54,245 nt of DNA, taken from contig CAINRG010000057.1 in NCBI GenBank assembly GCA_903852585.1, positions 1 through 54,245 on the forward strand. The letters run 5' to 3'. The position numbers were made by a program, and so were the translations under genes. The stretch is from an uncultured Actinomycetes bacterium (GTDB lineage Bacteria; Actinomycetota; Actinomycetes; Nanopelagicales; Nanopelagicaceae). Of this stretch, positions 1-54,245 are shown piece after piece (within the stretch, counting starts at the first letter, position 1; every line of letters begins with the position of its first letter). The notes under the pieces are model-generated. The model did no database searches and was not told where the DNA came from. It was given only the letters and a program-made list of their open reading frames with translations.

Positions 1-549
1 AACAACTCGTTGACAAGATATTTGTTGCTCATGTTTGAGGCACGGAAGAATCCAGGTGAAGCAGCACGTCTCGCTTCATCGATTCCAGCAGATTCTGAAC
101 ATCAAAAATTTGGAAAGGCGCTGTTTCTGGCTGAGGCAACTCTCTCCAATCCTCCGGTTGCAACAAGACACTTACGAGAAGCGCTCGAAATTGCCGCTGC
201 TCACGGATACTTCCGCTCCTTCCTCAATCTCTCTCAGGAATGTAAAAGCCTATTACTCGACATTGCTGGGAAAAATCCGACTGTCTACATGGAGCAAATC
301 GCTCAAGGGATTCGAAAGCAAAGCAATGCCGTTCAGCATGACGGTATTGGATCAGATCACGCTCTCACGAAGCGGGAACTCGATATTTTGAGGCGCCTTG
401 CGACAGGTCTTCCCATAACACAGATTGCGGCCACGTTACATATCTCTAACAACACCATCAAAACGCACTTGAAAAATGTCTATCGAAAGATGAGCGTTGG
501 ATCACGTGAAGAGGCTGTGGCGCGAGGCCACGAGTTGTTGCTTCTTTAA
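1..549 (+). CDS. LuxR-family transcriptional regulator, C-terminal part (5' end outside window)
   Basis: The reading frame is open from the first base of the window, so the true start lies upstream; a TTG at position 10 is in frame but has no ribosome-binding site visible. The last 60 or so residues form a LuxR/GerE helix-turn-helix: an LTKRELDILRRLATG start, the ISNNTIKTHLKNVYRKM recognition helix region, and a short tail. The preceding 110 residues look like the helical TPR-like region found before the HTH in MalT/LAL-type regulators. The protein should bind DNA and activate transcription, but the sensor domain is not in the window and its signal cannot be read. The 3' end overlaps the convergent mreB by 4 bases. 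Confidence 0.85.
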   Translation, partial: NNSLTRYLLLMFEARKNPGEAARLASSIPADSEHQKFGKALFLAEATLSNPPVATRHLREALEIAAAHGYFRSFLNLSQECKSLLLDIAGKNPTVYMEQIAQGIRKQSNAVQHDGIGSDHALTKRELDILRRLATGLPITQIAATLHISNNTIKTHLKNVYRKMSVGSREEAVARGHELLLL

Positions 550-1574
550 TTTCTTTTTTCGGGCGTTACAACAGCTTCAAGTAGTGCAATATTTTCGACG
601 CACTTTCCTGCCCCGTTGACGACAGCATAAAGAGGATCTTCGGCAATAAAGACTGGCATTCCTGTCTCTTTTCGAAGTCGCTCAGGAAGTCCACGAAGAA
701 GCGCGCCCCCACCCGCCAAAACAATTCCTGCAACAGCTAGGTCAGAGACAAGATCAGGGGGCGTTTCATCTAGCGTTGCTTTAATAGCAGCAATAATTTT
801 TGCCAAAGGGTCTGAAATAGCTTCACGAACTTCTTCCGCACTTATCAGCATATCTTTTGGAAGGCCCGTGACAAGATCGCGGCCGCGAATATGGGCATCT
901 GTATCGTCCCTGAGTTTGTGCGCTGAGCCGATGCTCATCTTGAGCTCTTCGGCGGTTCGTTCACCTATCAGAAGTTGATATTTATTCTTCACATAATTAA
1001 TGATGGCGTTATCCATCGCATCTCCACCAATACGAACTGAACGTGATGTAACGATTCCGCCTAAAGAAATTACGGCTACATCTGTCGTCCCACCACCAAT
1101 ATCTACAATCAAAGATCCTTGAGGTTCAGAAATTGGGAGCCCTGCTCCGATTGCCGCAGCCATCGGCTCTTCCATGATGTAAACCTTTCGCGCACCGGCT
1201 GCATACGCGGCATCTTTAATAGCGCGATGTTCGACTGATGTAACGACAGGGGGAACAGCAACAACAATGATGGGTTTTGAAAGCAGACGCTTAACACCGA
1301 CCTTGTCGAGAAAGAGGCGTAGCATTTTTTGCGCAGTATCAAAATCTGCAACAACACCATCTTTGAGAGGGCGAACAGAGAGAACATAATCAGGGGTTCT
1401 ACCCACCATCATGCGGGCCTCATGTCCGACAGCGAGAACAGATCCATTTTCAGAGTTGAGCGCAACAACAGATGGCTCATTTAAAACGATACCTGTATGC
1501 GCGCGATAGATAACTGTATTAGCCGTTCCGATATCGATAGCGAGATCAGTGCGAAAAAGCTTGCGCATATTCAA
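546..1574 (-). CDS. mreB: Rod shape-determining protein MreB/Mbl
   Basis: A 342-residue actin-like ATPase that forms membrane-associated filaments and guides lateral cell-wall synthesis. The actin-fold signatures are visible: phosphate 1 loop DIGTANT at residues 14-20, phosphate 2 loop DIGGGTTD near 158, and an adenosine-site AGGGALLRG near 288. The length is normal for the family. The ATG is preceded by a GAGGT ribosome-binding site. No mreC, mreD, rodA or pbp2 follows, which is unlike the usual mre operon: the next gene downstream is a convergent LuxR regulator. The 115-base region upstream holds a nested inverted repeat. Identification as MreB is firm; whether it sets rod shape or has another role in this cell cannot be read here. 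Confidence 0.93.
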   Translation of the reverse strand: MNMRKLFRTDLAIDIGTANTVIYRAHTGIVLNEPSVVALNSENGSVLAVGHEARMMVGRTPDYVLSVRPLKDGVVADFDTAQKMLRLFLDKVGVKRLLSKPIIVVAVPPVVTSVEHRAIKDAAYAAGARKVYIMEEPMAAAIGAGLPISEPQGSLIVDIGGGTTDVAVISLGGIVTSRSVRIGGDAMDNAIINYVKNKYQLLIGERTAEELKMSIGSAHKLRDDTDAHIRGRDLVTGLPKDMLISAEEVREAISDPLAKIIAAIKATLDETPPDLVSDLAVAGIVLAGGGALLRGLPERLRKETGMPVFIAEDPLYAVVNGAGKCVENIALLEAVVTPEKRN

Positions 1575-1591
1575 GTGACCTCGCTATCAAT

Positions 1592-1638
1592 TGAGACAGT
1601 ATTACGCGTACAGGGAAGTGAACTGTATGCCTGTCTCA
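1592..1638. repeat. Nested inverted repeat upstream of mreB
   Basis: The outer arms TGAGACAG (1592-1599) and CTGTCTCA (1631-1638) are perfect inverted repeats of 8 bases. Inside them sits a second pair, TACAG (1609-1613) and CTGTA (1623-1627). They lie 18 to 64 bases before the mreB start, so they could fold in the leader RNA or serve as a protein-binding site. A TTGACC motif further upstream on the minus strand (about 1648-1653) could be a -35 element, but no good -10 is spaced to match. Function is inferred only. Confidence 0.5.
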
Positions 1639-1689
1639 GAGAAGCGGGTCAAGAGTTGTTGGGTTAATAGCAGGGTGAAGTCTGGGGGT

Positions 1690-2913
1690 TTAGAGAGAAT
1701 CCATGATGTGGCGATTGCCGCGATCGAATGTGAAGTAATTCCACATCCAATCGGCAATTGTGCCGATGCGGTTGCGCCCACCTAAGAGGTAGAGAACGTG
1801 GAGAAAGAGCCAGGCAAACCAGGCGATGGGTCCTCGAAGTTTGAGACGCTTTACCTGAACAACTGCTTTGTGTCGGCCAATTGTCGCCATCGATCCTTTA
1901 TCGGTGTATTTAAATTCTTTCAGCGCCTCGCCCTTTTTCAGGCGACGGATCTGGTCGGCAAGAAAGCGCCCTTGTTGCATAGCAGCCGGCGCCACCATCG
2001 GAAGCGGTCGACCATTTTTGCCGATTACAGCTGCGTTATCTCCAATAGCCCAGATATATGGGTAATTAGAAACTTGCAAAGTCGCATCAGTTTTAATGCG
2101 ATTTCCAGCAAGCGGAAGTGAAAGATCGCGAAGTTCATCAACACCCTTAACTCCCGCAGCCCAAACGGTTACCTCAGAAGGAATTGAAGTGCCATCAGCA
2201 AAATGAATCGCGCGATGCTTTACTTCTTTCACTTGAGTATTGAGCAAAACTTTTACACCAAGTTCTTCAAGATCTTTCTTTGTGCGTTCTGAGAGATCAT
2301 CGTCAAACATAGGAAGAAGGCGAGGTCCTGCTTCAATAAGATAAATATCAATATGGTTAGAGGCATTGAAGTTATCGCTACGAAGTGGCCCGCGAACGAG
2401 TTCTGCAAGTGCACCTGACATCTCAACACCTGTTGGTCCGCCACCAACGAGCGCAACTGAAAGTCGAGTGTTATCTTCAAAGCGACAGAGATCTTCAAAT
2501 CGACGCATCATCTCAGAGCGAATCTGAAGTGCTTCGTGGATATTTTTCATTCCTAGCGCATGCTCTTCAACACCCGGGACTCCAAAGTCGGCAGTAGCAG
2601 AACCCATTGCAAAAACTAGGTGGTCGAATGCGATTACTTCGCTGCTATCGAGTTTTACAGTCTTGTTTTTATGATCGACAGAGATAGGTGAGCCCATGCG
2701 GAATTTTGCACCGGTCTTACGAAGCGCCCCTCGAATTGGATAGGCAACATGGTCGGCTGCAAGTGAAGCGGTAGCTACCTGGTAGAGAAGTGGCAAAAAG
2801 GTCTGGTAATTGTGGCGGTCGACAACGGTGACGTCTGCGTCTGTTCCAATAGCTTTCGCGGCGGTGAGGCCTGCAAAGCCCGCTCCAAGAATGACTACGC
2901 GAGGTTTAGACAT
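1690..2913 (-). CDS. ndh: Type II NADH dehydrogenase (NDH-2), FAD-dependent
   Basis: A 407-residue single-subunit flavoprotein that oxidises NADH and passes electrons to the quinone pool without pumping protons. It has the two Rossmann dinucleotide sites of the family: GAGFAGLTAA at residues 10-19 for FAD, and VALVGGGPTGVEMSGALAEL near residue 155 for NADH. A third FAD contact, YIWAIGDNAA, lies near 285. The hydrophobic stretch near 365-380 (AWFAWLFLHVLYLLGG) fits the C-terminal membrane-anchoring region. It sits upstream of mreB on the same strand, 115 bases away, and is divergent from the SDR-DUF2867 gene. Other pyridine-nucleotide-disulfide oxidoreductases are possible, but this C-terminal region favours NDH-2. 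Confidence 0.9.
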   Translation of the reverse strand: MSKPRVVILGAGFAGLTAAKAIGTDADVTVVDRHNYQTFLPLLYQVATASLAADHVAYPIRGALRKTGAKFRMGSPISVDHKNKTVKLDSSEVIAFDHLVFAMGSATADFGVPGVEEHALGMKNIHEALQIRSEMMRRFEDLCRFEDNTRLSVALVGGGPTGVEMSGALAELVRGPLRSDNFNASNHIDIYLIEAGPRLLPMFDDDLSERTKKDLEELGVKVLLNTQVKEVKHRAIHFADGTSIPSEVTVWAAGVKGVDELRDLSLPLAGNRIKTDATLQVSNYPYIWAIGDNAAVIGKNGRPLPMVAPAAMQQGRFLADQIRRLKKGEALKEFKYTDKGSMATIGRHKAVVQVKRLKLRGPIAWFAWLFLHVLYLLGGRNRIGTIADWMWNYFTFDRGNRHIMDSL

Positions 2914-2973
2914 GGATTCAACTCTCTACATTTAGGTCAGCGCCGATGCTTGTGGAAGTCTACTGTGGTGGAT

Positions 2974-4476
2974 ATGAAAGAGATAAATCGTAAGATTTTA
3001 GTAACAGGGGCCTCCGGCTATGTAGGCGGCCGACTGGTCCGCTCTCTTCTTGAGAAGCACCTGGATGTTCGCGTCTTTGTTCGCGACAAAAATAAGATTG
3101 CACGTCAACCGTGGCAGTCTCACGTGGAGATTGCCGTTGGCAATGCAAATAGTCACGATGAAACTCTTGCCGCTCTCCAGGGCGTTCACACCGCTTATTA
3201 CTTACTTCATTCGATCAATTACTCAACTCGATTCGACGAGATAGAAGCCGAAATGGCGCGCACATTCGCAAAGGCTGCTGAAGAGGCTGGAGTTTCTCAA
3301 ATAATTTATTTAGGCGGGATTGCAAATGATAAAAAGCGAAGCAAGCATCTTGAATCACGGGCAAATACCGGACGTCAATTAGCTGCTGGCTCTGTCCCTG
3401 TAATGGAAATTCGTGCCGGCATCATTATCGGATCAGGTTCGGCATCATTTGAAATGTTGCGCCATCTAACTCATCGCTTGCCAATTATGACAACTCCTAA
3501 GTGGGTTTCTAATAAAACCCATCCCATCGCAATCCGCGACATCTTGTATTACCTCACCGAAGCCGGCCGATTGGAGAAAAGCGTCTCTGGCATCTTTGAT
3601 GTTGGCGGACCTGAAATTGTGAGCTATGAAGATATGATGCAAATCTTTGCAAAGATATCTGGGCTTCGAAAGCGCATCATTATTAAGGTCCCAGTTCTTT
3701 CTCCCAAACTTTCAAGTTTGTGGATCGGACTGGTAACTCCAGTCCCAACAACGCTTGCACGTCCTCTTGTTGGTTCGCTCATCAGCGAAGTTGTCGCAGA
3801 TCCTAAAAAGAGCCTGGATGCGATTATTCCTCCACCTGTTGAAGGGTTGCTACCGCTCAAGCAAGCAATCGAATACGCACTTTCCAAGACAAGCGGAAAT
3901 GACATTGAAACTCGCTGGTCCGATGCGACTGGCCCAACAGCTCCGTGGCAAAAGGCGCAAAGTGATCCAACGTGGGCAGGTGAAACAATGTATTTTGATG
4001 AACGAGAAGTTATTACCGATGCCCCTTTGAAATCTGTTTGGGAAGCTGTAGAAAGTATTGGCGGAGATACAGGTTGGTATGGAACCGGCTTCCTATGGTG
4101 GCTCCGTGGATTAATGGATCGCCTTATTGGTGGTGTGGGAATTCGGCGAGGGCGTCGGGATCCGAAAAACTTGCGAATTGGCGATGCTGTTGATTTTTGG
4201 AGGGTAGAAAATTTGATTCCAGGTGAAGAGCTCAAGCTTTATGCAGAAATGATTCTTCCCGGAAAGGCATGGCTTGAATTTAGAATTGAAGAGATGTCAG
4301 ATAGCCATTTGAAACTGATACAAAAGGCAAGTTTCCAGCCGCGAGGCCTTGGTGGTCAGCTTTACTGGTTTGTAGTTGCACCATTCCATTTTCTTGTATT
4401 TCCTAGAATGATTAGAAACCTAATTAAAGCTGCGAATCAAAACGGGAAAAGCGGGGAGAACGAAGAACGTGCATGA
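2974..4476 (+). CDS. NAD(P)-binding SDR protein with C-terminal DUF2867 domain
   Basis: A 500-residue two-domain protein. The N-terminal half is an atypical short-chain dehydrogenase/epimerase with the nucleotide loop TGASGYVG at residues 11-18. It resembles the NmrA-like group rather than classical sugar epimerases. Residues from about 370 to 490 match the DUF2867 domain, which has a lipid- or ligand-binding START-like fold. The combination is known in actinobacteria, but the substrate is unknown. I chose the ATG at 2974 because a TACTGT hexamer at 2961-2966 ends seven bases before it, suggesting a leaderless transcript; GTG codons at 2965 and 2968 are alternatives. The 3' end overlaps the next gene by 8 bases, so the two are probably co-translated. 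Confidence 0.82.
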   Translation: MKEINRKILVTGASGYVGGRLVRSLLEKHLDVRVFVRDKNKIARQPWQSHVEIAVGNANSHDETLAALQGVHTAYYLLHSINYSTRFDEIEAEMARTFAKAAEEAGVSQIIYLGGIANDKKRSKHLESRANTGRQLAAGSVPVMEIRAGIIIGSGSASFEMLRHLTHRLPIMTTPKWVSNKTHPIAIRDILYYLTEAGRLEKSVSGIFDVGGPEIVSYEDMMQIFAKISGLRKRIIIKVPVLSPKLSSLWIGLVTPVPTTLARPLVGSLISEVVADPKKSLDAIIPPPVEGLLPLKQAIEYALSKTSGNDIETRWSDATGPTAPWQKAQSDPTWAGETMYFDEREVITDAPLKSVWEAVESIGGDTGWYGTGFLWWLRGLMDRLIGGVGIRRGRRDPKNLRIGDAVDFWRVENLIPGEELKLYAEMILPGKAWLEFRIEEMSDSHLKLIQKASFQPRGLGGQLYWFVVAPFHFLVFPRMIRNLIKAANQNGKSGENEERA

Positions 4477-5833
4477 ATTCACGCCTGATGTAGAAGCGCT
4501 TGCTCGCGACATTCTTCATTATTCACTTCTTCGCCTGCGCCAAGAACCACCGCTTGATCATGCAAAGAGTGAAGCAGAACTCTTAGCAGAGGCAGGTAAT
4601 ACCATCACTGAAGCCGGTCTTGGCGGCAAGGAAGCCCTTCGCGTTTTCACCGAAATTTTGGCCCCATCATGTTTATCTACTGATCACCCGTCTTATCTTG
4701 CGTTTATTCCATCTGCACCAAGTGAACACTCCACACTCTTTGATCTTGTTGTTGGAGCAAGTGCGATTTATGGCGGATCATGGGTCGAAGGTGCCGGAGC
4801 AGTATTTGCTGAAAACCAAGCTCTTCGATGGATTAGTGATTTAGCAAAACTTCCAGAAAGCGCTGGTGGTGTTTTTGTTCAGGGCGGAACAATCGGGAAT
4901 CTCTCCGCGCTTGTCGCAGCTCGTCATACAGCTCGCGAAAAGGCGAAAGAAGCTGGCAAAAAGGTAGATCGTTGGGTTGTAGTTGCTAGTAATCAGGCTC
5001 ACTCATCCATTCAGTCGGCAACCGATGTGATGGATTGTGAAGTGATCTTTGCAAATGCTGATGAAGATTTAGTACTCCGTGCAGAGGCTGTAGATATCGC
5101 AATAAAGAAGTACATCGCAGAAAATCCATCTCACGAAGTTTTTGCTCTCGTTGGAACAGCCGGGTCTACAAACCTTGGAATTATCGATGACCTAGATTCA
5201 TTAGGGGATTACGCAAACAAAAACGGGATTTGGTTTCACGTTGACGGTGCATATGGATTAGCAGGTTTGTGCGCCCCATCTGTTCGAGAACATTTCAATG
5301 GAATTGAAAAATGTGATTCGATGATTGTCGATCCGCACAAGTGGCTCTTTGCTCCCTATGATGCATGTGCTCTGATCTATCGAAATCCTGCGCTAGGAAA
5401 GGCAGCCCATACCCAACGCGCTTCTTATCTGGATACGCTAGAAGATGAAAATGAATTTAATCCTTCGGATTACGCGATTCATTTAACGCGACGTCCGCGA
5501 GGATTGCCATTTTGGTATTCACTTGCAGCAAACGGAAGTAAGGAGTATTCCGATGCAGTCGAGGACACCATCCATACTGCAAAGATTGCCGCACGACTCA
5601 TCGAAGAACATCCGCATCTGGAACTCCTTATGGATCCCGAACTTTCCATCGTTGCATTCACCCGTAAAGGCTGGAGTGCTAGCGATTATCAACAGTGGAG
5701 CGACAAACTTCTTGAGGATCAGATTGCATTTGTCACGCCATCGGCGCATCAAGGCAAGCCCATTCTTCGATTTGCGATTGTGAACCCCTGGACCTCAGAA
5801 AAACATATCCAGGAAATTCTCGCCACGCTTTAG
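4469..5833 (+). CDS. Pyridoxal-phosphate-dependent group II decarboxylase
   Basis: A 454-residue enzyme of the group II amino-acid decarboxylases (aromatic amino-acid, glutamate or diaminobutyrate type). The PLP lysine lies in VDPHKWLFAPYDACAL, and HVDGAYG carries the aspartate that holds the pyridine nitrogen. The start is a GTG at 4469, within the end of the SDR-DUF2867 gene, so expression is probably coupled to it. The amino-acid substrate cannot be assigned from sequence by eye. The pairing with an NmrA/DUF2867 protein is not a pathway I recognise. The stop codon sits in a 12-base palindrome, TTTAGCGCTAAA. Confidence 0.85.
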   Translation: MHEFTPDVEALARDILHYSLLRLRQEPPLDHAKSEAELLAEAGNTITEAGLGGKEALRVFTEILAPSCLSTDHPSYLAFIPSAPSEHSTLFDLVVGASAIYGGSWVEGAGAVFAENQALRWISDLAKLPESAGGVFVQGGTIGNLSALVAARHTAREKAKEAGKKVDRWVVVASNQAHSSIQSATDVMDCEVIFANADEDLVLRAEAVDIAIKKYIAENPSHEVFALVGTAGSTNLGIIDDLDSLGDYANKNGIWFHVDGAYGLAGLCAPSVREHFNGIEKCDSMIVDPHKWLFAPYDACALIYRNPALGKAAHTQRASYLDTLEDENEFNPSDYAIHLTRRPRGLPFWYSLAANGSKEYSDAVEDTIHTAKIAARLIEEHPHLELLMDPELSIVAFTRKGWSASDYQQWSDKLLEDQIAFVTPSAHQGKPILRFAIVNPWTSEKHIQEILATL

Positions 5834-5878
5834 CGCTAAACCCCCAATTTTGTCGCTGCCTTCCTTTACTATCCGTAT

Positions 5879-6145
5879 ATGGAAAACCAGGTACTTACCC
5901 AGACCCCGGCCACAACGCTGACCGATCTGGAGTCTCGTATCTTGGAGTTTGAACGCAGCTGGTGGCGCTATGCCGGTGCAAAAGAGTCCGCTATCAAGGA
6001 GCTCTTCGACCTTACGCCTCCTGCTTATTACCAAGCGCTCAACAACCTGATTGACCGCGACGACGCCCTCTTGGCCCAGCCAATGCTCGTCAAGCGCCTT
6101 CGCCGCCTCCGCGAGGCGCGCACCTCCTCACGCTCAGCTCGCTAA
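5879..6145 (+). CDS. DUF3263 protein
   Basis: An 88-residue protein matching the actinobacterial DUF3263 family. The recognisable core is LEFERSWWRYAGAKESAIKE followed by a helix ending in NNLIDRDDALL, then an Arg-rich tail (LVKRLRRLREARTSSRSAR) that could bind nucleic acid. The arrangement of helices recalls a small helix-turn-helix protein. No function is established for the family. A TACTAT hexamer at 5867-5872 ends six bases before the ATG, so the transcript is probably leaderless. The groEL regulatory region begins right after its stop codon. Confidence 0.8.
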   Translation: MENQVLTQTPATTLTDLESRILEFERSWWRYAGAKESAIKELFDLTPPAYYQALNNLIDRDDALLAQPMLVKRLRRLREARTSSRSAR

Positions 6146-6147
6146 TT

Positions 6148-6177
6148 TTGACCCACCGGGTCTCCTCTCGGTAAGTT
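6148..6177 (+). promoter_or_regulatory. Candidate groEL promoter
   Basis: TTGACC (6148-6153) is a good -35. A weak -10 candidate, TAAGTT (6172-6177), follows after 18 bases. This places the transcription start on or just before the CIRCE element, the usual arrangement for HrcA repression. The -10 match is only partial. Confidence 0.4.
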
Positions 6178-6182
6178 ATGCG

Positions 6183-6209
6183 TTAGCACTCGCAAGCCTG
6201 AAGTGCCAA
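6183..6209 (+). promoter_or_regulatory. CIRCE element (HrcA operator) of groEL
   Basis: TTAGCACTC (6183-6191), a nine-base spacer, and AAGTGCCAA (6201-6209) match the CIRCE consensus TTAGCACTC-N9-GAGTGCTAA, perfectly in the left arm and with two mismatches in the right. It lies 64 bases before the groEL start. The heat-shock repressor HrcA, helped by GroEL, binds this operator in many bacteria, so groEL here is probably HrcA-controlled. The hrcA gene is not in the window. Confidence 0.88.
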
Positions 6210-6211
6210 GA

Positions 6212-7893
<1,682 letters not shown>

Positions 7894-7911
7894 AGAGTCT
7901 ACATAAGCGTG

Positions 7912-7945
7912 AAAGGCCTGCGGACTTTGGTCTGCAGGCCTTTTA
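7912..7945 (+). terminator. Rho-independent terminator after groEL
   Basis: A 14-pair stem with one G-T wobble: AAAGGCCTGC at 7912-7921 pairs with GCAGGCCTTT at 7934-7943, with inner GGAC/GTCT pairs and a TTTG loop. A short T run follows. It ends the groEL transcript 19 bases after the stop codon. Confidence 0.9.
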
Positions 7946-7960
7946 ATTTAGAGTTAGGGC

Positions 7961-8635
7961 ATGAACATGAACGATCCTTTCAATGCAGTAGAACTCGCGC
8001 GCTCTGCCGCGCTTGAGGATGCTGGCGATGAGAAGTTCATCGGTAAATTTATTGGCGCCGAAACAGACGATCGAATCTCCACATACCTTTTTGAAAGTTT
8101 TGTAGCCGGTTACACAGGCTGGCGTTGGGCTGTCACCGTTATCAAAGTTGACGATGATTCTGCTGCAACAATCTGTGACGTTGTTTTGCTTCCAGGCGAG
8201 GATGCCCTCCTTGCTCCTGAATGGATTCCTTACAAAGATCGACTTCTTCCAGGTGACGTTGGTGTTGGCGACATTGTTCCAACTTCTGCAGATGACGTTC
8301 GTTTAGTTCCAGGCTTTGCAGCACTTCCTGGCGATGAAGAACTGGATCCAACACAACTCTTTGAATTTGGCTTGGGACGTGCTCGCGTACTTTCCATTGA
8401 AGGCCGTGACCAGGCAAGCAAGCGCTGGTATGAAGGTGATCGTGGACCTACGGCTCCAATTGCACAACATGCATCGAAGTCATGCGGCTCTTGCGGATTC
8501 TTCTTGCCTATCGCCGGCTCCTTACGCTCATCATTTGGCGTATGCGCCAACGCGATTGCCCCTGATGATGCACGCGTGGTCTCAGTTGACCATGGTTGCG
8601 GTGCGCATTCTGAGGCGCTCGTCGTCACCGAGTAA
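7961..8635 (+). CDS. DUF3027 protein with C-terminal cysteine cluster
   Basis: A 224-residue protein of the actinobacterial DUF3027 family. The body is acidic and contains the family segments AGYTGWRWAV and DVVLLPGEDALLAPEW. The C-terminal part carries a metal-binding-looking cluster: SCGSCGF, then FGVC, then DHGCGAHSE. This could hold zinc or an iron-sulfur cluster, but no role is established. It starts at ATG 7961 or the ATG two codons later. The cold-shock gene follows 59 bases downstream on the same strand, a neighbourhood I associate with this family in other actinobacteria. Confidence 0.82.
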   Translation: MNMNDPFNAVELARSAALEDAGDEKFIGKFIGAETDDRISTYLFESFVAGYTGWRWAVTVIKVDDDSAATICDVVLLPGEDALLAPEWIPYKDRLLPGDVGVGDIVPTSADDVRLVPGFAALPGDEELDPTQLFEFGLGRARVLSIEGRDQASKRWYEGDRGPTAPIAQHASKSCGSCGFFLPIAGSLRSSFGVCANAIAPDDARVVSVDHGCGAHSEALVVTE

Positions 8636-8694
8636 TAAGTTAAACTAGTCCACTAGAGCTTTTCCCCAAAAGGATTTAAAGAAGGAGATACGCC

Positions 8695-9081
8695 ATGCCA
8701 ATCGGTCGCGTTAAATGGTTCAGCCTTGAAAAGGGATTTGGCTTCATCTCCAATGAAGAAGGCGAAGATGTTTATCTTGCCGCCTCATCACTTCCAAATG
8801 GTGTTCCTTCGGTAAAGCCTGGAACAAAGCTTGAGTTTTCAGTTGCTGAAGGCCGTAAGGGTCCGCAGGCAATGTCTGTTCACATTATCGACGAGCCTGC
8901 ATCAGTTGTAGCAAATACACGTATCGGCGCCGATGATCTTGCAACAATTATTGAAGACACCATCAAACTTCTCGACAAAGTTGGAAATGGTCTTCGCCAT
9001 GGACGTTACCCAAATCCTGGTGAAGCAGAACGTCTAGCAAAAGTTCTTAATGGTATTGCCGGCCAGGTAGCTAACCTTTAA
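8695..9081 (+). CDS. Cold-shock domain protein, long actinobacterial form
   Basis: A 128-residue protein. Residues 1-65 are a cold-shock domain with RNP1-like KGFGFIS and the GRVKWFSLEKG start, which bind single-stranded RNA or DNA. Residues 66-128 are an extra helical tail not present in the 67-residue CspA but usual in one actinobacterial subgroup. One motif is altered: the RNP2 region reads DVYLAASSLP instead of the common DVFVHFSAI. A consensus AGGAG ribosome-binding site lies just before the ATG. It is probably an RNA chaperone. Confidence 0.92.
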   Translation: MPIGRVKWFSLEKGFGFISNEEGEDVYLAASSLPNGVPSVKPGTKLEFSVAEGRKGPQAMSVHIIDEPASVVANTRIGADDLATIIEDTIKLLDKVGNGLRHGRYPNPGEAERLAKVLNGIAGQVANL

Positions 9082-9104
9082 AACCTTTCAAGCATTTTGT
9101 GCCT

Positions 9105-9284
9105 TTAATTATTTGCCTCACGTCGAAGTCTGCGGATTGAATAACGCAGACCAATAACTCCAAGAAGCGCTCCAACTATGCATATCCATATGTGAGACGC
9201 TGGGGCCGATCGAGCAATTTCGAGAACAAGTGCGATGAGCCACAGCACTATGCCTGCCACAATCACTTTCACAGTAATCCTCAT
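9105..9284 (-). CDS. Small DUF2530 membrane protein
   Basis: A 59-residue protein on the minus strand. It has two transmembrane helices (about residues 6-22 and 31-46) and an Arg-rich end (RYSIRRLRREA). The pattern AGIVLWLIALVL, then HIWICIVGALLGVIGLRY, matches the DUF2530 family of actinobacterial two-helix proteins. No function is known. A TAGGCT hexamer (on the minus strand, 9292-9297) ends seven bases before the ATG, predicting a leaderless transcript. It is divergent from the MFS gene with only 23 bases between start codons. Confidence 0.8.
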   Translation of the reverse strand: MRITVKVIVAGIVLWLIALVLEIARSAPASHIWICIVGALLGVIGLRYSIRRLRREANN

Positions 9285-9291
9285 GAAAAGA

Positions 9292-9301
9292 AGCCTACAA
9301 T
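9292..9301. promoter_or_regulatory. Overlapping divergent -10 elements for DUF2530 and the MFS gene
   Basis: TACAAT (9296-9301, plus strand) ends six bases before the MFS GTG. TAGGCT on the minus strand (9292-9297) ends seven bases before the DUF2530 ATG. The two hexamers share two bases, so the two promoters cannot both be occupied at once. Both predict transcripts that begin at or next to the start codon. Confidence 0.65.
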
Positions 9302-9307
9302 GAAACC

Positions 9308-10570
9308 GTGGCTAAAACGACGGGATCCCTGCGCTCTCTTCGCCACAGAAATTTCCGCCTCTTCTTTGCAGCAAATGCTCTTTCCAATATTGGATCATGG
9401 GCGCAACGCATTGCTCAGGATTGGCTTGTACTCCAACTTACAAATTCCTCGAAAGAATTAGGAATTGTCACAGGTCTCCAATTTCTCCCTTCACTTCTTT
9501 TAAGTATGTATGGAGGACGTCTTGCAGATCGATTTAATAAGCGTCGACTCCTTTTCATAACAACAACGGGCACCGGCCTGACAGCGACTGCACTGGGAAT
9601 TTTGGTTGTAACTCATACAGTCCAGATCTGGCATGTCTATATTCTCGCTTTTATTCTTGGAATATTTGGCGCTATCGATGGGCCGATCCGATTTGCATTC
9701 ACACCTGAACTCGTTGGAAAAGATGATCTTGCAAATGCCGTAAGTCTGAATTCAGCAAATTTCCATGGTGGTCGTCTCATAGGACCAGCCCTTTCGGGAT
9801 TACTTATTGCCTGGTTTGGAACGGGGCCATCCTTTTTCTTCAACGGGGCCACATATATATTCGTCGTTCTGGCCTTACTTCGAATGCGCGAAGGTGAAAT
9901 GCATATTGACCACAAGCCATCGCTTGAAGCAAAGGCGCGTGATGGACTGCGCTATGTCTTAGCGCGTAGAGACATCATGGCTGTCATGCTGACCGTTTTC
10001 TTTGCCGGTACGTTTGGTCTTAATTTTCAGATTTTTAGCGCGATGATGGCACAACGTGTATTTGGAAAGGGCCCTGCTGAATTTGGATCGCTGGGAACAT
10101 TTATCGCTGTGGGATCTTTTGGGGCTGCTGTGACATTTGCAAAACTAGATCGACGTCGCGGCCCACGATTTATTGGGGCGATGGCTGCAATCTTTGGAAT
10201 GGTTGTTCTTCTTCAAGCACTTATGCCAAGTTATTTGGCATATGGATTAATTCTCCCGTTCCTGGGATTCTCCGCACTTACAACAATGATCTCGTCTAAT
10301 TCATATATCCAACAAACGACAGATCCATCAATTCGTGGCCGAGTTATGGGTGTCTATCTCATGGTTTTCATGGGTGGAACTCCATTTGCATCCCCGCTTA
10401 TCGGATGGTTTATGGATCATTACGGAGTTCGCCAGACAATTGCCGGATGTGGCGTAATCACCTCAGCAGCAGCGCTTGTTATTGCATTTCTTTTCCGCAA
10501 TGACAGAGCACGCCCTGAAAGTATTAGCGTCAGTGATGTGCTGCAGGATTACGAAGGATTTAAAGGTTAG
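9308..10570 (+). CDS. MFS exporter (EntS/MFS_3-like)
   Basis: A 420-residue major facilitator protein with about 12 hydrophobic helices. Residues 1-45 (FRLFFAANALSNIGSWAQRI, WLVLQL) and the loop GGRLADRFNKRR near residue 70 are typical of the MFS_3 group that includes EntS and drug or macrolide exporters. The substrate is unknown. GTG 9308 is the start because it follows TACAAT by six bases. The end overlaps by four bases a possible 25-residue minus-strand peptide gene. Confidence 0.87.
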   Translation: MAKTTGSLRSLRHRNFRLFFAANALSNIGSWAQRIAQDWLVLQLTNSSKELGIVTGLQFLPSLLLSMYGGRLADRFNKRRLLFITTTGTGLTATALGILVVTHTVQIWHVYILAFILGIFGAIDGPIRFAFTPELVGKDDLANAVSLNSANFHGGRLIGPALSGLLIAWFGTGPSFFFNGATYIFVVLALLRMREGEMHIDHKPSLEAKARDGLRYVLARRDIMAVMLTVFFAGTFGLNFQIFSAMMAQRVFGKGPAEFGSLGTFIAVGSFGAAVTFAKLDRRRGPRFIGAMAAIFGMVVLLQALMPSYLAYGLILPFLGFSALTTMISSNSYIQQTTDPSIRGRVMGVYLMVFMGGTPFASPLIGWFMDHYGVRQTIAGCGVITSAAALVIAFLFRNDRARPESISVSDVLQDYEGFKG

Positions 10571-10644
10571 TTTTTAAAAATAACAAGCAGAGTGAGTCCT
10601 ATGAGGACGGCTGCGGTGACAAATCTACGAACCTTGTATGTCAT
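10567..10644 (-). CDS. Possible 25-residue single-helix membrane peptide after serC
   Basis: A short frame on the minus strand that starts with ATG four bases after the serC stop codon and encodes a basic N-terminus (MTYKVRRF) followed by one hydrophobic helix (VTAAVLIGLTLLVIF) and a KN end. The tight spacing to serC and the clean membrane-peptide composition suggest translation after serC. There is no clear ribosome-binding site, and the frame is short enough to be chance. Confidence 0.35.
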   Translation of the reverse strand: MTYKVRRFVTAAVLIGLTLLVIFKN

Positions 10645-10648
10645 TGAA

Positions 10649-11779
<1,131 letters not shown>

Positions 11780-11788
11780 TTAAGGCAA

Positions 11789-12442
11789 TTACGGGTTAAC
11801 TCGTTTCACATTCCAACCTTCGGGAGTTGCGGTGTAGCGCACACGGTCATGTAACCGTGAATATCGCCCCTGCCAAAACTCGATACTCGTCGGTACCACT
11901 TCAAATCCTCCCCAATGTGGCGGTGTGGGAACCAGAGTGCCCTCAGGATATTTCTCAGCAAACTCTTTGAAGCGAATCTCTAAATCCTCACGAGTATCCA
12001 AGTCAGCTGACTGCTCGCTCGACCATGCCCCGATTTGTGAACCCCAGGGACGGGATTGAAAATATTCGTGGCTCGCTTCGGCGGAGATTTTTTTAGCACT
12101 TCCAAAAACAATGACTTGTCGCTCCATGGCATACCAAGGAAAGAGAAGGCTCACCTTCGGGTTCTTCGCCATCTCACCAGCTTTTCGCGAATTGTAATTT
12201 GTGAAGAATGAAAAGCGGTCGGTGAGATCCTTCAAAAGAACAGTTCGGCTTGAAGGTTGGTTTCCATCGACAGTCGAGAGCACCATTGCATTTGCCTCAA
12301 CGATGACCGGGGTTTCGACGGCCGCCTTGAGCCAAGCATGAAAAAGCTCGAAGGGATCCTTGGAGAATTCCGGTAGTCCGACCTCTCCGTAGGAGCGGCG
12401 GAGGGCCTGGATTGCCTCGCGTTCGAGTTTTTCGCTTGTCAT
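11789..12442 (-). CDS. pdxH: Pyridoxamine/pyridoxine 5'-phosphate oxidase
   Basis: A 217-residue FMN enzyme that makes pyridoxal 5'-phosphate from PNP or PMP. Family segments are visible: SSRTVLLKDLTDRFSFFTNY (FMN and substrate contacts), SLLFPWYAMERQVIV, SRPWGSQIGAWSSEQS, and the C-terminal FWQGRYSRLHDRVRY. The C-terminal RLHDR carries the substrate-binding arginine and histidine, so the enzyme looks intact. It lies upstream of serC on the same strand. PLP made here is used by serC, the group II decarboxylase and dapC in this window. Confidence 0.95.
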   Translation of the reverse strand: MTSEKLEREAIQALRRSYGEVGLPEFSKDPFELFHAWLKAAVETPVIVEANAMVLSTVDGNQPSSRTVLLKDLTDRFSFFTNYNSRKAGEMAKNPKVSLLFPWYAMERQVIVFGSAKKISAEASHEYFQSRPWGSQIGAWSSEQSADLDTREDLEIRFKEFAEKYPEGTLVPTPPHWGGFEVVPTSIEFWQGRYSRLHDRVRYTATPEGWNVKRVNP

Positions 12443-12479
12443 GTATCGAAGGTCACTTTCCTTATGAGTGGGGTACCTG

Positions 12480-12532
12480 ATTCTGCGTTTGTTTAGCCCC
12501 CAGCTTAAGGAGCAGAATACGCACTAATTAGT
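12480..12532. repeat. Inverted repeats upstream of the citrate synthase gene
   Basis: ATTCTGC (12480-12486) and GCAGAAT (12512-12518) are a perfect seven-base inverted pair 25 bases apart. Immediately after it is the palindrome ACTAATTAGT (12523-12532), 18 bases before the citrate synthase start. Either could be an operator; no regulator is identified. Confidence 0.4.
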
Positions 12533-12550
12533 AATGAAAGAAGGTTTCTC

Positions 12551-13666
12551 GTGTCCGATGATTTCAAGCCTGGTCTCGAAGGCGTTGTTGCTTTTGAATC
12601 AACAATCGCAGAACCAGATAAAGAAGGTAGCGCTCTTCGTTACCGTGGCGTTGATATCGAAGACCTCGTCGGTCGAGTGACTTTTGGAAATGTGTGGGGA
12701 CTTCTCGTTGATGACGAATTCAACCCAGGACTTCCACCAGCCCAACAATTCCCGATCCCAGTTCACTCTGGCGACATTCGCGTAGATGTTCAATCCGCGA
12801 TTGCGATGTTGGCACCGGCTTGGGGATTCAAGCCATTACTAGATATTGATGATGCAGAAGCACGTGACAACCTTGCTCGCACATCTGTCATGGTTCTTTC
12901 ATATGTTGCTCAAGCAGCACGTGGCGTTGCTCCTGCAATTCCTGAAACAGAAATTGATAAGGCACATACTGTTGTTGAGCGCATGATGCGTCGCTGGCGC
13001 GGAGAGCCTGATCCAAAGCACGTTCGCGCAATCGATGCATATTTTGTTTCTGCTGCAGAGCACGGAATGAATGCTTCAACATTCACAGCACGAGTTATCG
13101 CATCAACGGGTGCTGACGTTGCAGCATCTCTTTCTGGTGCAATCGGTGCGATGTCTGGCCCACTTCACGGCGGTGCTCCTTCACGTGTTCTTCATATGAT
13201 TGAAGAAGTGGAAAAGACAGGCGATGCTCGCAAATACGTAAAGGATTTGATGGATCGCAAAGAACGTTTGATGGGATTTGGACACCGCGTTTATCGCGCA
13301 GAAGATCCACGCGCTCGCACACTTCGCCGTACAGCTAAAGAGCTGAATGCCCCTCGCTACGAAGTTGCTGAAGCGCTTGAAAAGGCTGCTCTTGCTGAAC
13401 TTCGTGAACGCCAACCAGATCGCGTTCTTGAAACAAATGTTGAATTCTGGGCAGCAATCATTCTTGATTTTGCTGAAGTGCCAGCGCACATGTTTACATC
13501 TATGTTTACAGCTGCTCGCACAGCGGGTTGGTCTGCACACATTCTTGAACAGAAGCGCACTGGTCGTCTCGTACGCCCATCAGCTCGTTACATTGGACCT
13601 GGCCCACGAAAGCCACAAGATGTAAAGGGTTGGGACGACTCAGTAGAGTCCCTACATTCTTTTTAA
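12551..13666 (+). CDS. citA: Citrate synthase (CitA/citrate synthase 2 type)
   Basis: A 371-residue enzyme that condenses oxaloacetate and acetyl-CoA to citrate. It is the shorter Gram-positive and archaeal form, about 370 residues, not the 430-residue GltA. Catalytic regions are visible: GPLHGGAP near 213, the GFGHRVYRAEDPRA segment near 240 with the active-site histidine and substrate arginine, and the catalytic aspartate region NVEFWAAIILDFAEVP near 300. GTG 12551 has a weak AAGG upstream. The mycobacterial homologue citA lies in the same neighbourhood as serC, consistent with ancient synteny. Confidence 0.92.
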   Translation: MSDDFKPGLEGVVAFESTIAEPDKEGSALRYRGVDIEDLVGRVTFGNVWGLLVDDEFNPGLPPAQQFPIPVHSGDIRVDVQSAIAMLAPAWGFKPLLDIDDAEARDNLARTSVMVLSYVAQAARGVAPAIPETEIDKAHTVVERMMRRWRGEPDPKHVRAIDAYFVSAAEHGMNASTFTARVIASTGADVAASLSGAIGAMSGPLHGGAPSRVLHMIEEVEKTGDARKYVKDLMDRKERLMGFGHRVYRAEDPRARTLRRTAKELNAPRYEVAEALEKAALAELRERQPDRVLETNVEFWAAIILDFAEVPAHMFTSMFTAARTAGWSAHILEQKRTGRLVRPSARYIGPGPRKPQDVKGWDDSVESLHSF

Positions 13667-13668
13667 AA

Positions 13669-14493
13669 CTAGTTCTTTAACCAGAACTCAATTCCATCGG
13701 CAACATACTTTTGCCAGGAGCGCTCATTATGACCGGTACGTGGATAAATCCGCGTACTGAAGTCATGGCCTAAATTCCACCCATTCTTCTGGGCGCGATG
13801 ATCGGCATATTCTTGAAGTGCGCCATAGTTTGCATCATGACCTTTTGTTCCGCGACTCATCCATAACTTATGTTTTCCTGGATTTGGCAAGCCATCAATT
13901 AAGAAATCAACAAGGGAATTGTCGGAGACAATCCAATGCGGACTAAAGGAGAGACAGGTTCCATAAAGATCTGGACGTTCCCCAACTCCGTAAAGTGCCA
14001 TCAGGCCACCCATACTTGAACCTAACATCGCAGTATTTGATGCATCGTTTTTGATTTTAAAGAGAGATGAAATCGCAGGAAGTATCTCATCGCTTATGTG
14101 CGAGAGATATATATCTGAGCGAACTTCATTAAGTCCAAATGTTGTCTCAACCGCGATCGTAGCGCCATTTAAAAATGGCTTTAGTGGAGTGAGATCTTTG
14201 TATCGCCCATCTGGGTCAGTTGCTGAACGAGAGTGGAATACGCCCATGATGAGGGGTGGATTGATGCCAAGTTTTTGCGCCACTCGAATAGAGTTTTGAG
14301 CAAGCTTCCATGTACTTCTTCTCGAGGAACTCTTCTTATCAAAGATATTTTGGCCATCGTGGGCCACCAATATATGAGTGGGGTTTTCTGGACCCCAGAA
14401 GTCAACAATCCTTCCGCCAAAGCTCGCACGGGATACCTGGCCTGGCAGACCACGAACTTGAAATCGTTGAACAATTTCCATGTCAGAAGCCAT
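13669..14493 (-). CDS. Esterase of the Esterase D/enterochelin esterase alpha/beta-hydrolase family
   Basis: About 274 residues. The nucleophile elbow is GSSMGGLMALY (near residue 165 from this start) and the late histidine is in TGHNERSW. The N-terminal part resembles the immunoglobulin-like region of putative esterases, with ILVAHDGQNIFD forming the first strand of the hydrolase fold. The substrate is unknown. The start is uncertain: ATG 14493 is chosen because an upstream ATG at 14511 would overlap the photolyase start; ATG 14481 is also possible. It is convergent to the citrate synthase gene, with 2 bases between the stop codons. Confidence 0.75.
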   Translation of the reverse strand: MASDMEIVQRFQVRGLPGQVSRASFGGRIVDFWGPENPTHILVAHDGQNIFDKKSSSRRSTWKLAQNSIRVAQKLGINPPLIMGVFHSRSATDPDGRYKDLTPLKPFLNGATIAVETTFGLNEVRSDIYLSHISDEILPAISSLFKIKNDASNTAMLGSSMGGLMALYGVGERPDLYGTCLSFSPHWIVSDNSLVDFLIDGLPNPGKHKLWMSRGTKGHDANYGALQEYADHRAQKNGWNLGHDFSTRIYPRTGHNERSWQKYVADGIEFWLKN

Positions 14494-14509
14494 GGTGAGA
14501 GGATAAAGC

Positions 14510-15883
14510 ATGACATCTAATGGCACCACGAATTCAATTATGTGGTTTAGACGCGACCTTCGCATCAGCGATAACCCCGCCCTCAACGCTGCAATCGAAT
14601 CTGCGCACGTTGGTGGTGGATCTGTTGTGCCAGTTTTCATTCTCGACCCGGCCCTTATTGGTGGTGCCGGTTCCAAACGCCTTGCATATCTTGGAAGATC
14701 TTTGCGCGCTCTTAATGAATCCCTGAATAATTCCTTACATGTTCTTATTGGCGATCACGTTGAAGTTCTCACCGAATTAAAGAAGCGTTATTCGGCTACG
14801 ACCGTACATATATCGGAAGAATTTGAGAGATTTGGCGTTGAACGAGATAAAAGAGTTGAGGCTTCAGGAATTTCACTGACAAGAACTGGAAGTCCATACG
14901 CTGTTTCACCAGGACGTGTTCGCAAGCCGAGCGATGACACTCCTTACAAGGTGTACACACCTTTCTATCGCGCTTGGCGTGAAGTTGGCTGGAGAGATCC
15001 AGCTGTGTCACCCAAGAAAATTCCACTTGTTACTCCAACGGCAAATGATCGAAACTTTCCTGACTGGGCCCTACCTGAAGGCACAACGATTCTTGAAGCC
15101 GGCGAGAAAGCAGCTCATAAACGTTTTGCATACTTCACAAAAAATATTTTGGATGCCTACGATCAAACACGAAATCTTGCGGGCATGGATGGAACAAGCC
15201 GCATGAGTGCTCACCTTAAATGGGGCGAAATCCACCCTCGGACTCTTCTTGCTGGATTAAATAACACAACAGCGCATGACACATTTCGTAAGGAAATTGC
15301 GTGGCGTGAATTTTACGCTGACGTTCTTTTTAATAACCCAAAGAGTGAATATGAATATTACGCACCTCGTTTTGCTCAGATGCGTTACGACAAGCCGGGC
15401 AAGAAGTTCAGCGCATGGTGTGAAGGAAAAACGGGCTACCCATTTGTTGACGCGGCAATGCGTCAACTCCTCACTGAAGGATGGATGCACAACCGCACTC
15501 GCATGGTTGTTGCATCATTTCTTGTTAAAGATTTACACCTTGAATGGCAGCATGGTGAAAAATTCTTTAGAGAGCACCTCATTGATTTTGATCTCGCATC
15601 AAATATTCATGGATGGCAATGGACTGCTGGCTGCGGAACGGATGCATCTCCGTATTACCGTGTCTTCAATCCAATAGAGCAGGGAAAGAGATTTGATGAA
15701 GATGGGGATTACATTCGTAAATATGTTCCTGAGCTAGCGCACCTTAGTGGAAATGATATTCATGAACCGTGGACGGTCTTGGATGGCTATCTCCATGATT
15801 ATCCTGAGAGAATTGTCGATCACGCGCTCGAGCGGGTCGAATCACTTGCTCGATTGGAAGAGATCAAACCTCCATCAGAGTAA
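14510..15883 (+). CDS. phr: Deoxyribodipyrimidine photolyase
   Basis: A 457-residue FAD flavoprotein of the photolyase/cryptochrome family that splits UV-induced pyrimidine dimers with light. The N-terminal domain starts with IMWFRRDLRISDNPAL. The FAD domain contains WMHNRTRMVVASFLVKDLHLEW and the segment NIHGWQWTAGCGTDASPYYR. These match class I CPD photolyase, although a cryptochrome role cannot be excluded. A GAGAGG ribosome-binding site lies about eight bases before the ATG. The gene fits life in sunlit water. Its 3' end overlaps the convergent diguanylate cyclase by 20 bases. Confidence 0.92.
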   Translation: MTSNGTTNSIMWFRRDLRISDNPALNAAIESAHVGGGSVVPVFILDPALIGGAGSKRLAYLGRSLRALNESLNNSLHVLIGDHVEVLTELKKRYSATTVHISEEFERFGVERDKRVEASGISLTRTGSPYAVSPGRVRKPSDDTPYKVYTPFYRAWREVGWRDPAVSPKKIPLVTPTANDRNFPDWALPEGTTILEAGEKAAHKRFAYFTKNILDAYDQTRNLAGMDGTSRMSAHLKWGEIHPRTLLAGLNNTTAHDTFRKEIAWREFYADVLFNNPKSEYEYYAPRFAQMRYDKPGKKFSAWCEGKTGYPFVDAAMRQLLTEGWMHNRTRMVVASFLVKDLHLEWQHGEKFFREHLIDFDLASNIHGWQWTAGCGTDASPYYRVFNPIEQGKRFDEDGDYIRKYVPELAHLSGNDIHEPWTVLDGYLHDYPERIVDHALERVESLARLEEIKPPSE

Positions 15884-17267
15884 CTCCGGCGCCCGAATTT
15901 TTCGATTGATACATAGCTTTATCTGCTCGTCTCATTAATTCCGGTTTTCCATCGTTGATGACGGCTCCGATACTGACGCTTACTGTTACCGAGTGTTCGC
16001 CCAGATCCGCTGGATATGCAAGTGATGCACGAAGTGCATGTGCCACTTCTAATCCGTGAGATTTTTCCCCGTAAATGATCGCACCAAATTCATCACCGCC
16101 CAACCTTGCAATGATGGAATCTCGTGGAATCTGACGGGAAAAACGTCCGCCAACCTGTCGCAAAAGTTCATCGCCAACATCATGACCCAGAGCATCGTTC
16201 ACTTTCTTGAACCCATCAAGGTCAAGAAGGAGTAGAACGGCCTGCGTTCCATTCAAATTATTGAGTGCTGAAATAAAGCGACGGCGATTGGGAAGCCCTG
16301 TTAATTCATCAGTTCTGGCCAACGCTCTCTCATCCTTAATTTCGCGAGCTTCTCTGAGAGCTATCGACATCCGAATAAATGAAAGTGCAAGAGTTCCAAA
16401 AGCAGGAATCAGTACAAAGGTCGGCAAATTAGTTGGATTCACTACTGCAAGCCCAAGAAGGAGGGCAGATGCGAGAAGTGATGAGAGTGTTGCAAATGAA
16501 ACCAGCCTTGGGGCAATATCTCTTTCAGATCCAGGGTGCCAGAGCCCCTCTGCAATCAGCGCCAATCCAAAGACCCATCCATCATCCAGAATTGAGGCAA
16601 AGTCATACCCAGTTGTCGCTGACTTCCAGATAAAGAGAAGATCTGTGACGGTAAATGCCAAAACTCCAAAAAGAAATAAGAAAATGCGAAGACTTCTCTT
16701 CTGCATCCACAGTGCAATAAAAACAAGTACGCATAGAACGATATCTCCAACAGGATAGAGAATTGCAAGAAAAACCGCGCCTGCACTTCCATCCAAACGG
16801 ACCATTGCAGGTTGAAGTAAGAGTGATGCAAGAACGCCAGTAGCACCAAGACCAATAATAAGAACATCTAAAAGTTCGGTTGCTCGCAATCGGTGATGGG
16901 CCGATGTTGCTCTTACTAGACCTAAGAGTGCGAGGGGATAGAAGAGAGCATATGCAGAATCTGAGAATCCTCGCCAAATATGAAATGAGTAGAAAGATTC
17001 TGCTGTTGAAATAGTCGACCCGATTGCCCAGATTCCAATAGCTCCCGAGATTCCCACGACCGCCCATCGATCGTTGAAGAGCGGTGAAAAGTAGGCAGAT
17101 AGAGCGGCGAGAAATACAGCCAGATTAAAGAGGAATAAATCAGGAAGCGGGGACGGGTGCGCAAATGCTGAGCGAATTCCCAGTTGAAGTGCGAGAAGAA
17201 CGAATGCGCCTAGACGCAGAAAGCGGTAGGTTTTCGCCCGTACTCGTGGGTCCACCCCGGGTTTCAT
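15864..17267 (-). CDS. Membrane diguanylate cyclase (GGDEF)
   Basis: A 467-residue protein with about nine hydrophobic segments in the first 300 residues, then a GGDEF domain (about 310-465). The catalytic motif ARLGGDEFGAI is intact, so it probably makes cyclic di-GMP. The usual RxxD inhibitory site five residues before the motif is not seen. There is no EAL or HD-GYP domain in the gene or beside it. The membrane region may sense a signal, but it does not match a family I know. A TATTTT hexamer (minus strand, 17274-17279) ends six bases before the ATG, which supports a leaderless start. Confidence 0.88.
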   Translation of the reverse strand: MKPGVDPRVRAKTYRFLRLGAFVLLALQLGIRSAFAHPSPLPDLFLFNLAVFLAALSAYFSPLFNDRWAVVGISGAIGIWAIGSTISTAESFYSFHIWRGFSDSAYALFYPLALLGLVRATSAHHRLRATELLDVLIIGLGATGVLASLLLQPAMVRLDGSAGAVFLAILYPVGDIVLCVLVFIALWMQKRSLRIFLFLFGVLAFTVTDLLFIWKSATTGYDFASILDDGWVFGLALIAEGLWHPGSERDIAPRLVSFATLSSLLASALLLGLAVVNPTNLPTFVLIPAFGTLALSFIRMSIALREAREIKDERALARTDELTGLPNRRRFISALNNLNGTQAVLLLLDLDGFKKVNDALGHDVGDELLRQVGGRFSRQIPRDSIIARLGGDEFGAIIYGEKSHGLEVAHALRASLAYPADLGEHSVTVSVSIGAVINDGKPELMRRADKAMYQSKNSGAGVTLMEV

Positions 17268-17312
17268 ACCTTAAAAATAAAAGACCGCTGTTATAAAAGG
17301 GAGAGTGTGGGG

Positions 17313-17765
17313 ATGAGTGAATTGAATTTTGAGGAAGCAAAGAGTGCTCACATTGGTCGACGCGCCGTTCTTTGCGGAGCAGTGGCCCTTGCCCTTGGAG
17401 TCTCCACCGATATTGCCAGCGCATCTTCACCCGCGGTGGGGATCAAGCAAGTTGGCAAGAAACTTCAGCTAGAACTAGCAAAAAATAAGGCGCTTGCAAA
17501 AGTCGGCGGCGCAGTGACATTTGATCTTAGCGATGGTTCATCTGTCGCAATTGTTCGCACGGCAGCAACAACAAATGGTTTTGTCGCAATGAATCTCTCA
17601 TGCACACACCAAGGTGTTACCGTTGTTCAGCAGGGATCATCCTGGATGTGCCCAGCGCATGGTTCTCAATTTGATAAGTCTGGAAAAGTACTTCGCGGCC
17701 CTGCAAGCCAGGCACTTTATAAGTACCCGGTCACAGCGACCGCGAAATTAGTAACTATTGGCTAA
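17313..17765 (+). CDS. Rieske [2Fe-2S] protein with Tat-like signal
   Basis: A 150-residue protein. The Rieske cluster ligands are in CTHQG and CPAHG (residues about 94-115), the standard Cys-His and Cys-His pairs. The N-terminus has a twin-arginine-like stretch, GRRAVLCGAVALALG, followed by an Ala-Ser-rich cleavage region. It is probably exported folded by the Tat pathway, which is represented by tatB in this window. Its redox partner is unknown; it is too short to be the cytochrome bc1 Rieske subunit QcrA. ATG 17313 is favoured over GTG 17307 because the GGGAG site lies at a normal distance. Confidence 0.87.
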   Translation: MSELNFEEAKSAHIGRRAVLCGAVALALGVSTDIASASSPAVGIKQVGKKLQLELAKNKALAKVGGAVTFDLSDGSSVAIVRTAATTNGFVAMNLSCTHQGVTVVQQGSSWMCPAHGSQFDKSGKVLRGPASQALYKYPVTATAKLVTIG

Positions 17766-17775
17766 CTCTTAAGAG

Positions 17776-18555
17776 TTAGATACCAGCTTTACATGCGATG
17801 GTGCGGTACTTCAGCGCTTGAGTTGCGCCATCTGTAATTTGCGAGGTGAGTTCAGATTGAGCGGTTGTGCTTGCATCAAGCTGGGTCTGCATTGTTGCAA
17901 TTTGAGTTACAGCACGTGCACGATCTGAATCAATCTTTGGCGAAACCTTTGCAAGGTTATCGCGGTTACGTGTGTAAGTCGTAACGCTCTGGTCGTAGTA
18001 CTTGGCAGCCTTTGTCCAGTTTGCTTTATCAGAAGCAGATGTTGATGCCTTCGCTGCCTGAGCTAATGCGTTATCACGCTTCGCAGTGATTTCAGCAACC
18101 TTTGCAGTGAGCTGAGCGATAGCTGCTGTGATTCCTTGGGCCTTCACCATTGTCTTTGATGTTGGGTCAGTCCAGAGCGGATAAAGATTTGTTTCAAGAG
18201 CAGCTTTCTTTTGGTCAAGAAGAACGATGACGTTTTGCCATGAAGCAATCGAGGCCTTCATCTTTGTGAGAGCAGCAGTCTGTTGTGATGTGAAGTTTGT
18301 GCTATCTGCTTTTGTCGAGAGGTAAGTCTTCGCAGCAGTTGCGCAATCAGTAGTGATCCAAACTAGCTTTGTGCTTGCAACAGTAGGGTTCTTTTGGCAT
18401 ACATATGAGTTCTTGCCACTTGTTGCCTTTGCACCAGATTTTGTACATGCAGCACCCTGCTTTACAGCCGCCGCATTTACAGGTGATGAAACGCCAGCGA
18501 TCAATACGATGGCCATGAGACCAATCGGAGCTAGCCGTGAAAATTTCTTAAGCAT
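17776..18555 (-). CDS. Secreted protein with a cysteine-containing N-terminal module and coiled coil
   Basis: A 259-residue protein of unknown function. It begins with a signal peptide (MLKKFSRLAPIGLMAIVLIA, cleavage likely after VNAAA). A small module with spaced cysteines follows (ACTKSGAKATSGKNSYVC, then TTDC near residue 75). The rest is helical, Ala-, Thr-, Lys- and Gln-rich and probably coiled coil, ending with a fourth cysteine (IACKAGI). GGAGGT before the ATG is a strong ribosome-binding site. It is convergent to the Rieske gene with 10 bases between stops. A structural surface protein is possible, but nothing in the sequence proves it. Confidence 0.75.
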   Translation of the reverse strand: MLKKFSRLAPIGLMAIVLIAGVSSPVNAAAVKQGAACTKSGAKATSGKNSYVCQKNPTVASTKLVWITTDCATAAKTYLSTKADSTNFTSQQTAALTKMKASIASWQNVIVLLDQKKAALETNLYPLWTDPTSKTMVKAQGITAAIAQLTAKVAEITAKRDNALAQAAKASTSASDKANWTKAAKYYDQSVTTYTRNRDNLAKVSPKIDSDRARAVTQIATMQTQLDASTTAQSELTSQITDGATQALKYRTIACKAGI

Positions 18556-18745
18556 TTCTTACCTCCAGAGATTATGGGCGAAAGTCTAAGCCAGAGGGAA
18601 GCAAGGGGAGGGGCCTTAACACACGAGATTGTGGAGAATTTGCTGTGAATAATCCATGACAGGCTCGTCTCGCATTCGTGCTAGGTCTCTTACCTTTCCA
18701 ATATGACCACTAATGGGTTTTTCATCTCCGCCCTAGGGCTACAGT
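18556..18745. other. Non-coding stretch between the secreted-protein gene and the tRNA terminator
   Basis: The 5' region of the secreted-protein gene on the minus strand lies at its start. I find no open frame over 25 codons and no convincing RNA structure in the rest. Confidence 0.5.
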
Positions 18746-18776
18746 GAAAAAATCAGCGCTAGAGAGCGCATTGATT
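18746..18776 (-). terminator. Rho-independent terminator of tRNA-Arg
   Basis: Read on the minus strand, AATCA-(two-base bulge)-GCGCT pairs with AGCGC-TGATT around a four-base loop and is followed directly by a run of T. The plus-strand positions are 18751-18776 for the stem and 18746-18751 for the run of A. It lies 50 bases downstream of the tRNA 3' end. Confidence 0.85.
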
Positions 18777-18825
18777 TATATAATTTTGAGTGGAATTTTG
18801 CTCTCAAACAACGTCTAAATATTTG

Positions 18826-18898
18826 TGTCCTAGGCGGGAGTTGAACCTGCGACCTACCGCTTAGGAGGCGGTTGCTCTATCCACTGAGCTACTAGGAC
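18826..18898 (-). tRNA. tRNA-Arg (anticodon CCT)
   Basis: A 73-base cloverleaf on the minus strand. The acceptor stem GTCCTAG/CTAGGAC is seven perfect pairs. The anticodon stem ACCGC/GCGGT carries loop CTCCTAA, giving anticodon CCT, which reads AGG. The T-arm contains GGTTCAACTCC. The CCA end is not encoded. It sits upstream of a good terminator and has no tRNA neighbour. Confidence 0.96.
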
Positions 18899-18920
18899 CT
18901 ATTTCGAGAAAGTGCGCGAT

Positions 18921-19757
18921 TTACAGAACAATTGTCCTGTTGCCAACGACAAAGATGCGATCTTCAGCGAAGAGCTTCACTGCGCGCGAGAGAACTCGCC
19001 TTTCAACATCGCGACCAAGAGCGATCATATCCTCCGGTGTAGCAGTGTGATTTGTATGCGCGATATCTTGTTCAATAATTGGACCTTCATCTAAGTCTGC
19101 CGTCACAAAGTGAGCTGTAGCGCCAATGATTTTTACGCCTCGATCGTGCGCCTGGTGATACGGCTTTGCACCTTTAAATCCTGGCAAGAACGAGTGATGA
19201 ATATTGATTATTGAGCCCTGAAGTTTTGAGCAAAAATCGGAACTTAAAATCTGCATGTATCGAGCAAGAACGAGAAAATCAATCTCTTCTTCATCCACAA
19301 TGTTTTGAAGTCTTACTTCGCTTTCGCTCTTTCCAAGGCTCTTTACATCGATAAAGTGGAAAGGAATACCATGTGACTCCACGAGAGCGCGGAGAGATTC
19401 GTGATTTGAAACTACGGCGGGGATTTCGATGGGGAGCTCGTTGAGTTCCTGAAGATAGAGAAGATCGCGCAGACAGTGGCTTTCTGAAGTGACCATAATT
19501 AAGGCACGCTTTTTTTCGCCTACAGGGCGAAGCTTCAAAACAGGTTTAAAACGGCCAAGCCCTTCTTGTAACGTCTTTTGAGATTCTTCAATCGTTTGTG
19601 CTGTTTCAAAGCGTGTGCGCATCACAAATGATTTTGTAACCGGATCTGTGAACTGTTGATTTTCGATAATATTTCCGTCGCATGCGAGAACAGAGCTCGT
19701 CATCGCATGCACAATGCCAGGTTGATCCTGACATTGGAGCGTGACGATGATATCCAT
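18921..19757 (-). CDS. purU: Formyltetrahydrofolate deformylase
   Basis: A 278-residue enzyme that hydrolyses 10-formyl-THF to formate and THF; the formate can feed PurT-type purine synthesis and the reaction balances one-carbon pools. It has an N-terminal ACT domain (residues 1-80, starting DIIVTLQCQDQPGIVHAMTS) and a C-terminal formyltransferase fold. The catalytic asparagine-histidine region is INIHHSFLPGFKGAKPYHQA, with the aspartate in FVTADLDEGPII. A TAGGCT hexamer (minus strand, 19764-19769) ends six bases before the ATG. It follows the MMPL gene on the same strand with a 17-base gap. Confidence 0.94.
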   Translation of the reverse strand: MDIIVTLQCQDQPGIVHAMTSSVLACDGNIIENQQFTDPVTKSFVMRTRFETAQTIEESQKTLQEGLGRFKPVLKLRPVGEKKRALIMVTSESHCLRDLLYLQELNELPIEIPAVVSNHESLRALVESHGIPFHFIDVKSLGKSESEVRLQNIVDEEEIDFLVLARYMQILSSDFCSKLQGSIINIHHSFLPGFKGAKPYHQAHDRGVKIIGATAHFVTADLDEGPIIEQDIAHTNHTATPEDMIALGRDVERRVLSRAVKLFAEDRIFVVGNRTIVL

Positions 19758-19774
19758 AGGTTAAGCCTAAAGGA

Positions 19775-21880
19775 TTAGTGATTGATTACGAACCGCTTCA
19801 TCCAACGAGGTGACCACCAGTTACGTTCACCGAATAGGCGCATTAAGGCCGGAACAAGCAGGCCACGAACTACCGTGGCATCCAAAATAACGGCAAATGC
19901 AACCCCAAAGCCAAGCGTCTTGATATTTGTTACTCCGCTTGTAACAAAGGCAACGAATGCGATTGCAAGAAGAAGTGCGGCAGCAGTAATGATTCGAGCA
20001 GAACGTTGTAGGCCAGTTGCTACAGCGTCCTCATTATTCATCCCTGACTCGTGCTCTTCCTTGATTCGAGAAAGTAAAAAGAGTTCGTAGTCCATCGAGA
20101 GTCCAAATGTCACAACGGAAATCAAAATGATCATAGAAGTGTCGATTGTGTGAGTGTTTGTGAATGAACCGACAAGCCATGTCAAATGACCTTCGATGAA
20201 TATCCACGTGAGCGCACCCATCATCGCTGCTAGTGAAATCATATTAAGAATGACAGCCTTAATTGGCAAAATGATGGAGCCAGTAAATAAGAAGAGAAGA
20301 ATCAAAACACCAAGTGCAATCCATCCAAGTGCCCATGGAAGAGTTTTTGCTATTCCGCCTTGCGTATCTGTGTAATCCGCGGCAACACCGCCAATCAAAA
20401 GTCCAGCAGGTGCAGGAAGAGCACGTATTTTTGTAATGAGCGCCTGTGCTTCATTTGTTCGTGGATTCATGGAATGAACTGCTGAAAAGCGAACAGTTGT
20501 ACCCACGACTTGTTCCGGACCAACGCGAACAATCCCTCCCACCGAAGAAATCTTCTTCTCGTAGGCTGAAAGCTCAGACTCACGAGAAACTCCATTTGGA
20601 ATGATAAATTCAATGGGATTTCCCTCTTGGCCTGGGAAGTCAGCAGATGCCATCGAATTTGCAATCGCAATCGGTGAAGAAGCTGGCATCACGCGCGCAT
20701 CTGCTTGAGAGAAGACGATATTTCGCACAGGAGATGCGATAACTGCCAAAACAGTTAAAGAAAGAACGACCACTGCGACTGGGCGACGCATGACAAAGCG
20801 TGCTGTTTGAGCCCAACGACCATCGGCCTTGGGAGTAATTGCGCTCTTACGAACAACAAATTTATCGATGCGGTGACCGATCAGGGCGAGAATTGCGGGG
20901 AATGGTACGAGCGCAGCAAGAATTGCGGCAGCAACAACAGCCATACCTGCATATCCAAATGATTTAAGGAACATCAATGGGAAAAATGTGAGAGATGCAA
21001 GAGTGATAATCACGGTAAGTCCGGAGTAAAAAACAGTCTTTCCTGCAGTCTTCACGGTATTCACAATGGCGCTTTCTACATCAGCACCATGATGAATTTC
21101 TTCACGAAAGCGATTAACCATGAGAAGGGCGTAATCAATGCCAAGACCAAGTCCCATACCGGTGATCAGATTAAGCGCAAATATGCTAACGCCAGTAGCA
21201 AGTGAAATGAGATAAATAATCGCAAGGGCACCGATGATGGCGCTTACTCCAACAATGAGTGGAGTTGCACTCGCAATTAAAGCGCCAAAAACAAAGAGAA
21301 GAAGTACGAAAATCAAAGGAATTGATATTCCTTCGGCGAGAGCCAAATCCTTTGAAATTTTGTCAGAAAGTGCTGAGTTGAATGCAGCAAAACCATTTAC
21401 GTAAACGCGAACTCCTTGGAATGTTCCATCATATTTTGATGCAATCAACTTACCTAAAGGCTTTGCATTTACCGGATCAGTCTCGCTTGAATAGATAAAA
21501 AGGTAGCCAGCTTTTTGATCTTTACTTGCAAGAGTAGGAGCGCCACCTGCGCTCCAGTAGGAAAGAGTTTTTGACACGCCCTTTTCAGCAGAAACCAACT
21601 TTTCAAGTGCTATGGCAGAAGCAATTACTGCTGGATCTGTAATAGATGTTGTGGATTTAACTTCGAGAATGACGGCCGGGTCTTTAACGTGAAATGTATC
21701 GGTCAAATATTTGAATACTTTTGCGGAGTCGCTATTTGGATTTGAGTATCCACCTCCAGAGAGTCGTGGAACTGCAAGACCTGCTAGAGCTCCGAGACCG
21801 ATGAGGGTAACAATAAAAAGGGTCAATACAGATTTACGTCGACGAACGACTACATGGCCAAGCTTCTCGAACATTTTCAC
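19775..21880 (-). CDS. MMPL/RND-family membrane transporter
   Basis: A 701-residue protein with two repeated halves. Each half has one N-terminal helix, a large outside loop and five further helices. The MMPL signature GMGLGLGIDYALLMVNRFREE is in the first half (near 240), and its counterpart VTFGLSMDYELFLLSRIKEEHE lies in the second half. Such proteins export lipids, siderophores or drugs using the proton gradient. The substrate is unknown, and there is no lipid-synthesis gene beside it. AGGGAG precedes the ATG. The region upstream, shared with a divergent 49-residue gene, has a six-base inverted repeat. Confidence 0.9.
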   Translation of the reverse strand: MKMFEKLGHVVVRRRKSVLTLFIVTLIGLGALAGLAVPRLSGGGYSNPNSDSAKVFKYLTDTFHVKDPAVILEVKSTTSITDPAVIASAIALEKLVSAEKGVSKTLSYWSAGGAPTLASKDQKAGYLFIYSSETDPVNAKPLGKLIASKYDGTFQGVRVYVNGFAAFNSALSDKISKDLALAEGISIPLIFVLLLFVFGALIASATPLIVGVSAIIGALAIIYLISLATGVSIFALNLITGMGLGLGIDYALLMVNRFREEIHHGADVESAIVNTVKTAGKTVFYSGLTVIITLASLTFFPLMFLKSFGYAGMAVVAAAILAALVPFPAILALIGHRIDKFVVRKSAITPKADGRWAQTARFVMRRPVAVVVLSLTVLAVIASPVRNIVFSQADARVMPASSPIAIANSMASADFPGQEGNPIEFIIPNGVSRESELSAYEKKISSVGGIVRVGPEQVVGTTVRFSAVHSMNPRTNEAQALITKIRALPAPAGLLIGGVAADYTDTQGGIAKTLPWALGWIALGVLILLFLFTGSIILPIKAVILNMISLAAMMGALTWIFIEGHLTWLVGSFTNTHTIDTSMIILISVVTFGLSMDYELFLLSRIKEEHESGMNNEDAVATGLQRSARIITAAALLLAIAFVAFVTSGVTNIKTLGFGVAFAVILDATVVRGLLVPALMRLFGERNWWSPRWMKRFVINH

Positions 21881-21913
21881 TCCCTGAGGATTTTAAACAA
21901 CGCCATATTGTCT

Positions 21914-21927
21914 CACTCTTGAGAGTG
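21914..21927. repeat. Inverted repeat between the MMPL gene and a divergent small gene
   Basis: CACTCT (21914-21919) and AGAGTG (21922-21927) are inverted repeats two bases apart, 34 bases before the MMPL start and 22 before the ATG of the divergent gene. The size suits a small dimeric repressor, but no regulator gene is adjacent. Confidence 0.45.
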
Positions 21928-21949
21928 GTCGACGCTGTAGAGTTCTCGT

Positions 21950-22099
21950 ATGGATGAGAAAAAGGTGAGACCAGCGACACCCGCAAAGCCACTTATTCCA
22001 TCAAAGACTGCTGATGAAGAGATGAAAGACCCATCTGAATTTGCAGCCGATGGCTCACGAGATGCTGAGCTTAAACGCGATGTACCGCCGCACTACTAG
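21950..22099 (+). CDS. Small conserved-looking 49-residue hydrophilic protein
   Basis: A short frame rich in charged residues (MDEKKVRPATPAKPLIPSK, then EEMKDPSEFAADGSRDAELK, ending PPHY). No transmembrane segment or signal is visible, and I recognise no family. A TAGAGT hexamer at 21938-21943 ends exactly six bases before the ATG, as at the other leaderless starts in this window, which is the main support that it is real. The stop codon lies five bases from the convergent fmdB-like gene. Confidence 0.55.
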   Translation: MDEKKVRPATPAKPLIPSKTADEEMKDPSEFAADGSRDAELKRDVPPHY

Positions 22100-22104
22100 G
22101 AAAA

Positions 22105-22308
22105 TTATTCTGATGCCGGTTTCTGTGAACTTGGTCGGGAATCAGTCTTGTAAAAACCCGATCCCTTAAAAACAACACCTACATTCGCGTAAACCTTGCG
22201 TACTTCGCCACCACACTTTGGGCAGACCGTGATGGGCTCCTCAGAAAAGGATTGAACCACCTCGAACTGATCCTCGCATGCGTTACATGCGTATTGGTAG
22301 GTAGGCAT
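22105..22308 (-). CDS. FmdB-family zinc-ribbon protein
   Basis: A 67-residue protein of the FmdB/CxxC_CXXC_SSSS regulatory family. It begins with PTYQYACNACEDQFEV and carries a second pair, CPKCGGEV, so four cysteines form a zinc ribbon. A putative regulator, with no proven target. A TACAAT hexamer (minus strand, 22316-22321) ends seven bases before the ATG. Confidence 0.88.
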   Translation of the reverse strand: MPTYQYACNACEDQFEVVQSFSEEPITVCPKCGGEVRKVYANVGVVFKGSGFYKTDSRPSSQKPASE

Positions 22309-22358
22309 AGGACATATTGTAAGGAAGTGAGATGATTGCCCCTAATCGGAGGTTGAAA

Positions 22359-22943
22359 ATGAAGAAGTTGGGCATCATGGCAGCTGTTGCGGCGCTCTTT
22401 TTGGCCACTCCCGTTTCGGCATACGCCAACTCTCTTGCCTCAACATCTCCAGCATCGGGCGCCGTTCTTGTAGTCGCTCCAAACGCTGTATCAGTAGTCG
22501 GAACTTCGCCACTTCAAACTGACGGAAACCAACTTTCAGTTCTTGATCCAAAGGGAACTGCCGTTGATGATGGATCCATTACTGTCGATGGAACATCCGT
22601 TGTTGTTGGATTAAAACCACTTACCTCTGCAGGGGTATACACAGTCTCTTACACTCTTCTTGCAAATGGAGAAGCTCCGCTTCAAGGTTCATTCACATTT
22701 TTATATAACGCACCTGCTGATATGTCATCGGCAACTCCGACTCCAGTGCCAACTGTCACAAAAGCACACGTATCTACCGGCACCGGACATGGCGCAGTAA
22801 TTTTTGTCATCTTCATCTTCTTGGCTGGATGCGCGATGGCAGCATTCCTATTTTGGTACGGACGCACTCTTTTGCGCCAGACTCAAAAGAAGAAGCGAAA
22901 GGCAACAAAGAAGAAGTCTGCTCCAAGCACTCGCAAGGAGTAG
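22359..22943 (+). CDS. CopC-domain protein with C-terminal membrane anchor
   Basis: A 194-residue exported protein. It has a signal peptide (MKKLGIMAAVAALFLATPVS) and a CopC-like immunoglobulin-fold domain (SPASGAVLVVAP, then GVYTVSYTLLANGEAPLQG). A Pro/Thr-rich spacer, one transmembrane helix (about 155-175), and a very Lys-rich tail (QKKKRKATKKK) follow. In true CopC the mature protein begins with a copper-binding histidine (AHA-like cleavage). Here the mature end reads ANSLASTSP and has no such histidine, so copper binding may be lost or changed. ATG 22359 has a good GGAGG upstream. It is followed 3 bases later by the CopD-CtaG gene. Confidence 0.85.
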   Translation: MKKLGIMAAVAALFLATPVSAYANSLASTSPASGAVLVVAPNAVSVVGTSPLQTDGNQLSVLDPKGTAVDDGSITVDGTSVVVGLKPLTSAGVYTVSYTLLANGEAPLQGSFTFLYNAPADMSSATPTPVPTVTKAHVSTGTGHGAVIFVIFIFLAGCAMAAFLFWYGRTLLRQTQKKKRKATKKKSAPSTRKE

Positions 22944-22946
22944 CAA

Positions 22947-24803
22947 TTGTTCTCCCAAGCATTAGCGCATTCACATTCAAGCTCTAACACCCTTGTCTCA
23001 ATTCTTACGCCAGTAATCAAAGATCTGTCGCTGATATCAGCAACGACTGCAGTTGGTCTTTTATTTGCTATTGCCTTCTTTATCGAAGAAAAAAAGGGAT
23101 TTCTTACACAGGAATCTTTCCGAGTAAAAAGACTCCTTCAGTTATCGATGTTGATCTGGGTTATCACTCTGGTCGGATCGATTTTTATCGAGTTGGCCAA
23201 TATTCTTGACGAGGGCCTTCTCAGTGCATTTAACGCGACAGTACTTCGCTCCTTTCTCCAGCAGACTGTAATTGGGCGTGTCTTTCTTGCCCAGCTCATC
23301 TTTTCCTTAGCTGCAACGTTCATTTCTTACAGATCACGAAAAGTAGGTGCTGTGTATTGGGCTCTTGCTATTACGCTTTTTGCGACAATCCTTCCCATTT
23401 TTCAAAGTCATTCAAGCGGTCTCAGTAATCACACTCTGGCAATTGGTTCGCTTGTATTTCACGTTATTTTTATTACTTTATGGGTGGGCGGAGTTATCGG
23501 GCTCATTGTTATTTCACCGAAAGAACGCGCCGCTTCCCTTTCTCGCTTCAGTTCCTTTGCTCTCTGGGCGGCAGTCATTGTCACTTTCAGCGGTGCTGTA
23601 AACGCATATAGCCGATTGAATTTCCTATCCGCTTGGAGTTCTCCATACTCATCATTAGTGCTTCTTAAAATTGTTTTGACCGGCTTACTTATTGCATTTG
23701 GGGCAAAGCATCGCTCCTACATCATCGCCAAGAAACCTACTGAAACATTTTCATTGTTAAGTGTAGAAATAGTCGTAATGGTTTTAACCGTTGGAGTTGG
23801 CGGATGGCTTTCAACTCTGAATCCACCCGAGCATCCAGGCGTTCCGTCTCAACCTCCCGCTCCAAATCTCTCCAGGCTTTTCTGGTCGTATTCACCGGAT
23901 GCGCTATTTCTTGGAATTTTAATCCTTGCGACATCTTTATATATTCGTGGAGTCGTCTTGCTTTCTCGACGTGGAGACAAGTGGCCAATGGGACGCACCG
24001 TTGCATTTATTTTTGGAGTTGCATTTGCCGACTATGCAACAAGTGGCGGAATCGGTATATATGCGTCATATGCATTTTCCTATCACATGATTTCTCACAT
24101 GATCATTGGAATGATCGCACCTATCGGATTTGTTTTAAGCGCTCCTCTTACTCTGGCACTTCGCACACTTCCAATTGGACGTACGGAGAATGAACGAGGT
24201 ATTCGGGGATCTGTTATTACATTGATTCATTCAAAGGTCCTCAATTTCTATACAAATCCCATCGTTGTCCTTGCAATTTTTGATGGTTCACTCTTTTTGT
24301 TGTACATGACTCCACTTTTTAGCGCGATGATGCATAGCCATACAGGCCATCTGATTATGGATATTCACTTCCTACTTTCGGGGTATCTCTTCTTCCATGT
24401 GATTATCGGAGTAGATCCCAATCCTCGCAAAGTTCCTCACATCGTTCGAATTATCATTCTCTTTGCAGCAATGAGCATTCATGCCTTCTTCTCGATATCA
24501 CTTCTCTCCACTTCATCACTTCTAGATGGCGGTTATTTCGCTTCTCTTCATCGAACGTGGAATACAGACCTACTTGTGGATCAACATCTCGGTGGCTCTA
24601 TTGGGTGGGCTATGGGTGAAATTCCTATTTTGCTGGCGTTGGTTGCCACTTTCATTCAGTGGGTTCGTGATGATTCTCGCGAAGCAAAACGGATTGATCG
24701 CGCTGCTGAGCGCGCTGATGCAATGGGTGAAGATGACGAGCTTTCTGAGTACAACCGTTATCTAGCTCAATTGCGTGGCCATGACCGCGAAATCGGCCAG
24801 TAA
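22947..24803 (+). CDS. CopD-CtaG fusion membrane protein (copper handling / cytochrome oxidase assembly)
   Basis: A 618-residue polytopic protein. The first half, about residues 30-280, matches the CopD/YcnJ copper-transport domain, with a histidine-rich start (ALAHSHSSS). The second half, about 310-590, matches CtaG/caa3-type oxidase assembly proteins, with the conserved segments YHMISHMIIGMIAPIGFVLSAP and HTGHLIMDIHFLLSGYLFF. The fusion suggests copper delivery to heme-copper oxidase, consistent with the CopC-like partner three bases upstream. TTG 22947 is the likely start because AAGGAG lies seven bases before it. The stop codon overlaps the -10 hexamer of purK. Confidence 0.88.
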   Translation: MFSQALAHSHSSSNTLVSILTPVIKDLSLISATTAVGLLFAIAFFIEEKKGFLTQESFRVKRLLQLSMLIWVITLVGSIFIELANILDEGLLSAFNATVLRSFLQQTVIGRVFLAQLIFSLAATFISYRSRKVGAVYWALAITLFATILPIFQSHSSGLSNHTLAIGSLVFHVIFITLWVGGVIGLIVISPKERAASLSRFSSFALWAAVIVTFSGAVNAYSRLNFLSAWSSPYSSLVLLKIVLTGLLIAFGAKHRSYIIAKKPTETFSLLSVEIVVMVLTVGVGGWLSTLNPPEHPGVPSQPPAPNLSRLFWSYSPDALFLGILILATSLYIRGVVLLSRRGDKWPMGRTVAFIFGVAFADYATSGGIGIYASYAFSYHMISHMIIGMIAPIGFVLSAPLTLALRTLPIGRTENERGIRGSVITLIHSKVLNFYTNPIVVLAIFDGSLFLLYMTPLFSAMMHSHTGHLIMDIHFLLSGYLFFHVIIGVDPNPRKVPHIVRIIILFAAMSIHAFFSISLLSTSSLLDGGYFASLHRTWNTDLLVDQHLGGSIGWAMGEIPILLALVATFIQWVRDDSREAKRIDRAAERADAMGEDDELSEYNRYLAQLRGHDREIGQ

Positions 24804-24812
24804 ACTTTCCAC

Positions 24813-25928
24813 GTGGCATTCCCTCGATTAGGCGTCATTGGAGCAGGACAACTCGCTCGCATGATGGTTGCACCCGCAACCGAACTCGGAATCAGCCTAC
24901 GACTCCTTGCACAAGACCCAACAGATAGCGCAGCACAAATCTGTGACCACTTTATAGGCAACCCAACCGATGCAGAAGCAGTTCTAAATTTTGCTCGCAC
25001 ATGTGATGTTGTGACATTTGAACACGAGCAAGTGCCGCAATCTGTCATTAAGAATTTAGAAAATAATGGAATTAAAGTTTATCCTCGTTCGGATTCTTTT
25101 ATCTACTCTCAAAATAAAGTTGAGATGCGCAAAAAAATGGATGAGCTCGGTCTGCCAAATCCAAGATGGCAACACTATTCCGGTGGAAATGTAGAAATTT
25201 CCTATCCGCTCATTGCAAAAACAATTACCGGGGGATACGACGGACGTGGCGTCTTTGTTATTAAGAATGAAGGTGAATTGCTTGACCTTCATAACGATAT
25301 TGGCCAACCTCTCCTGCTAGAAGAAAAATTAACTTTTGATTCTGAAATTGCCATTATGGTCGCTCGCTCACCTCACGGTCAGGCTGCAACATGGGCAGCT
25401 ACATGGACAGTTCAAGATGGCGGAATTTGCACCTCAACAATTACCCCGGTTCCCGATGTTTCAGAAGAGATTGCAACGGCTGCGACAAAAATTGCATTAA
25501 ATATTGCACAAGGAATTTCACTCGTTGGCGTCATGGCTGTGGAGCTATTTAAGGTGGGCGACTCCCTGATTGTGAATGAGCTTGCGATGCGCCCACATAA
25601 TTCAGGGCATTGGACAATCGAAGGTTCGAGAACTTCTCAATTTGAACAACATATTCGGGCAGTGCTTGATCTTCCTCTTGGCGATACCTCTCTCACCTCA
25701 CAATGGGTTGTTATGGGCAATATTCTCGGAGGCGAGAAAAACGATATGTATCGACCATATTTACATTTGATGGCTCGCACGCCAGGACTCAAATTTCACC
25801 ACTATCGCAAGGATGTTCGCCCAGGACGCAAGATTGGCCATGTGACACTTCTTGGTGATGACCTCGTAGAATTGAGAAATGAAGTGCAGCACGCACTCGA
25901 TTATCTGAGCGGAGCCGTAGATGAGTAA
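24813..25928 (+). CDS. purK: 5-(carboxyamino)imidazole ribonucleotide synthase
   Basis: A 371-residue ATP-grasp enzyme that carboxylates AIR with bicarbonate and ATP to N5-CAIR in purine synthesis. The N-terminal [12 protein letters not shown] loop, the ATP-grasp glycine loop [10 protein letters not shown] and the [13 protein letters not shown] segment are present. The start is GTG 24813, because TAAACT at 24801-24806 ends six bases before it. It overlaps purE by 8 bases, so PurK and PurE are coupled, as usual for consecutive steps. Confidence 0.96.
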
Positions 25929-26403
25929 AGATGTTGCAATCATTATGGGTTCTGACTCTGATTGGCCAGTAATGGAAGCTGCCGCTCAAATCTTGGATCA
26001 ATGTGGAATAACTTATGAAGCAAGCGTTGTGAGCGCACATCGAACCCCAGAAGAGATGATGACATTTGCGAAGGGGGCTGCATCGGCCGGATTCAAAGTT
26101 GTTATTGCAGGAGCAGGTGGTGCGGCACATTTGCCTGGCATGGTTGCAGCTGCAACCACACTTCCCGTCATAGGCGTTCCCGTCCCTCTGAAATATCTAG
26201 AAGGTATGGATTCGTTACTTTCTATTGTGCAAATGCCGGCAGGTATTCCGGTAGCCACAGTTGGTATTGGAAATGCAAAAAATGCAGGGTTGCTCGCTGC
26301 ACGAATTATTGGAAGTTTTGATTCAAATGTTTCTGCAAAAGTTGCTGAATTAATGGAAGGAGCTCGACAAGAGTCTCTTTCTAAGCACGTCCCAAAGCTC
26401 TAA
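25921..26403 (+). CDS. purE: N5-CAIR mutase
   Basis: A 160-residue class I PurE that converts N5-CAIR to CAIR. Its signatures are [12 protein letters not shown] (residues 7-18), SAHRTPEEM, and [11 protein letters not shown]. It is translated from an ATG inside the end of purK. The 3' end overlaps the convergent UDP-glucose dehydrogenase gene by 23 bases. Confidence 0.97.
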
Positions 26404-27697
26404 ATTTCCATCCGGCTTCGAGCCATTTTTCTCGATCTAGTGCGTTTCGCCCATCGATGATGATGGCATTTGCTACATAGCTCTTCAATGCCAGCGGATC
26501 AATTTCACGGTACATCTTCCACTCTGTTAAATGGAGAACAATTTCGGCATCCTGGACACACTCTTCAATGGATTGAGCAAAATTAAGGACGGGAAATCTC
26601 TTTGCCGCAGGTTCCATTGCTTTTGGATCATGAACTGTCACGATTGCACCAGCTGCTTGAATTTGAACAGCGATATCAAGCGCAGGGGAGTCGCGAACAT
26701 CATCGCTATCTGGTTTAAATGCAGCGCCCAAAACTGCAACTTTCTTTCCACGCAAATCTTCCGTGAGATCACGGCGCACGAGTTCGATGACGCGTTGACG
26801 AGCACGAAGGTTGATCGAATCAATCTCTCGTAAAAATTCAAGCGCTTGTGAGGCACCAAGTTCCTCAGCTCGCGCCATAAATGCACGAATATCTTTTGGA
26901 AGGCATCCTCCACCAAATCCAATTCCTGCTTGCAAGAAACGGCTTCCAATTCTTGGGTCATATCCAATTGCCTTTGCAAGAACGGTGACATCTCCTCCGG
27001 CTGCTTCGCAGATTTCTGCCATGGCATTAATGAAAGAGATTTTTGTCGCAAGAAATGAGTTTGCTGCAACCTTAACGAGCTCAGCAGTCGGTAAGTCTGC
27101 TCGCACCCACGGAGTATTTTCTGCAATATTGGAGGCATAGACTTCTTTTAGAATTTCTTCTGCCCGATCATTCGTAACTCCGACAACAAGCCGATTCGGG
27201 TGGAGGGTGTCTTCAACTGCAAATCCTTCACGCAAGAACTCTGGATTCCACGCCAAATCCGCTTTGGGATTTATTTCGAGAAGGCGCGCTCGAAGGCGAG
27301 CTGCAGTGCCAACAGGAACTGTGGACTTACCGACCACGAGTGAGCCATCTTTTGCAATCGCTCCTACTTCTTCCAGAGATGCATTAACAAATGTCAGGTC
27401 TGCTGCGAGCCCGTCTGTAACTTGCGGTGTCCCGACACAGAGAAAATGGATATCACAGTCTGCGACATCAGAAAATTTTGTTGTGAATGTGAGGCGACCA
27501 CTCTGCACTTGTTCGGCAAGAAGTGTGTCTAAACCAGGTTCATAAAATGGAATCTCGCCCTTTTGTAAAAGCGCAATCTTTGCTGGGTCTACATCGACTC
27601 CAATAACGTGAAAGCCGAGAGATGCCATGCAGGCAGCATGAGTTGCACCGAGATAACCGGTGCCAATCACAGATATTTTGAGAGCCATTGAAGTCAT
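26381..27697 (-). CDS. ugd: UDP-glucose 6-dehydrogenase
   Basis: A 438-residue enzyme that oxidises UDP-glucose to UDP-glucuronate with two NAD+. The Rossmann motif [11 protein letters not shown] starts at residue 12, the Glu-containing region is [13 protein letters not shown], and the catalytic cysteine is in [14 protein letters not shown]. The start may be ATG 27697 or the in-frame ATG three codons later; no ribosome-binding site is clear for either. The product would feed exopolysaccharide or glycan synthesis by glycosyltransferases such as the divergent neighbour at 27737. Confidence 0.94.
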
Positions 27698-27736
27698 ACT
27701 ACCGATACTGGCCTCTCAAAACGCTACCGTAGGAGC

Positions 27737-28699
27737 GTGAAATATCCTGGCGTAAGCGTTGTGCTCCCTATCTTGAATGAGGAGCGCTATCTGGCTGATG
27801 CTATCGAGGGCATTCTCCTCCAGCGCTATGAAGGCGAACTCGAAGTTATTTTGGCCCTTGGCCCGTCACGGGATCGCACACACGAAATCGCAGAAAAGCT
27901 TCGAGAAACTGATCCGCGAATAGTCTTGGTAGAAAGCCCAACTGGTCGTACAGCGGCTGGACTCAATCTTGCTATAAAGAAATCGCGCTATGACATTATT
28001 TGTCGCATTGATGGCCATGCTGAAATATCTCAAACATATATTCAGGATGCAGTTGAAATTATGCAGGAGACAGGCGCGGTCAATGTTGGTGGAATTATGG
28101 CTGCTGTTGGAAAGACGCCATTCGAAAAATCTGTTGCAACCGCAATGCGTTCCCCACTAGGAGTTGGTGGTGCGCGTTTTCATATCGGCGGGACTGCTGG
28201 TCCTTCAGATACCGTCTATCTGGGCGTCTTTAAGAAGAACGCGCTCTTGGCTGCTGGACTTTATGATGAGCGTTTTACACGAGCACAAGATTGGGAGCTT
28301 AACTATCGCTTACGCCAAAGCGGAGGAGTCATTTGGTTTGATCCACGACTTGTTGTGACATATCGACCTCGTCCAACGTTGCAGGCACTTGCAAAGCAAT
28401 ACTTTGAATATGGGCGTTGGCGCCATGCCGTCGTACGCACCCACAAAGGAACAGCAAACTATCGATATCTGGCCCCACCAATTGCGACAGGCTTGATTGC
28501 CCTCTCGTGCATCGGCGGCGTGCTCATTCACCCGCTGCTTTTTATACCAGCACTTTCATATGCTTCTGCAATTTTGATCGGTTCAATCACAATAGGTAGA
28601 AGCCTTTCGGAGAAAATTTCACTTCCCGCCGTTCTTGCCACAATGCATATTTCGTGGGGTATTGGCTATATCTTTTCACCACGCAAGCTCATCTCATGA
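27737..28699 (+). CDS. Family 2 glycosyltransferase with C-terminal membrane helices
   Basis: A 320-residue protein. The GT2 fold occupies about residues 5-230: VSVVLPILNEERYL at the start, the nucleotide-sugar ICRIDGHAEIS acidic motif near 90, and a QDWELNYRLRQSGG acceptor region near 190. Two or three hydrophobic helices end the protein, so it acts at the inner face of the membrane. It resembles ExoA-like polysaccharide enzymes. Sugar and acceptor are unknown. GTG 27737 follows TACCGT by six bases. The stop overlaps the start of the SpoIID gene (ATGA), so they are coupled. Confidence 0.88.
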   Translation: MKYPGVSVVLPILNEERYLADAIEGILLQRYEGELEVILALGPSRDRTHEIAEKLRETDPRIVLVESPTGRTAAGLNLAIKKSRYDIICRIDGHAEISQTYIQDAVEIMQETGAVNVGGIMAAVGKTPFEKSVATAMRSPLGVGGARFHIGGTAGPSDTVYLGVFKKNALLAAGLYDERFTRAQDWELNYRLRQSGGVIWFDPRLVVTYRPRPTLQALAKQYFEYGRWRHAVVRTHKGTANYRYLAPPIATGLIALSCIGGVLIHPLLFIPALSYASAILIGSITIGRSLSEKISLPAVLATMHISWGIGYIFSPRKLIS

Positions 28700-29865
28700 A
28701 GAAAATACTCTTTGGCGCATTGCTCGCATTAATTCCCATGAGCGCGCATGCCGCTTCGGTGCCAGAACGTTTTTTTATAAGTGGAAGTGGATTTGGACAC
28801 GGCGTGGGGCTGAGTCAAATGGGCGCAAAAGGTTTAGCACTGGAAGGAAAGAGTTCGGCAGATATTCTGAATTATTATTTTCCGGGCACAGCTCTTTCAA
28901 CAAATTCTGACCTTGGAAATATCCGAGTAAATATTGCGCATGCCTCGACATATCTCACCATTCTAAATCCAACCGGAGCGCTCTCGTTGAGCAAGAGCGA
29001 TGGAACGACCGTCGCACAAATTCCTTCAGGAAGTACATTAAAATTTGCTGTCGTAACAAAGGTCATCTCACCATCGATTTCAACTCCCAAGCAGAAAACG
29101 ATTGTTTTTCCCGCTTCATCGGCTTGGAACGTTACTTGGGATGCGGGCTCTGTCGTAACCGTTAACAATGGCGGGAGCACAACAAAACTGGCGCACGGTC
29201 AAATTAATCTCAAAGATATTGCAAATAAGATTGAATTGACTGACACGATGCGACTTAACGATGAATACATTTATGGCATAAGTGAAATTTCCTCAGCTTG
29301 GCCTGACGCCGCTATGCAAGCCCAAGCAATTGCATCTCGAACCTATGGACTCTCGCGCATGGGAAGTATTCGCAAGGAATGTGATTGCAATCTGTATAAC
29401 ACAAAATATGATCAAAATTATGCTGGCTTTTCGAAAGAGTCAGAAGTGAAATATGGATCGCTATGGAAAGCGGCCGTGGATGCAACATCAGGGCAAGTGA
29501 TTACATATTTAGGAAAACCAATAAACGTCTACTTTTCATCGTCGACTGGCGGAATAACACAAAAAGCAATCGATGTATGGGGAACCGATTTTCCCTATCT
29601 GACAAATGTTCCCGATCCGTGGAGTCTCGATATCGTATTGAATCCACAGTACGCACACTGGCTTCGCGTTATTGGCCAAGCAGATATGGCAAAGGCCTTT
29701 GGCCTTAGCGATGTGGCGACAATAAAGATTGATTCTTCCAGCGCTGCTGGAGCCGCTCTCTATCTCACCGCAACATCGAGTGCAGGAATGAACGCCCAAT
29801 TGCCAGTAGGAACTTTCAAAACAAAGCTTTTAATTCCAGCGTCTTGGTTTAGCATTTCTAGCTAG
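28696..29865 (+). CDS. SpoIID/LytB-domain secreted protein
   Basis: A 389-residue protein with a signal peptide (MKKILFGALLALIPMSAHA). The SpoIID-family motif GSGFGHGVGLSQMGAKGLAL sits at the N-terminus (about residues 32-50). The main SpoIID core lies later, about 190-320: PDAAMQAQAIASRTYGLSRM, then a CDCNLYNTKYDQ metal-like segment, then GKPINVYFSSSTGG. SpoIID enzymes are lytic transglycosylases acting on denuded glycan in spore formers, but this organism is not a spore former as far as can be seen. Here the role is probably in cell-wall or surface-glycan processing. Coupling with a GT2 suggests one process. Confidence 0.85.
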   Translation: MKKILFGALLALIPMSAHAASVPERFFISGSGFGHGVGLSQMGAKGLALEGKSSADILNYYFPGTALSTNSDLGNIRVNIAHASTYLTILNPTGALSLSKSDGTTVAQIPSGSTLKFAVVTKVISPSISTPKQKTIVFPASSAWNVTWDAGSVVTVNNGGSTTKLAHGQINLKDIANKIELTDTMRLNDEYIYGISEISSAWPDAAMQAQAIASRTYGLSRMGSIRKECDCNLYNTKYDQNYAGFSKESEVKYGSLWKAAVDATSGQVITYLGKPINVYFSSSTGGITQKAIDVWGTDFPYLTNVPDPWSLDIVLNPQYAHWLRVIGQADMAKAFGLSDVATIKIDSSSAAGAALYLTATSSAGMNAQLPVGTFKTKLLIPASWFSISS

Positions 29866-29876
29866 ATCAGTATCGG

Positions 29877-30803
29877 TTAATTTGCGTGAAGGATTGAATT
29901 CAACCCTTCCCATACTCCCGTTTTTTGTGTTGCTTCGATGGCTCCACTTTGTGAATTACGGCGAAAGAGCAGATTATTTGCACCAGAGAGCTCGCGAGCT
30001 TTAACAATTTTTCCATCAGGAAGTGCCACCTTGGATCCAGCTGTGATGTAGAGACCAGATTCAACAACACAATCATTTCCCAAAGAAATTCCAAGCCCTG
30101 AATTTGCCCCAAGAAGTGATCGTTCTCCGATTGAGATAACTTCCTTACCACCACCGCTGAGTGTTCCCATGATGGAAGCTCCACCGCCGATATCTGTGCC
30201 ATCGCCTACAACAACGCCGGCGCTGATTCGTCCCTCAACCATCGACTTTCCAAGAGTCCCCGCATTAAAGTTTACAAAGCCTTCATGCATGATTGTCGTC
30301 CCTGATGCAAGGTGTGCACCTAAGCGAACGCGATCAGCATCGGCGATCCGAACACCATCTGGCACAACATAATCAACCATACGTGGAAATTTATCGACGC
30401 TAAAAACCGTGAGATTTCCAAGGGCTGCACGAAGTTTTTGTTGTGTCACAGAAAAATTCTCAAGAGAACATGGCCCTGCAGATGTCCACGCCACATTTGT
30501 GAGTAAACCAAATATTCCATCAAGATTTATGCCATGAGGTTTCACGAGTCGGTGTGAGAGTAGATGAAGACGAAGATATGCATCAGCTGCATCCTTTGGC
30601 GCAGCATCGATATCAATTTCTAAATCTATTTCGCGCTTTGTGACGGCACGAAGTGGGTCCGGCGAAAGAAACTCGGCGCGGTTTGGCTTACTCGCAGAAT
30701 CTGGCTTTCCAAGGCCGACGGAGAGATACCAGGTATCGAGGAGATCTCCATTTGCTGCAATCGTTGCTACGCCGTAGCCATACGCCTGAGTCTGCTTGGT
30801 CAT
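29877..30803 (-). CDS. dapD: 2,3,4,5-tetrahydropyridine-2,6-dicarboxylate N-succinyltransferase
   Basis: A 308-residue enzyme of the succinylase lysine pathway: it transfers succinyl from succinyl-CoA to tetrahydrodipicolinate. It is the actinobacterial DapD type with a mixed N-terminal domain and a left-handed beta helix (about 160-270). The hexapeptide-like repeats are visible in [20 protein letters not shown] and [27 protein letters not shown] hexamer (minus strand, 30810-30815) ends six bases before the ATG. The later step enzyme DapC is encoded at 44331. Confidence 0.94.
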
Positions 30804-30809
30804 GAGAGA

Positions 30810-30827
30810 AACTTAGCAAACTACACT
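30810..30827. promoter_or_regulatory. Divergent -10 elements for dapD and the LOG-like gene
   Basis: TAAGTT on the minus strand (30810-30815) is six bases from the dapD ATG. TACACT (30822-30827) is six bases from the LOG-like gene's ATG. Any -35 elements would lie inside the opposite gene. The 30-base gap holds both promoters. Confidence 0.6.
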
Positions 30828-30833
30828 CCTCCT

Positions 30834-31367
30834 ATGCGCATTTCAGTCTATTGCTCCTCTGCTCCCGACATTGATCCAGCCCACCTGGACCTCGCCTACG
30901 AGATTGGCAAAGGTATTGGTGAACGCGGATGGGATTTAGTGTGGGGAGGCGGTGCAATTTCAATGATGGGCGCAGTCGCTCGCGGAACTCGTGAACATGG
31001 TGGGAAGACTTTTGGAGTAATCCCAACAAAGTTATTGCAATTAGAAATTGAAGATAAAGAATCAACAGAGATTATTGAAGTTGATTCGATGCGCACGCGC
31101 AAAGCAAAGATTGAGGAACTCAGTGATGCATTTATTGCACTCCCCGGCGGAATCGGCACACTTGAAGAATTTTTTGAAATTTGGGTTGGTAGATATCTCG
31201 GCTTTCACGAAAAACCGATTGCAGTATGCGACCCTACCGGCGCATATGCACCGCTTCAGGTAGCCCTCGATCATCTTGCGCAGCTCAACTTCATGAAGAG
31301 TGGTCAAAGCCATTTAGTCACATGGACTACTCAGGTTGCAGATGCTCTTGACGCCTGCGCCCGGTAG
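30834..31367 (+). CDS. LOG-family (TIGR00730) nucleotide 5'-monophosphate phosphoribohydrolase
   Basis: A 177-residue Rossmann-fold protein. The family motif is complete: SMRTRKAKIEE followed by PGGIGTLEEFFE near residue 105. Members hydrolyse nucleoside or cytokinin 5'-monophosphates to base and ribose 5-phosphate. The biological substrate in bacteria is not settled. ATG 30834 follows TACACT by six bases. Its position next to dapD is conserved in mycobacteria (Rv1201c-Rv1205 region), which supports the actinobacterial origin. Confidence 0.9.
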   Translation: MRISVYCSSAPDIDPAHLDLAYEIGKGIGERGWDLVWGGGAISMMGAVARGTREHGGKTFGVIPTKLLQLEIEDKESTEIIEVDSMRTRKAKIEELSDAFIALPGGIGTLEEFFEIWVGRYLGFHEKPIAVCDPTGAYAPLQVALDHLAQLNFMKSGQSHLVTWTTQVADALDACAR

Positions 31368-31389
31368 ACGGCACTAGTAACCTAGGAAC

Positions 31390-31569
31390 ATGCCTACTCT
31401 CTCGCAGCTGCTTGCCAGCCTTCCCGAGGAGCAGAGAATAATTTTGACGGCGCATTATCTTCGCGGAAAGAGTGTTGACGATATTGCAACGATGCTTGGT
31501 GTACCACAGAAATCGGTTGAAGCAGTCATTGCTCTGGGAAAAGCAGAACTGCTCAAAGCACTTCAATAA
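31390..31569 (+). CDS. Small sigma-70 region 4-like helix-turn-helix protein
   Basis: A 59-residue protein made of little more than a sigma factor region 4 fold: LASLPEEQRIILTAHYLRGK, then SVDDIATMLGVPQKSVEAV as helix-turn-helix, and a short terminal helix. It lacks region 2, so it cannot direct RNA polymerase alone. It may bind DNA or a sigma or anti-sigma partner. A TAACCT hexamer (31378-31383) is six bases before the ATG. I do not recognise a named family for such a short protein. Confidence 0.7.
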   Translation: MPTLSQLLASLPEEQRIILTAHYLRGKSVDDIATMLGVPQKSVEAVIALGKAELLKALQ

Positions 31570-31697
31570 GAGAATTTCTGCTCGCCTTAATGTGGGCTTT
31601 TATGCGTAAAAATTGGGGACCCAATCTCGATTTCACTAACAGGCCATTTCTTTGAGATACTTCTCCCGTTGTTCCCCCGTTCTTAAAGGAGTTTTAC

Positions 31698-31877
31698 ATG
31701 GCAGCCATGAAGCCACGCACTGGTGATGGACCCATGGAAGTAACAAAGGAAGCGCGCTCTTATGTGATGCGCATTCCTCTTGAAGGTGGCGGACGACTTG
31801 TTGTTGAGCTTAACCTCGAAGAAGCAACCAACCTCGGAAGCGTTCTTCAGGCAGCTGTTGCCCTCGTTAAAAAGTAA
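31698..31877 (+). CDS. DUF3117 protein
   Basis: A 59-residue protein nearly matching the actinobacterial DUF3117 core: MAAMKPRTGDGPMEVTKEAR, then MRIPLEGGGRLVVELN and a terminal EEATNLGSVLQAAV. The family is widely conserved in Actinobacteria but uncharacterised. AAGGAG precedes the ATG by eight bases. Its last 31 bases overlap the end of the convergent nhaA-like gene, the longest convergent overlap in this window. A short IR, ATTGGG/CCCAAT, is in the 128 bases before the gene (about 31612-31625). Confidence 0.9.
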   Translation: MAAMKPRTGDGPMEVTKEARSYVMRIPLEGGGRLVVELNLEEATNLGSVLQAAVALVKK

Positions 31878-32707
31878 CGGGCAAAAATCACGCCGGCTAT
31901 AGATACCGGAATAGTAAAAAAGATTCCCATAATCGCTAACGACTTTTGATTTTGCGTCGTTAATGCGACATTTGCAAATATAAGAGCGACATCTAATCCG
32001 AACGTTGCTATCAATCCCGCAACAACAAGTTCGCGAACTTTAAGTCGCATCGCATGCTCATGAGCCATTCGCAGCAGGAAGTATCCGATCAGTGCTCCAA
32101 GAAGAATTCCAATTGGTTTTCCAAAAAATCGCGCCACGATTAATTGCCACACAAGAGGGCTCGAAATTGCTTTCCACGTGAAGTCATATGTTGTTGAGAC
32201 TGATGCAATGAGAAAGAGTGGAAGAGCGATGAAGTAAGCAACCTTCTTGGAAAGGGAATAACCCCGAGCTCCCCAGAGAAGGCCTAAAACTGTTCCGATA
32301 ATTGTTGGATGAATCCCTCCGTGAGAGGAGGTAACAACCCCGAGAATAAGAATGGATCCAATATCGTCGGCAATGGCGAGGGAGAGTAAAAATATTCGCA
32401 ATTTCTTCTGAACATGGGAAGGAAAGAGCGTTAGGGCGATTAAAACAAAGGGAAGATCTGTTGCCATCGGAATTCCCCACGCAGCTTTTGGCGCATCCGT
32501 GAATAGGCAGAGCCCAAGGTAAATAAGGGCCGGTACAAGCATTCCTCCAAGAGCGGCCATCACTGGAGCTATGAGATGGCGCCTATCGGCATGACGAGCA
32601 AATTCTGTACGAAGTTCTTGGCCAATAGCGAAGAAGAAGAGAAGAAGAGGCCACGTGAGCAACCAATCACGCCACACGGGGTCCATCCAGTTCACATTCA
32701 CCTCCAT
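31847..32707 (-). CDS. nhaA: Shortened NhaA-type Na+/H+ antiporter
   Basis: A 286-residue membrane protein aligned by eye with E. coli NhaA (388 residues). The first residues match helix II (FAIGQELRTEF). D84 in MATDLPFVL corresponds to D133, D114-D115 in AIADDIGS to D163-D164, H133 in GGIHPTI to H225, and K197 in FFGKPIGI to K300. The helix I region and about 43 residues between D164 and H225, covering helices VI-VII, are missing. The key residues are kept, so transport is plausible but not proven. The start codon lies 20 bases from the divergent pepA. Confidence 0.83.
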   Translation of the reverse strand: MEVNVNWMDPVWRDWLLTWPLLLFFFAIGQELRTEFARHADRRHLIAPVMAALGGMLVPALIYLGLCLFTDAPKAAWGIPMATDLPFVLIALTLFPSHVQKKLRIFLLSLAIADDIGSILILGVVTSSHGGIHPTIIGTVLGLLWGARGYSLSKKVAYFIALPLFLIASVSTTYDFTWKAISSPLVWQLIVARFFGKPIGILLGALIGYFLLRMAHEHAMRLKVRELVVAGLIATFGLDVALIFANVALTTQNQKSLAIMGIFFTIPVSIAGVIFARYFLTRATAA

Positions 32708-32714
32708 AATTCGT

Positions 32715-32727
32715 TAAGTTCGGAGAT
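32715..32727 (+). promoter_or_regulatory. -10 element for a leaderless pepA transcript
   Basis: TAAGTT at 32715-32720 lies seven bases before the pepA GTG (32728). The whole gap between the divergent nhaA and pepA starts is 20 bases, so their promoters must overlap. Confidence 0.55.
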
Positions 32728-34221
32728 GTGAAAAAAGCAATCGCTCCGGTACTCCACTCAAGCCATGATTCTAAACTCCTTGAGACCTGGAAAGGGCTGG
32801 ATGCGATTGCAATTGGCGTGAAGTTGACCGAGAAGGGCCCGATTGCTCAAAGTTCATTGGTCAGCAAATCTGTCATCGACCACTTCGATGTTAACTTGGA
32901 AACCGAGATTTCCCTATGGCCAGATTTCACAGGCAAAGCAGGGGAGATTATTGAACTCCCGGTTGGCGCAGCTGACGGCATTGCGCGCCTCTATCTTGTT
33001 GGTGTTGGCGATGAATCGCGCGAGAATCTTCGCAAAGCCGGTGCCGCACTCGGTCGAAAGACAAAGGGATCGGGATTTACAGTCCTCGACGGAGTTGTCG
33101 GAAAGAAAGATTCGGTTGTTGCGCATGCAGGTGCGCTCGCTCTTTCTCAATATGTCTGGAACATGAAGAGTGAGGTAAAAAAGAAGAGTGCAACCTCATT
33201 CATAATCTACGGAGATTTTTCTTCAGAAGTTGAAAAGGCAAAGATTCTTGTTGAGGCAATATATACAGCTCGCGATCTCATCCACACTCCTTCTAATATT
33301 AAAACTCCCGCCTGGCTTGCATCTCAAGCACAAGCTATTGCAGGAAAGAAAAAAGATATTTCTGTAAAAGTTCGCGCAGGACGTGAGCTTTCTCGTTTTG
33401 GAGGATTACGAGCTGTCGGCGGATCTTCACCAAAGCCTGGCCCACGAATGATTGAAGTCAGTTATGCACCAAAAGGTTCAAGCAAGTGGCCACATGTTGT
33501 TCTTGTTGGAAAAGGAATCACATTTGATACTGGAGGAGTTTCCCTCAAGCGTCCTTACGACATCATGATGGCAATGAAGAGCGATATGGCAGGAGCAGCC
33601 GCAGTGATGTCTACCGTAATGGCGATGCCAGACATCAAGCCAAAAGTTCGGGTAACCGCTCTGATGATGTGCGCAGAAAATGCTCTATCTGGCACTTCGC
33701 AACGCCCTTCAGATGTCATTACGCAATATGACGGCACAACAGTAGAGATTCTCGATACTGATGCAGAAGGACGTCTGGTTCTTGCTGATGGTCTTGGTTA
33801 TGCACGCCTTGAATTGAAACCAGATTATCTGGTCGACGTTGCAACTCTCACCGGGGCTGCCACCTTGGGGCTTGGAAAGCAATATGCAGCGATGTATACG
33901 CGAAATGATCGCCTTGCAAAGAAATTACATGAGCTTGGAAATGTAAGCGGAGATCGAGTCTGGCACATGCCCCTTGTCGACGATTATTCCGTTGGCCTTG
34001 AGAGCGACATTGCCGACCTAAATCACATCGCTTCTAAAGGACACTTCAGCGGAGGGTCAATTACCGCAGCGCTTTTCTTAGAAGAGTTCGTAGGCGAAAC
34101 AAATTGGGTTCACTTAGATATTGCTGGAACAGGTCGTTCTGATGTTGACGCTGGCGAGTTTGTTAAAGGTGGAACCGGCTTTGGTCCACGATTACTTATC
34201 GAATGGATTGCATCATTATGA
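32728..34221 (+). CDS. pepA: Leucyl aminopeptidase (M17 family)
   Basis: A 497-residue cytosolic metallo-aminopeptidase that removes N-terminal residues from peptides. The two-metal active site is recognised by KSDMAGAAAVM (near residue 285) and the signature DTDAEGRLVLADGL (near 345); normal members read NTDAEGRL, so the first residue is changed from Asn to Asp. The N-terminal macro-like domain is present. GTG 32728 is chosen from the -10 hexamer seven bases upstream. It overlaps the O-methyltransferase by four bases. Confidence 0.94.
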   Translation: MKKAIAPVLHSSHDSKLLETWKGLDAIAIGVKLTEKGPIAQSSLVSKSVIDHFDVNLETEISLWPDFTGKAGEIIELPVGAADGIARLYLVGVGDESRENLRKAGAALGRKTKGSGFTVLDGVVGKKDSVVAHAGALALSQYVWNMKSEVKKKSATSFIIYGDFSSEVEKAKILVEAIYTARDLIHTPSNIKTPAWLASQAQAIAGKKKDISVKVRAGRELSRFGGLRAVGGSSPKPGPRMIEVSYAPKGSSKWPHVVLVGKGITFDTGGVSLKRPYDIMMAMKSDMAGAAAVMSTVMAMPDIKPKVRVTALMMCAENALSGTSQRPSDVITQYDGTTVEILDTDAEGRLVLADGLGYARLELKPDYLVDVATLTGAATLGLGKQYAAMYTRNDRLAKKLHELGNVSGDRVWHMPLVDDYSVGLESDIADLNHIASKGHFSGGSITAALFLEEFVGETNWVHLDIAGTGRSDVDAGEFVKGGTGFGPRLLIEWIASL

Positions 34222-34850
34222 CCCTCCACAACCGTGGTGATATGACTGCCTATGCCGAAAGTTTTGCCCGCGAAGAAATTCATTTACAACAAGCTCGCGC
34301 AAACGGTGTTGAGATGGGTGCCTTTGATCCTTCGCCTGCCGTCGGTGCACTTCTTCAATACACTGCAAAATCTCTCTCCGCTAAATCTGTTGTTGAAATT
34401 GGAACTGGATCTGGCGTTAGCGGACTCTGGCTTTTTCAAGGAATGCCAAAAGACGGTGTGTTAACTTCGATTGATACAGAACGCGAACACTCCGCAAGTG
34501 CAAGAGATATTTTTGAAGAGTCGGGGATTCCTGCTGTTCGCTATCGATTAATCACGGGAAATATTCTCGAGGTAGTTGGAAAGCTTGCCGATGGAAATTA
34601 TGACCTCGTCGTAATTCGTCCTGCTGCAGATCTCATGGATTTAGTACAAGAAGCTCATCGCATGTTGCGAAGTGGCGGAACACTTTTTATTGATCACGCT
34701 CTCAGCGGTGGCAAAGTGGCCGATCCCACTCAGCGCGATTTCGAAAGTATCTCCCGTCGAGATGGAATCCGCTTTGTAAAAGAAGATTCCCGATGGACAT
34801 CGACTTTGCTGCCTGTAGGACAGGGCGTTCTCCTTGCCACTAAATCATAA
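34218..34850 (+). CDS. SAM-dependent O-methyltransferase (Rv1220c-like)
   Basis: A 210-residue class I methyltransferase. The SAM loop VVEIGTGSGVSGLW lies near residue 57 and the DxxxIR-like motif YDLVVIRPAADL near 130. It resembles the catechol-type O-methyltransferases that precede sigE in mycobacteria. The substrate is unknown. The ATG at 34218 overlaps the pepA stop as ATGA, so expression is coupled. In mycobacteria this gene is followed by sigE-rseA-htrA-tatB; here tatB follows directly. Confidence 0.87.
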   Translation: MTLHNRGDMTAYAESFAREEIHLQQARANGVEMGAFDPSPAVGALLQYTAKSLSAKSVVEIGTGSGVSGLWLFQGMPKDGVLTSIDTEREHSASARDIFEESGIPAVRYRLITGNILEVVGKLADGNYDLVVIRPAADLMDLVQEAHRMLRSGGTLFIDHALSGGKVADPTQRDFESISRRDGIRFVKEDSRWTSTLLPVGQGVLLATKS

Positions 34851-34894
34851 GAGCTCCTAAAAACACTCCAGCTTTCAGGAGGTAGGCTTCACCC

Positions 34895-35212
34895 ATGTTC
34901 GGAATCGGTGCAGGGGAGTTCATCACCTTGCTTGTGCTGGGATTTATCTTGGTGGGTCCAGATCGACTTCCACATCTTGCAACTGATGCGGCAAAGCTCG
35001 TTAAACGACTTCGCGGTATTGCACATGCAGCGACTGCCGAACTCCGAGAAAATCTTGGTCCTGGATTTGAAGATCTGCAAGTAACTGACCTTCATCCAAA
35101 GAAATTCATTAAAAAGACCATTGGAAACTCTCTCGAAGAACTTTCAGATGAGATAAACACAGGGCTTTCCCTCGACAAGAAGAAAGCTCAGCTTGATCCT
35201 GACCTTCTCTGA
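34895..35212 (+). CDS. tatB: Sec-independent translocase protein TatB-like
   Basis: A 105-residue protein with one N-terminal helix (FITLLVLGFILVGPDRLPHL) containing the family's GPDRLP kink, then an amphipathic helix and a long charged tail. TatB and TatA are hard to separate by eye; the context, before mrp, favours TatB. The Tat pathway exports folded proteins such as the Rieske protein at 17313. A consensus AGGAGG ribosome-binding site lies about 12 bases before the ATG. Confidence 0.87.
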   Translation: MFGIGAGEFITLLVLGFILVGPDRLPHLATDAAKLVKRLRGIAHAATAELRENLGPGFEDLQVTDLHPKKFIKKTIGNSLEELSDEINTGLSLDKKKAQLDPDLL

Positions 35213-35226
35213 GAAATGTGATAACT

Positions 35227-36348
35227 ATGACAATCATTGAAAAAATACATGCTGAACTTGCAACTGTTTCAGACCCAGAGCTTCGCCGCCCCCTTCCAGA
35301 TTTAGGAATGGTTGAAAGCGTTTCCTTCGAAAGCGGGCGAGCCGATGTAAAAATTCTTCTGACAATTTCTGGTTGCCCGATGCGTGATCGTCTTCAAAAA
35401 GATGTTGAATCTGCCCTTTCGCGAATTCCTGAAATCACAAAAGTTGTTATTGATTTTGGAGTGATGAACGAAGAGCAACGAAATAACGTCAAAAAGATTC
35501 TTCATGGTGGAGTAGAAAAATTTATTCCATTTGCTCAACCAGATTCCTTAACACGCGTCATTGGAATCGCTTCAGGAAAAGGTGGAGTTGGAAAGTCCTC
35601 TCTCACCGTAAACTTGGCTGTCGCTGCCGCAAAGCGCGGACTTAAAGTTGGAATATTGGATGCCGATGTTTATGGCCATTCAGTTCCACGCCTCATGAAT
35701 CTTGTTGGTCAACGCCCCACAGCAATTGATCAAACTTTTATTCCATTGGAGAGCAACGGCGTCAAAGTTGTTTCCATGGAGATGTTCAAGCCCGATCGCG
35801 CCGATCCTGTCGCATATCGTGGGCCTCTTCTTCACCGAGTTCTTGAACAGCTTCTCAGTGATGCCTATTGGGGTGATTTAGATTTGCTACTCCTTGATCT
35901 TCCGCCGGGAACTGGAGATATTGCAATCTCTCTCGGCCAACTTATCCCCGCTTCAGAAATTCTTGTTGTCACGACACCTCAAGTGGCTGCCGCTGAGGTT
36001 GCAGAACGCGCCGGTCGCATTGCGCATCAATTAAAACAACATATCGTCGGAGTTGTTGAGAATATGTCTGACATCAATTGCCCGAATTGCGGCCAATCAA
36101 TTTCACTTTTTGGAAGCGGTGGAGGAAAAGAGACAGCCTCTCGACTATCCGATCTCGTCGGGGCAGATGTCCCATTGCTGGCATCAGTCCCCTTCGACCC
36201 TGCTCTTCGCGAAGGTGGGGATGGTGGAGAGCCAATCGTTCTTTCCCACCCAGAAAGTCACTCAGCCGTTGCCATTTATTCAATCGTGGATCAACTCATG
36301 AAGCAGCGTAAGTCGCTTGTGGGAGTACCTCTTTCACTTCATACCTGA
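35227..36348 (+). CDS. mrp: Mrp/ApbC iron-sulfur cluster carrier ATPase
   Basis: A 373-residue P-loop ATPase that carries and transfers Fe-S clusters. An N-terminal DUF59/MIP18-like domain (residues 1-85) precedes the deviant Walker A GKGGVGKSSLTVNLA near 119, the DADVYGHSVPR switch, and the C-terminal CPNC cluster ligands. The start ATG 35227 fits the usual N-terminus; GTG 35218 is possible. It follows tatB by 14 bases on the same strand. An Fe-S supply role suits the ferredoxin and Rieske proteins encoded nearby. Confidence 0.92.
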   Translation: MTIIEKIHAELATVSDPELRRPLPDLGMVESVSFESGRADVKILLTISGCPMRDRLQKDVESALSRIPEITKVVIDFGVMNEEQRNNVKKILHGGVEKFIPFAQPDSLTRVIGIASGKGGVGKSSLTVNLAVAAAKRGLKVGILDADVYGHSVPRLMNLVGQRPTAIDQTFIPLESNGVKVVSMEMFKPDRADPVAYRGPLLHRVLEQLLSDAYWGDLDLLLLDLPPGTGDIAISLGQLIPASEILVVTTPQVAAAEVAERAGRIAHQLKQHIVGVVENMSDINCPNCGQSISLFGSGGGKETASRLSDLVGADVPLLASVPFDPALREGGDGGEPIVLSHPESHSAVAIYSIVDQLMKQRKSLVGVPLSLHT

Positions 36349-36383
36349 CCCATGTCACCGGATTAGCCCCGTAAGATTTACCC

Positions 36384-37736
36384 ATGACTACGCCATCAAA
36401 GCTCCCAATCACGGGGGTCAAGAAGGTGGCATCGCAGGTTGAGCGCGTTGTCGGGCGACGAGATTCAGTTCTTGCCCGTAAAAGTATTCGTGATTCTCTC
36501 GTCTCGCTTGCAGGTCTGATTGGGTGTCCTGTTCGAAACGAAGATGGTCGCGAAATTGGTCGCCTCGTTGACGTCGTTGTGCGTCACGGCGAAGATGCAT
36601 ACCCACCCGTTTCTGGTTTAATCGTAAAAGTTGGACAACGTAAATCTTTTATTGATGGTGCGCGTATCGCAAAACTTACTCACAATGAGATTCGCCTCTC
36701 TTCGACAACAATTAATCTCACCGATTACAAGCGCCGTGAAGGGGAGTCTCTTCTTGATGGGGATGTGCTCGACCATCAAATTGTGGATGTGAATGGACTT
36801 CGAGTTGTTCGCTCCTCTGACCTTTATTTAGCACCACTTGATAAAGAGATTCGTGTTGTCGGTGTGGATATTTCATTTGTTACTTTTCTTCGCAGAATCT
36901 TTCCAGGAGCATTGGGTCGCCGCGCAACCCCTCAACATGTTCTCGATTGGTCGACTGTTGCATCTCTTGCCGATACATCAGGTGTCGTCAAGACCTCGGG
37001 TTCTAAAAAAGCCCTTTCTCAACTTCGCCCTGCTGACCTTGCTGACCTCATCGAAGACTTAGCTGGGCGCGAGCAAAGTGCTCTGATTGAAATGTTGGAC
37101 CCGGAACTTGCCGCTGATGCACTCGAAGAGATGGAAGACGACGAGTTGCAAGGACTCTTGCGCGGCCTTCCAGAAGATCGAGCAGCGCAACTCTTAAGTC
37201 GCATGGAACCGGATGAATCCGCTGAAGTTTTGCGCGATCTTGACGATGAGCACCGAGAAGATATTTTGAAAGCCATGGATTCAAAAATGGCGAAACAGCT
37301 TCGCCAGTTAATCTCCTTTGACGAGACGCTTGCAGGCGGAATCATGACGACACATATGGTGATTGCTCATGAAAATGACTCTGTTGGATCAGCGCTGAAA
37401 TCTCTCGTTGAAAATCGCGACCGAGATATTTCAGATGGTGTTGTGATTGTCGATGCAAAAGGAAAATTGATGGATCACATCCAAATTATTGAGCTTGTGG
37501 CCGCAAAATCAGGTGATGCGCTCAGCACCTTGATTGGGCCGCCATACCCAACCGCAGTAAATATCGACTCTCCTCTTGAGGAAGTGATTGAAGAGTTTTC
37601 AAATAACCGCGGTGCATCGATTGTCGTAATTGATGAAAAAGGAAAGCCTGTTGGTCGAATCTTGGCCGATGATTTGGTGGACGCCTTGAAGCCTGAAGAA
37701 CAACATGGTTTATCTAAAGGTTCAGGTGCGCTCTAA
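36384..37736 (+). CDS. Soluble MgtE-N/CBS protein with PRC-barrel-like N-terminus
   Basis: A 450-residue protein with no membrane segment. The first 150 residues look like one or two PRC-barrel repeats (NEDGREIGRLVDVVVRH, then DVNGLRVVRSSDLYLAP). Residues about 215-320 form an MgtE N-terminal helical domain rich in acidic repeats (EDLAGREQSALIEMLDPELA, RMEPDESAEVLRDLDDEH). A pair of CBS domains follows (about 325-435; TTHMVIAHENDS, then GASIVVIDEKGKPVGRIL). In true MgtE these cytosolic domains sense Mg2+ and gate a fused pore, but here the pore is missing. The next gene, an NRAMP-like permease, begins directly after the stop codon, so this is probably its regulator. Confidence 0.9.
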   Translation: MTTPSKLPITGVKKVASQVERVVGRRDSVLARKSIRDSLVSLAGLIGCPVRNEDGREIGRLVDVVVRHGEDAYPPVSGLIVKVGQRKSFIDGARIAKLTHNEIRLSSTTINLTDYKRREGESLLDGDVLDHQIVDVNGLRVVRSSDLYLAPLDKEIRVVGVDISFVTFLRRIFPGALGRRATPQHVLDWSTVASLADTSGVVKTSGSKKALSQLRPADLADLIEDLAGREQSALIEMLDPELAADALEEMEDDELQGLLRGLPEDRAAQLLSRMEPDESAEVLRDLDDEHREDILKAMDSKMAKQLRQLISFDETLAGGIMTTHMVIAHENDSVGSALKSLVENRDRDISDGVVIVDAKGKLMDHIQIIELVAAKSGDALSTLIGPPYPTAVNIDSPLEEVIEEFSNNRGASIVVIDEKGKPVGRILADDLVDALKPEEQHGLSKGSGAL

Positions 37737-38972
37737 ATGACTACTCAACGAAAAATTCGCTTAGCTGCACTTTTATCAGTGATGGGTCCTGGAGTGATCG
37801 CCGGACTCTCTGATGATGATCCAGCGGGCATCACAACATATTCACAACTGGGTGCGAAGTTTGCTTATCAAATGCTCTGGGTTCTCGTAATCTCGACCAT
37901 CGCGCTTATTCTCTTTCAAGATCTTGGGGCTCGAATTGGTGTCGTAACGCGTCAAGGTCTTATTGGATTGGTACGCCAAAAGTATGGCGCTCGATCAGGA
38001 ACGTTGAGCGCACTTGCACTTCTTCTTGCAAATTTTGGAACGTTAACAGCTGAATTCGCGGGTATTGCGGCTGCAGGACAACTCTTTGGATATTCGCGAT
38101 TTATCACAGTTCCTGCTGCAGCACTTGTTGTTTCGTTTTTGGTTTTGCGCGGATCATTTGCGCGCGTTGAGAAAGTATTCTTTGCTCTCTCCGCAGTATT
38201 TATTGCATATGTTGTTGCGGGATTTATGGCCCACCCGAATTGGAGCAAAGCGCTGCACGGAGTTGTTGTCCCATCGATGCCCTTTAATCATGATGCTATT
38301 TACATCGCCACAGCGACACTTGGTACGACACTTGCACCTTGGGGATTGGCGTTTATCCAGTCCTACGCAGTCGATAAGCGTTTAACTCGGGATGACTTAA
38401 AGCTCCTACGAGTTGACGTTTGGACGGGTTCACTTCTGACAGGAATCATTGGATTCTTTGTTATCGTCACTTGTGCAGCTACATTAAATGCTGAGGGTCA
38501 GACAAATATTACTGACGCTGCTCAAGCAGCTCGCGCCCTTGTACCTCTGGCGGGAACACTCGCAAAGGCACTTTTTGCAGTTGGACTTGTTGGTGCGGCG
38601 CTTCTTGCAGCTTCCATCCTGCCTCTCTCCACAGCATATTCAGTCGGGGATCTCACCGGACAACCTGCTGCACTGGATGATGGTCCAAAGGATGCACCAC
38701 TCTTCTATGCAACATTCGGACTGATGACTCTTTTTGCTGCCGGACTTATTCTTCTTCCCGGCATTCCATTGATTCGAGTTTTGGTACTTACTCAGATTTT
38801 GAATGCCGTATTGCTCTTGCCACTTCTCTTTTTCATGTATGGAATTTCGCGAGATACCCGTCTTATGGGCGAATTTGCCTCGACAAAACGGATGAGATTT
38901 ATTTATGGAGTCATCATTGCCCTCGTCTCGATCTGCGTTGTGGCACTTCTTTGGTTTACCGTTCACCCTTGA
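37737..38972 (+). CDS. NRAMP-family-like divalent cation transporter with altered metal-site motifs
   Basis: A 411-residue protein with about 11 hydrophobic helices. It is recognised as NRAMP by the helix 1 motif region GPGVIAGLSDDDPAGITTYS and the helix 6 region. The usual DPGN reads DPAG and the usual MPH reads APW (residues 200-202), so both the asparagine and the methionine of the Mn/Fe site are absent. Such changes are typical of NRAMP relatives that carry Mg2+ or other non-transition ions, and the directly upstream MgtE-N/CBS protein supports this. Its ATG abuts the preceding TAA, so both genes are coupled. The transported ion is inferred. Confidence 0.86.
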   Translation: MTTQRKIRLAALLSVMGPGVIAGLSDDDPAGITTYSQLGAKFAYQMLWVLVISTIALILFQDLGARIGVVTRQGLIGLVRQKYGARSGTLSALALLLANFGTLTAEFAGIAAAGQLFGYSRFITVPAAALVVSFLVLRGSFARVEKVFFALSAVFIAYVVAGFMAHPNWSKALHGVVVPSMPFNHDAIYIATATLGTTLAPWGLAFIQSYAVDKRLTRDDLKLLRVDVWTGSLLTGIIGFFVIVTCAATLNAEGQTNITDAAQAARALVPLAGTLAKALFAVGLVGAALLAASILPLSTAYSVGDLTGQPAALDDGPKDAPLFYATFGLMTLFAAGLILLPGIPLIRVLVLTQILNAVLLLPLLFFMYGISRDTRLMGEFASTKRMRFIYGVIIALVSICVVALLWFTVHP

Positions 38973-39856
38973 TGAAGCCACACGATCACGCCGCCTTACC
39001 AAAAGGCCGGGACATTCCCTATCTACTTCTTGGCATCATTGGAATTGGCACATCAGGTCCTTTGATTGCAAAGAGCACAATGCCTGTCCCAACTCTTGTC
39101 TTTTGGCGCAATCTCATCGGTTCGATGATCATGACCCCTTTTGCAATTCGAAATGGTGAATGGCGAGATCCTGCTAAAAAGCATCTTCTCAAGCACTCCG
39201 CATTTGCCGGAGTCTTTCTAGCTTTTCACTTTCTTGCATTTTTTCTCGCAATGAGATTTACAAGCGTTGCAGCCGGCACCGCATTAGCAGCGCTTCAGCC
39301 AATTTTTGCAGCACTGTATGTCCGATTTAAAGGCGAACACATCTCAACGACGTCCCTTGTCGGGATGATGATTGCCTTCTCCTCAGTATTTGTAATCACT
39401 GGCGTCGATTTATCCCTTTCAACGCGTGCATTTGTAGGAGATCTTTTTGGAATAACCTGCGCAGCACTTGCCGCAACATATGTTGCAATTGGATCACGAG
39501 TGCAACGCGATCTTGCAACTTCCACATATACATCGCTTTGTTACGGAACATGCGCAATCACTGTTTTGCCATTTATTATTTTTGGTGGCATTCAAGTAAC
39601 TCATTTCGCGTTAACCGAATGGGTCATACTCCTTCTCCTTATTATTGGCGCTCAATTTATGGGTCACACTCTTTTCAATCTTGTTCTTAAGAGAGTTTCC
39701 CCAGTTGTGGTCTCACTCATAGTTTTCTTCGAGGTTCCGGTGGCAGCACTTGTCGCGTGGATATGGCTGCATCAATCACCCTCGCCCGGGCTGTGGATTG
39801 GTGTCGCTGGAATTTTGGCCGGCTGTACTGTTTTTGTGGTTGGTGGAAAGCGTTGA
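38972..39856 (+). CDS. EamA/DMT-family permease
   Basis: A 294-residue membrane protein with about ten helices in two EamA repeats: one starts YLLLGIIGIGTSGPLIAK, the other DLFGITCAALAATYVAIGSR. Family members export amino acids or metabolites, and the substrate here is unknown. ATG 38972 overlaps the NRAMP stop codon by one base (TGATG), so the three genes from 36384 are probably one transcript. The stop overlaps the start of the PHP gene by four bases. Confidence 0.88.
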   Translation: MKPHDHAALPKGRDIPYLLLGIIGIGTSGPLIAKSTMPVPTLVFWRNLIGSMIMTPFAIRNGEWRDPAKKHLLKHSAFAGVFLAFHFLAFFLAMRFTSVAAGTALAALQPIFAALYVRFKGEHISTTSLVGMMIAFSSVFVITGVDLSLSTRAFVGDLFGITCAALAATYVAIGSRVQRDLATSTYTSLCYGTCAITVLPFIIFGGIQVTHFALTEWVILLLLIIGAQFMGHTLFNLVLKRVSPVVVSLIVFFEVPVAALVAWIWLHQSPSPGLWIGVAGILAGCTVFVVGGKR

Positions 39857-40701
39857 TTGATTTACACACTCATACAAATATAAGTGACGGTACTGATACA
39901 CCAGCCCAACTCATTAATAAGGCTTTAGCATCTGGCATAAAAGTACTTGCAATCACCGACCACGACAGCATTGCAGGATGGGATGAGGCATCTGCACATC
40001 TGCGCCCAGGAATGGATCTTGTATTGGGTTCAGAAATTTCCTGTCAGACTGATGATGGAATCAGTGTTCATATGCTCGGTCTTCTCTTTGATCCAGGCCA
40101 CAAGGAACTGCAGGATGTTCTCTCGCAAACACGTGATAATCGTTTCGGTCGCATGGAGCGCATCATTATTCGAATGAATGAAGCTGGGATTGAAATTACG
40201 ATGGAAGAAGTGCTTGCACAACTTTCTGACGGTGCAACTCTCGGACGTCCCCATCTTGCTGATGCCATGGTTGCAAAAGGATTGGCAAAGAGCAGAGATG
40301 AAATATTTGAAAAGTGGCTTCACAACAATTCTCCATACTATGTCGCTCATTATTCACCGACACCAGAACGGGCTATTGCACTAATAAAAGAAGCCGGCGG
40401 AGTAGCAGTTATTGCCCACCCTATGGCATCCCTTCGCGGGCGTACAGTCTCGGTTGAAAGTTTTGCTTCGTATGTTGATGCTGGCTTAGATGCAATCGAA
40501 GTTTTTCATCGAGATCACACCGCTGATCAACGAAACCTGCTCCTCGGTATAGCAAATGATTTAAACGTTTTAAGGACTGGTTCGAGTGATTACCACGGAA
40601 ATGGAAAGCTCAATGAATTGGCAGAAAATACAACCGAGCCAGAGCAATGGGCAGCACTTGAATCTCGCGCAGATGCGCGACGAGTTATCAGCGCTTCTTA
40701 G
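39853..40701 (+). CDS. PHP-domain phosphoesterase (nucleoside 3',5'-bisphosphate phosphatase/RNase AM-like)
   Basis: A 282-residue metal-dependent phosphoesterase. Metal ligands are in DLHTHTNISDG (residues 3-13), AITDHDSIAGW, AHPMASLRG and SDYHGNGK near the end. These resemble the RNase AM/YciV group that removes phosphate from nucleoside 3',5'-bisphosphates and trims RNA ends. The true start is TTG 39853 within the EamA stop codon: it has GGTGGAAAG upstream and keeps the metal motif at the N-terminus. The stop overlaps the convergent DUF3107 gene by four bases. Confidence 0.86.
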   Translation: MIDLHTHTNISDGTDTPAQLINKALASGIKVLAITDHDSIAGWDEASAHLRPGMDLVLGSEISCQTDDGISVHMLGLLFDPGHKELQDVLSQTRDNRFGRMERIIIRMNEAGIEITMEEVLAQLSDGATLGRPHLADAMVAKGLAKSRDEIFEKWLHNNSPYYVAHYSPTPERAIALIKEAGGVAVIAHPMASLRGRTVSVESFASYVDAGLDAIEVFHRDHTADQRNLLLGIANDLNVLRTGSSDYHGNGKLNELAENTTEPEQWAALESRADARRVISAS

Positions 40702-40952
40702 AGAGTTGTAAAACCAACGCGACGTTCCGGCGCGCTACCAAATTCAACAAATGAGATCTTTTGAGCAGGAACCAAAGTAGCTTGATTCTTTGTGTCATGA
40801 ATTAAAAGTGGAGTTTGATTCTTCAGAGCAGCTTGGACAAGTTCGAGAACCTCATCGGTTGAAAGAGGTGTCTCAATCCGAAGTTCTGTAGGAGAATCAC
40901 TGATTCCAATACGGATATCAGTTGTCTGGGAATCAGTTTTCTTTGTAGCCAT
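40698..40952 (-). CDS. DUF3107 protein
   Basis: An 84-residue protein of the actinobacterial DUF3107 family. After a 12-residue polar lead it has the family's IRIGISDSPTELRIET strand region and ends with LVPAQKISFVEFG and RRVGF. Function is unknown. It lies 16 bases after the TetR gene on the same strand, an arrangement I know from Rv3208-Rv3208A in mycobacteria. A TAAACT hexamer (minus strand, 40959-40964) is six bases before the ATG, so it can also be transcribed alone. Confidence 0.88.
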   Translation of the reverse strand: MATKKTDSQTTDIRIGISDSPTELRIETPLSTDEVLELVQAALKNQTPLLIHDTKNQATLVPAQKISFVEFGSAPERRVGFTTL

Positions 40953-40968
40953 AGAAAGAGTTTAGTAC

Positions 40969-41574
40969 TTAATCGTGGCGGGGAAAACCAGAAATACCGC
41001 GCCAGATTTGACCCGAGACAAGCTTTACAGCTTCTTCTCGTGAAATCTTTTGATCACGCTCGAGCCAATGGCGAGCAGCGGATTGCACATTTCCAATCAA
41101 ACCTGTTGCTAGCATCATCGAAACTTCTTTGCTCATTCCAGTTTCAAGTGAAATGACGGCAGAAAATGCTGCGGCACAGTCATATGTCATGCGAGTGAGG
41201 CGCTCACGAACCTTTGGTTCAACAGCCATATCGCTTTCAAAGAGCAAGCGAAATGCTTCACCTTCGTGATTGATGAAATCAAAATATGCTTCAACAGTTG
41301 CTGCAACGCGATCGCCATTGTCACTCTTTGACGCAACTGCCTTTTGAATATCAAAGAGAAGTGAATCGATGTGAAGATCAAGAACTGCCAGATAAAGGTC
41401 AAGTTTGGATGGGAAGTGTTGATAAAGAACTGGCTTGCTGACGCTGGCACGATCTGCAATCTCATCCATGGGAGCAGAGTGGTAACCAGCCTGCGTAAAA
41501 ACCTCAAGAGCGGCAGTCAAGAGTTGGGCACGTCGCTCATCGCGAGGAAGGCGGTTCTTATTGTCAGTACTCAC
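40969..41574 (-). CDS. TetR-family transcriptional repressor
   Basis: A 201-residue regulator. The N-terminal helix-turn-helix is [20 protein letters not shown] then [18 protein letters not shown]; the rest is a ligand-binding helical domain. The ligand is unknown. It is followed by the DUF3107 gene and is divergent from mshB with 65 bases between starts. GTG 41574 is chosen because a TACGAT hexamer (minus strand, 41582-41587) ends seven bases before it. A longer start at ATG 41622 is possible but would remove the usual N-terminus spacing. Confidence 0.86.
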
Positions 41575-41639
41575 TGGGGGAATCGTATGGTCATAAAGGA
41601 GAAATTGCACCTCACTCGGCATTGGAGCAAAATGGCGCT

Positions 41640-42506
41640 GTGAATACGACCGGAAAGCGCCTCCTTTTGGTGCATGCACACCCAGATGATGAGACGATCA
41701 ACAATGGCGCGACGATGGCGAAATATGTCAGCGAAGGCGTAGCAGTCACACTTATTACCTGCACTCGAGGCGAAGAAGGCGAAGTTCTCGTCCCAGAGCT
41801 GGCCCACTTGGCAAGCAACGCAACCGATGCACTCGGTACACACCGGGAGAGCGAACTGGCAAATGCCATGAAGGCGCTAGGGGTTACCGATTTTCGTTTC
41901 CTCGGAGCCCCCCATACGAAATTCCGCGATAGTGGAATGATGGGAACAGAACAAAATAATCGCCCTGATGTTTTCTGGCAGGCAAACCTTGATGAAGCCG
42001 CAGCCGAACTTGTGAAAGTAATTCTTGAAGTAAAGCCCCAAGTGCTTGTCACATACGATGAATTTGGCGGATATGGCCATCCTGATCATATTCAGGCACA
42101 CCGCGTTGCAATGCGCGCAGCAGAAATTGCAGCCCCTCAATGGGAAATATCAAAAATTTACTGGAACACGATGCCACGTTCTGTCATGGAAAAAGGCATT
42201 GAAAAGATGAAGGAAATGGGTAGTGATTTCCTGGGCGTTGAAAGTGCCGACGACCTTCCCTTTGTAAAAGATGATGCTCTTGTAACCACTGTTATTAGCG
42301 CAGCCAAATTTGCTCCACAAAAGATTGAAGCGATGAAGGCTCATCCAACACAAATGTCTCTTGATGGTCCTTTTTTTGCTTTATCCAATAATTTGGGAAG
42401 TGAAGTTATGGGGGATGAGTACTACATCCTTGTTAAAGGAGAGAAGTCTGCTCCATTTGATAGTAGTGGACGTGAAACCGATCTCTTTAACGGGCTAAAA
42501 GGTTAA
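41640..42506 (+). CDS. mshB: GlcNAc-inositol deacetylase, mycothiol pathway
   Basis: A 288-residue zinc deacetylase of the LmbE family that removes acetate from GlcNAc-Ins in mycothiol synthesis. The zinc motif HAHPDDE begins the protein, and [14 protein letters not shown] is closer to MshB than to the mycothiol conjugate amidase Mca. GTG 41640 has GGAG 12 bases upstream; a TTG at 41622 is an alternative start. The 3' end overlaps the convergent CysS-like gene by 20 bases. MshB points to mycothiol as the main thiol, but MshA, MshC and MshD are not in the window under their usual form. Confidence 0.88.
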
Positions 42507-43890
42507 GGCCCAGGATTTCATCAAGTTTTACAAATATCCCTGCTTTTATCGAAGGAGAGATATTTGAATCTTTTTCAAGAGCTCGCAACTTTACAAGTGC
42601 GCGAGGAAAATCTAAGTCATAACGAATGAGCGCAAGATATTCCTCAACATCAACTTCCGTCGAAGCGTTAAAACCCCATTCGGATACTCGAAGTCTCCAG
42701 CGCTTAATGGTCTTATCTGCCGCCTTTATTGCATCCCATGAAAGATCAAGTTGGTTGCGGTATTTGCTCTCTAGAAATATGAGGCGTAGTGAAAGAGGAT
42801 CAAAGCCTCTATCGATGAGATCGCTGACCAGAACAACATTCTCGGAACTTTTTGCCATCTTTCGCCCTTCGAAAAGAAGATGTTCCCCGTGCAACCACAT
42901 GGAAACAACTTCGCGATGGGCAATTGCATTTGATTGCGCTCTCTCATTTTCGTGATGAGGAAAGCGAAGATCTATTCCTCCGATATGTAAATCCACACGA
43001 GAATCCAGGAACTTCATCGACATCGCAGAGCATTCGATATGCCACCCAGGAAATCCCCTTCCCCATGGTGAATTCCAGACAAGGTCATTTCGATTTCCCG
43101 CATTTTTCCAGAGAGCCCAATCGGCGTGGAATCTCTTCTCCCCATCATCTGTATATTCATAGCGATGACCCGGCTTCAATGAATCAAGACGATTGCCACT
43201 GATTGCGCCATACGATTCGCATGACTCTGCTGAAAAATAAACCGAGGAGTCGGCACCGACATATGCCGCTTTCTCCACAATAAGTTGGGAGATCATCTCT
43301 TGCATTAAATCGATTGACTCACTTGCCCGAGGAGATTTGTCGGCGCGAGTGATATTGAGTCGGGCTTGATCAATGAAGAATTTCTCTTCAAACTCACGAG
43401 CAATTTCAAGCGGATCCTTCTTTACCTTTTCTGATTCGCTCAATAACTTATCTTCAAAGTTTTCGCTCATGTGTCCAACATCAGTGATGTTTTGAACAAC
43501 AACAGGGTGCCAGCCATCAAATTTTAAGATTCGAGAGATCAAATCCGGTAGGAGGAATGTACGAAGATTCCCTACGTGAGCATCGCGATACACAGTTGGA
43601 CCACAACAGTAAATATGAATTCTTCGACCCATCGATGGCATCAATTCTTCAATTTCACGGCTCTGGGTGTTGTAGAGAAATAAGCCGGTTCCATGTTCAG
43701 GTGGCGAGATTTTCTTCCACAGAAGAATCTGCGATGGATCAAAGCTTAAGAGTTCACCATTTTTTCGGCGCACAGTCGTCAACGATTCAAGAACCCCGAG
43801 AAGATCTCGCCAACGGCCCTCATCGGGGCTCTCGTTGACGAGGCGAATGCTCACTTTTGAGCCGACGTCGCCAATTCCGGGCAGTTCCAT
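42487..43890 (-). CDS. CysS-like cysteine ligase with an SH3-like N-terminal extension and no usual C-terminal domain
   Basis: A 467-residue protein. Residues 1-65 form a small beta-rich domain ([31 protein letters not shown], then ILLWKK) similar to the SH3-like domain of Rv0428c-type acetyltransferases. Residues about 70-460 are a class I cysteinyl-tRNA synthetase core: C96 in [15 protein letters not shown]287, H312 and E316 are the zinc site, and HVGN and KMAKS the ATP motifs. The protein ends just after [11 protein letters not shown], without the usual last 50-60 residues of CysS. MshC-like activity or a specialised CysS are both open. A TTTAAT hexamer (minus strand, 43897-43902) is six bases before the ATG. 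Confidence 0.8.
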
Positions 43891-44001
43891 ACAGGCATTA
43901 AAACCTATTCACCAGGCTTTTCTGACATGTTGTCGCAAATAGCTCCTGATGCCTTTAGAATTACGACCTCGCAACACCGTACATACCTGGAAAGGCGTGC
44001 C

Positions 44002-44322
44002 ATGACCTACGTAATCGCAGAACCGTGCATCGACGTAAAGGATAAATCCTGTATAGAGGAATGTCCTGTGGATTGCATCTACGAAGGTAACCGCATGCTC
44101 TATATCCAACCTGACGAGTGTGTTGATTGCGGCGCCTGCGAGCCAGTATGCCCAGTTGAGGCTATCTACTACGAAGATGATGTCCCAGCGCAGTGGAAAG
44201 ATTTCCGCGAAATGGGAACACAGTTCTTTGTTGAACTTGGTTCTCCTGGTGGCGCAAGTAAGGTTGGCGCAACAAATAGCGATCACCCAAAGGTTGTCGC
44301 AGCACCTCCAAAAGCTAACTAA
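44002..44322 (+). CDS. fdxA: 7Fe ferredoxin FdxA
   Basis: A 106-residue electron carrier with one [3Fe-4S] and one [4Fe-4S] cluster. Its cysteines lie in [19 protein letters not shown] and [16 protein letters not shown], the FdxA arrangement of actinobacteria. GGAAAGG is placed before ATG 44002. The dapC gene follows eight bases later, as in mycobacteria (fdxC-dapC), so it is a reliable synteny marker. Its partner oxidoreductase is unknown. Confidence 0.94.
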
Positions 44323-44330
44323 CTTTCTCC

Positions 44331-45395
44331 GTGAAGCTTCCAGATTTTCCTTGGGACACCCTCGCCCCTTATGGCGATAAGGCAAAGCTTCATCCTGGTG
44401 GAATTATTGATCTTTCAGTTGGGACTCCTGTCGACCCAACGCCAGAATTTATTCAAGCCGAACTCAACCGGGCATCTAACTCTCCCGGTTATCCACTGAC
44501 AATCGGCACTTCTGAACTTCGTTCATCAATGCGTTCGTGGGCAGAAAAAGTTCTTGGCGTTTCAGGAGATTTTGATCTTTTACCCACGATTGGATCGAAG
44601 GAACTTGTCGCATGGCTACCAACACTTTTAGAAGCAAAGACAGTTAATTATCCCGAGATTGCTTATCCAACGTATTTAGTAGGAGCTCTTATTGCCGGTG
44701 CGCAGGCAAAGACAGTTGAGATATCTCCGGACTCATGGAGTGCATCAGATCTGACATGGATTAATACTCCATCAAACCCAACAGGGCGAGTTCATTCCAT
44801 CGCAGAACTCCAAGCAGTCATTGATTACAGCCGAAGCCACAACGTCGTTGTTGCCTCTGATGAGTGCTATCTCAATTTCCCGGCGACGGGTGCACACACA
44901 CCAGTTTCTCTGCTCAAGGTGGCAGCAGGCAACAATAAGAATCTCCTCTCGGTTTATTCACTTTCCAAGAGAAGCAACCTCGCCGGATATCGCGCAGGAG
45001 TTGTTGTTGGTGATCCAGAACTAATTTCTCGCATCCGCGAAATTCGCAAGCATGCTGGAATGTTGGTTCCAGCTCCTGTTCAACGAGCCATGACCGTCGC
45101 TCTTGGCGATGAGAGCCACGTTCAGGAACAAGCAGGAAGATATGCAGCGCGAAGAGATTTACTTCGCCCGGCCCTTGAAAGTGCAGGATTCACGGTTGAA
45201 TTGAGCGACGCGGGTCTCTACATATGGTGCACTCGAAATGAAAGCGACTGGGAATCGATTACTTGGCTTGCAGATCGTGGAATTCTTGCCACCCCTGGAC
45301 GTTTCTACGGCGAAGAAGGAAGTCGCCATATTCGCGTCGCTTTAACATCCACAGATGCTCAAATTTCTGAAGCCGCAAAGAGAATTGCTTCGTAA
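44331..45395 (+). CDS. dapC: Succinyldiaminopimelate transaminase
   Basis: A 354-residue class I PLP aminotransferase that makes N-succinyl-LL-diaminopimelate from the product of DapD. The PLP lysine is in YSLSKRSNLAGYRAG near 220, and the substrate arginine is near the end in SRHIRVAL. The assignment to DapC rests mainly on its position after fdxA, which matches the actinobacterial fdxC-dapC pair. GTG 44331 starts eight bases after the fdxA stop, and the next gene begins immediately after its TAA. Confidence 0.9.
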   Translation: MKLPDFPWDTLAPYGDKAKLHPGGIIDLSVGTPVDPTPEFIQAELNRASNSPGYPLTIGTSELRSSMRSWAEKVLGVSGDFDLLPTIGSKELVAWLPTLLEAKTVNYPEIAYPTYLVGALIAGAQAKTVEISPDSWSASDLTWINTPSNPTGRVHSIAELQAVIDYSRSHNVVVASDECYLNFPATGAHTPVSLLKVAAGNNKNLLSVYSLSKRSNLAGYRAGVVVGDPELISRIREIRKHAGMLVPAPVQRAMTVALGDESHVQEQAGRYAARRDLLRPALESAGFTVELSDAGLYIWCTRNESDWESITWLADRGILATPGRFYGEEGSRHIRVALTSTDAQISEAAKRIAS

Positions 45396-46415
45396 ATGTC
45401 TCATCAAGTGAAGTCAGCCATTCTTCTCGTGGGCGGTATGGGAACTCGAATGCAGCCCCTCACCTTTTCTACGCCAAAGCCCATGCTCAAAGTGGCCGGC
45501 ATTCCATTTACTGAACACCAAATTGTGAAAGCCCGTGAAGCGGGAATCACTGAGATTGTTCTTGCTACAAGTTTTATGGCAGAGATATTTGAGCCCTATT
45601 TCGGCGACGGTAAACGTTTTGGAATCTCAATTTCCTATGCGGTCGAAGAGAGCGCTTTAGGTACCGGGGGAGCAATTCGAAATGCGGCGTCAAAACTCAA
45701 AGGTGAAGGATCTGTCGTAATTTTTAACGGCGATGTTCTTAGCAGCCACGACCTCGTCGAACAGATGAAATTTCATCACTCACATGAAGCAGATGCAACG
45801 CTTTATTTGACTGATGTACCCGATGCTAGAGCATTTGGAGTTGTCGAACTTGATTCTGAAAATCGAATTCTTTCCTTTAATGAAAAAATGGAAAATCCTC
45901 CTACAAATATTATTAATGCAGGTTGTTACATTTTCAATAAAAGTGTTCTTCAATCAATCCCGGAAAATACTGTTGTTTCCGTCGAGCGAGAAACTTTTCC
46001 CGCACTGCTCCAATCCGGGGGACGCCTCTTTGGATTTGTCGATTCTCGCTATTGGTTAGATATTGGAAATCCCGGCGCCCTTCTCAAGGCAACAAAGGAT
46101 TTGACCTCAGGCCTTGCAACTTCTGTCGCACTCGATCGCGCAATCGAAGAGGGACGCATCGTGAAGATCAACAATGAGGTACTGACTGCGAAAAATATTG
46201 ATATTCATCAACCCTCAACCCAAGATGCAGGTTGTTTTATTGATTCTGGTGCGGTAGTTGGAATTCATTCTCGATTATCCAACTGCATTATTGGGGAAGG
46301 TGCTGTTATTGGTGAAAAAGCAGTACTAATCAATACTTTTGTGGCACCTGGATTTAACGTTCCTCCTGCAACGATTGCAGAGAGCGTTTTTCTTGGTTTT
46401 TCACGCCCAAAATGA
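45396..46415 (+). CDS. Mannose-1-phosphate guanylyltransferase-type sugar nucleotidyltransferase
   Basis: A 339-residue enzyme. The nucleotidyltransferase loop AILLVGGMGTRMQPLTFSTPKPM lies near the N-terminus; the metal-binding aspartate is in FNGDVLSS near 112. Residues about 250-330 form a left-handed beta helix. Position before whiB and the phosphomannomutase gene suggests GDP-mannose synthesis, as for Rv3264c, but a glucose- or other sugar-specific enzyme is possible. The ATG abuts the dapC stop codon, so the genes are coupled. Confidence 0.85.
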   Translation: MSHQVKSAILLVGGMGTRMQPLTFSTPKPMLKVAGIPFTEHQIVKAREAGITEIVLATSFMAEIFEPYFGDGKRFGISISYAVEESALGTGGAIRNAASKLKGEGSVVIFNGDVLSSHDLVEQMKFHHSHEADATLYLTDVPDARAFGVVELDSENRILSFNEKMENPPTNIINAGCYIFNKSVLQSIPENTVVSVERETFPALLQSGGRLFGFVDSRYWLDIGNPGALLKATKDLTSGLATSVALDRAIEEGRIVKINNEVLTAKNIDIHQPSTQDAGCFIDSGAVVGIHSRLSNCIIGEGAVIGEKAVLINTFVAPGFNVPPATIAESVFLGFSRPK

Positions 46416-46480
46416 CTGAACATTTCTGCAATTTTTTGAAAAAGCCCTTATTTTATTTATTAATTTCCCCTCTCCAGGAC

Positions 46481-46510
46481 TTGACTCAATAGGGGTTACA
46501 CCCGTGTAAT
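46481..46510 (+). promoter_or_regulatory. Probable whiB promoter
   Basis: TTGACT (46481-46486) and TGTAAT (46505-46510) are a good -35/-10 pair with 18 bases between. Within the spacer GGGT-TAC-ACCC is a small palindrome. The transcript would start near 46517 and carry a leader of about 77 bases. Confidence 0.65.
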
Positions 46511-46522
46511 TCTCCCTAAGAA

Positions 46523-46572
46523 GCCCGAGGGGTAAGCCATCGGGTCGCTAGGAAAGGGCAGAGCCCTTCTAG
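46523..46572 (+). other. Two predicted hairpins in the whiB leader RNA
   Basis: CCCGA (46524-46528) pairs with TCGGG (46540-46544). Then CTAG-AAGGGC (46548-46559, with bulges) pairs with GCCCTT-CTAG (46563-46572). The second is directly before the AGGAG ribosome-binding site of whiB. This fits translational or attenuation control, but I recognise no known RNA class. Confidence 0.5.
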
Positions 46573-46593
46573 CTTAAGGTAGGAGATTGTTTT

Positions 46594-46896
46594 ATGACAG
46601 AACGCAAGAACGAGATAACGGTTGCACTCGGTGTGGCGCAAGGTATGGCGCAAGGTTTAACCAAAGGCGATGCCGTAGAGCTTTCTTGGCAAGAGCGTGC
46701 ACTCTGTGCTCAGACTGATCCAGAAGCCTTCTTCCCTGAAAAAGGCGGATCAACTCGCGAAGCAAAGCGCGTCTGCCTCTCATGTGATGTCCGCGGTGAA
46801 TGCCTTGAATACGCTCTCGGTCACGATGAGCGCTTCGGTATCTGGGGCGGCCTTTCTGAGCGCGAGCGTCGTCGCCTTAAGCGTCGTTCAGCCTAA
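46594..46896 (+). CDS. whiB2: WhiB-family iron-sulfur transcription factor (WhiB2/WhmD-like)
   Basis: A 100-residue regulator. The four cluster cysteines are in ALCAQTD, CLSCDVRGEC (residues about 37-70), holding a [4Fe-4S] cluster. The G[IV]WGG turn is seen as GIWGGLSERERRRLKRR, with a basic DNA-binding end. Neighbours match those of mycobacterial whiB2 (nucleotidyltransferase before; DUF3499 and phosphomannomutase after), which suggests a role in cell division like WhmD. The leader of about 77 bases is unusually structured. Confidence 0.9.
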   Translation: MTERKNEITVALGVAQGMAQGLTKGDAVELSWQERALCAQTDPEAFFPEKGGSTREAKRVCLSCDVRGECLEYALGHDERFGIWGGLSERERRRLKRRSA

Positions 46897-46978
46897 ATAT
46901 TTTCTCAGGTTTCCAGAAAATTGCCTGATTTTTACACGGCAATTGGAGCCTTACCCTCCCTATCTATAGGCTCATTTA

Positions 46979-49900
46979 ATGGCAGATAACTTTTTCGTCA
47001 CCGCAGTCGTGGTTACCCACGATGGCGCGACTTGGTTACCTCAGGTAATTGCTGCCCTCGGTTCTCAAAATCGAAAAATAGAAAGAATTATTGCCGTTGA
47101 TACCGGCTCAACTGATAACTCCTTAAAACTTCTTAAATCTGCAGGCATTCCCTATTTTGAAGAAGATCGAGATATGGGTTACGGCGATGCTATTGATCAC
47201 GCCCTGGAATTAACTCCTCAAGCAAATGATAATGAATGGATCTGGTTGATCCACGATGATTGTGCACCCGATAAAGATGCGCTCGCTCAGCTTCTTGAAG
47301 CTGTTGCCGAACGCCCACAAGTTGCAATCGCCGGTCCAAAACTTCGCGGTTGGTATGACCGAAACCATCTCCTAGAAGTTGGTGTCTCCATCGCATCTAA
47401 TGGCGCTCGATGGACTGGGCTTGAACGCCAAGAACAAGATCAAGGTCAGCACGATGGAGTTCGTGAAGTGTTAGCAGTAAGTACTGCAGGAGCGCTTATT
47501 CGTAGAAGCGTTTATGAGGAACTTGGTGGATTAGATACAAACCTTGCTCTCTTCCGAGATGATGTGGATTTGGGATGGCGCGCCTATGTAGCTGGCCACT
47601 CTGTCATTGCAGTGCCTGACGCTGTTGCGTATCACGCAGAAGCCTCATCGTCTGAACGTCGCCCTGTTGATGTTTCGGAAGCATTTCTCCACCGCCCTTT
47701 GCTTCTTGATCGCAGAAATGCTGCGTATGTTCTTCTTGTTAATGCAACATGGTGGACGCTTCCGTGGATTGCTCTTCAACTTCTGACAACAAGTGTTGCT
47801 CGTGCTGTTGTAAATCTCTTGGCAAAACTTCCAGGGTATGCCGGCGATGAGATTGCGGCCGTAGGACTTGTTCTCATAAATCCAAAAGAAATTATTCAAG
47901 CCAGGCGTTACCGAAAGAAAAAGCGGTTTATATCCTCTCGAATCATTCGCAGATTTATTCCACCAAAGTGGTCGCAATTTCGAATGGCGAGTGAAGGTCT
48001 TTCTTCACTCATTTCCAAGACTCTTCGCCCAGATGTCACACTGGATGAAATTCCGCATGCTCAGTCGTATTCAGATATCGGCGTTATTGGGGATAGCTTT
48101 GACGATCCAGATTTAGTTCCTTCAAAAGAAGAACCTTTGTGGAAACTTCTTGCGAAAAAACCACATTTCATCCTTTTCTTTGCAATGACAGTTGTTTCAG
48201 TACTTGCTGCAAGAAGTCGTCTTGGAAATCTTTCTGGAGGCGCACTGGCCGTCGCCCCCCATAGTGGGCTCACGCTTTTGAGTCAGTATGCGCAATCGTG
48301 GCATCTCGTTGGCTTGGGCTCTTCAGCAACGACCCCACCGTGGATTCCGGTACTTGGTTTTGCAAGCGTTGTAACACTTTTCAATCTTCCACTTTTTATC
48401 ACTCTTATATTTCTCTTCGCCCCAATCCTTTCTTTTTATATATTTTTTAGAGTGCTGACAAAATTAGGCTCCACTCGCTATTACGGCCTCATCGGTGCAG
48501 GGATTTACGCATTTTCACCAGTTCTGTGGGCGTCGATAAATCAAGGTCGACTTGGCACCGTCATCATTATTTTGATTGCGCCATCTCTGTACTTCATCTC
48601 TCCATTTACACGAACAAATGAATCTGCGAGCTGGAGGCGAATATTTGCAATCACTCTTCTTATTGCTGTCTTCTGCGCCTTCAATCCCATCATCCTTGCT
48701 GGTTGGCTTTTTTTGCAGGGCTACCGCTTGGCAATCTGCGGCTGGGAGTTGCGAGATCTCTATCGTGAGCTCGGAATTCAAAAACTTATATTTGCCCCAG
48801 AAAGCGGTGGCATAAAGAGACGATTTGCACTTTTTCTTACACCTTGGCTTCTCACCATGCCGTGGTCCATCGCAATGGTTATTCACCCAACTCAATTTTT
48901 CTTAGAACCAGGGATTCCCATTCAGTCTGGCCAGCGTTGGTATGAATTCTTTGCAAACCCTGGCGGGGCTGGGGCTCCACCACTTTGGCTCATTTCTCCG
49001 GTTCTCTTGCTCGCTCTTTCTGCTGTTGCAATTACAGAATTGCGCTCTGCAAGCCTTATGGCAACGGCTGTTATTGCAATCGCAATTTCGTTGAGTTCAT
49101 TCACAATTGCTGGACATGGAAGTTCAGCAAATATATGGACAGGTCCAATTATTGCAATTGCATCAGCACTCGTTATCCCCGGCGTTTTGTTGTACGCCGA
49201 AGGATTTATTCCGACTCTCCGAGATATTCCACTTGGGAAAAAACATCTGGTTACGGGCGCCATTGCACTTGTCACAGTCTTTTCACTCGTAGCTACACCA
49301 ATCTGGGCAATTACAGGAGGATCTCAATCACTCGTCAAAGCAGACCAGGAGCAGATAGTTCCTGCGTTTGTAACAGCCCTTGCGGATACTCCAGCAAAAC
49401 CAAAAACTGTCGTTATTAATGTGATTGATGGACAGGTCATGTATGAAATTTCTCGAGGAAGCGATATCCAACTTGGTGACGCAGATGTAACAGTTGCCCC
49501 GCCCCCTGAAGTTGCTCAGACAATGAATGAATTAATCGCAGGAGCCGGAATTCAATCCTCAAAAGTTCTCGGCCAATTTGGAATTCAGTATCTATTTCTC
49601 AAAGCCGTGAATGACGGCTCTTTGATTCGAATCATTGACGGAAGTGGTGGTTTTGCCCGCATGTCATCCACGCCATCAGGGATTGTGTGGAAGGTTGTCG
49701 GAGCATCTCCTCGTGTTCTTTTCATCGGTAAGGATTACTCAACAAAAATCATTCCTTCCACAAACATCAGCGCCGAAGGTGATCTCTCGCAACCCGGTGT
49801 CATCGTTGTCGCAGAAAAGTACGACCAAAATTGGCGTCTTCTTTTGGATGGCCAAAGAGTGCCTCTGCAACATGCATCCAACGGGCTACCTATATTTACA

Positions 49901-50053
49901 ATCGAACATAGCGGGCATATCACCGTTCTTCATGATGGAACCTTGCACCGCTCCTTGATTTCACTTCAATTAATAGTTCTCATTACTGTCGTTGTCCTCT
50001 CCCTTCCAGCTGGTCGCCGAAAGCGTGAAGTTCCGATTGAGGAGCTTGTGTGA
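46979..50053 (+). CDS. Large glycosyltransferase: GT2 domain plus multi-helix membrane region
   Basis: A 1024-residue protein. Residues 1-285 form a GT2 fold (FVTAVVVTHDGATWLPQV, GSTDNSLKLL, the acidic IHDDCAPDKDAL and FRDDVDLGWRAYVAG). A long region with about 12-14 hydrophobic helices follows from about 390, with periplasmic loops, ending in a single helix near 1005. Similar proteins lie next to whiB2 and DUF5719 genes in other actinobacteria. It probably adds a sugar to an envelope polymer or lipid, with unknown donor. The ATG 46979 has no ribosome-binding site and only a weak -10 (TATAGG). Confidence 0.87.
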   Translation: MADNFFVTAVVVTHDGATWLPQVIAALGSQNRKIERIIAVDTGSTDNSLKLLKSAGIPYFEEDRDMGYGDAIDHALELTPQANDNEWIWLIHDDCAPDKDALAQLLEAVAERPQVAIAGPKLRGWYDRNHLLEVGVSIASNGARWTGLERQEQDQGQHDGVREVLAVSTAGALIRRSVYEELGGLDTNLALFRDDVDLGWRAYVAGHSVIAVPDAVAYHAEASSSERRPVDVSEAFLHRPLLLDRRNAAYVLLVNATWWTLPWIALQLLTTSVARAVVNLLAKLPGYAGDEIAAVGLVLINPKEIIQARRYRKKKRFISSRIIRRFIPPKWSQFRMASEGLSSLISKTLRPDVTLDEIPHAQSYSDIGVIGDSFDDPDLVPSKEEPLWKLLAKKPHFILFFAMTVVSVLAARSRLGNLSGGALAVAPHSGLTLLSQYAQSWHLVGLGSSATTPPWIPVLGFASVVTLFNLPLFITLIFLFAPILSFYIFFRVLTKLGSTRYYGLIGAGIYAFSPVLWASINQGRLGTVIIILIAPSLYFISPFTRTNESASWRRIFAITLLIAVFCAFNPIILAGWLFLQGYRLAICGWELRDLYRELGIQKLIFAPESGGIKRRFALFLTPWLLTMPWSIAMVIHPTQFFLEPGIPIQSGQRWYEFFANPGGAGAPPLWLISPVLLLALSAVAITELRSASLMATAVIAIAISLSSFTIAGHGSSANIWTGPIIAIASALVIPGVLLYAEGFIPTLRDIPLGKKHLVTGAIALVTVFSLVATPIWAITGGSQSLVKADQEQIVPAFVTALADTPAKPKTVVINVIDGQVMYEISRGSDIQLGDADVTVAPPPEVAQTMNELIAGAGIQSSKVLGQFGIQYLFLKAVNDGSLIRIIDGSGGFARMSSTPSGIVWKVVGASPRVLFIGKDYSTKIIPSTNISAEGDLSQPGVIVVAEKYDQNWRLLLDGQRVPLQHASNGLPIFTIEHSGHITVLHDGTLHRSLISLQLIVLITVVVLSLPAGRRKREVPIEELV

Positions 50054-51396
50054 TGTTAAAACGAATTCCACAAAGTCTACATAGACTACAAAGACCACAA
50101 AGAATTGACGAGCGGATACTTGGAATCGCTGCTCTTCTTGTCGGTGCACTTGCCATTTCCTATGCAGCCCCTGTTGCGCAGAATTCCAACAATAACCAGA
50201 GCGCATTCCCAGCCACTGTATGCCCCGCAAAACTTGGCGATGGCACCACGACTGCTTTCTTGCCAAAATATCGAACTTCAGTTCGTCATGTTGTGAAAAA
50301 ATCGGTCAGTTTTTATAAATCTCTTTCTGCCCTTGAAAACATTAATTCAAGCGCTCTCTTGGTCGATAGCAATCCCGGCACCACTTTTGCACTTAATAAT
50401 TCAGGTGGAGGAATTGGCACAGCAATATGTGAAGCAGGAAACGCTGACCAATGGTTTTTGGGAGGATCGGGTGGACTTACAAGTAAAGCCCAACTCGACA
50501 TTGTAAATAGCGGCCTCAGCCCAGCTCTTGTAGATATTACTGGCTACTCATCTAAACAAGCGCTGCCGGTTATCTCTGTATCAATACCTGCAAATTCAGA
50601 CCGTACAGTTTTTGTTGATGCTCTTGTTCCTGGTGACGATTCGGTTGCACTTCATGTTGTTACACGCGCTGGAAGAGTGACAAGTTTTCTCTTCGACCAG
50701 CGAAAGAAGGGGCTGCACTCTCTTGGTTCAGACCTTGTAAATTCCCAACTTTCGCCATCCACAAAAGTTGTTATCCCAACCGTTTTGCAATCGTCGAGTG
50801 GAAAAGTGAGTTCAACTTTCCGCGTACTTGTTCCTGGAAACTTAGATGCAAACATTAAATTGACCATGAATTCTGGTGACGGGGCATTTACTCCTGTTGG
50901 TTTTGATGGAAGAACAATCGCTCACGGTCAGGTAGTGGATATACCTCTCGCAGACCTCACTTCAACAACTCCAATGTCGGTCGTGGTGGAATCTGATCAA
51001 CCCGTTGTTGCCTCTGTTCTCACGGCATTTACAGGAGCTGATTTCGCGTGGGCAACCCCCGTCTCGCAACTTTCACAACTCACAATGAACTTCACGGGCC
51101 TTTCTCCTAAGTTTGTATTCACAGGCACCGATATAAATGTAGGTGTCAAGTGGAAGAATTCGAATGGAAAGAGCATGAGCGCACAAATTAGCGGGAGTGA
51201 CATTGCATTTTGGAACCCTGGCACCGGCGGTATCAGAACAATCACTTTTACCGCCGATCCAAAGAAGCCTGTCTACGCAGGAACAATTATCAGGAACGGT
51301 TCAGGCGGGCAATTGGCCTATCTTCCACTTTCGGCAGGAGCAGTTCTCGAGAAATCCACACTGCCCATTGTTGACGTGCACGCGCTTTCGCGTTGA
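50053..51396 (+). CDS. DUF5719 secreted or membrane-anchored protein
   Basis: A 447-residue protein. A polar N-terminus with a basic stretch precedes one hydrophobic helix (ILGIAALLVGALAISYAAP), so it is exported or anchored. The rest is beta-rich repeats, as in DUF5719. The ATG overlaps the stop of the large glycosyltransferase (TGATG) and GAGGAG lies nine bases before it, so the genes are coupled. The family is associated with this cluster in actinobacteria and may help the glycosyltransferase outside the membrane. Confidence 0.8.
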   Translation: MLKRIPQSLHRLQRPQRIDERILGIAALLVGALAISYAAPVAQNSNNNQSAFPATVCPAKLGDGTTTAFLPKYRTSVRHVVKKSVSFYKSLSALENINSSALLVDSNPGTTFALNNSGGGIGTAICEAGNADQWFLGGSGGLTSKAQLDIVNSGLSPALVDITGYSSKQALPVISVSIPANSDRTVFVDALVPGDDSVALHVVTRAGRVTSFLFDQRKKGLHSLGSDLVNSQLSPSTKVVIPTVLQSSSGKVSSTFRVLVPGNLDANIKLTMNSGDGAFTPVGFDGRTIAHGQVVDIPLADLTSTTPMSVVVESDQPVVASVLTAFTGADFAWATPVSQLSQLTMNFTGLSPKFVFTGTDINVGVKWKNSNGKSMSAQISGSDIAFWNPGTGGIRTITFTADPKKPVYAGTIIRNGSGGQLAYLPLSAGAVLEKSTLPIVDVHALSR

Positions 51397-51436
51397 AATC
51401 CAACGTTTTACATACGAGAGGCGCTAATCTCTCATT

Positions 51437-51814
51437 ATGACGAGTGCAAGAAATCTTCAACGAACAGGGCGTACATGCTCTCGTGCAAGTTGTCGATCAG
51501 TTGCAAGCAAGACTCTGACTTATGTCTACGCAGATTCCACCGCGGTGCTCGGCCCACTCGCGACATTTGCAGAACCGCACTCGTATGACCTCTGTCTTCA
51601 ACATAGCCTCACATTGACCGTCCCAAATGGCTGGAACGTTATTAAGCAAGAACCTGATGGCGAGAGCCACGGTCCAAGTGATGATGATTTAATGGCAATT
51701 GCTGATGCAGTTCGTGAAGTAGCACAGGCGTATACGAAGCAAGCTCCTGCTGCAGAAGAGAGTGGCCAAGAGATTGGTCGCCGTGGTCATTTGCGCGCTC
51801 TTCCCTCTCATTAA
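51437..51814 (+). CDS. DUF3499 protein
   Basis: A 125-residue protein of the actinobacterial DUF3499 family. The N-terminal part has cysteines in TCSRASC and then YDLCLQHS, a possible zinc site. The rest is acidic. The function is unknown; the family's place between whiB2 and the phosphomannomutase gene is conserved (Rv3258c). TAATCT at 51425-51430 ends six bases before the ATG. Confidence 0.87.
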   Translation: MTSARNLQRTGRTCSRASCRSVASKTLTYVYADSTAVLGPLATFAEPHSYDLCLQHSLTLTVPNGWNVIKQEPDGESHGPSDDDLMAIADAVREVAQAYTKQAPAAEESGQEIGRRGHLRALPSH

Positions 51815-51860
51815 CTCTCGTAAACTAGTCAGCCACGAACCCACCCTGTAAGTTTGGGAT

Positions 51861-54245
<2,385 letters not shown>

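Follow-up and report, generated by a model that had tools for sequence, protein, structure and literature searches.

The window is a stretch of 54,245 nucleotides from an uncultured actinobacterium of the family Nanopelagicaceae. On its minus strand, an open reading frame encodes a protein of 467 residues that resembles cysteinyl-tRNA synthetase (CysRS, gene cysS) and is flanked by the mycothiol gene mshB and a ferredoxin gene (Table 1). An earlier note, based on the same DNA, had described an intact catalytic core with zinc ligands C96, C287, H312 and E316 and ATP motifs, an extra domain of about 65 residues of the Rv0428c type, a C-terminus that is short compared with a normal CysS, and an overlap with mshB; all four observations hold. 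The protein is called here CysS-III, a label coined in this analysis for a third CysS-like lineage.

Table 1. Features of the CysS-III locus (positions in the window)
Feature	Position	Strand	Evidence
CysS-III gene, 467 aa: SH3-like barrel, CysRS catalytic core and helical bundle, without anticodon-binding tail	42487..43890	-	TIGR00435 352.4 bits, cut-off 340
N-terminal SH3-like barrel, aa 1-66, homologous to PF24551 SH3_Rv0428c	43693..43890	-	
Catalytic domain of the CysRS type with helical bundle, aa 69-467, matching residues 1-398 of E. coli CysRS	42490..43686	-	Superposition: Z 49.2, rmsd 1.9 Å, 387 residues aligned
Zinc ligand C96	43603..43605	-	Invariant in alignment
HIGH-like motif HVGN, aa 105-108	43567..43578	-	
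11-residue CysS-III signature, aa 252-262; family-specific F254, H255, W258	43105..43137	-	
Zinc ligand C287	43030..43032	-	Invariant in alignment
Zinc ligands H312 and E316 (HHENE), flanked by family-specific R309 and R317	42943..42957	-	
KMSKS-like motif KMAKS, aa 344-348	42847..42861	-	
mshB, convergent, overlapping the CysS-III 3′ end by 20 bp	41622..42506	+	TIGR03445 359.9 bits, cut-off 224
fdxA-type ferredoxin, divergent from CysS-III, likely start 44002; conserved neighbour across families	44002..44322	+	
Aminotransferase (dapC-like) after fdxA; member of the conserved gene order	44331..45395	+	

All four zinc ligands are invariant among 43 aligned sequences and both ATP motifs are present. 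Judged by alignment and model, the protein retains the full predicted zinc and ATP site for the formation of cysteinyl-AMP. The AlphaFold model of the whole protein has a pLDDT of 89.6, and its synthetase part superposes on residues 1-398 of the 461 residues of tRNA-bound E. coli CysRS (1u0b_B), which leaves the 63 C-terminal residues of the E. coli enzyme without counterpart. This C-terminal part of CysRS binds the anticodon (Hauenstein et al. 2004, cited in PMC9976931). The structure of MshC (3c8z), the Cys:GlcN-Ins ligase, superposes at Z 45.0 and shares its C-terminal end point with the 467-residue protein.

The assembly that contains the window, of 1.35 Mb and 99% completeness, encodes three CysS homologues. 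Besides CysS-III, these are a canonical CysS of 461 residues on contig 31 (463.7 bits to TIGR00435) and an MshC of 419 residues on contig 40. The latter scores 471.4 bits against TIGR03447, 14 bits under the cut-off of 485.1; it is full-length, matches TIGR03447 best and is placed within the MshC clade of the tree. The suggestion that the gene in the window could be the cell's only CysS is therefore rejected, given the canonical enzyme on contig 31. The earlier note had also considered a divergent mycothiol ligase, which would be a second one acting with the adjacent MshB. The overlap with mshB, the CysS fold and the lack of the tRNA-binding tail would all suit such a function, which is nevertheless scarcely credible: the genome already encodes a canonical MshC, mshB is convergent and not co-transcribed, and CysS-III passes the curated cysteine--tRNA ligase model TIGR00435, fails the curated MshC model TIGR03447 by a wide margin (195.1 bits) and branches with CysS, outside the MshC clade, in a phylogeny built from 156 CysS-like proteins. 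The residues that follow the first zinc cysteine (window 43567-43605), where CGIT had been read as the mark of MshC as opposed to CGPT, do not separate MshC from CysS, since CGIT also occurs in E. coli CysRS and CGPT in the CysRSs of Elizabethkingia and Borrelia.

The proximity of mshB, which had been taken to favour a mycothiol role, is a matter of inherited gene order. CysS-III usually lies between fdxA and mshB, with fdxA adjoining it in nearly all genomes examined and mshB near in most. The order in relatives is mshB - vanW - CysS-III - fdxA - dapC, with CysS-III on the strand opposite to its neighbours, and a functional operon with mshB is rejected because the two genes lie on opposite strands and are separated by vanW in relatives. 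An exception to the usual place is found in a genome of 10.7 Mb (G142; L189:250-7970), where CysS-III, possibly a transferred copy, lies 20 bp downstream of a gene whose product gives a sigma-70 region 4-like match, with a UvrD-like helicase nearby and a penicillin amidase following.

The mycothiol pathway itself shows some peculiarities in this family. MshA is present in the window's genome (535 bits), as are MshB and MshC, though no convincing match to the mycothiol synthase MshD was found there. In several relatives (G015, G146, G191, G200, G209, G218, G251 and G267), MshD consists of the C-terminal half only, a single GNAT domain of ~160 residues. The last step of mycothiol synthesis may differ in the window's family. 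MshB matches in the family (f1) are mostly MshB itself, together with short distant PIG-L matches; a clear match resembling mycothiol conjugate amidase (Mca) is rare (one, in G036), unlike in larger actinobacteria.

In the tree of CysS-like proteins, the 65 CysS-III sequences form one clade with an SH-aLRT support of 100, nearest to the CysS of Chloroflexi, while CysS of the cell's own type (100) and MshC (98) form separate clades. By this phylogeny, CysS-III is a lineage distinct from both the cell's own CysS and MshC. Twenty-nine of its positions are near-invariant and rare in other CysS, including F254, H255, W258, R309 and R317. Among 247 genomes of the class with a completeness of at least 95%, CysS-III occurs in 39, namely 24 of the 26 sampled from the window's own family and 15 outside it. 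Canonical CysS accompanies it in 39 of 39, and the single genome of the 247 without a canonical CysS match is also without CysS-III. Two less complete drafts (G001 and G045) hold CysS-III and MshC with no match to canonical CysS; these absences are probably assembly gaps, yet they weaken the claim that CysS-III is never a replacement. The lineage is real and conserved, and no description of it was found in the literature searched.

The anticodon-binding tail is present in the 59 other complete CysS-III proteins and absent in all five members of a single clade (L001 and L113-L116; support 100/100), made up of the window's bacterium and its four closest sampled relatives and set on a long stem branch of 0.78. 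Alignment and model confine the loss of the anticodon-binding domain to this clade. In the non-truncated proteins, the tail positions R, A, R, D, R and D are conserved at 100% and G at 95%, as in ordinary CysS, so that tRNA-Cys was likely the ancestral acceptor of CysS-III. The truncated proteins share 28 of the 29 CysS-III-specific positions, and outside the tail they retain every generally conserved position; the acceptor-end chemistry therefore looks unchanged at the sequence level. The earlier note had named, as the case against its proposals, a decayed copy beside a standard cysS and mshC. Both genes are indeed present, but CysS-III belongs to a conserved family under purifying selection, measured within the truncated clade for the CysS part (dN 0.167, dS saturated) and for the SH3 part (omega ~0.20). 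Domain loss and the long stem branch would fit a gene copy that is in decay or has lost its activity, or a pseudo-enzyme with a regulatory role; the retention of all catalytic residues, the strong selection and the persistence of the gene in nearly all sampled members of a streamlined family make such an end state very improbable.

The N-terminal barrel has a traceable source. On residues 1-66 of the window's protein, PF24551 (SH3_Rv0428c) scores 16.5 bits, below its cut-off of 27; on fused or stand-alone homologues in relatives it reaches 29.2, 32.5 and 44.4 bits, and the barrel is 28-63% identical to its aligned homologues. AlphaFold predicts a small five-stranded barrel (pLDDT 89.9), whose best fold matches are GerQ (Z 8.1) and Gemin6, Hfq/Sm proteins and GatD (Z ~6.5-7), scores no higher than the background for a fold of this small size; an Sm-like or RNA-binding nature of the modelled barrel is suggestive only. 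In one relative (G034) and eight other rows of the comparison, a complete SH3-GNAT gene, recognised by PF24553 and GNAT models, lies upstream of CysS-III and mostly overlaps its start or ends a few bases before it. A lone SH3 reading frame lies upstream in 22 rows, and in 22 rows the SH3 part is fused in frame. On the tree, a minimum of five changes is required for the SH3-alone state, and the fused state needs three origins, a number forced by well-supported branches and constant across bootstrap trees (3-3). From these distributions, the barrel is seen to derive from the adjacent SH3-GNAT (Rv0428c-like) gene, the GNAT part having been lost repeatedly and the SH3 reading frame retained before at least three independent fusions to CysS-III. 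That SH3 remained next to CysS-III through repeated losses of GNAT suggests that the two are functionally linked. A caution is that overlapping neighbouring reading frames fuse easily, and the fusions could have arisen neutrally as genomes were compacted. The lone SH3 reading frames measure 60-80 residues and overlap or abut the start of CysS-III (L124, L127, L128 and others); gene callers likely miss them.

The tRNA repertoire bears on the nature of the acceptor. The window's genome has 43 tRNA genes over the Rfam cut-off, all of ordinary isotypes and one of them for tRNA-Cys; a tRNA-Cys pattern search likewise gave one per genome tested, and no tRNA gene lies near CysS-III in the window. An odd partner tRNA is rejected for the window's genome, since none is found among the 43. 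In minihelices, U73 alone suffices for cysteine identity (PMC9976931), which makes charging possible without an anticodon domain.

The favoured reading, with a probability of about one half, is that CysS-III is an accessory cysteine-activating synthetase of a third lineage that would charge tRNA-Cys (or an acceptor end related to it) irrespective of the anticodon. The zinc and ATP site would make cysteinyl-AMP, and the cysteine would pass to the 3′ end of tRNA-Cys or of a tRNA-like acceptor chosen by its end and stem and not by its anticodon, the barrel perhaps adding a contact with RNA or with a partner; the same chemistry would be expected in the relatives that retain the anticodon domain. 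The invariance of the catalytic and zinc residues and the predicted fold, which superposes on a tRNA-bound CysRS, count for such an enzyme, as do the constant coexistence with canonical CysS and the three independent fusions, which by sequence comparison tie SH3 to CysS-III. Against it, there is no obvious reason why a cell that has a full CysRS and a single tRNA-Cys should need a second enzyme blind to the anticodon. Candidate reasons for keeping two enzymes on one tRNA-Cys are a stress isoform or the supply of Cys-tRNA for non-ribosomal use, and a redundant CysRS is a plain possibility. Furthermore, R309 and R317 next to the zinc site and F254, H255 and W258 in the acceptor-contacting region could point to a different acceptor, and a stop at the end point of MshC is also expected of a ligase that does not use tRNA.

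Such a ligase would resemble MshC in forming Cys-AMP and in handing cysteine to an amine or another nucleophile, carried by a protein or a small molecule; its anticodon domain would have become dispensable and been lost. The end point shared with MshC and the full CysS found in every surveyed genome with CysS-III give this alternative real weight, to which the family-specific residues around the active site and the long stem branch of the truncated clade add. It is all the same the less likely course, as other CysS-III members have kept an intact anticodon-binding tail, conserved positions are otherwise unaltered in the truncated clade, and the neighbours reflect inherited order on the opposite strand and not a biosynthetic operon. 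A further alternative is modelled on the CysRS* of Desulfobacterales: CysS-III would charge a special or odd tRNA, distinct from ordinary tRNA-Cys, through altered acceptor recognition. Two features recall that enzyme (PMC7609411, PMC11415595): the anticodon domain is missing, and the region that contacts the acceptor (CP) is altered, in CysS-III at the FHADW motif. The ordinary tRNA set with its one tRNA-Cys and the lack of a tRNA gene beside CysS-III speak against a special tRNA of the CysRS* type, and the altered motif is common to relatives that retain the anticodon domain, so that this mode of action is improbable. Returning to the lineage as a whole, it may tentatively be proposed, at odds well short of even, that CysS-III is a dedicated cysteine ligase, or a supplier of Cys-tRNA, that serves a purpose other than ordinary translation. 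It would then be an enzyme common across a free-living actinobacterial family that ranks among the most streamlined, repeatedly partnered by the SH3/Sm-like barrel and, in the truncated clade, fully independent of the anticodon.

Genomes of 1.2-1.5 Mb rarely hold spare synthetases, and here almost every sampled family member keeps a second CysRS-like enzyme, with a single tRNA-Cys in those tested. Across living relatives, the locus offers a stepwise series from an SH3-GNAT neighbour to SH3 alone, then to fusion (at least three times) and finally to one fused clade that has shed its anticodon domain; this series lends itself to experiments on how a synthetase becomes independent of the anticodon. 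Because CysS-III passes the TIGR00435 cut-off, databases will label it a cysteine--tRNA ligase, which hides the lineage.

Compared with known systems, CysS-III shares with canonical bacterial CysRS (TIGR00435) the catalytic core, the zinc ligands, the helical bundle, an above-cut-off score and the fold; it differs in its N-terminal barrel, in the absence of the anticodon tail (in the truncated clade), in its separate lineage and in being additional to the cell's own CysS. With MshC it has in common the fold, the C-terminal end point and the zinc and ATP site, whereas it falls in a different clade and far below the family cut-off, and a canonical MshC is encoded elsewhere in the genome. The Rv0428c-type acetyltransferases (SH3-GNAT; PF24551 and PF24553; nearest NCBIfam model NF049894), whose full gene stands directly upstream of CysS-III in relatives, are the source of the barrel; in the window's protein the GNAT domain is absent and the barrel is joined to a synthetase. 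Published accounts describe the CysRS* of Desulfobacterales (Mukai et al. 2017, as described in PMC9437257, PMC7609411 and PMC11415595) as a second CysRS that lacks the anticodon domain, has a changed acceptor-contacting region and stands beside a canonical CysRS, three traits that recur in truncated CysS-III. The latter differs in being actinobacterial, in its fused barrel and in having sister members that retain the anticodon domain. No linked selC*-type tRNA was seen near the gene or among the tRNA genes genome-wide, nor was a selB* partner (a second selB) among the immediate neighbours; the absence of the linked tRNA means that CysS-III is not a member of a CysRS* system on present evidence. 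By analogy, CysRS* is the closest described counterpart of truncated CysS-III, which may work like it in being anticodon-blind.
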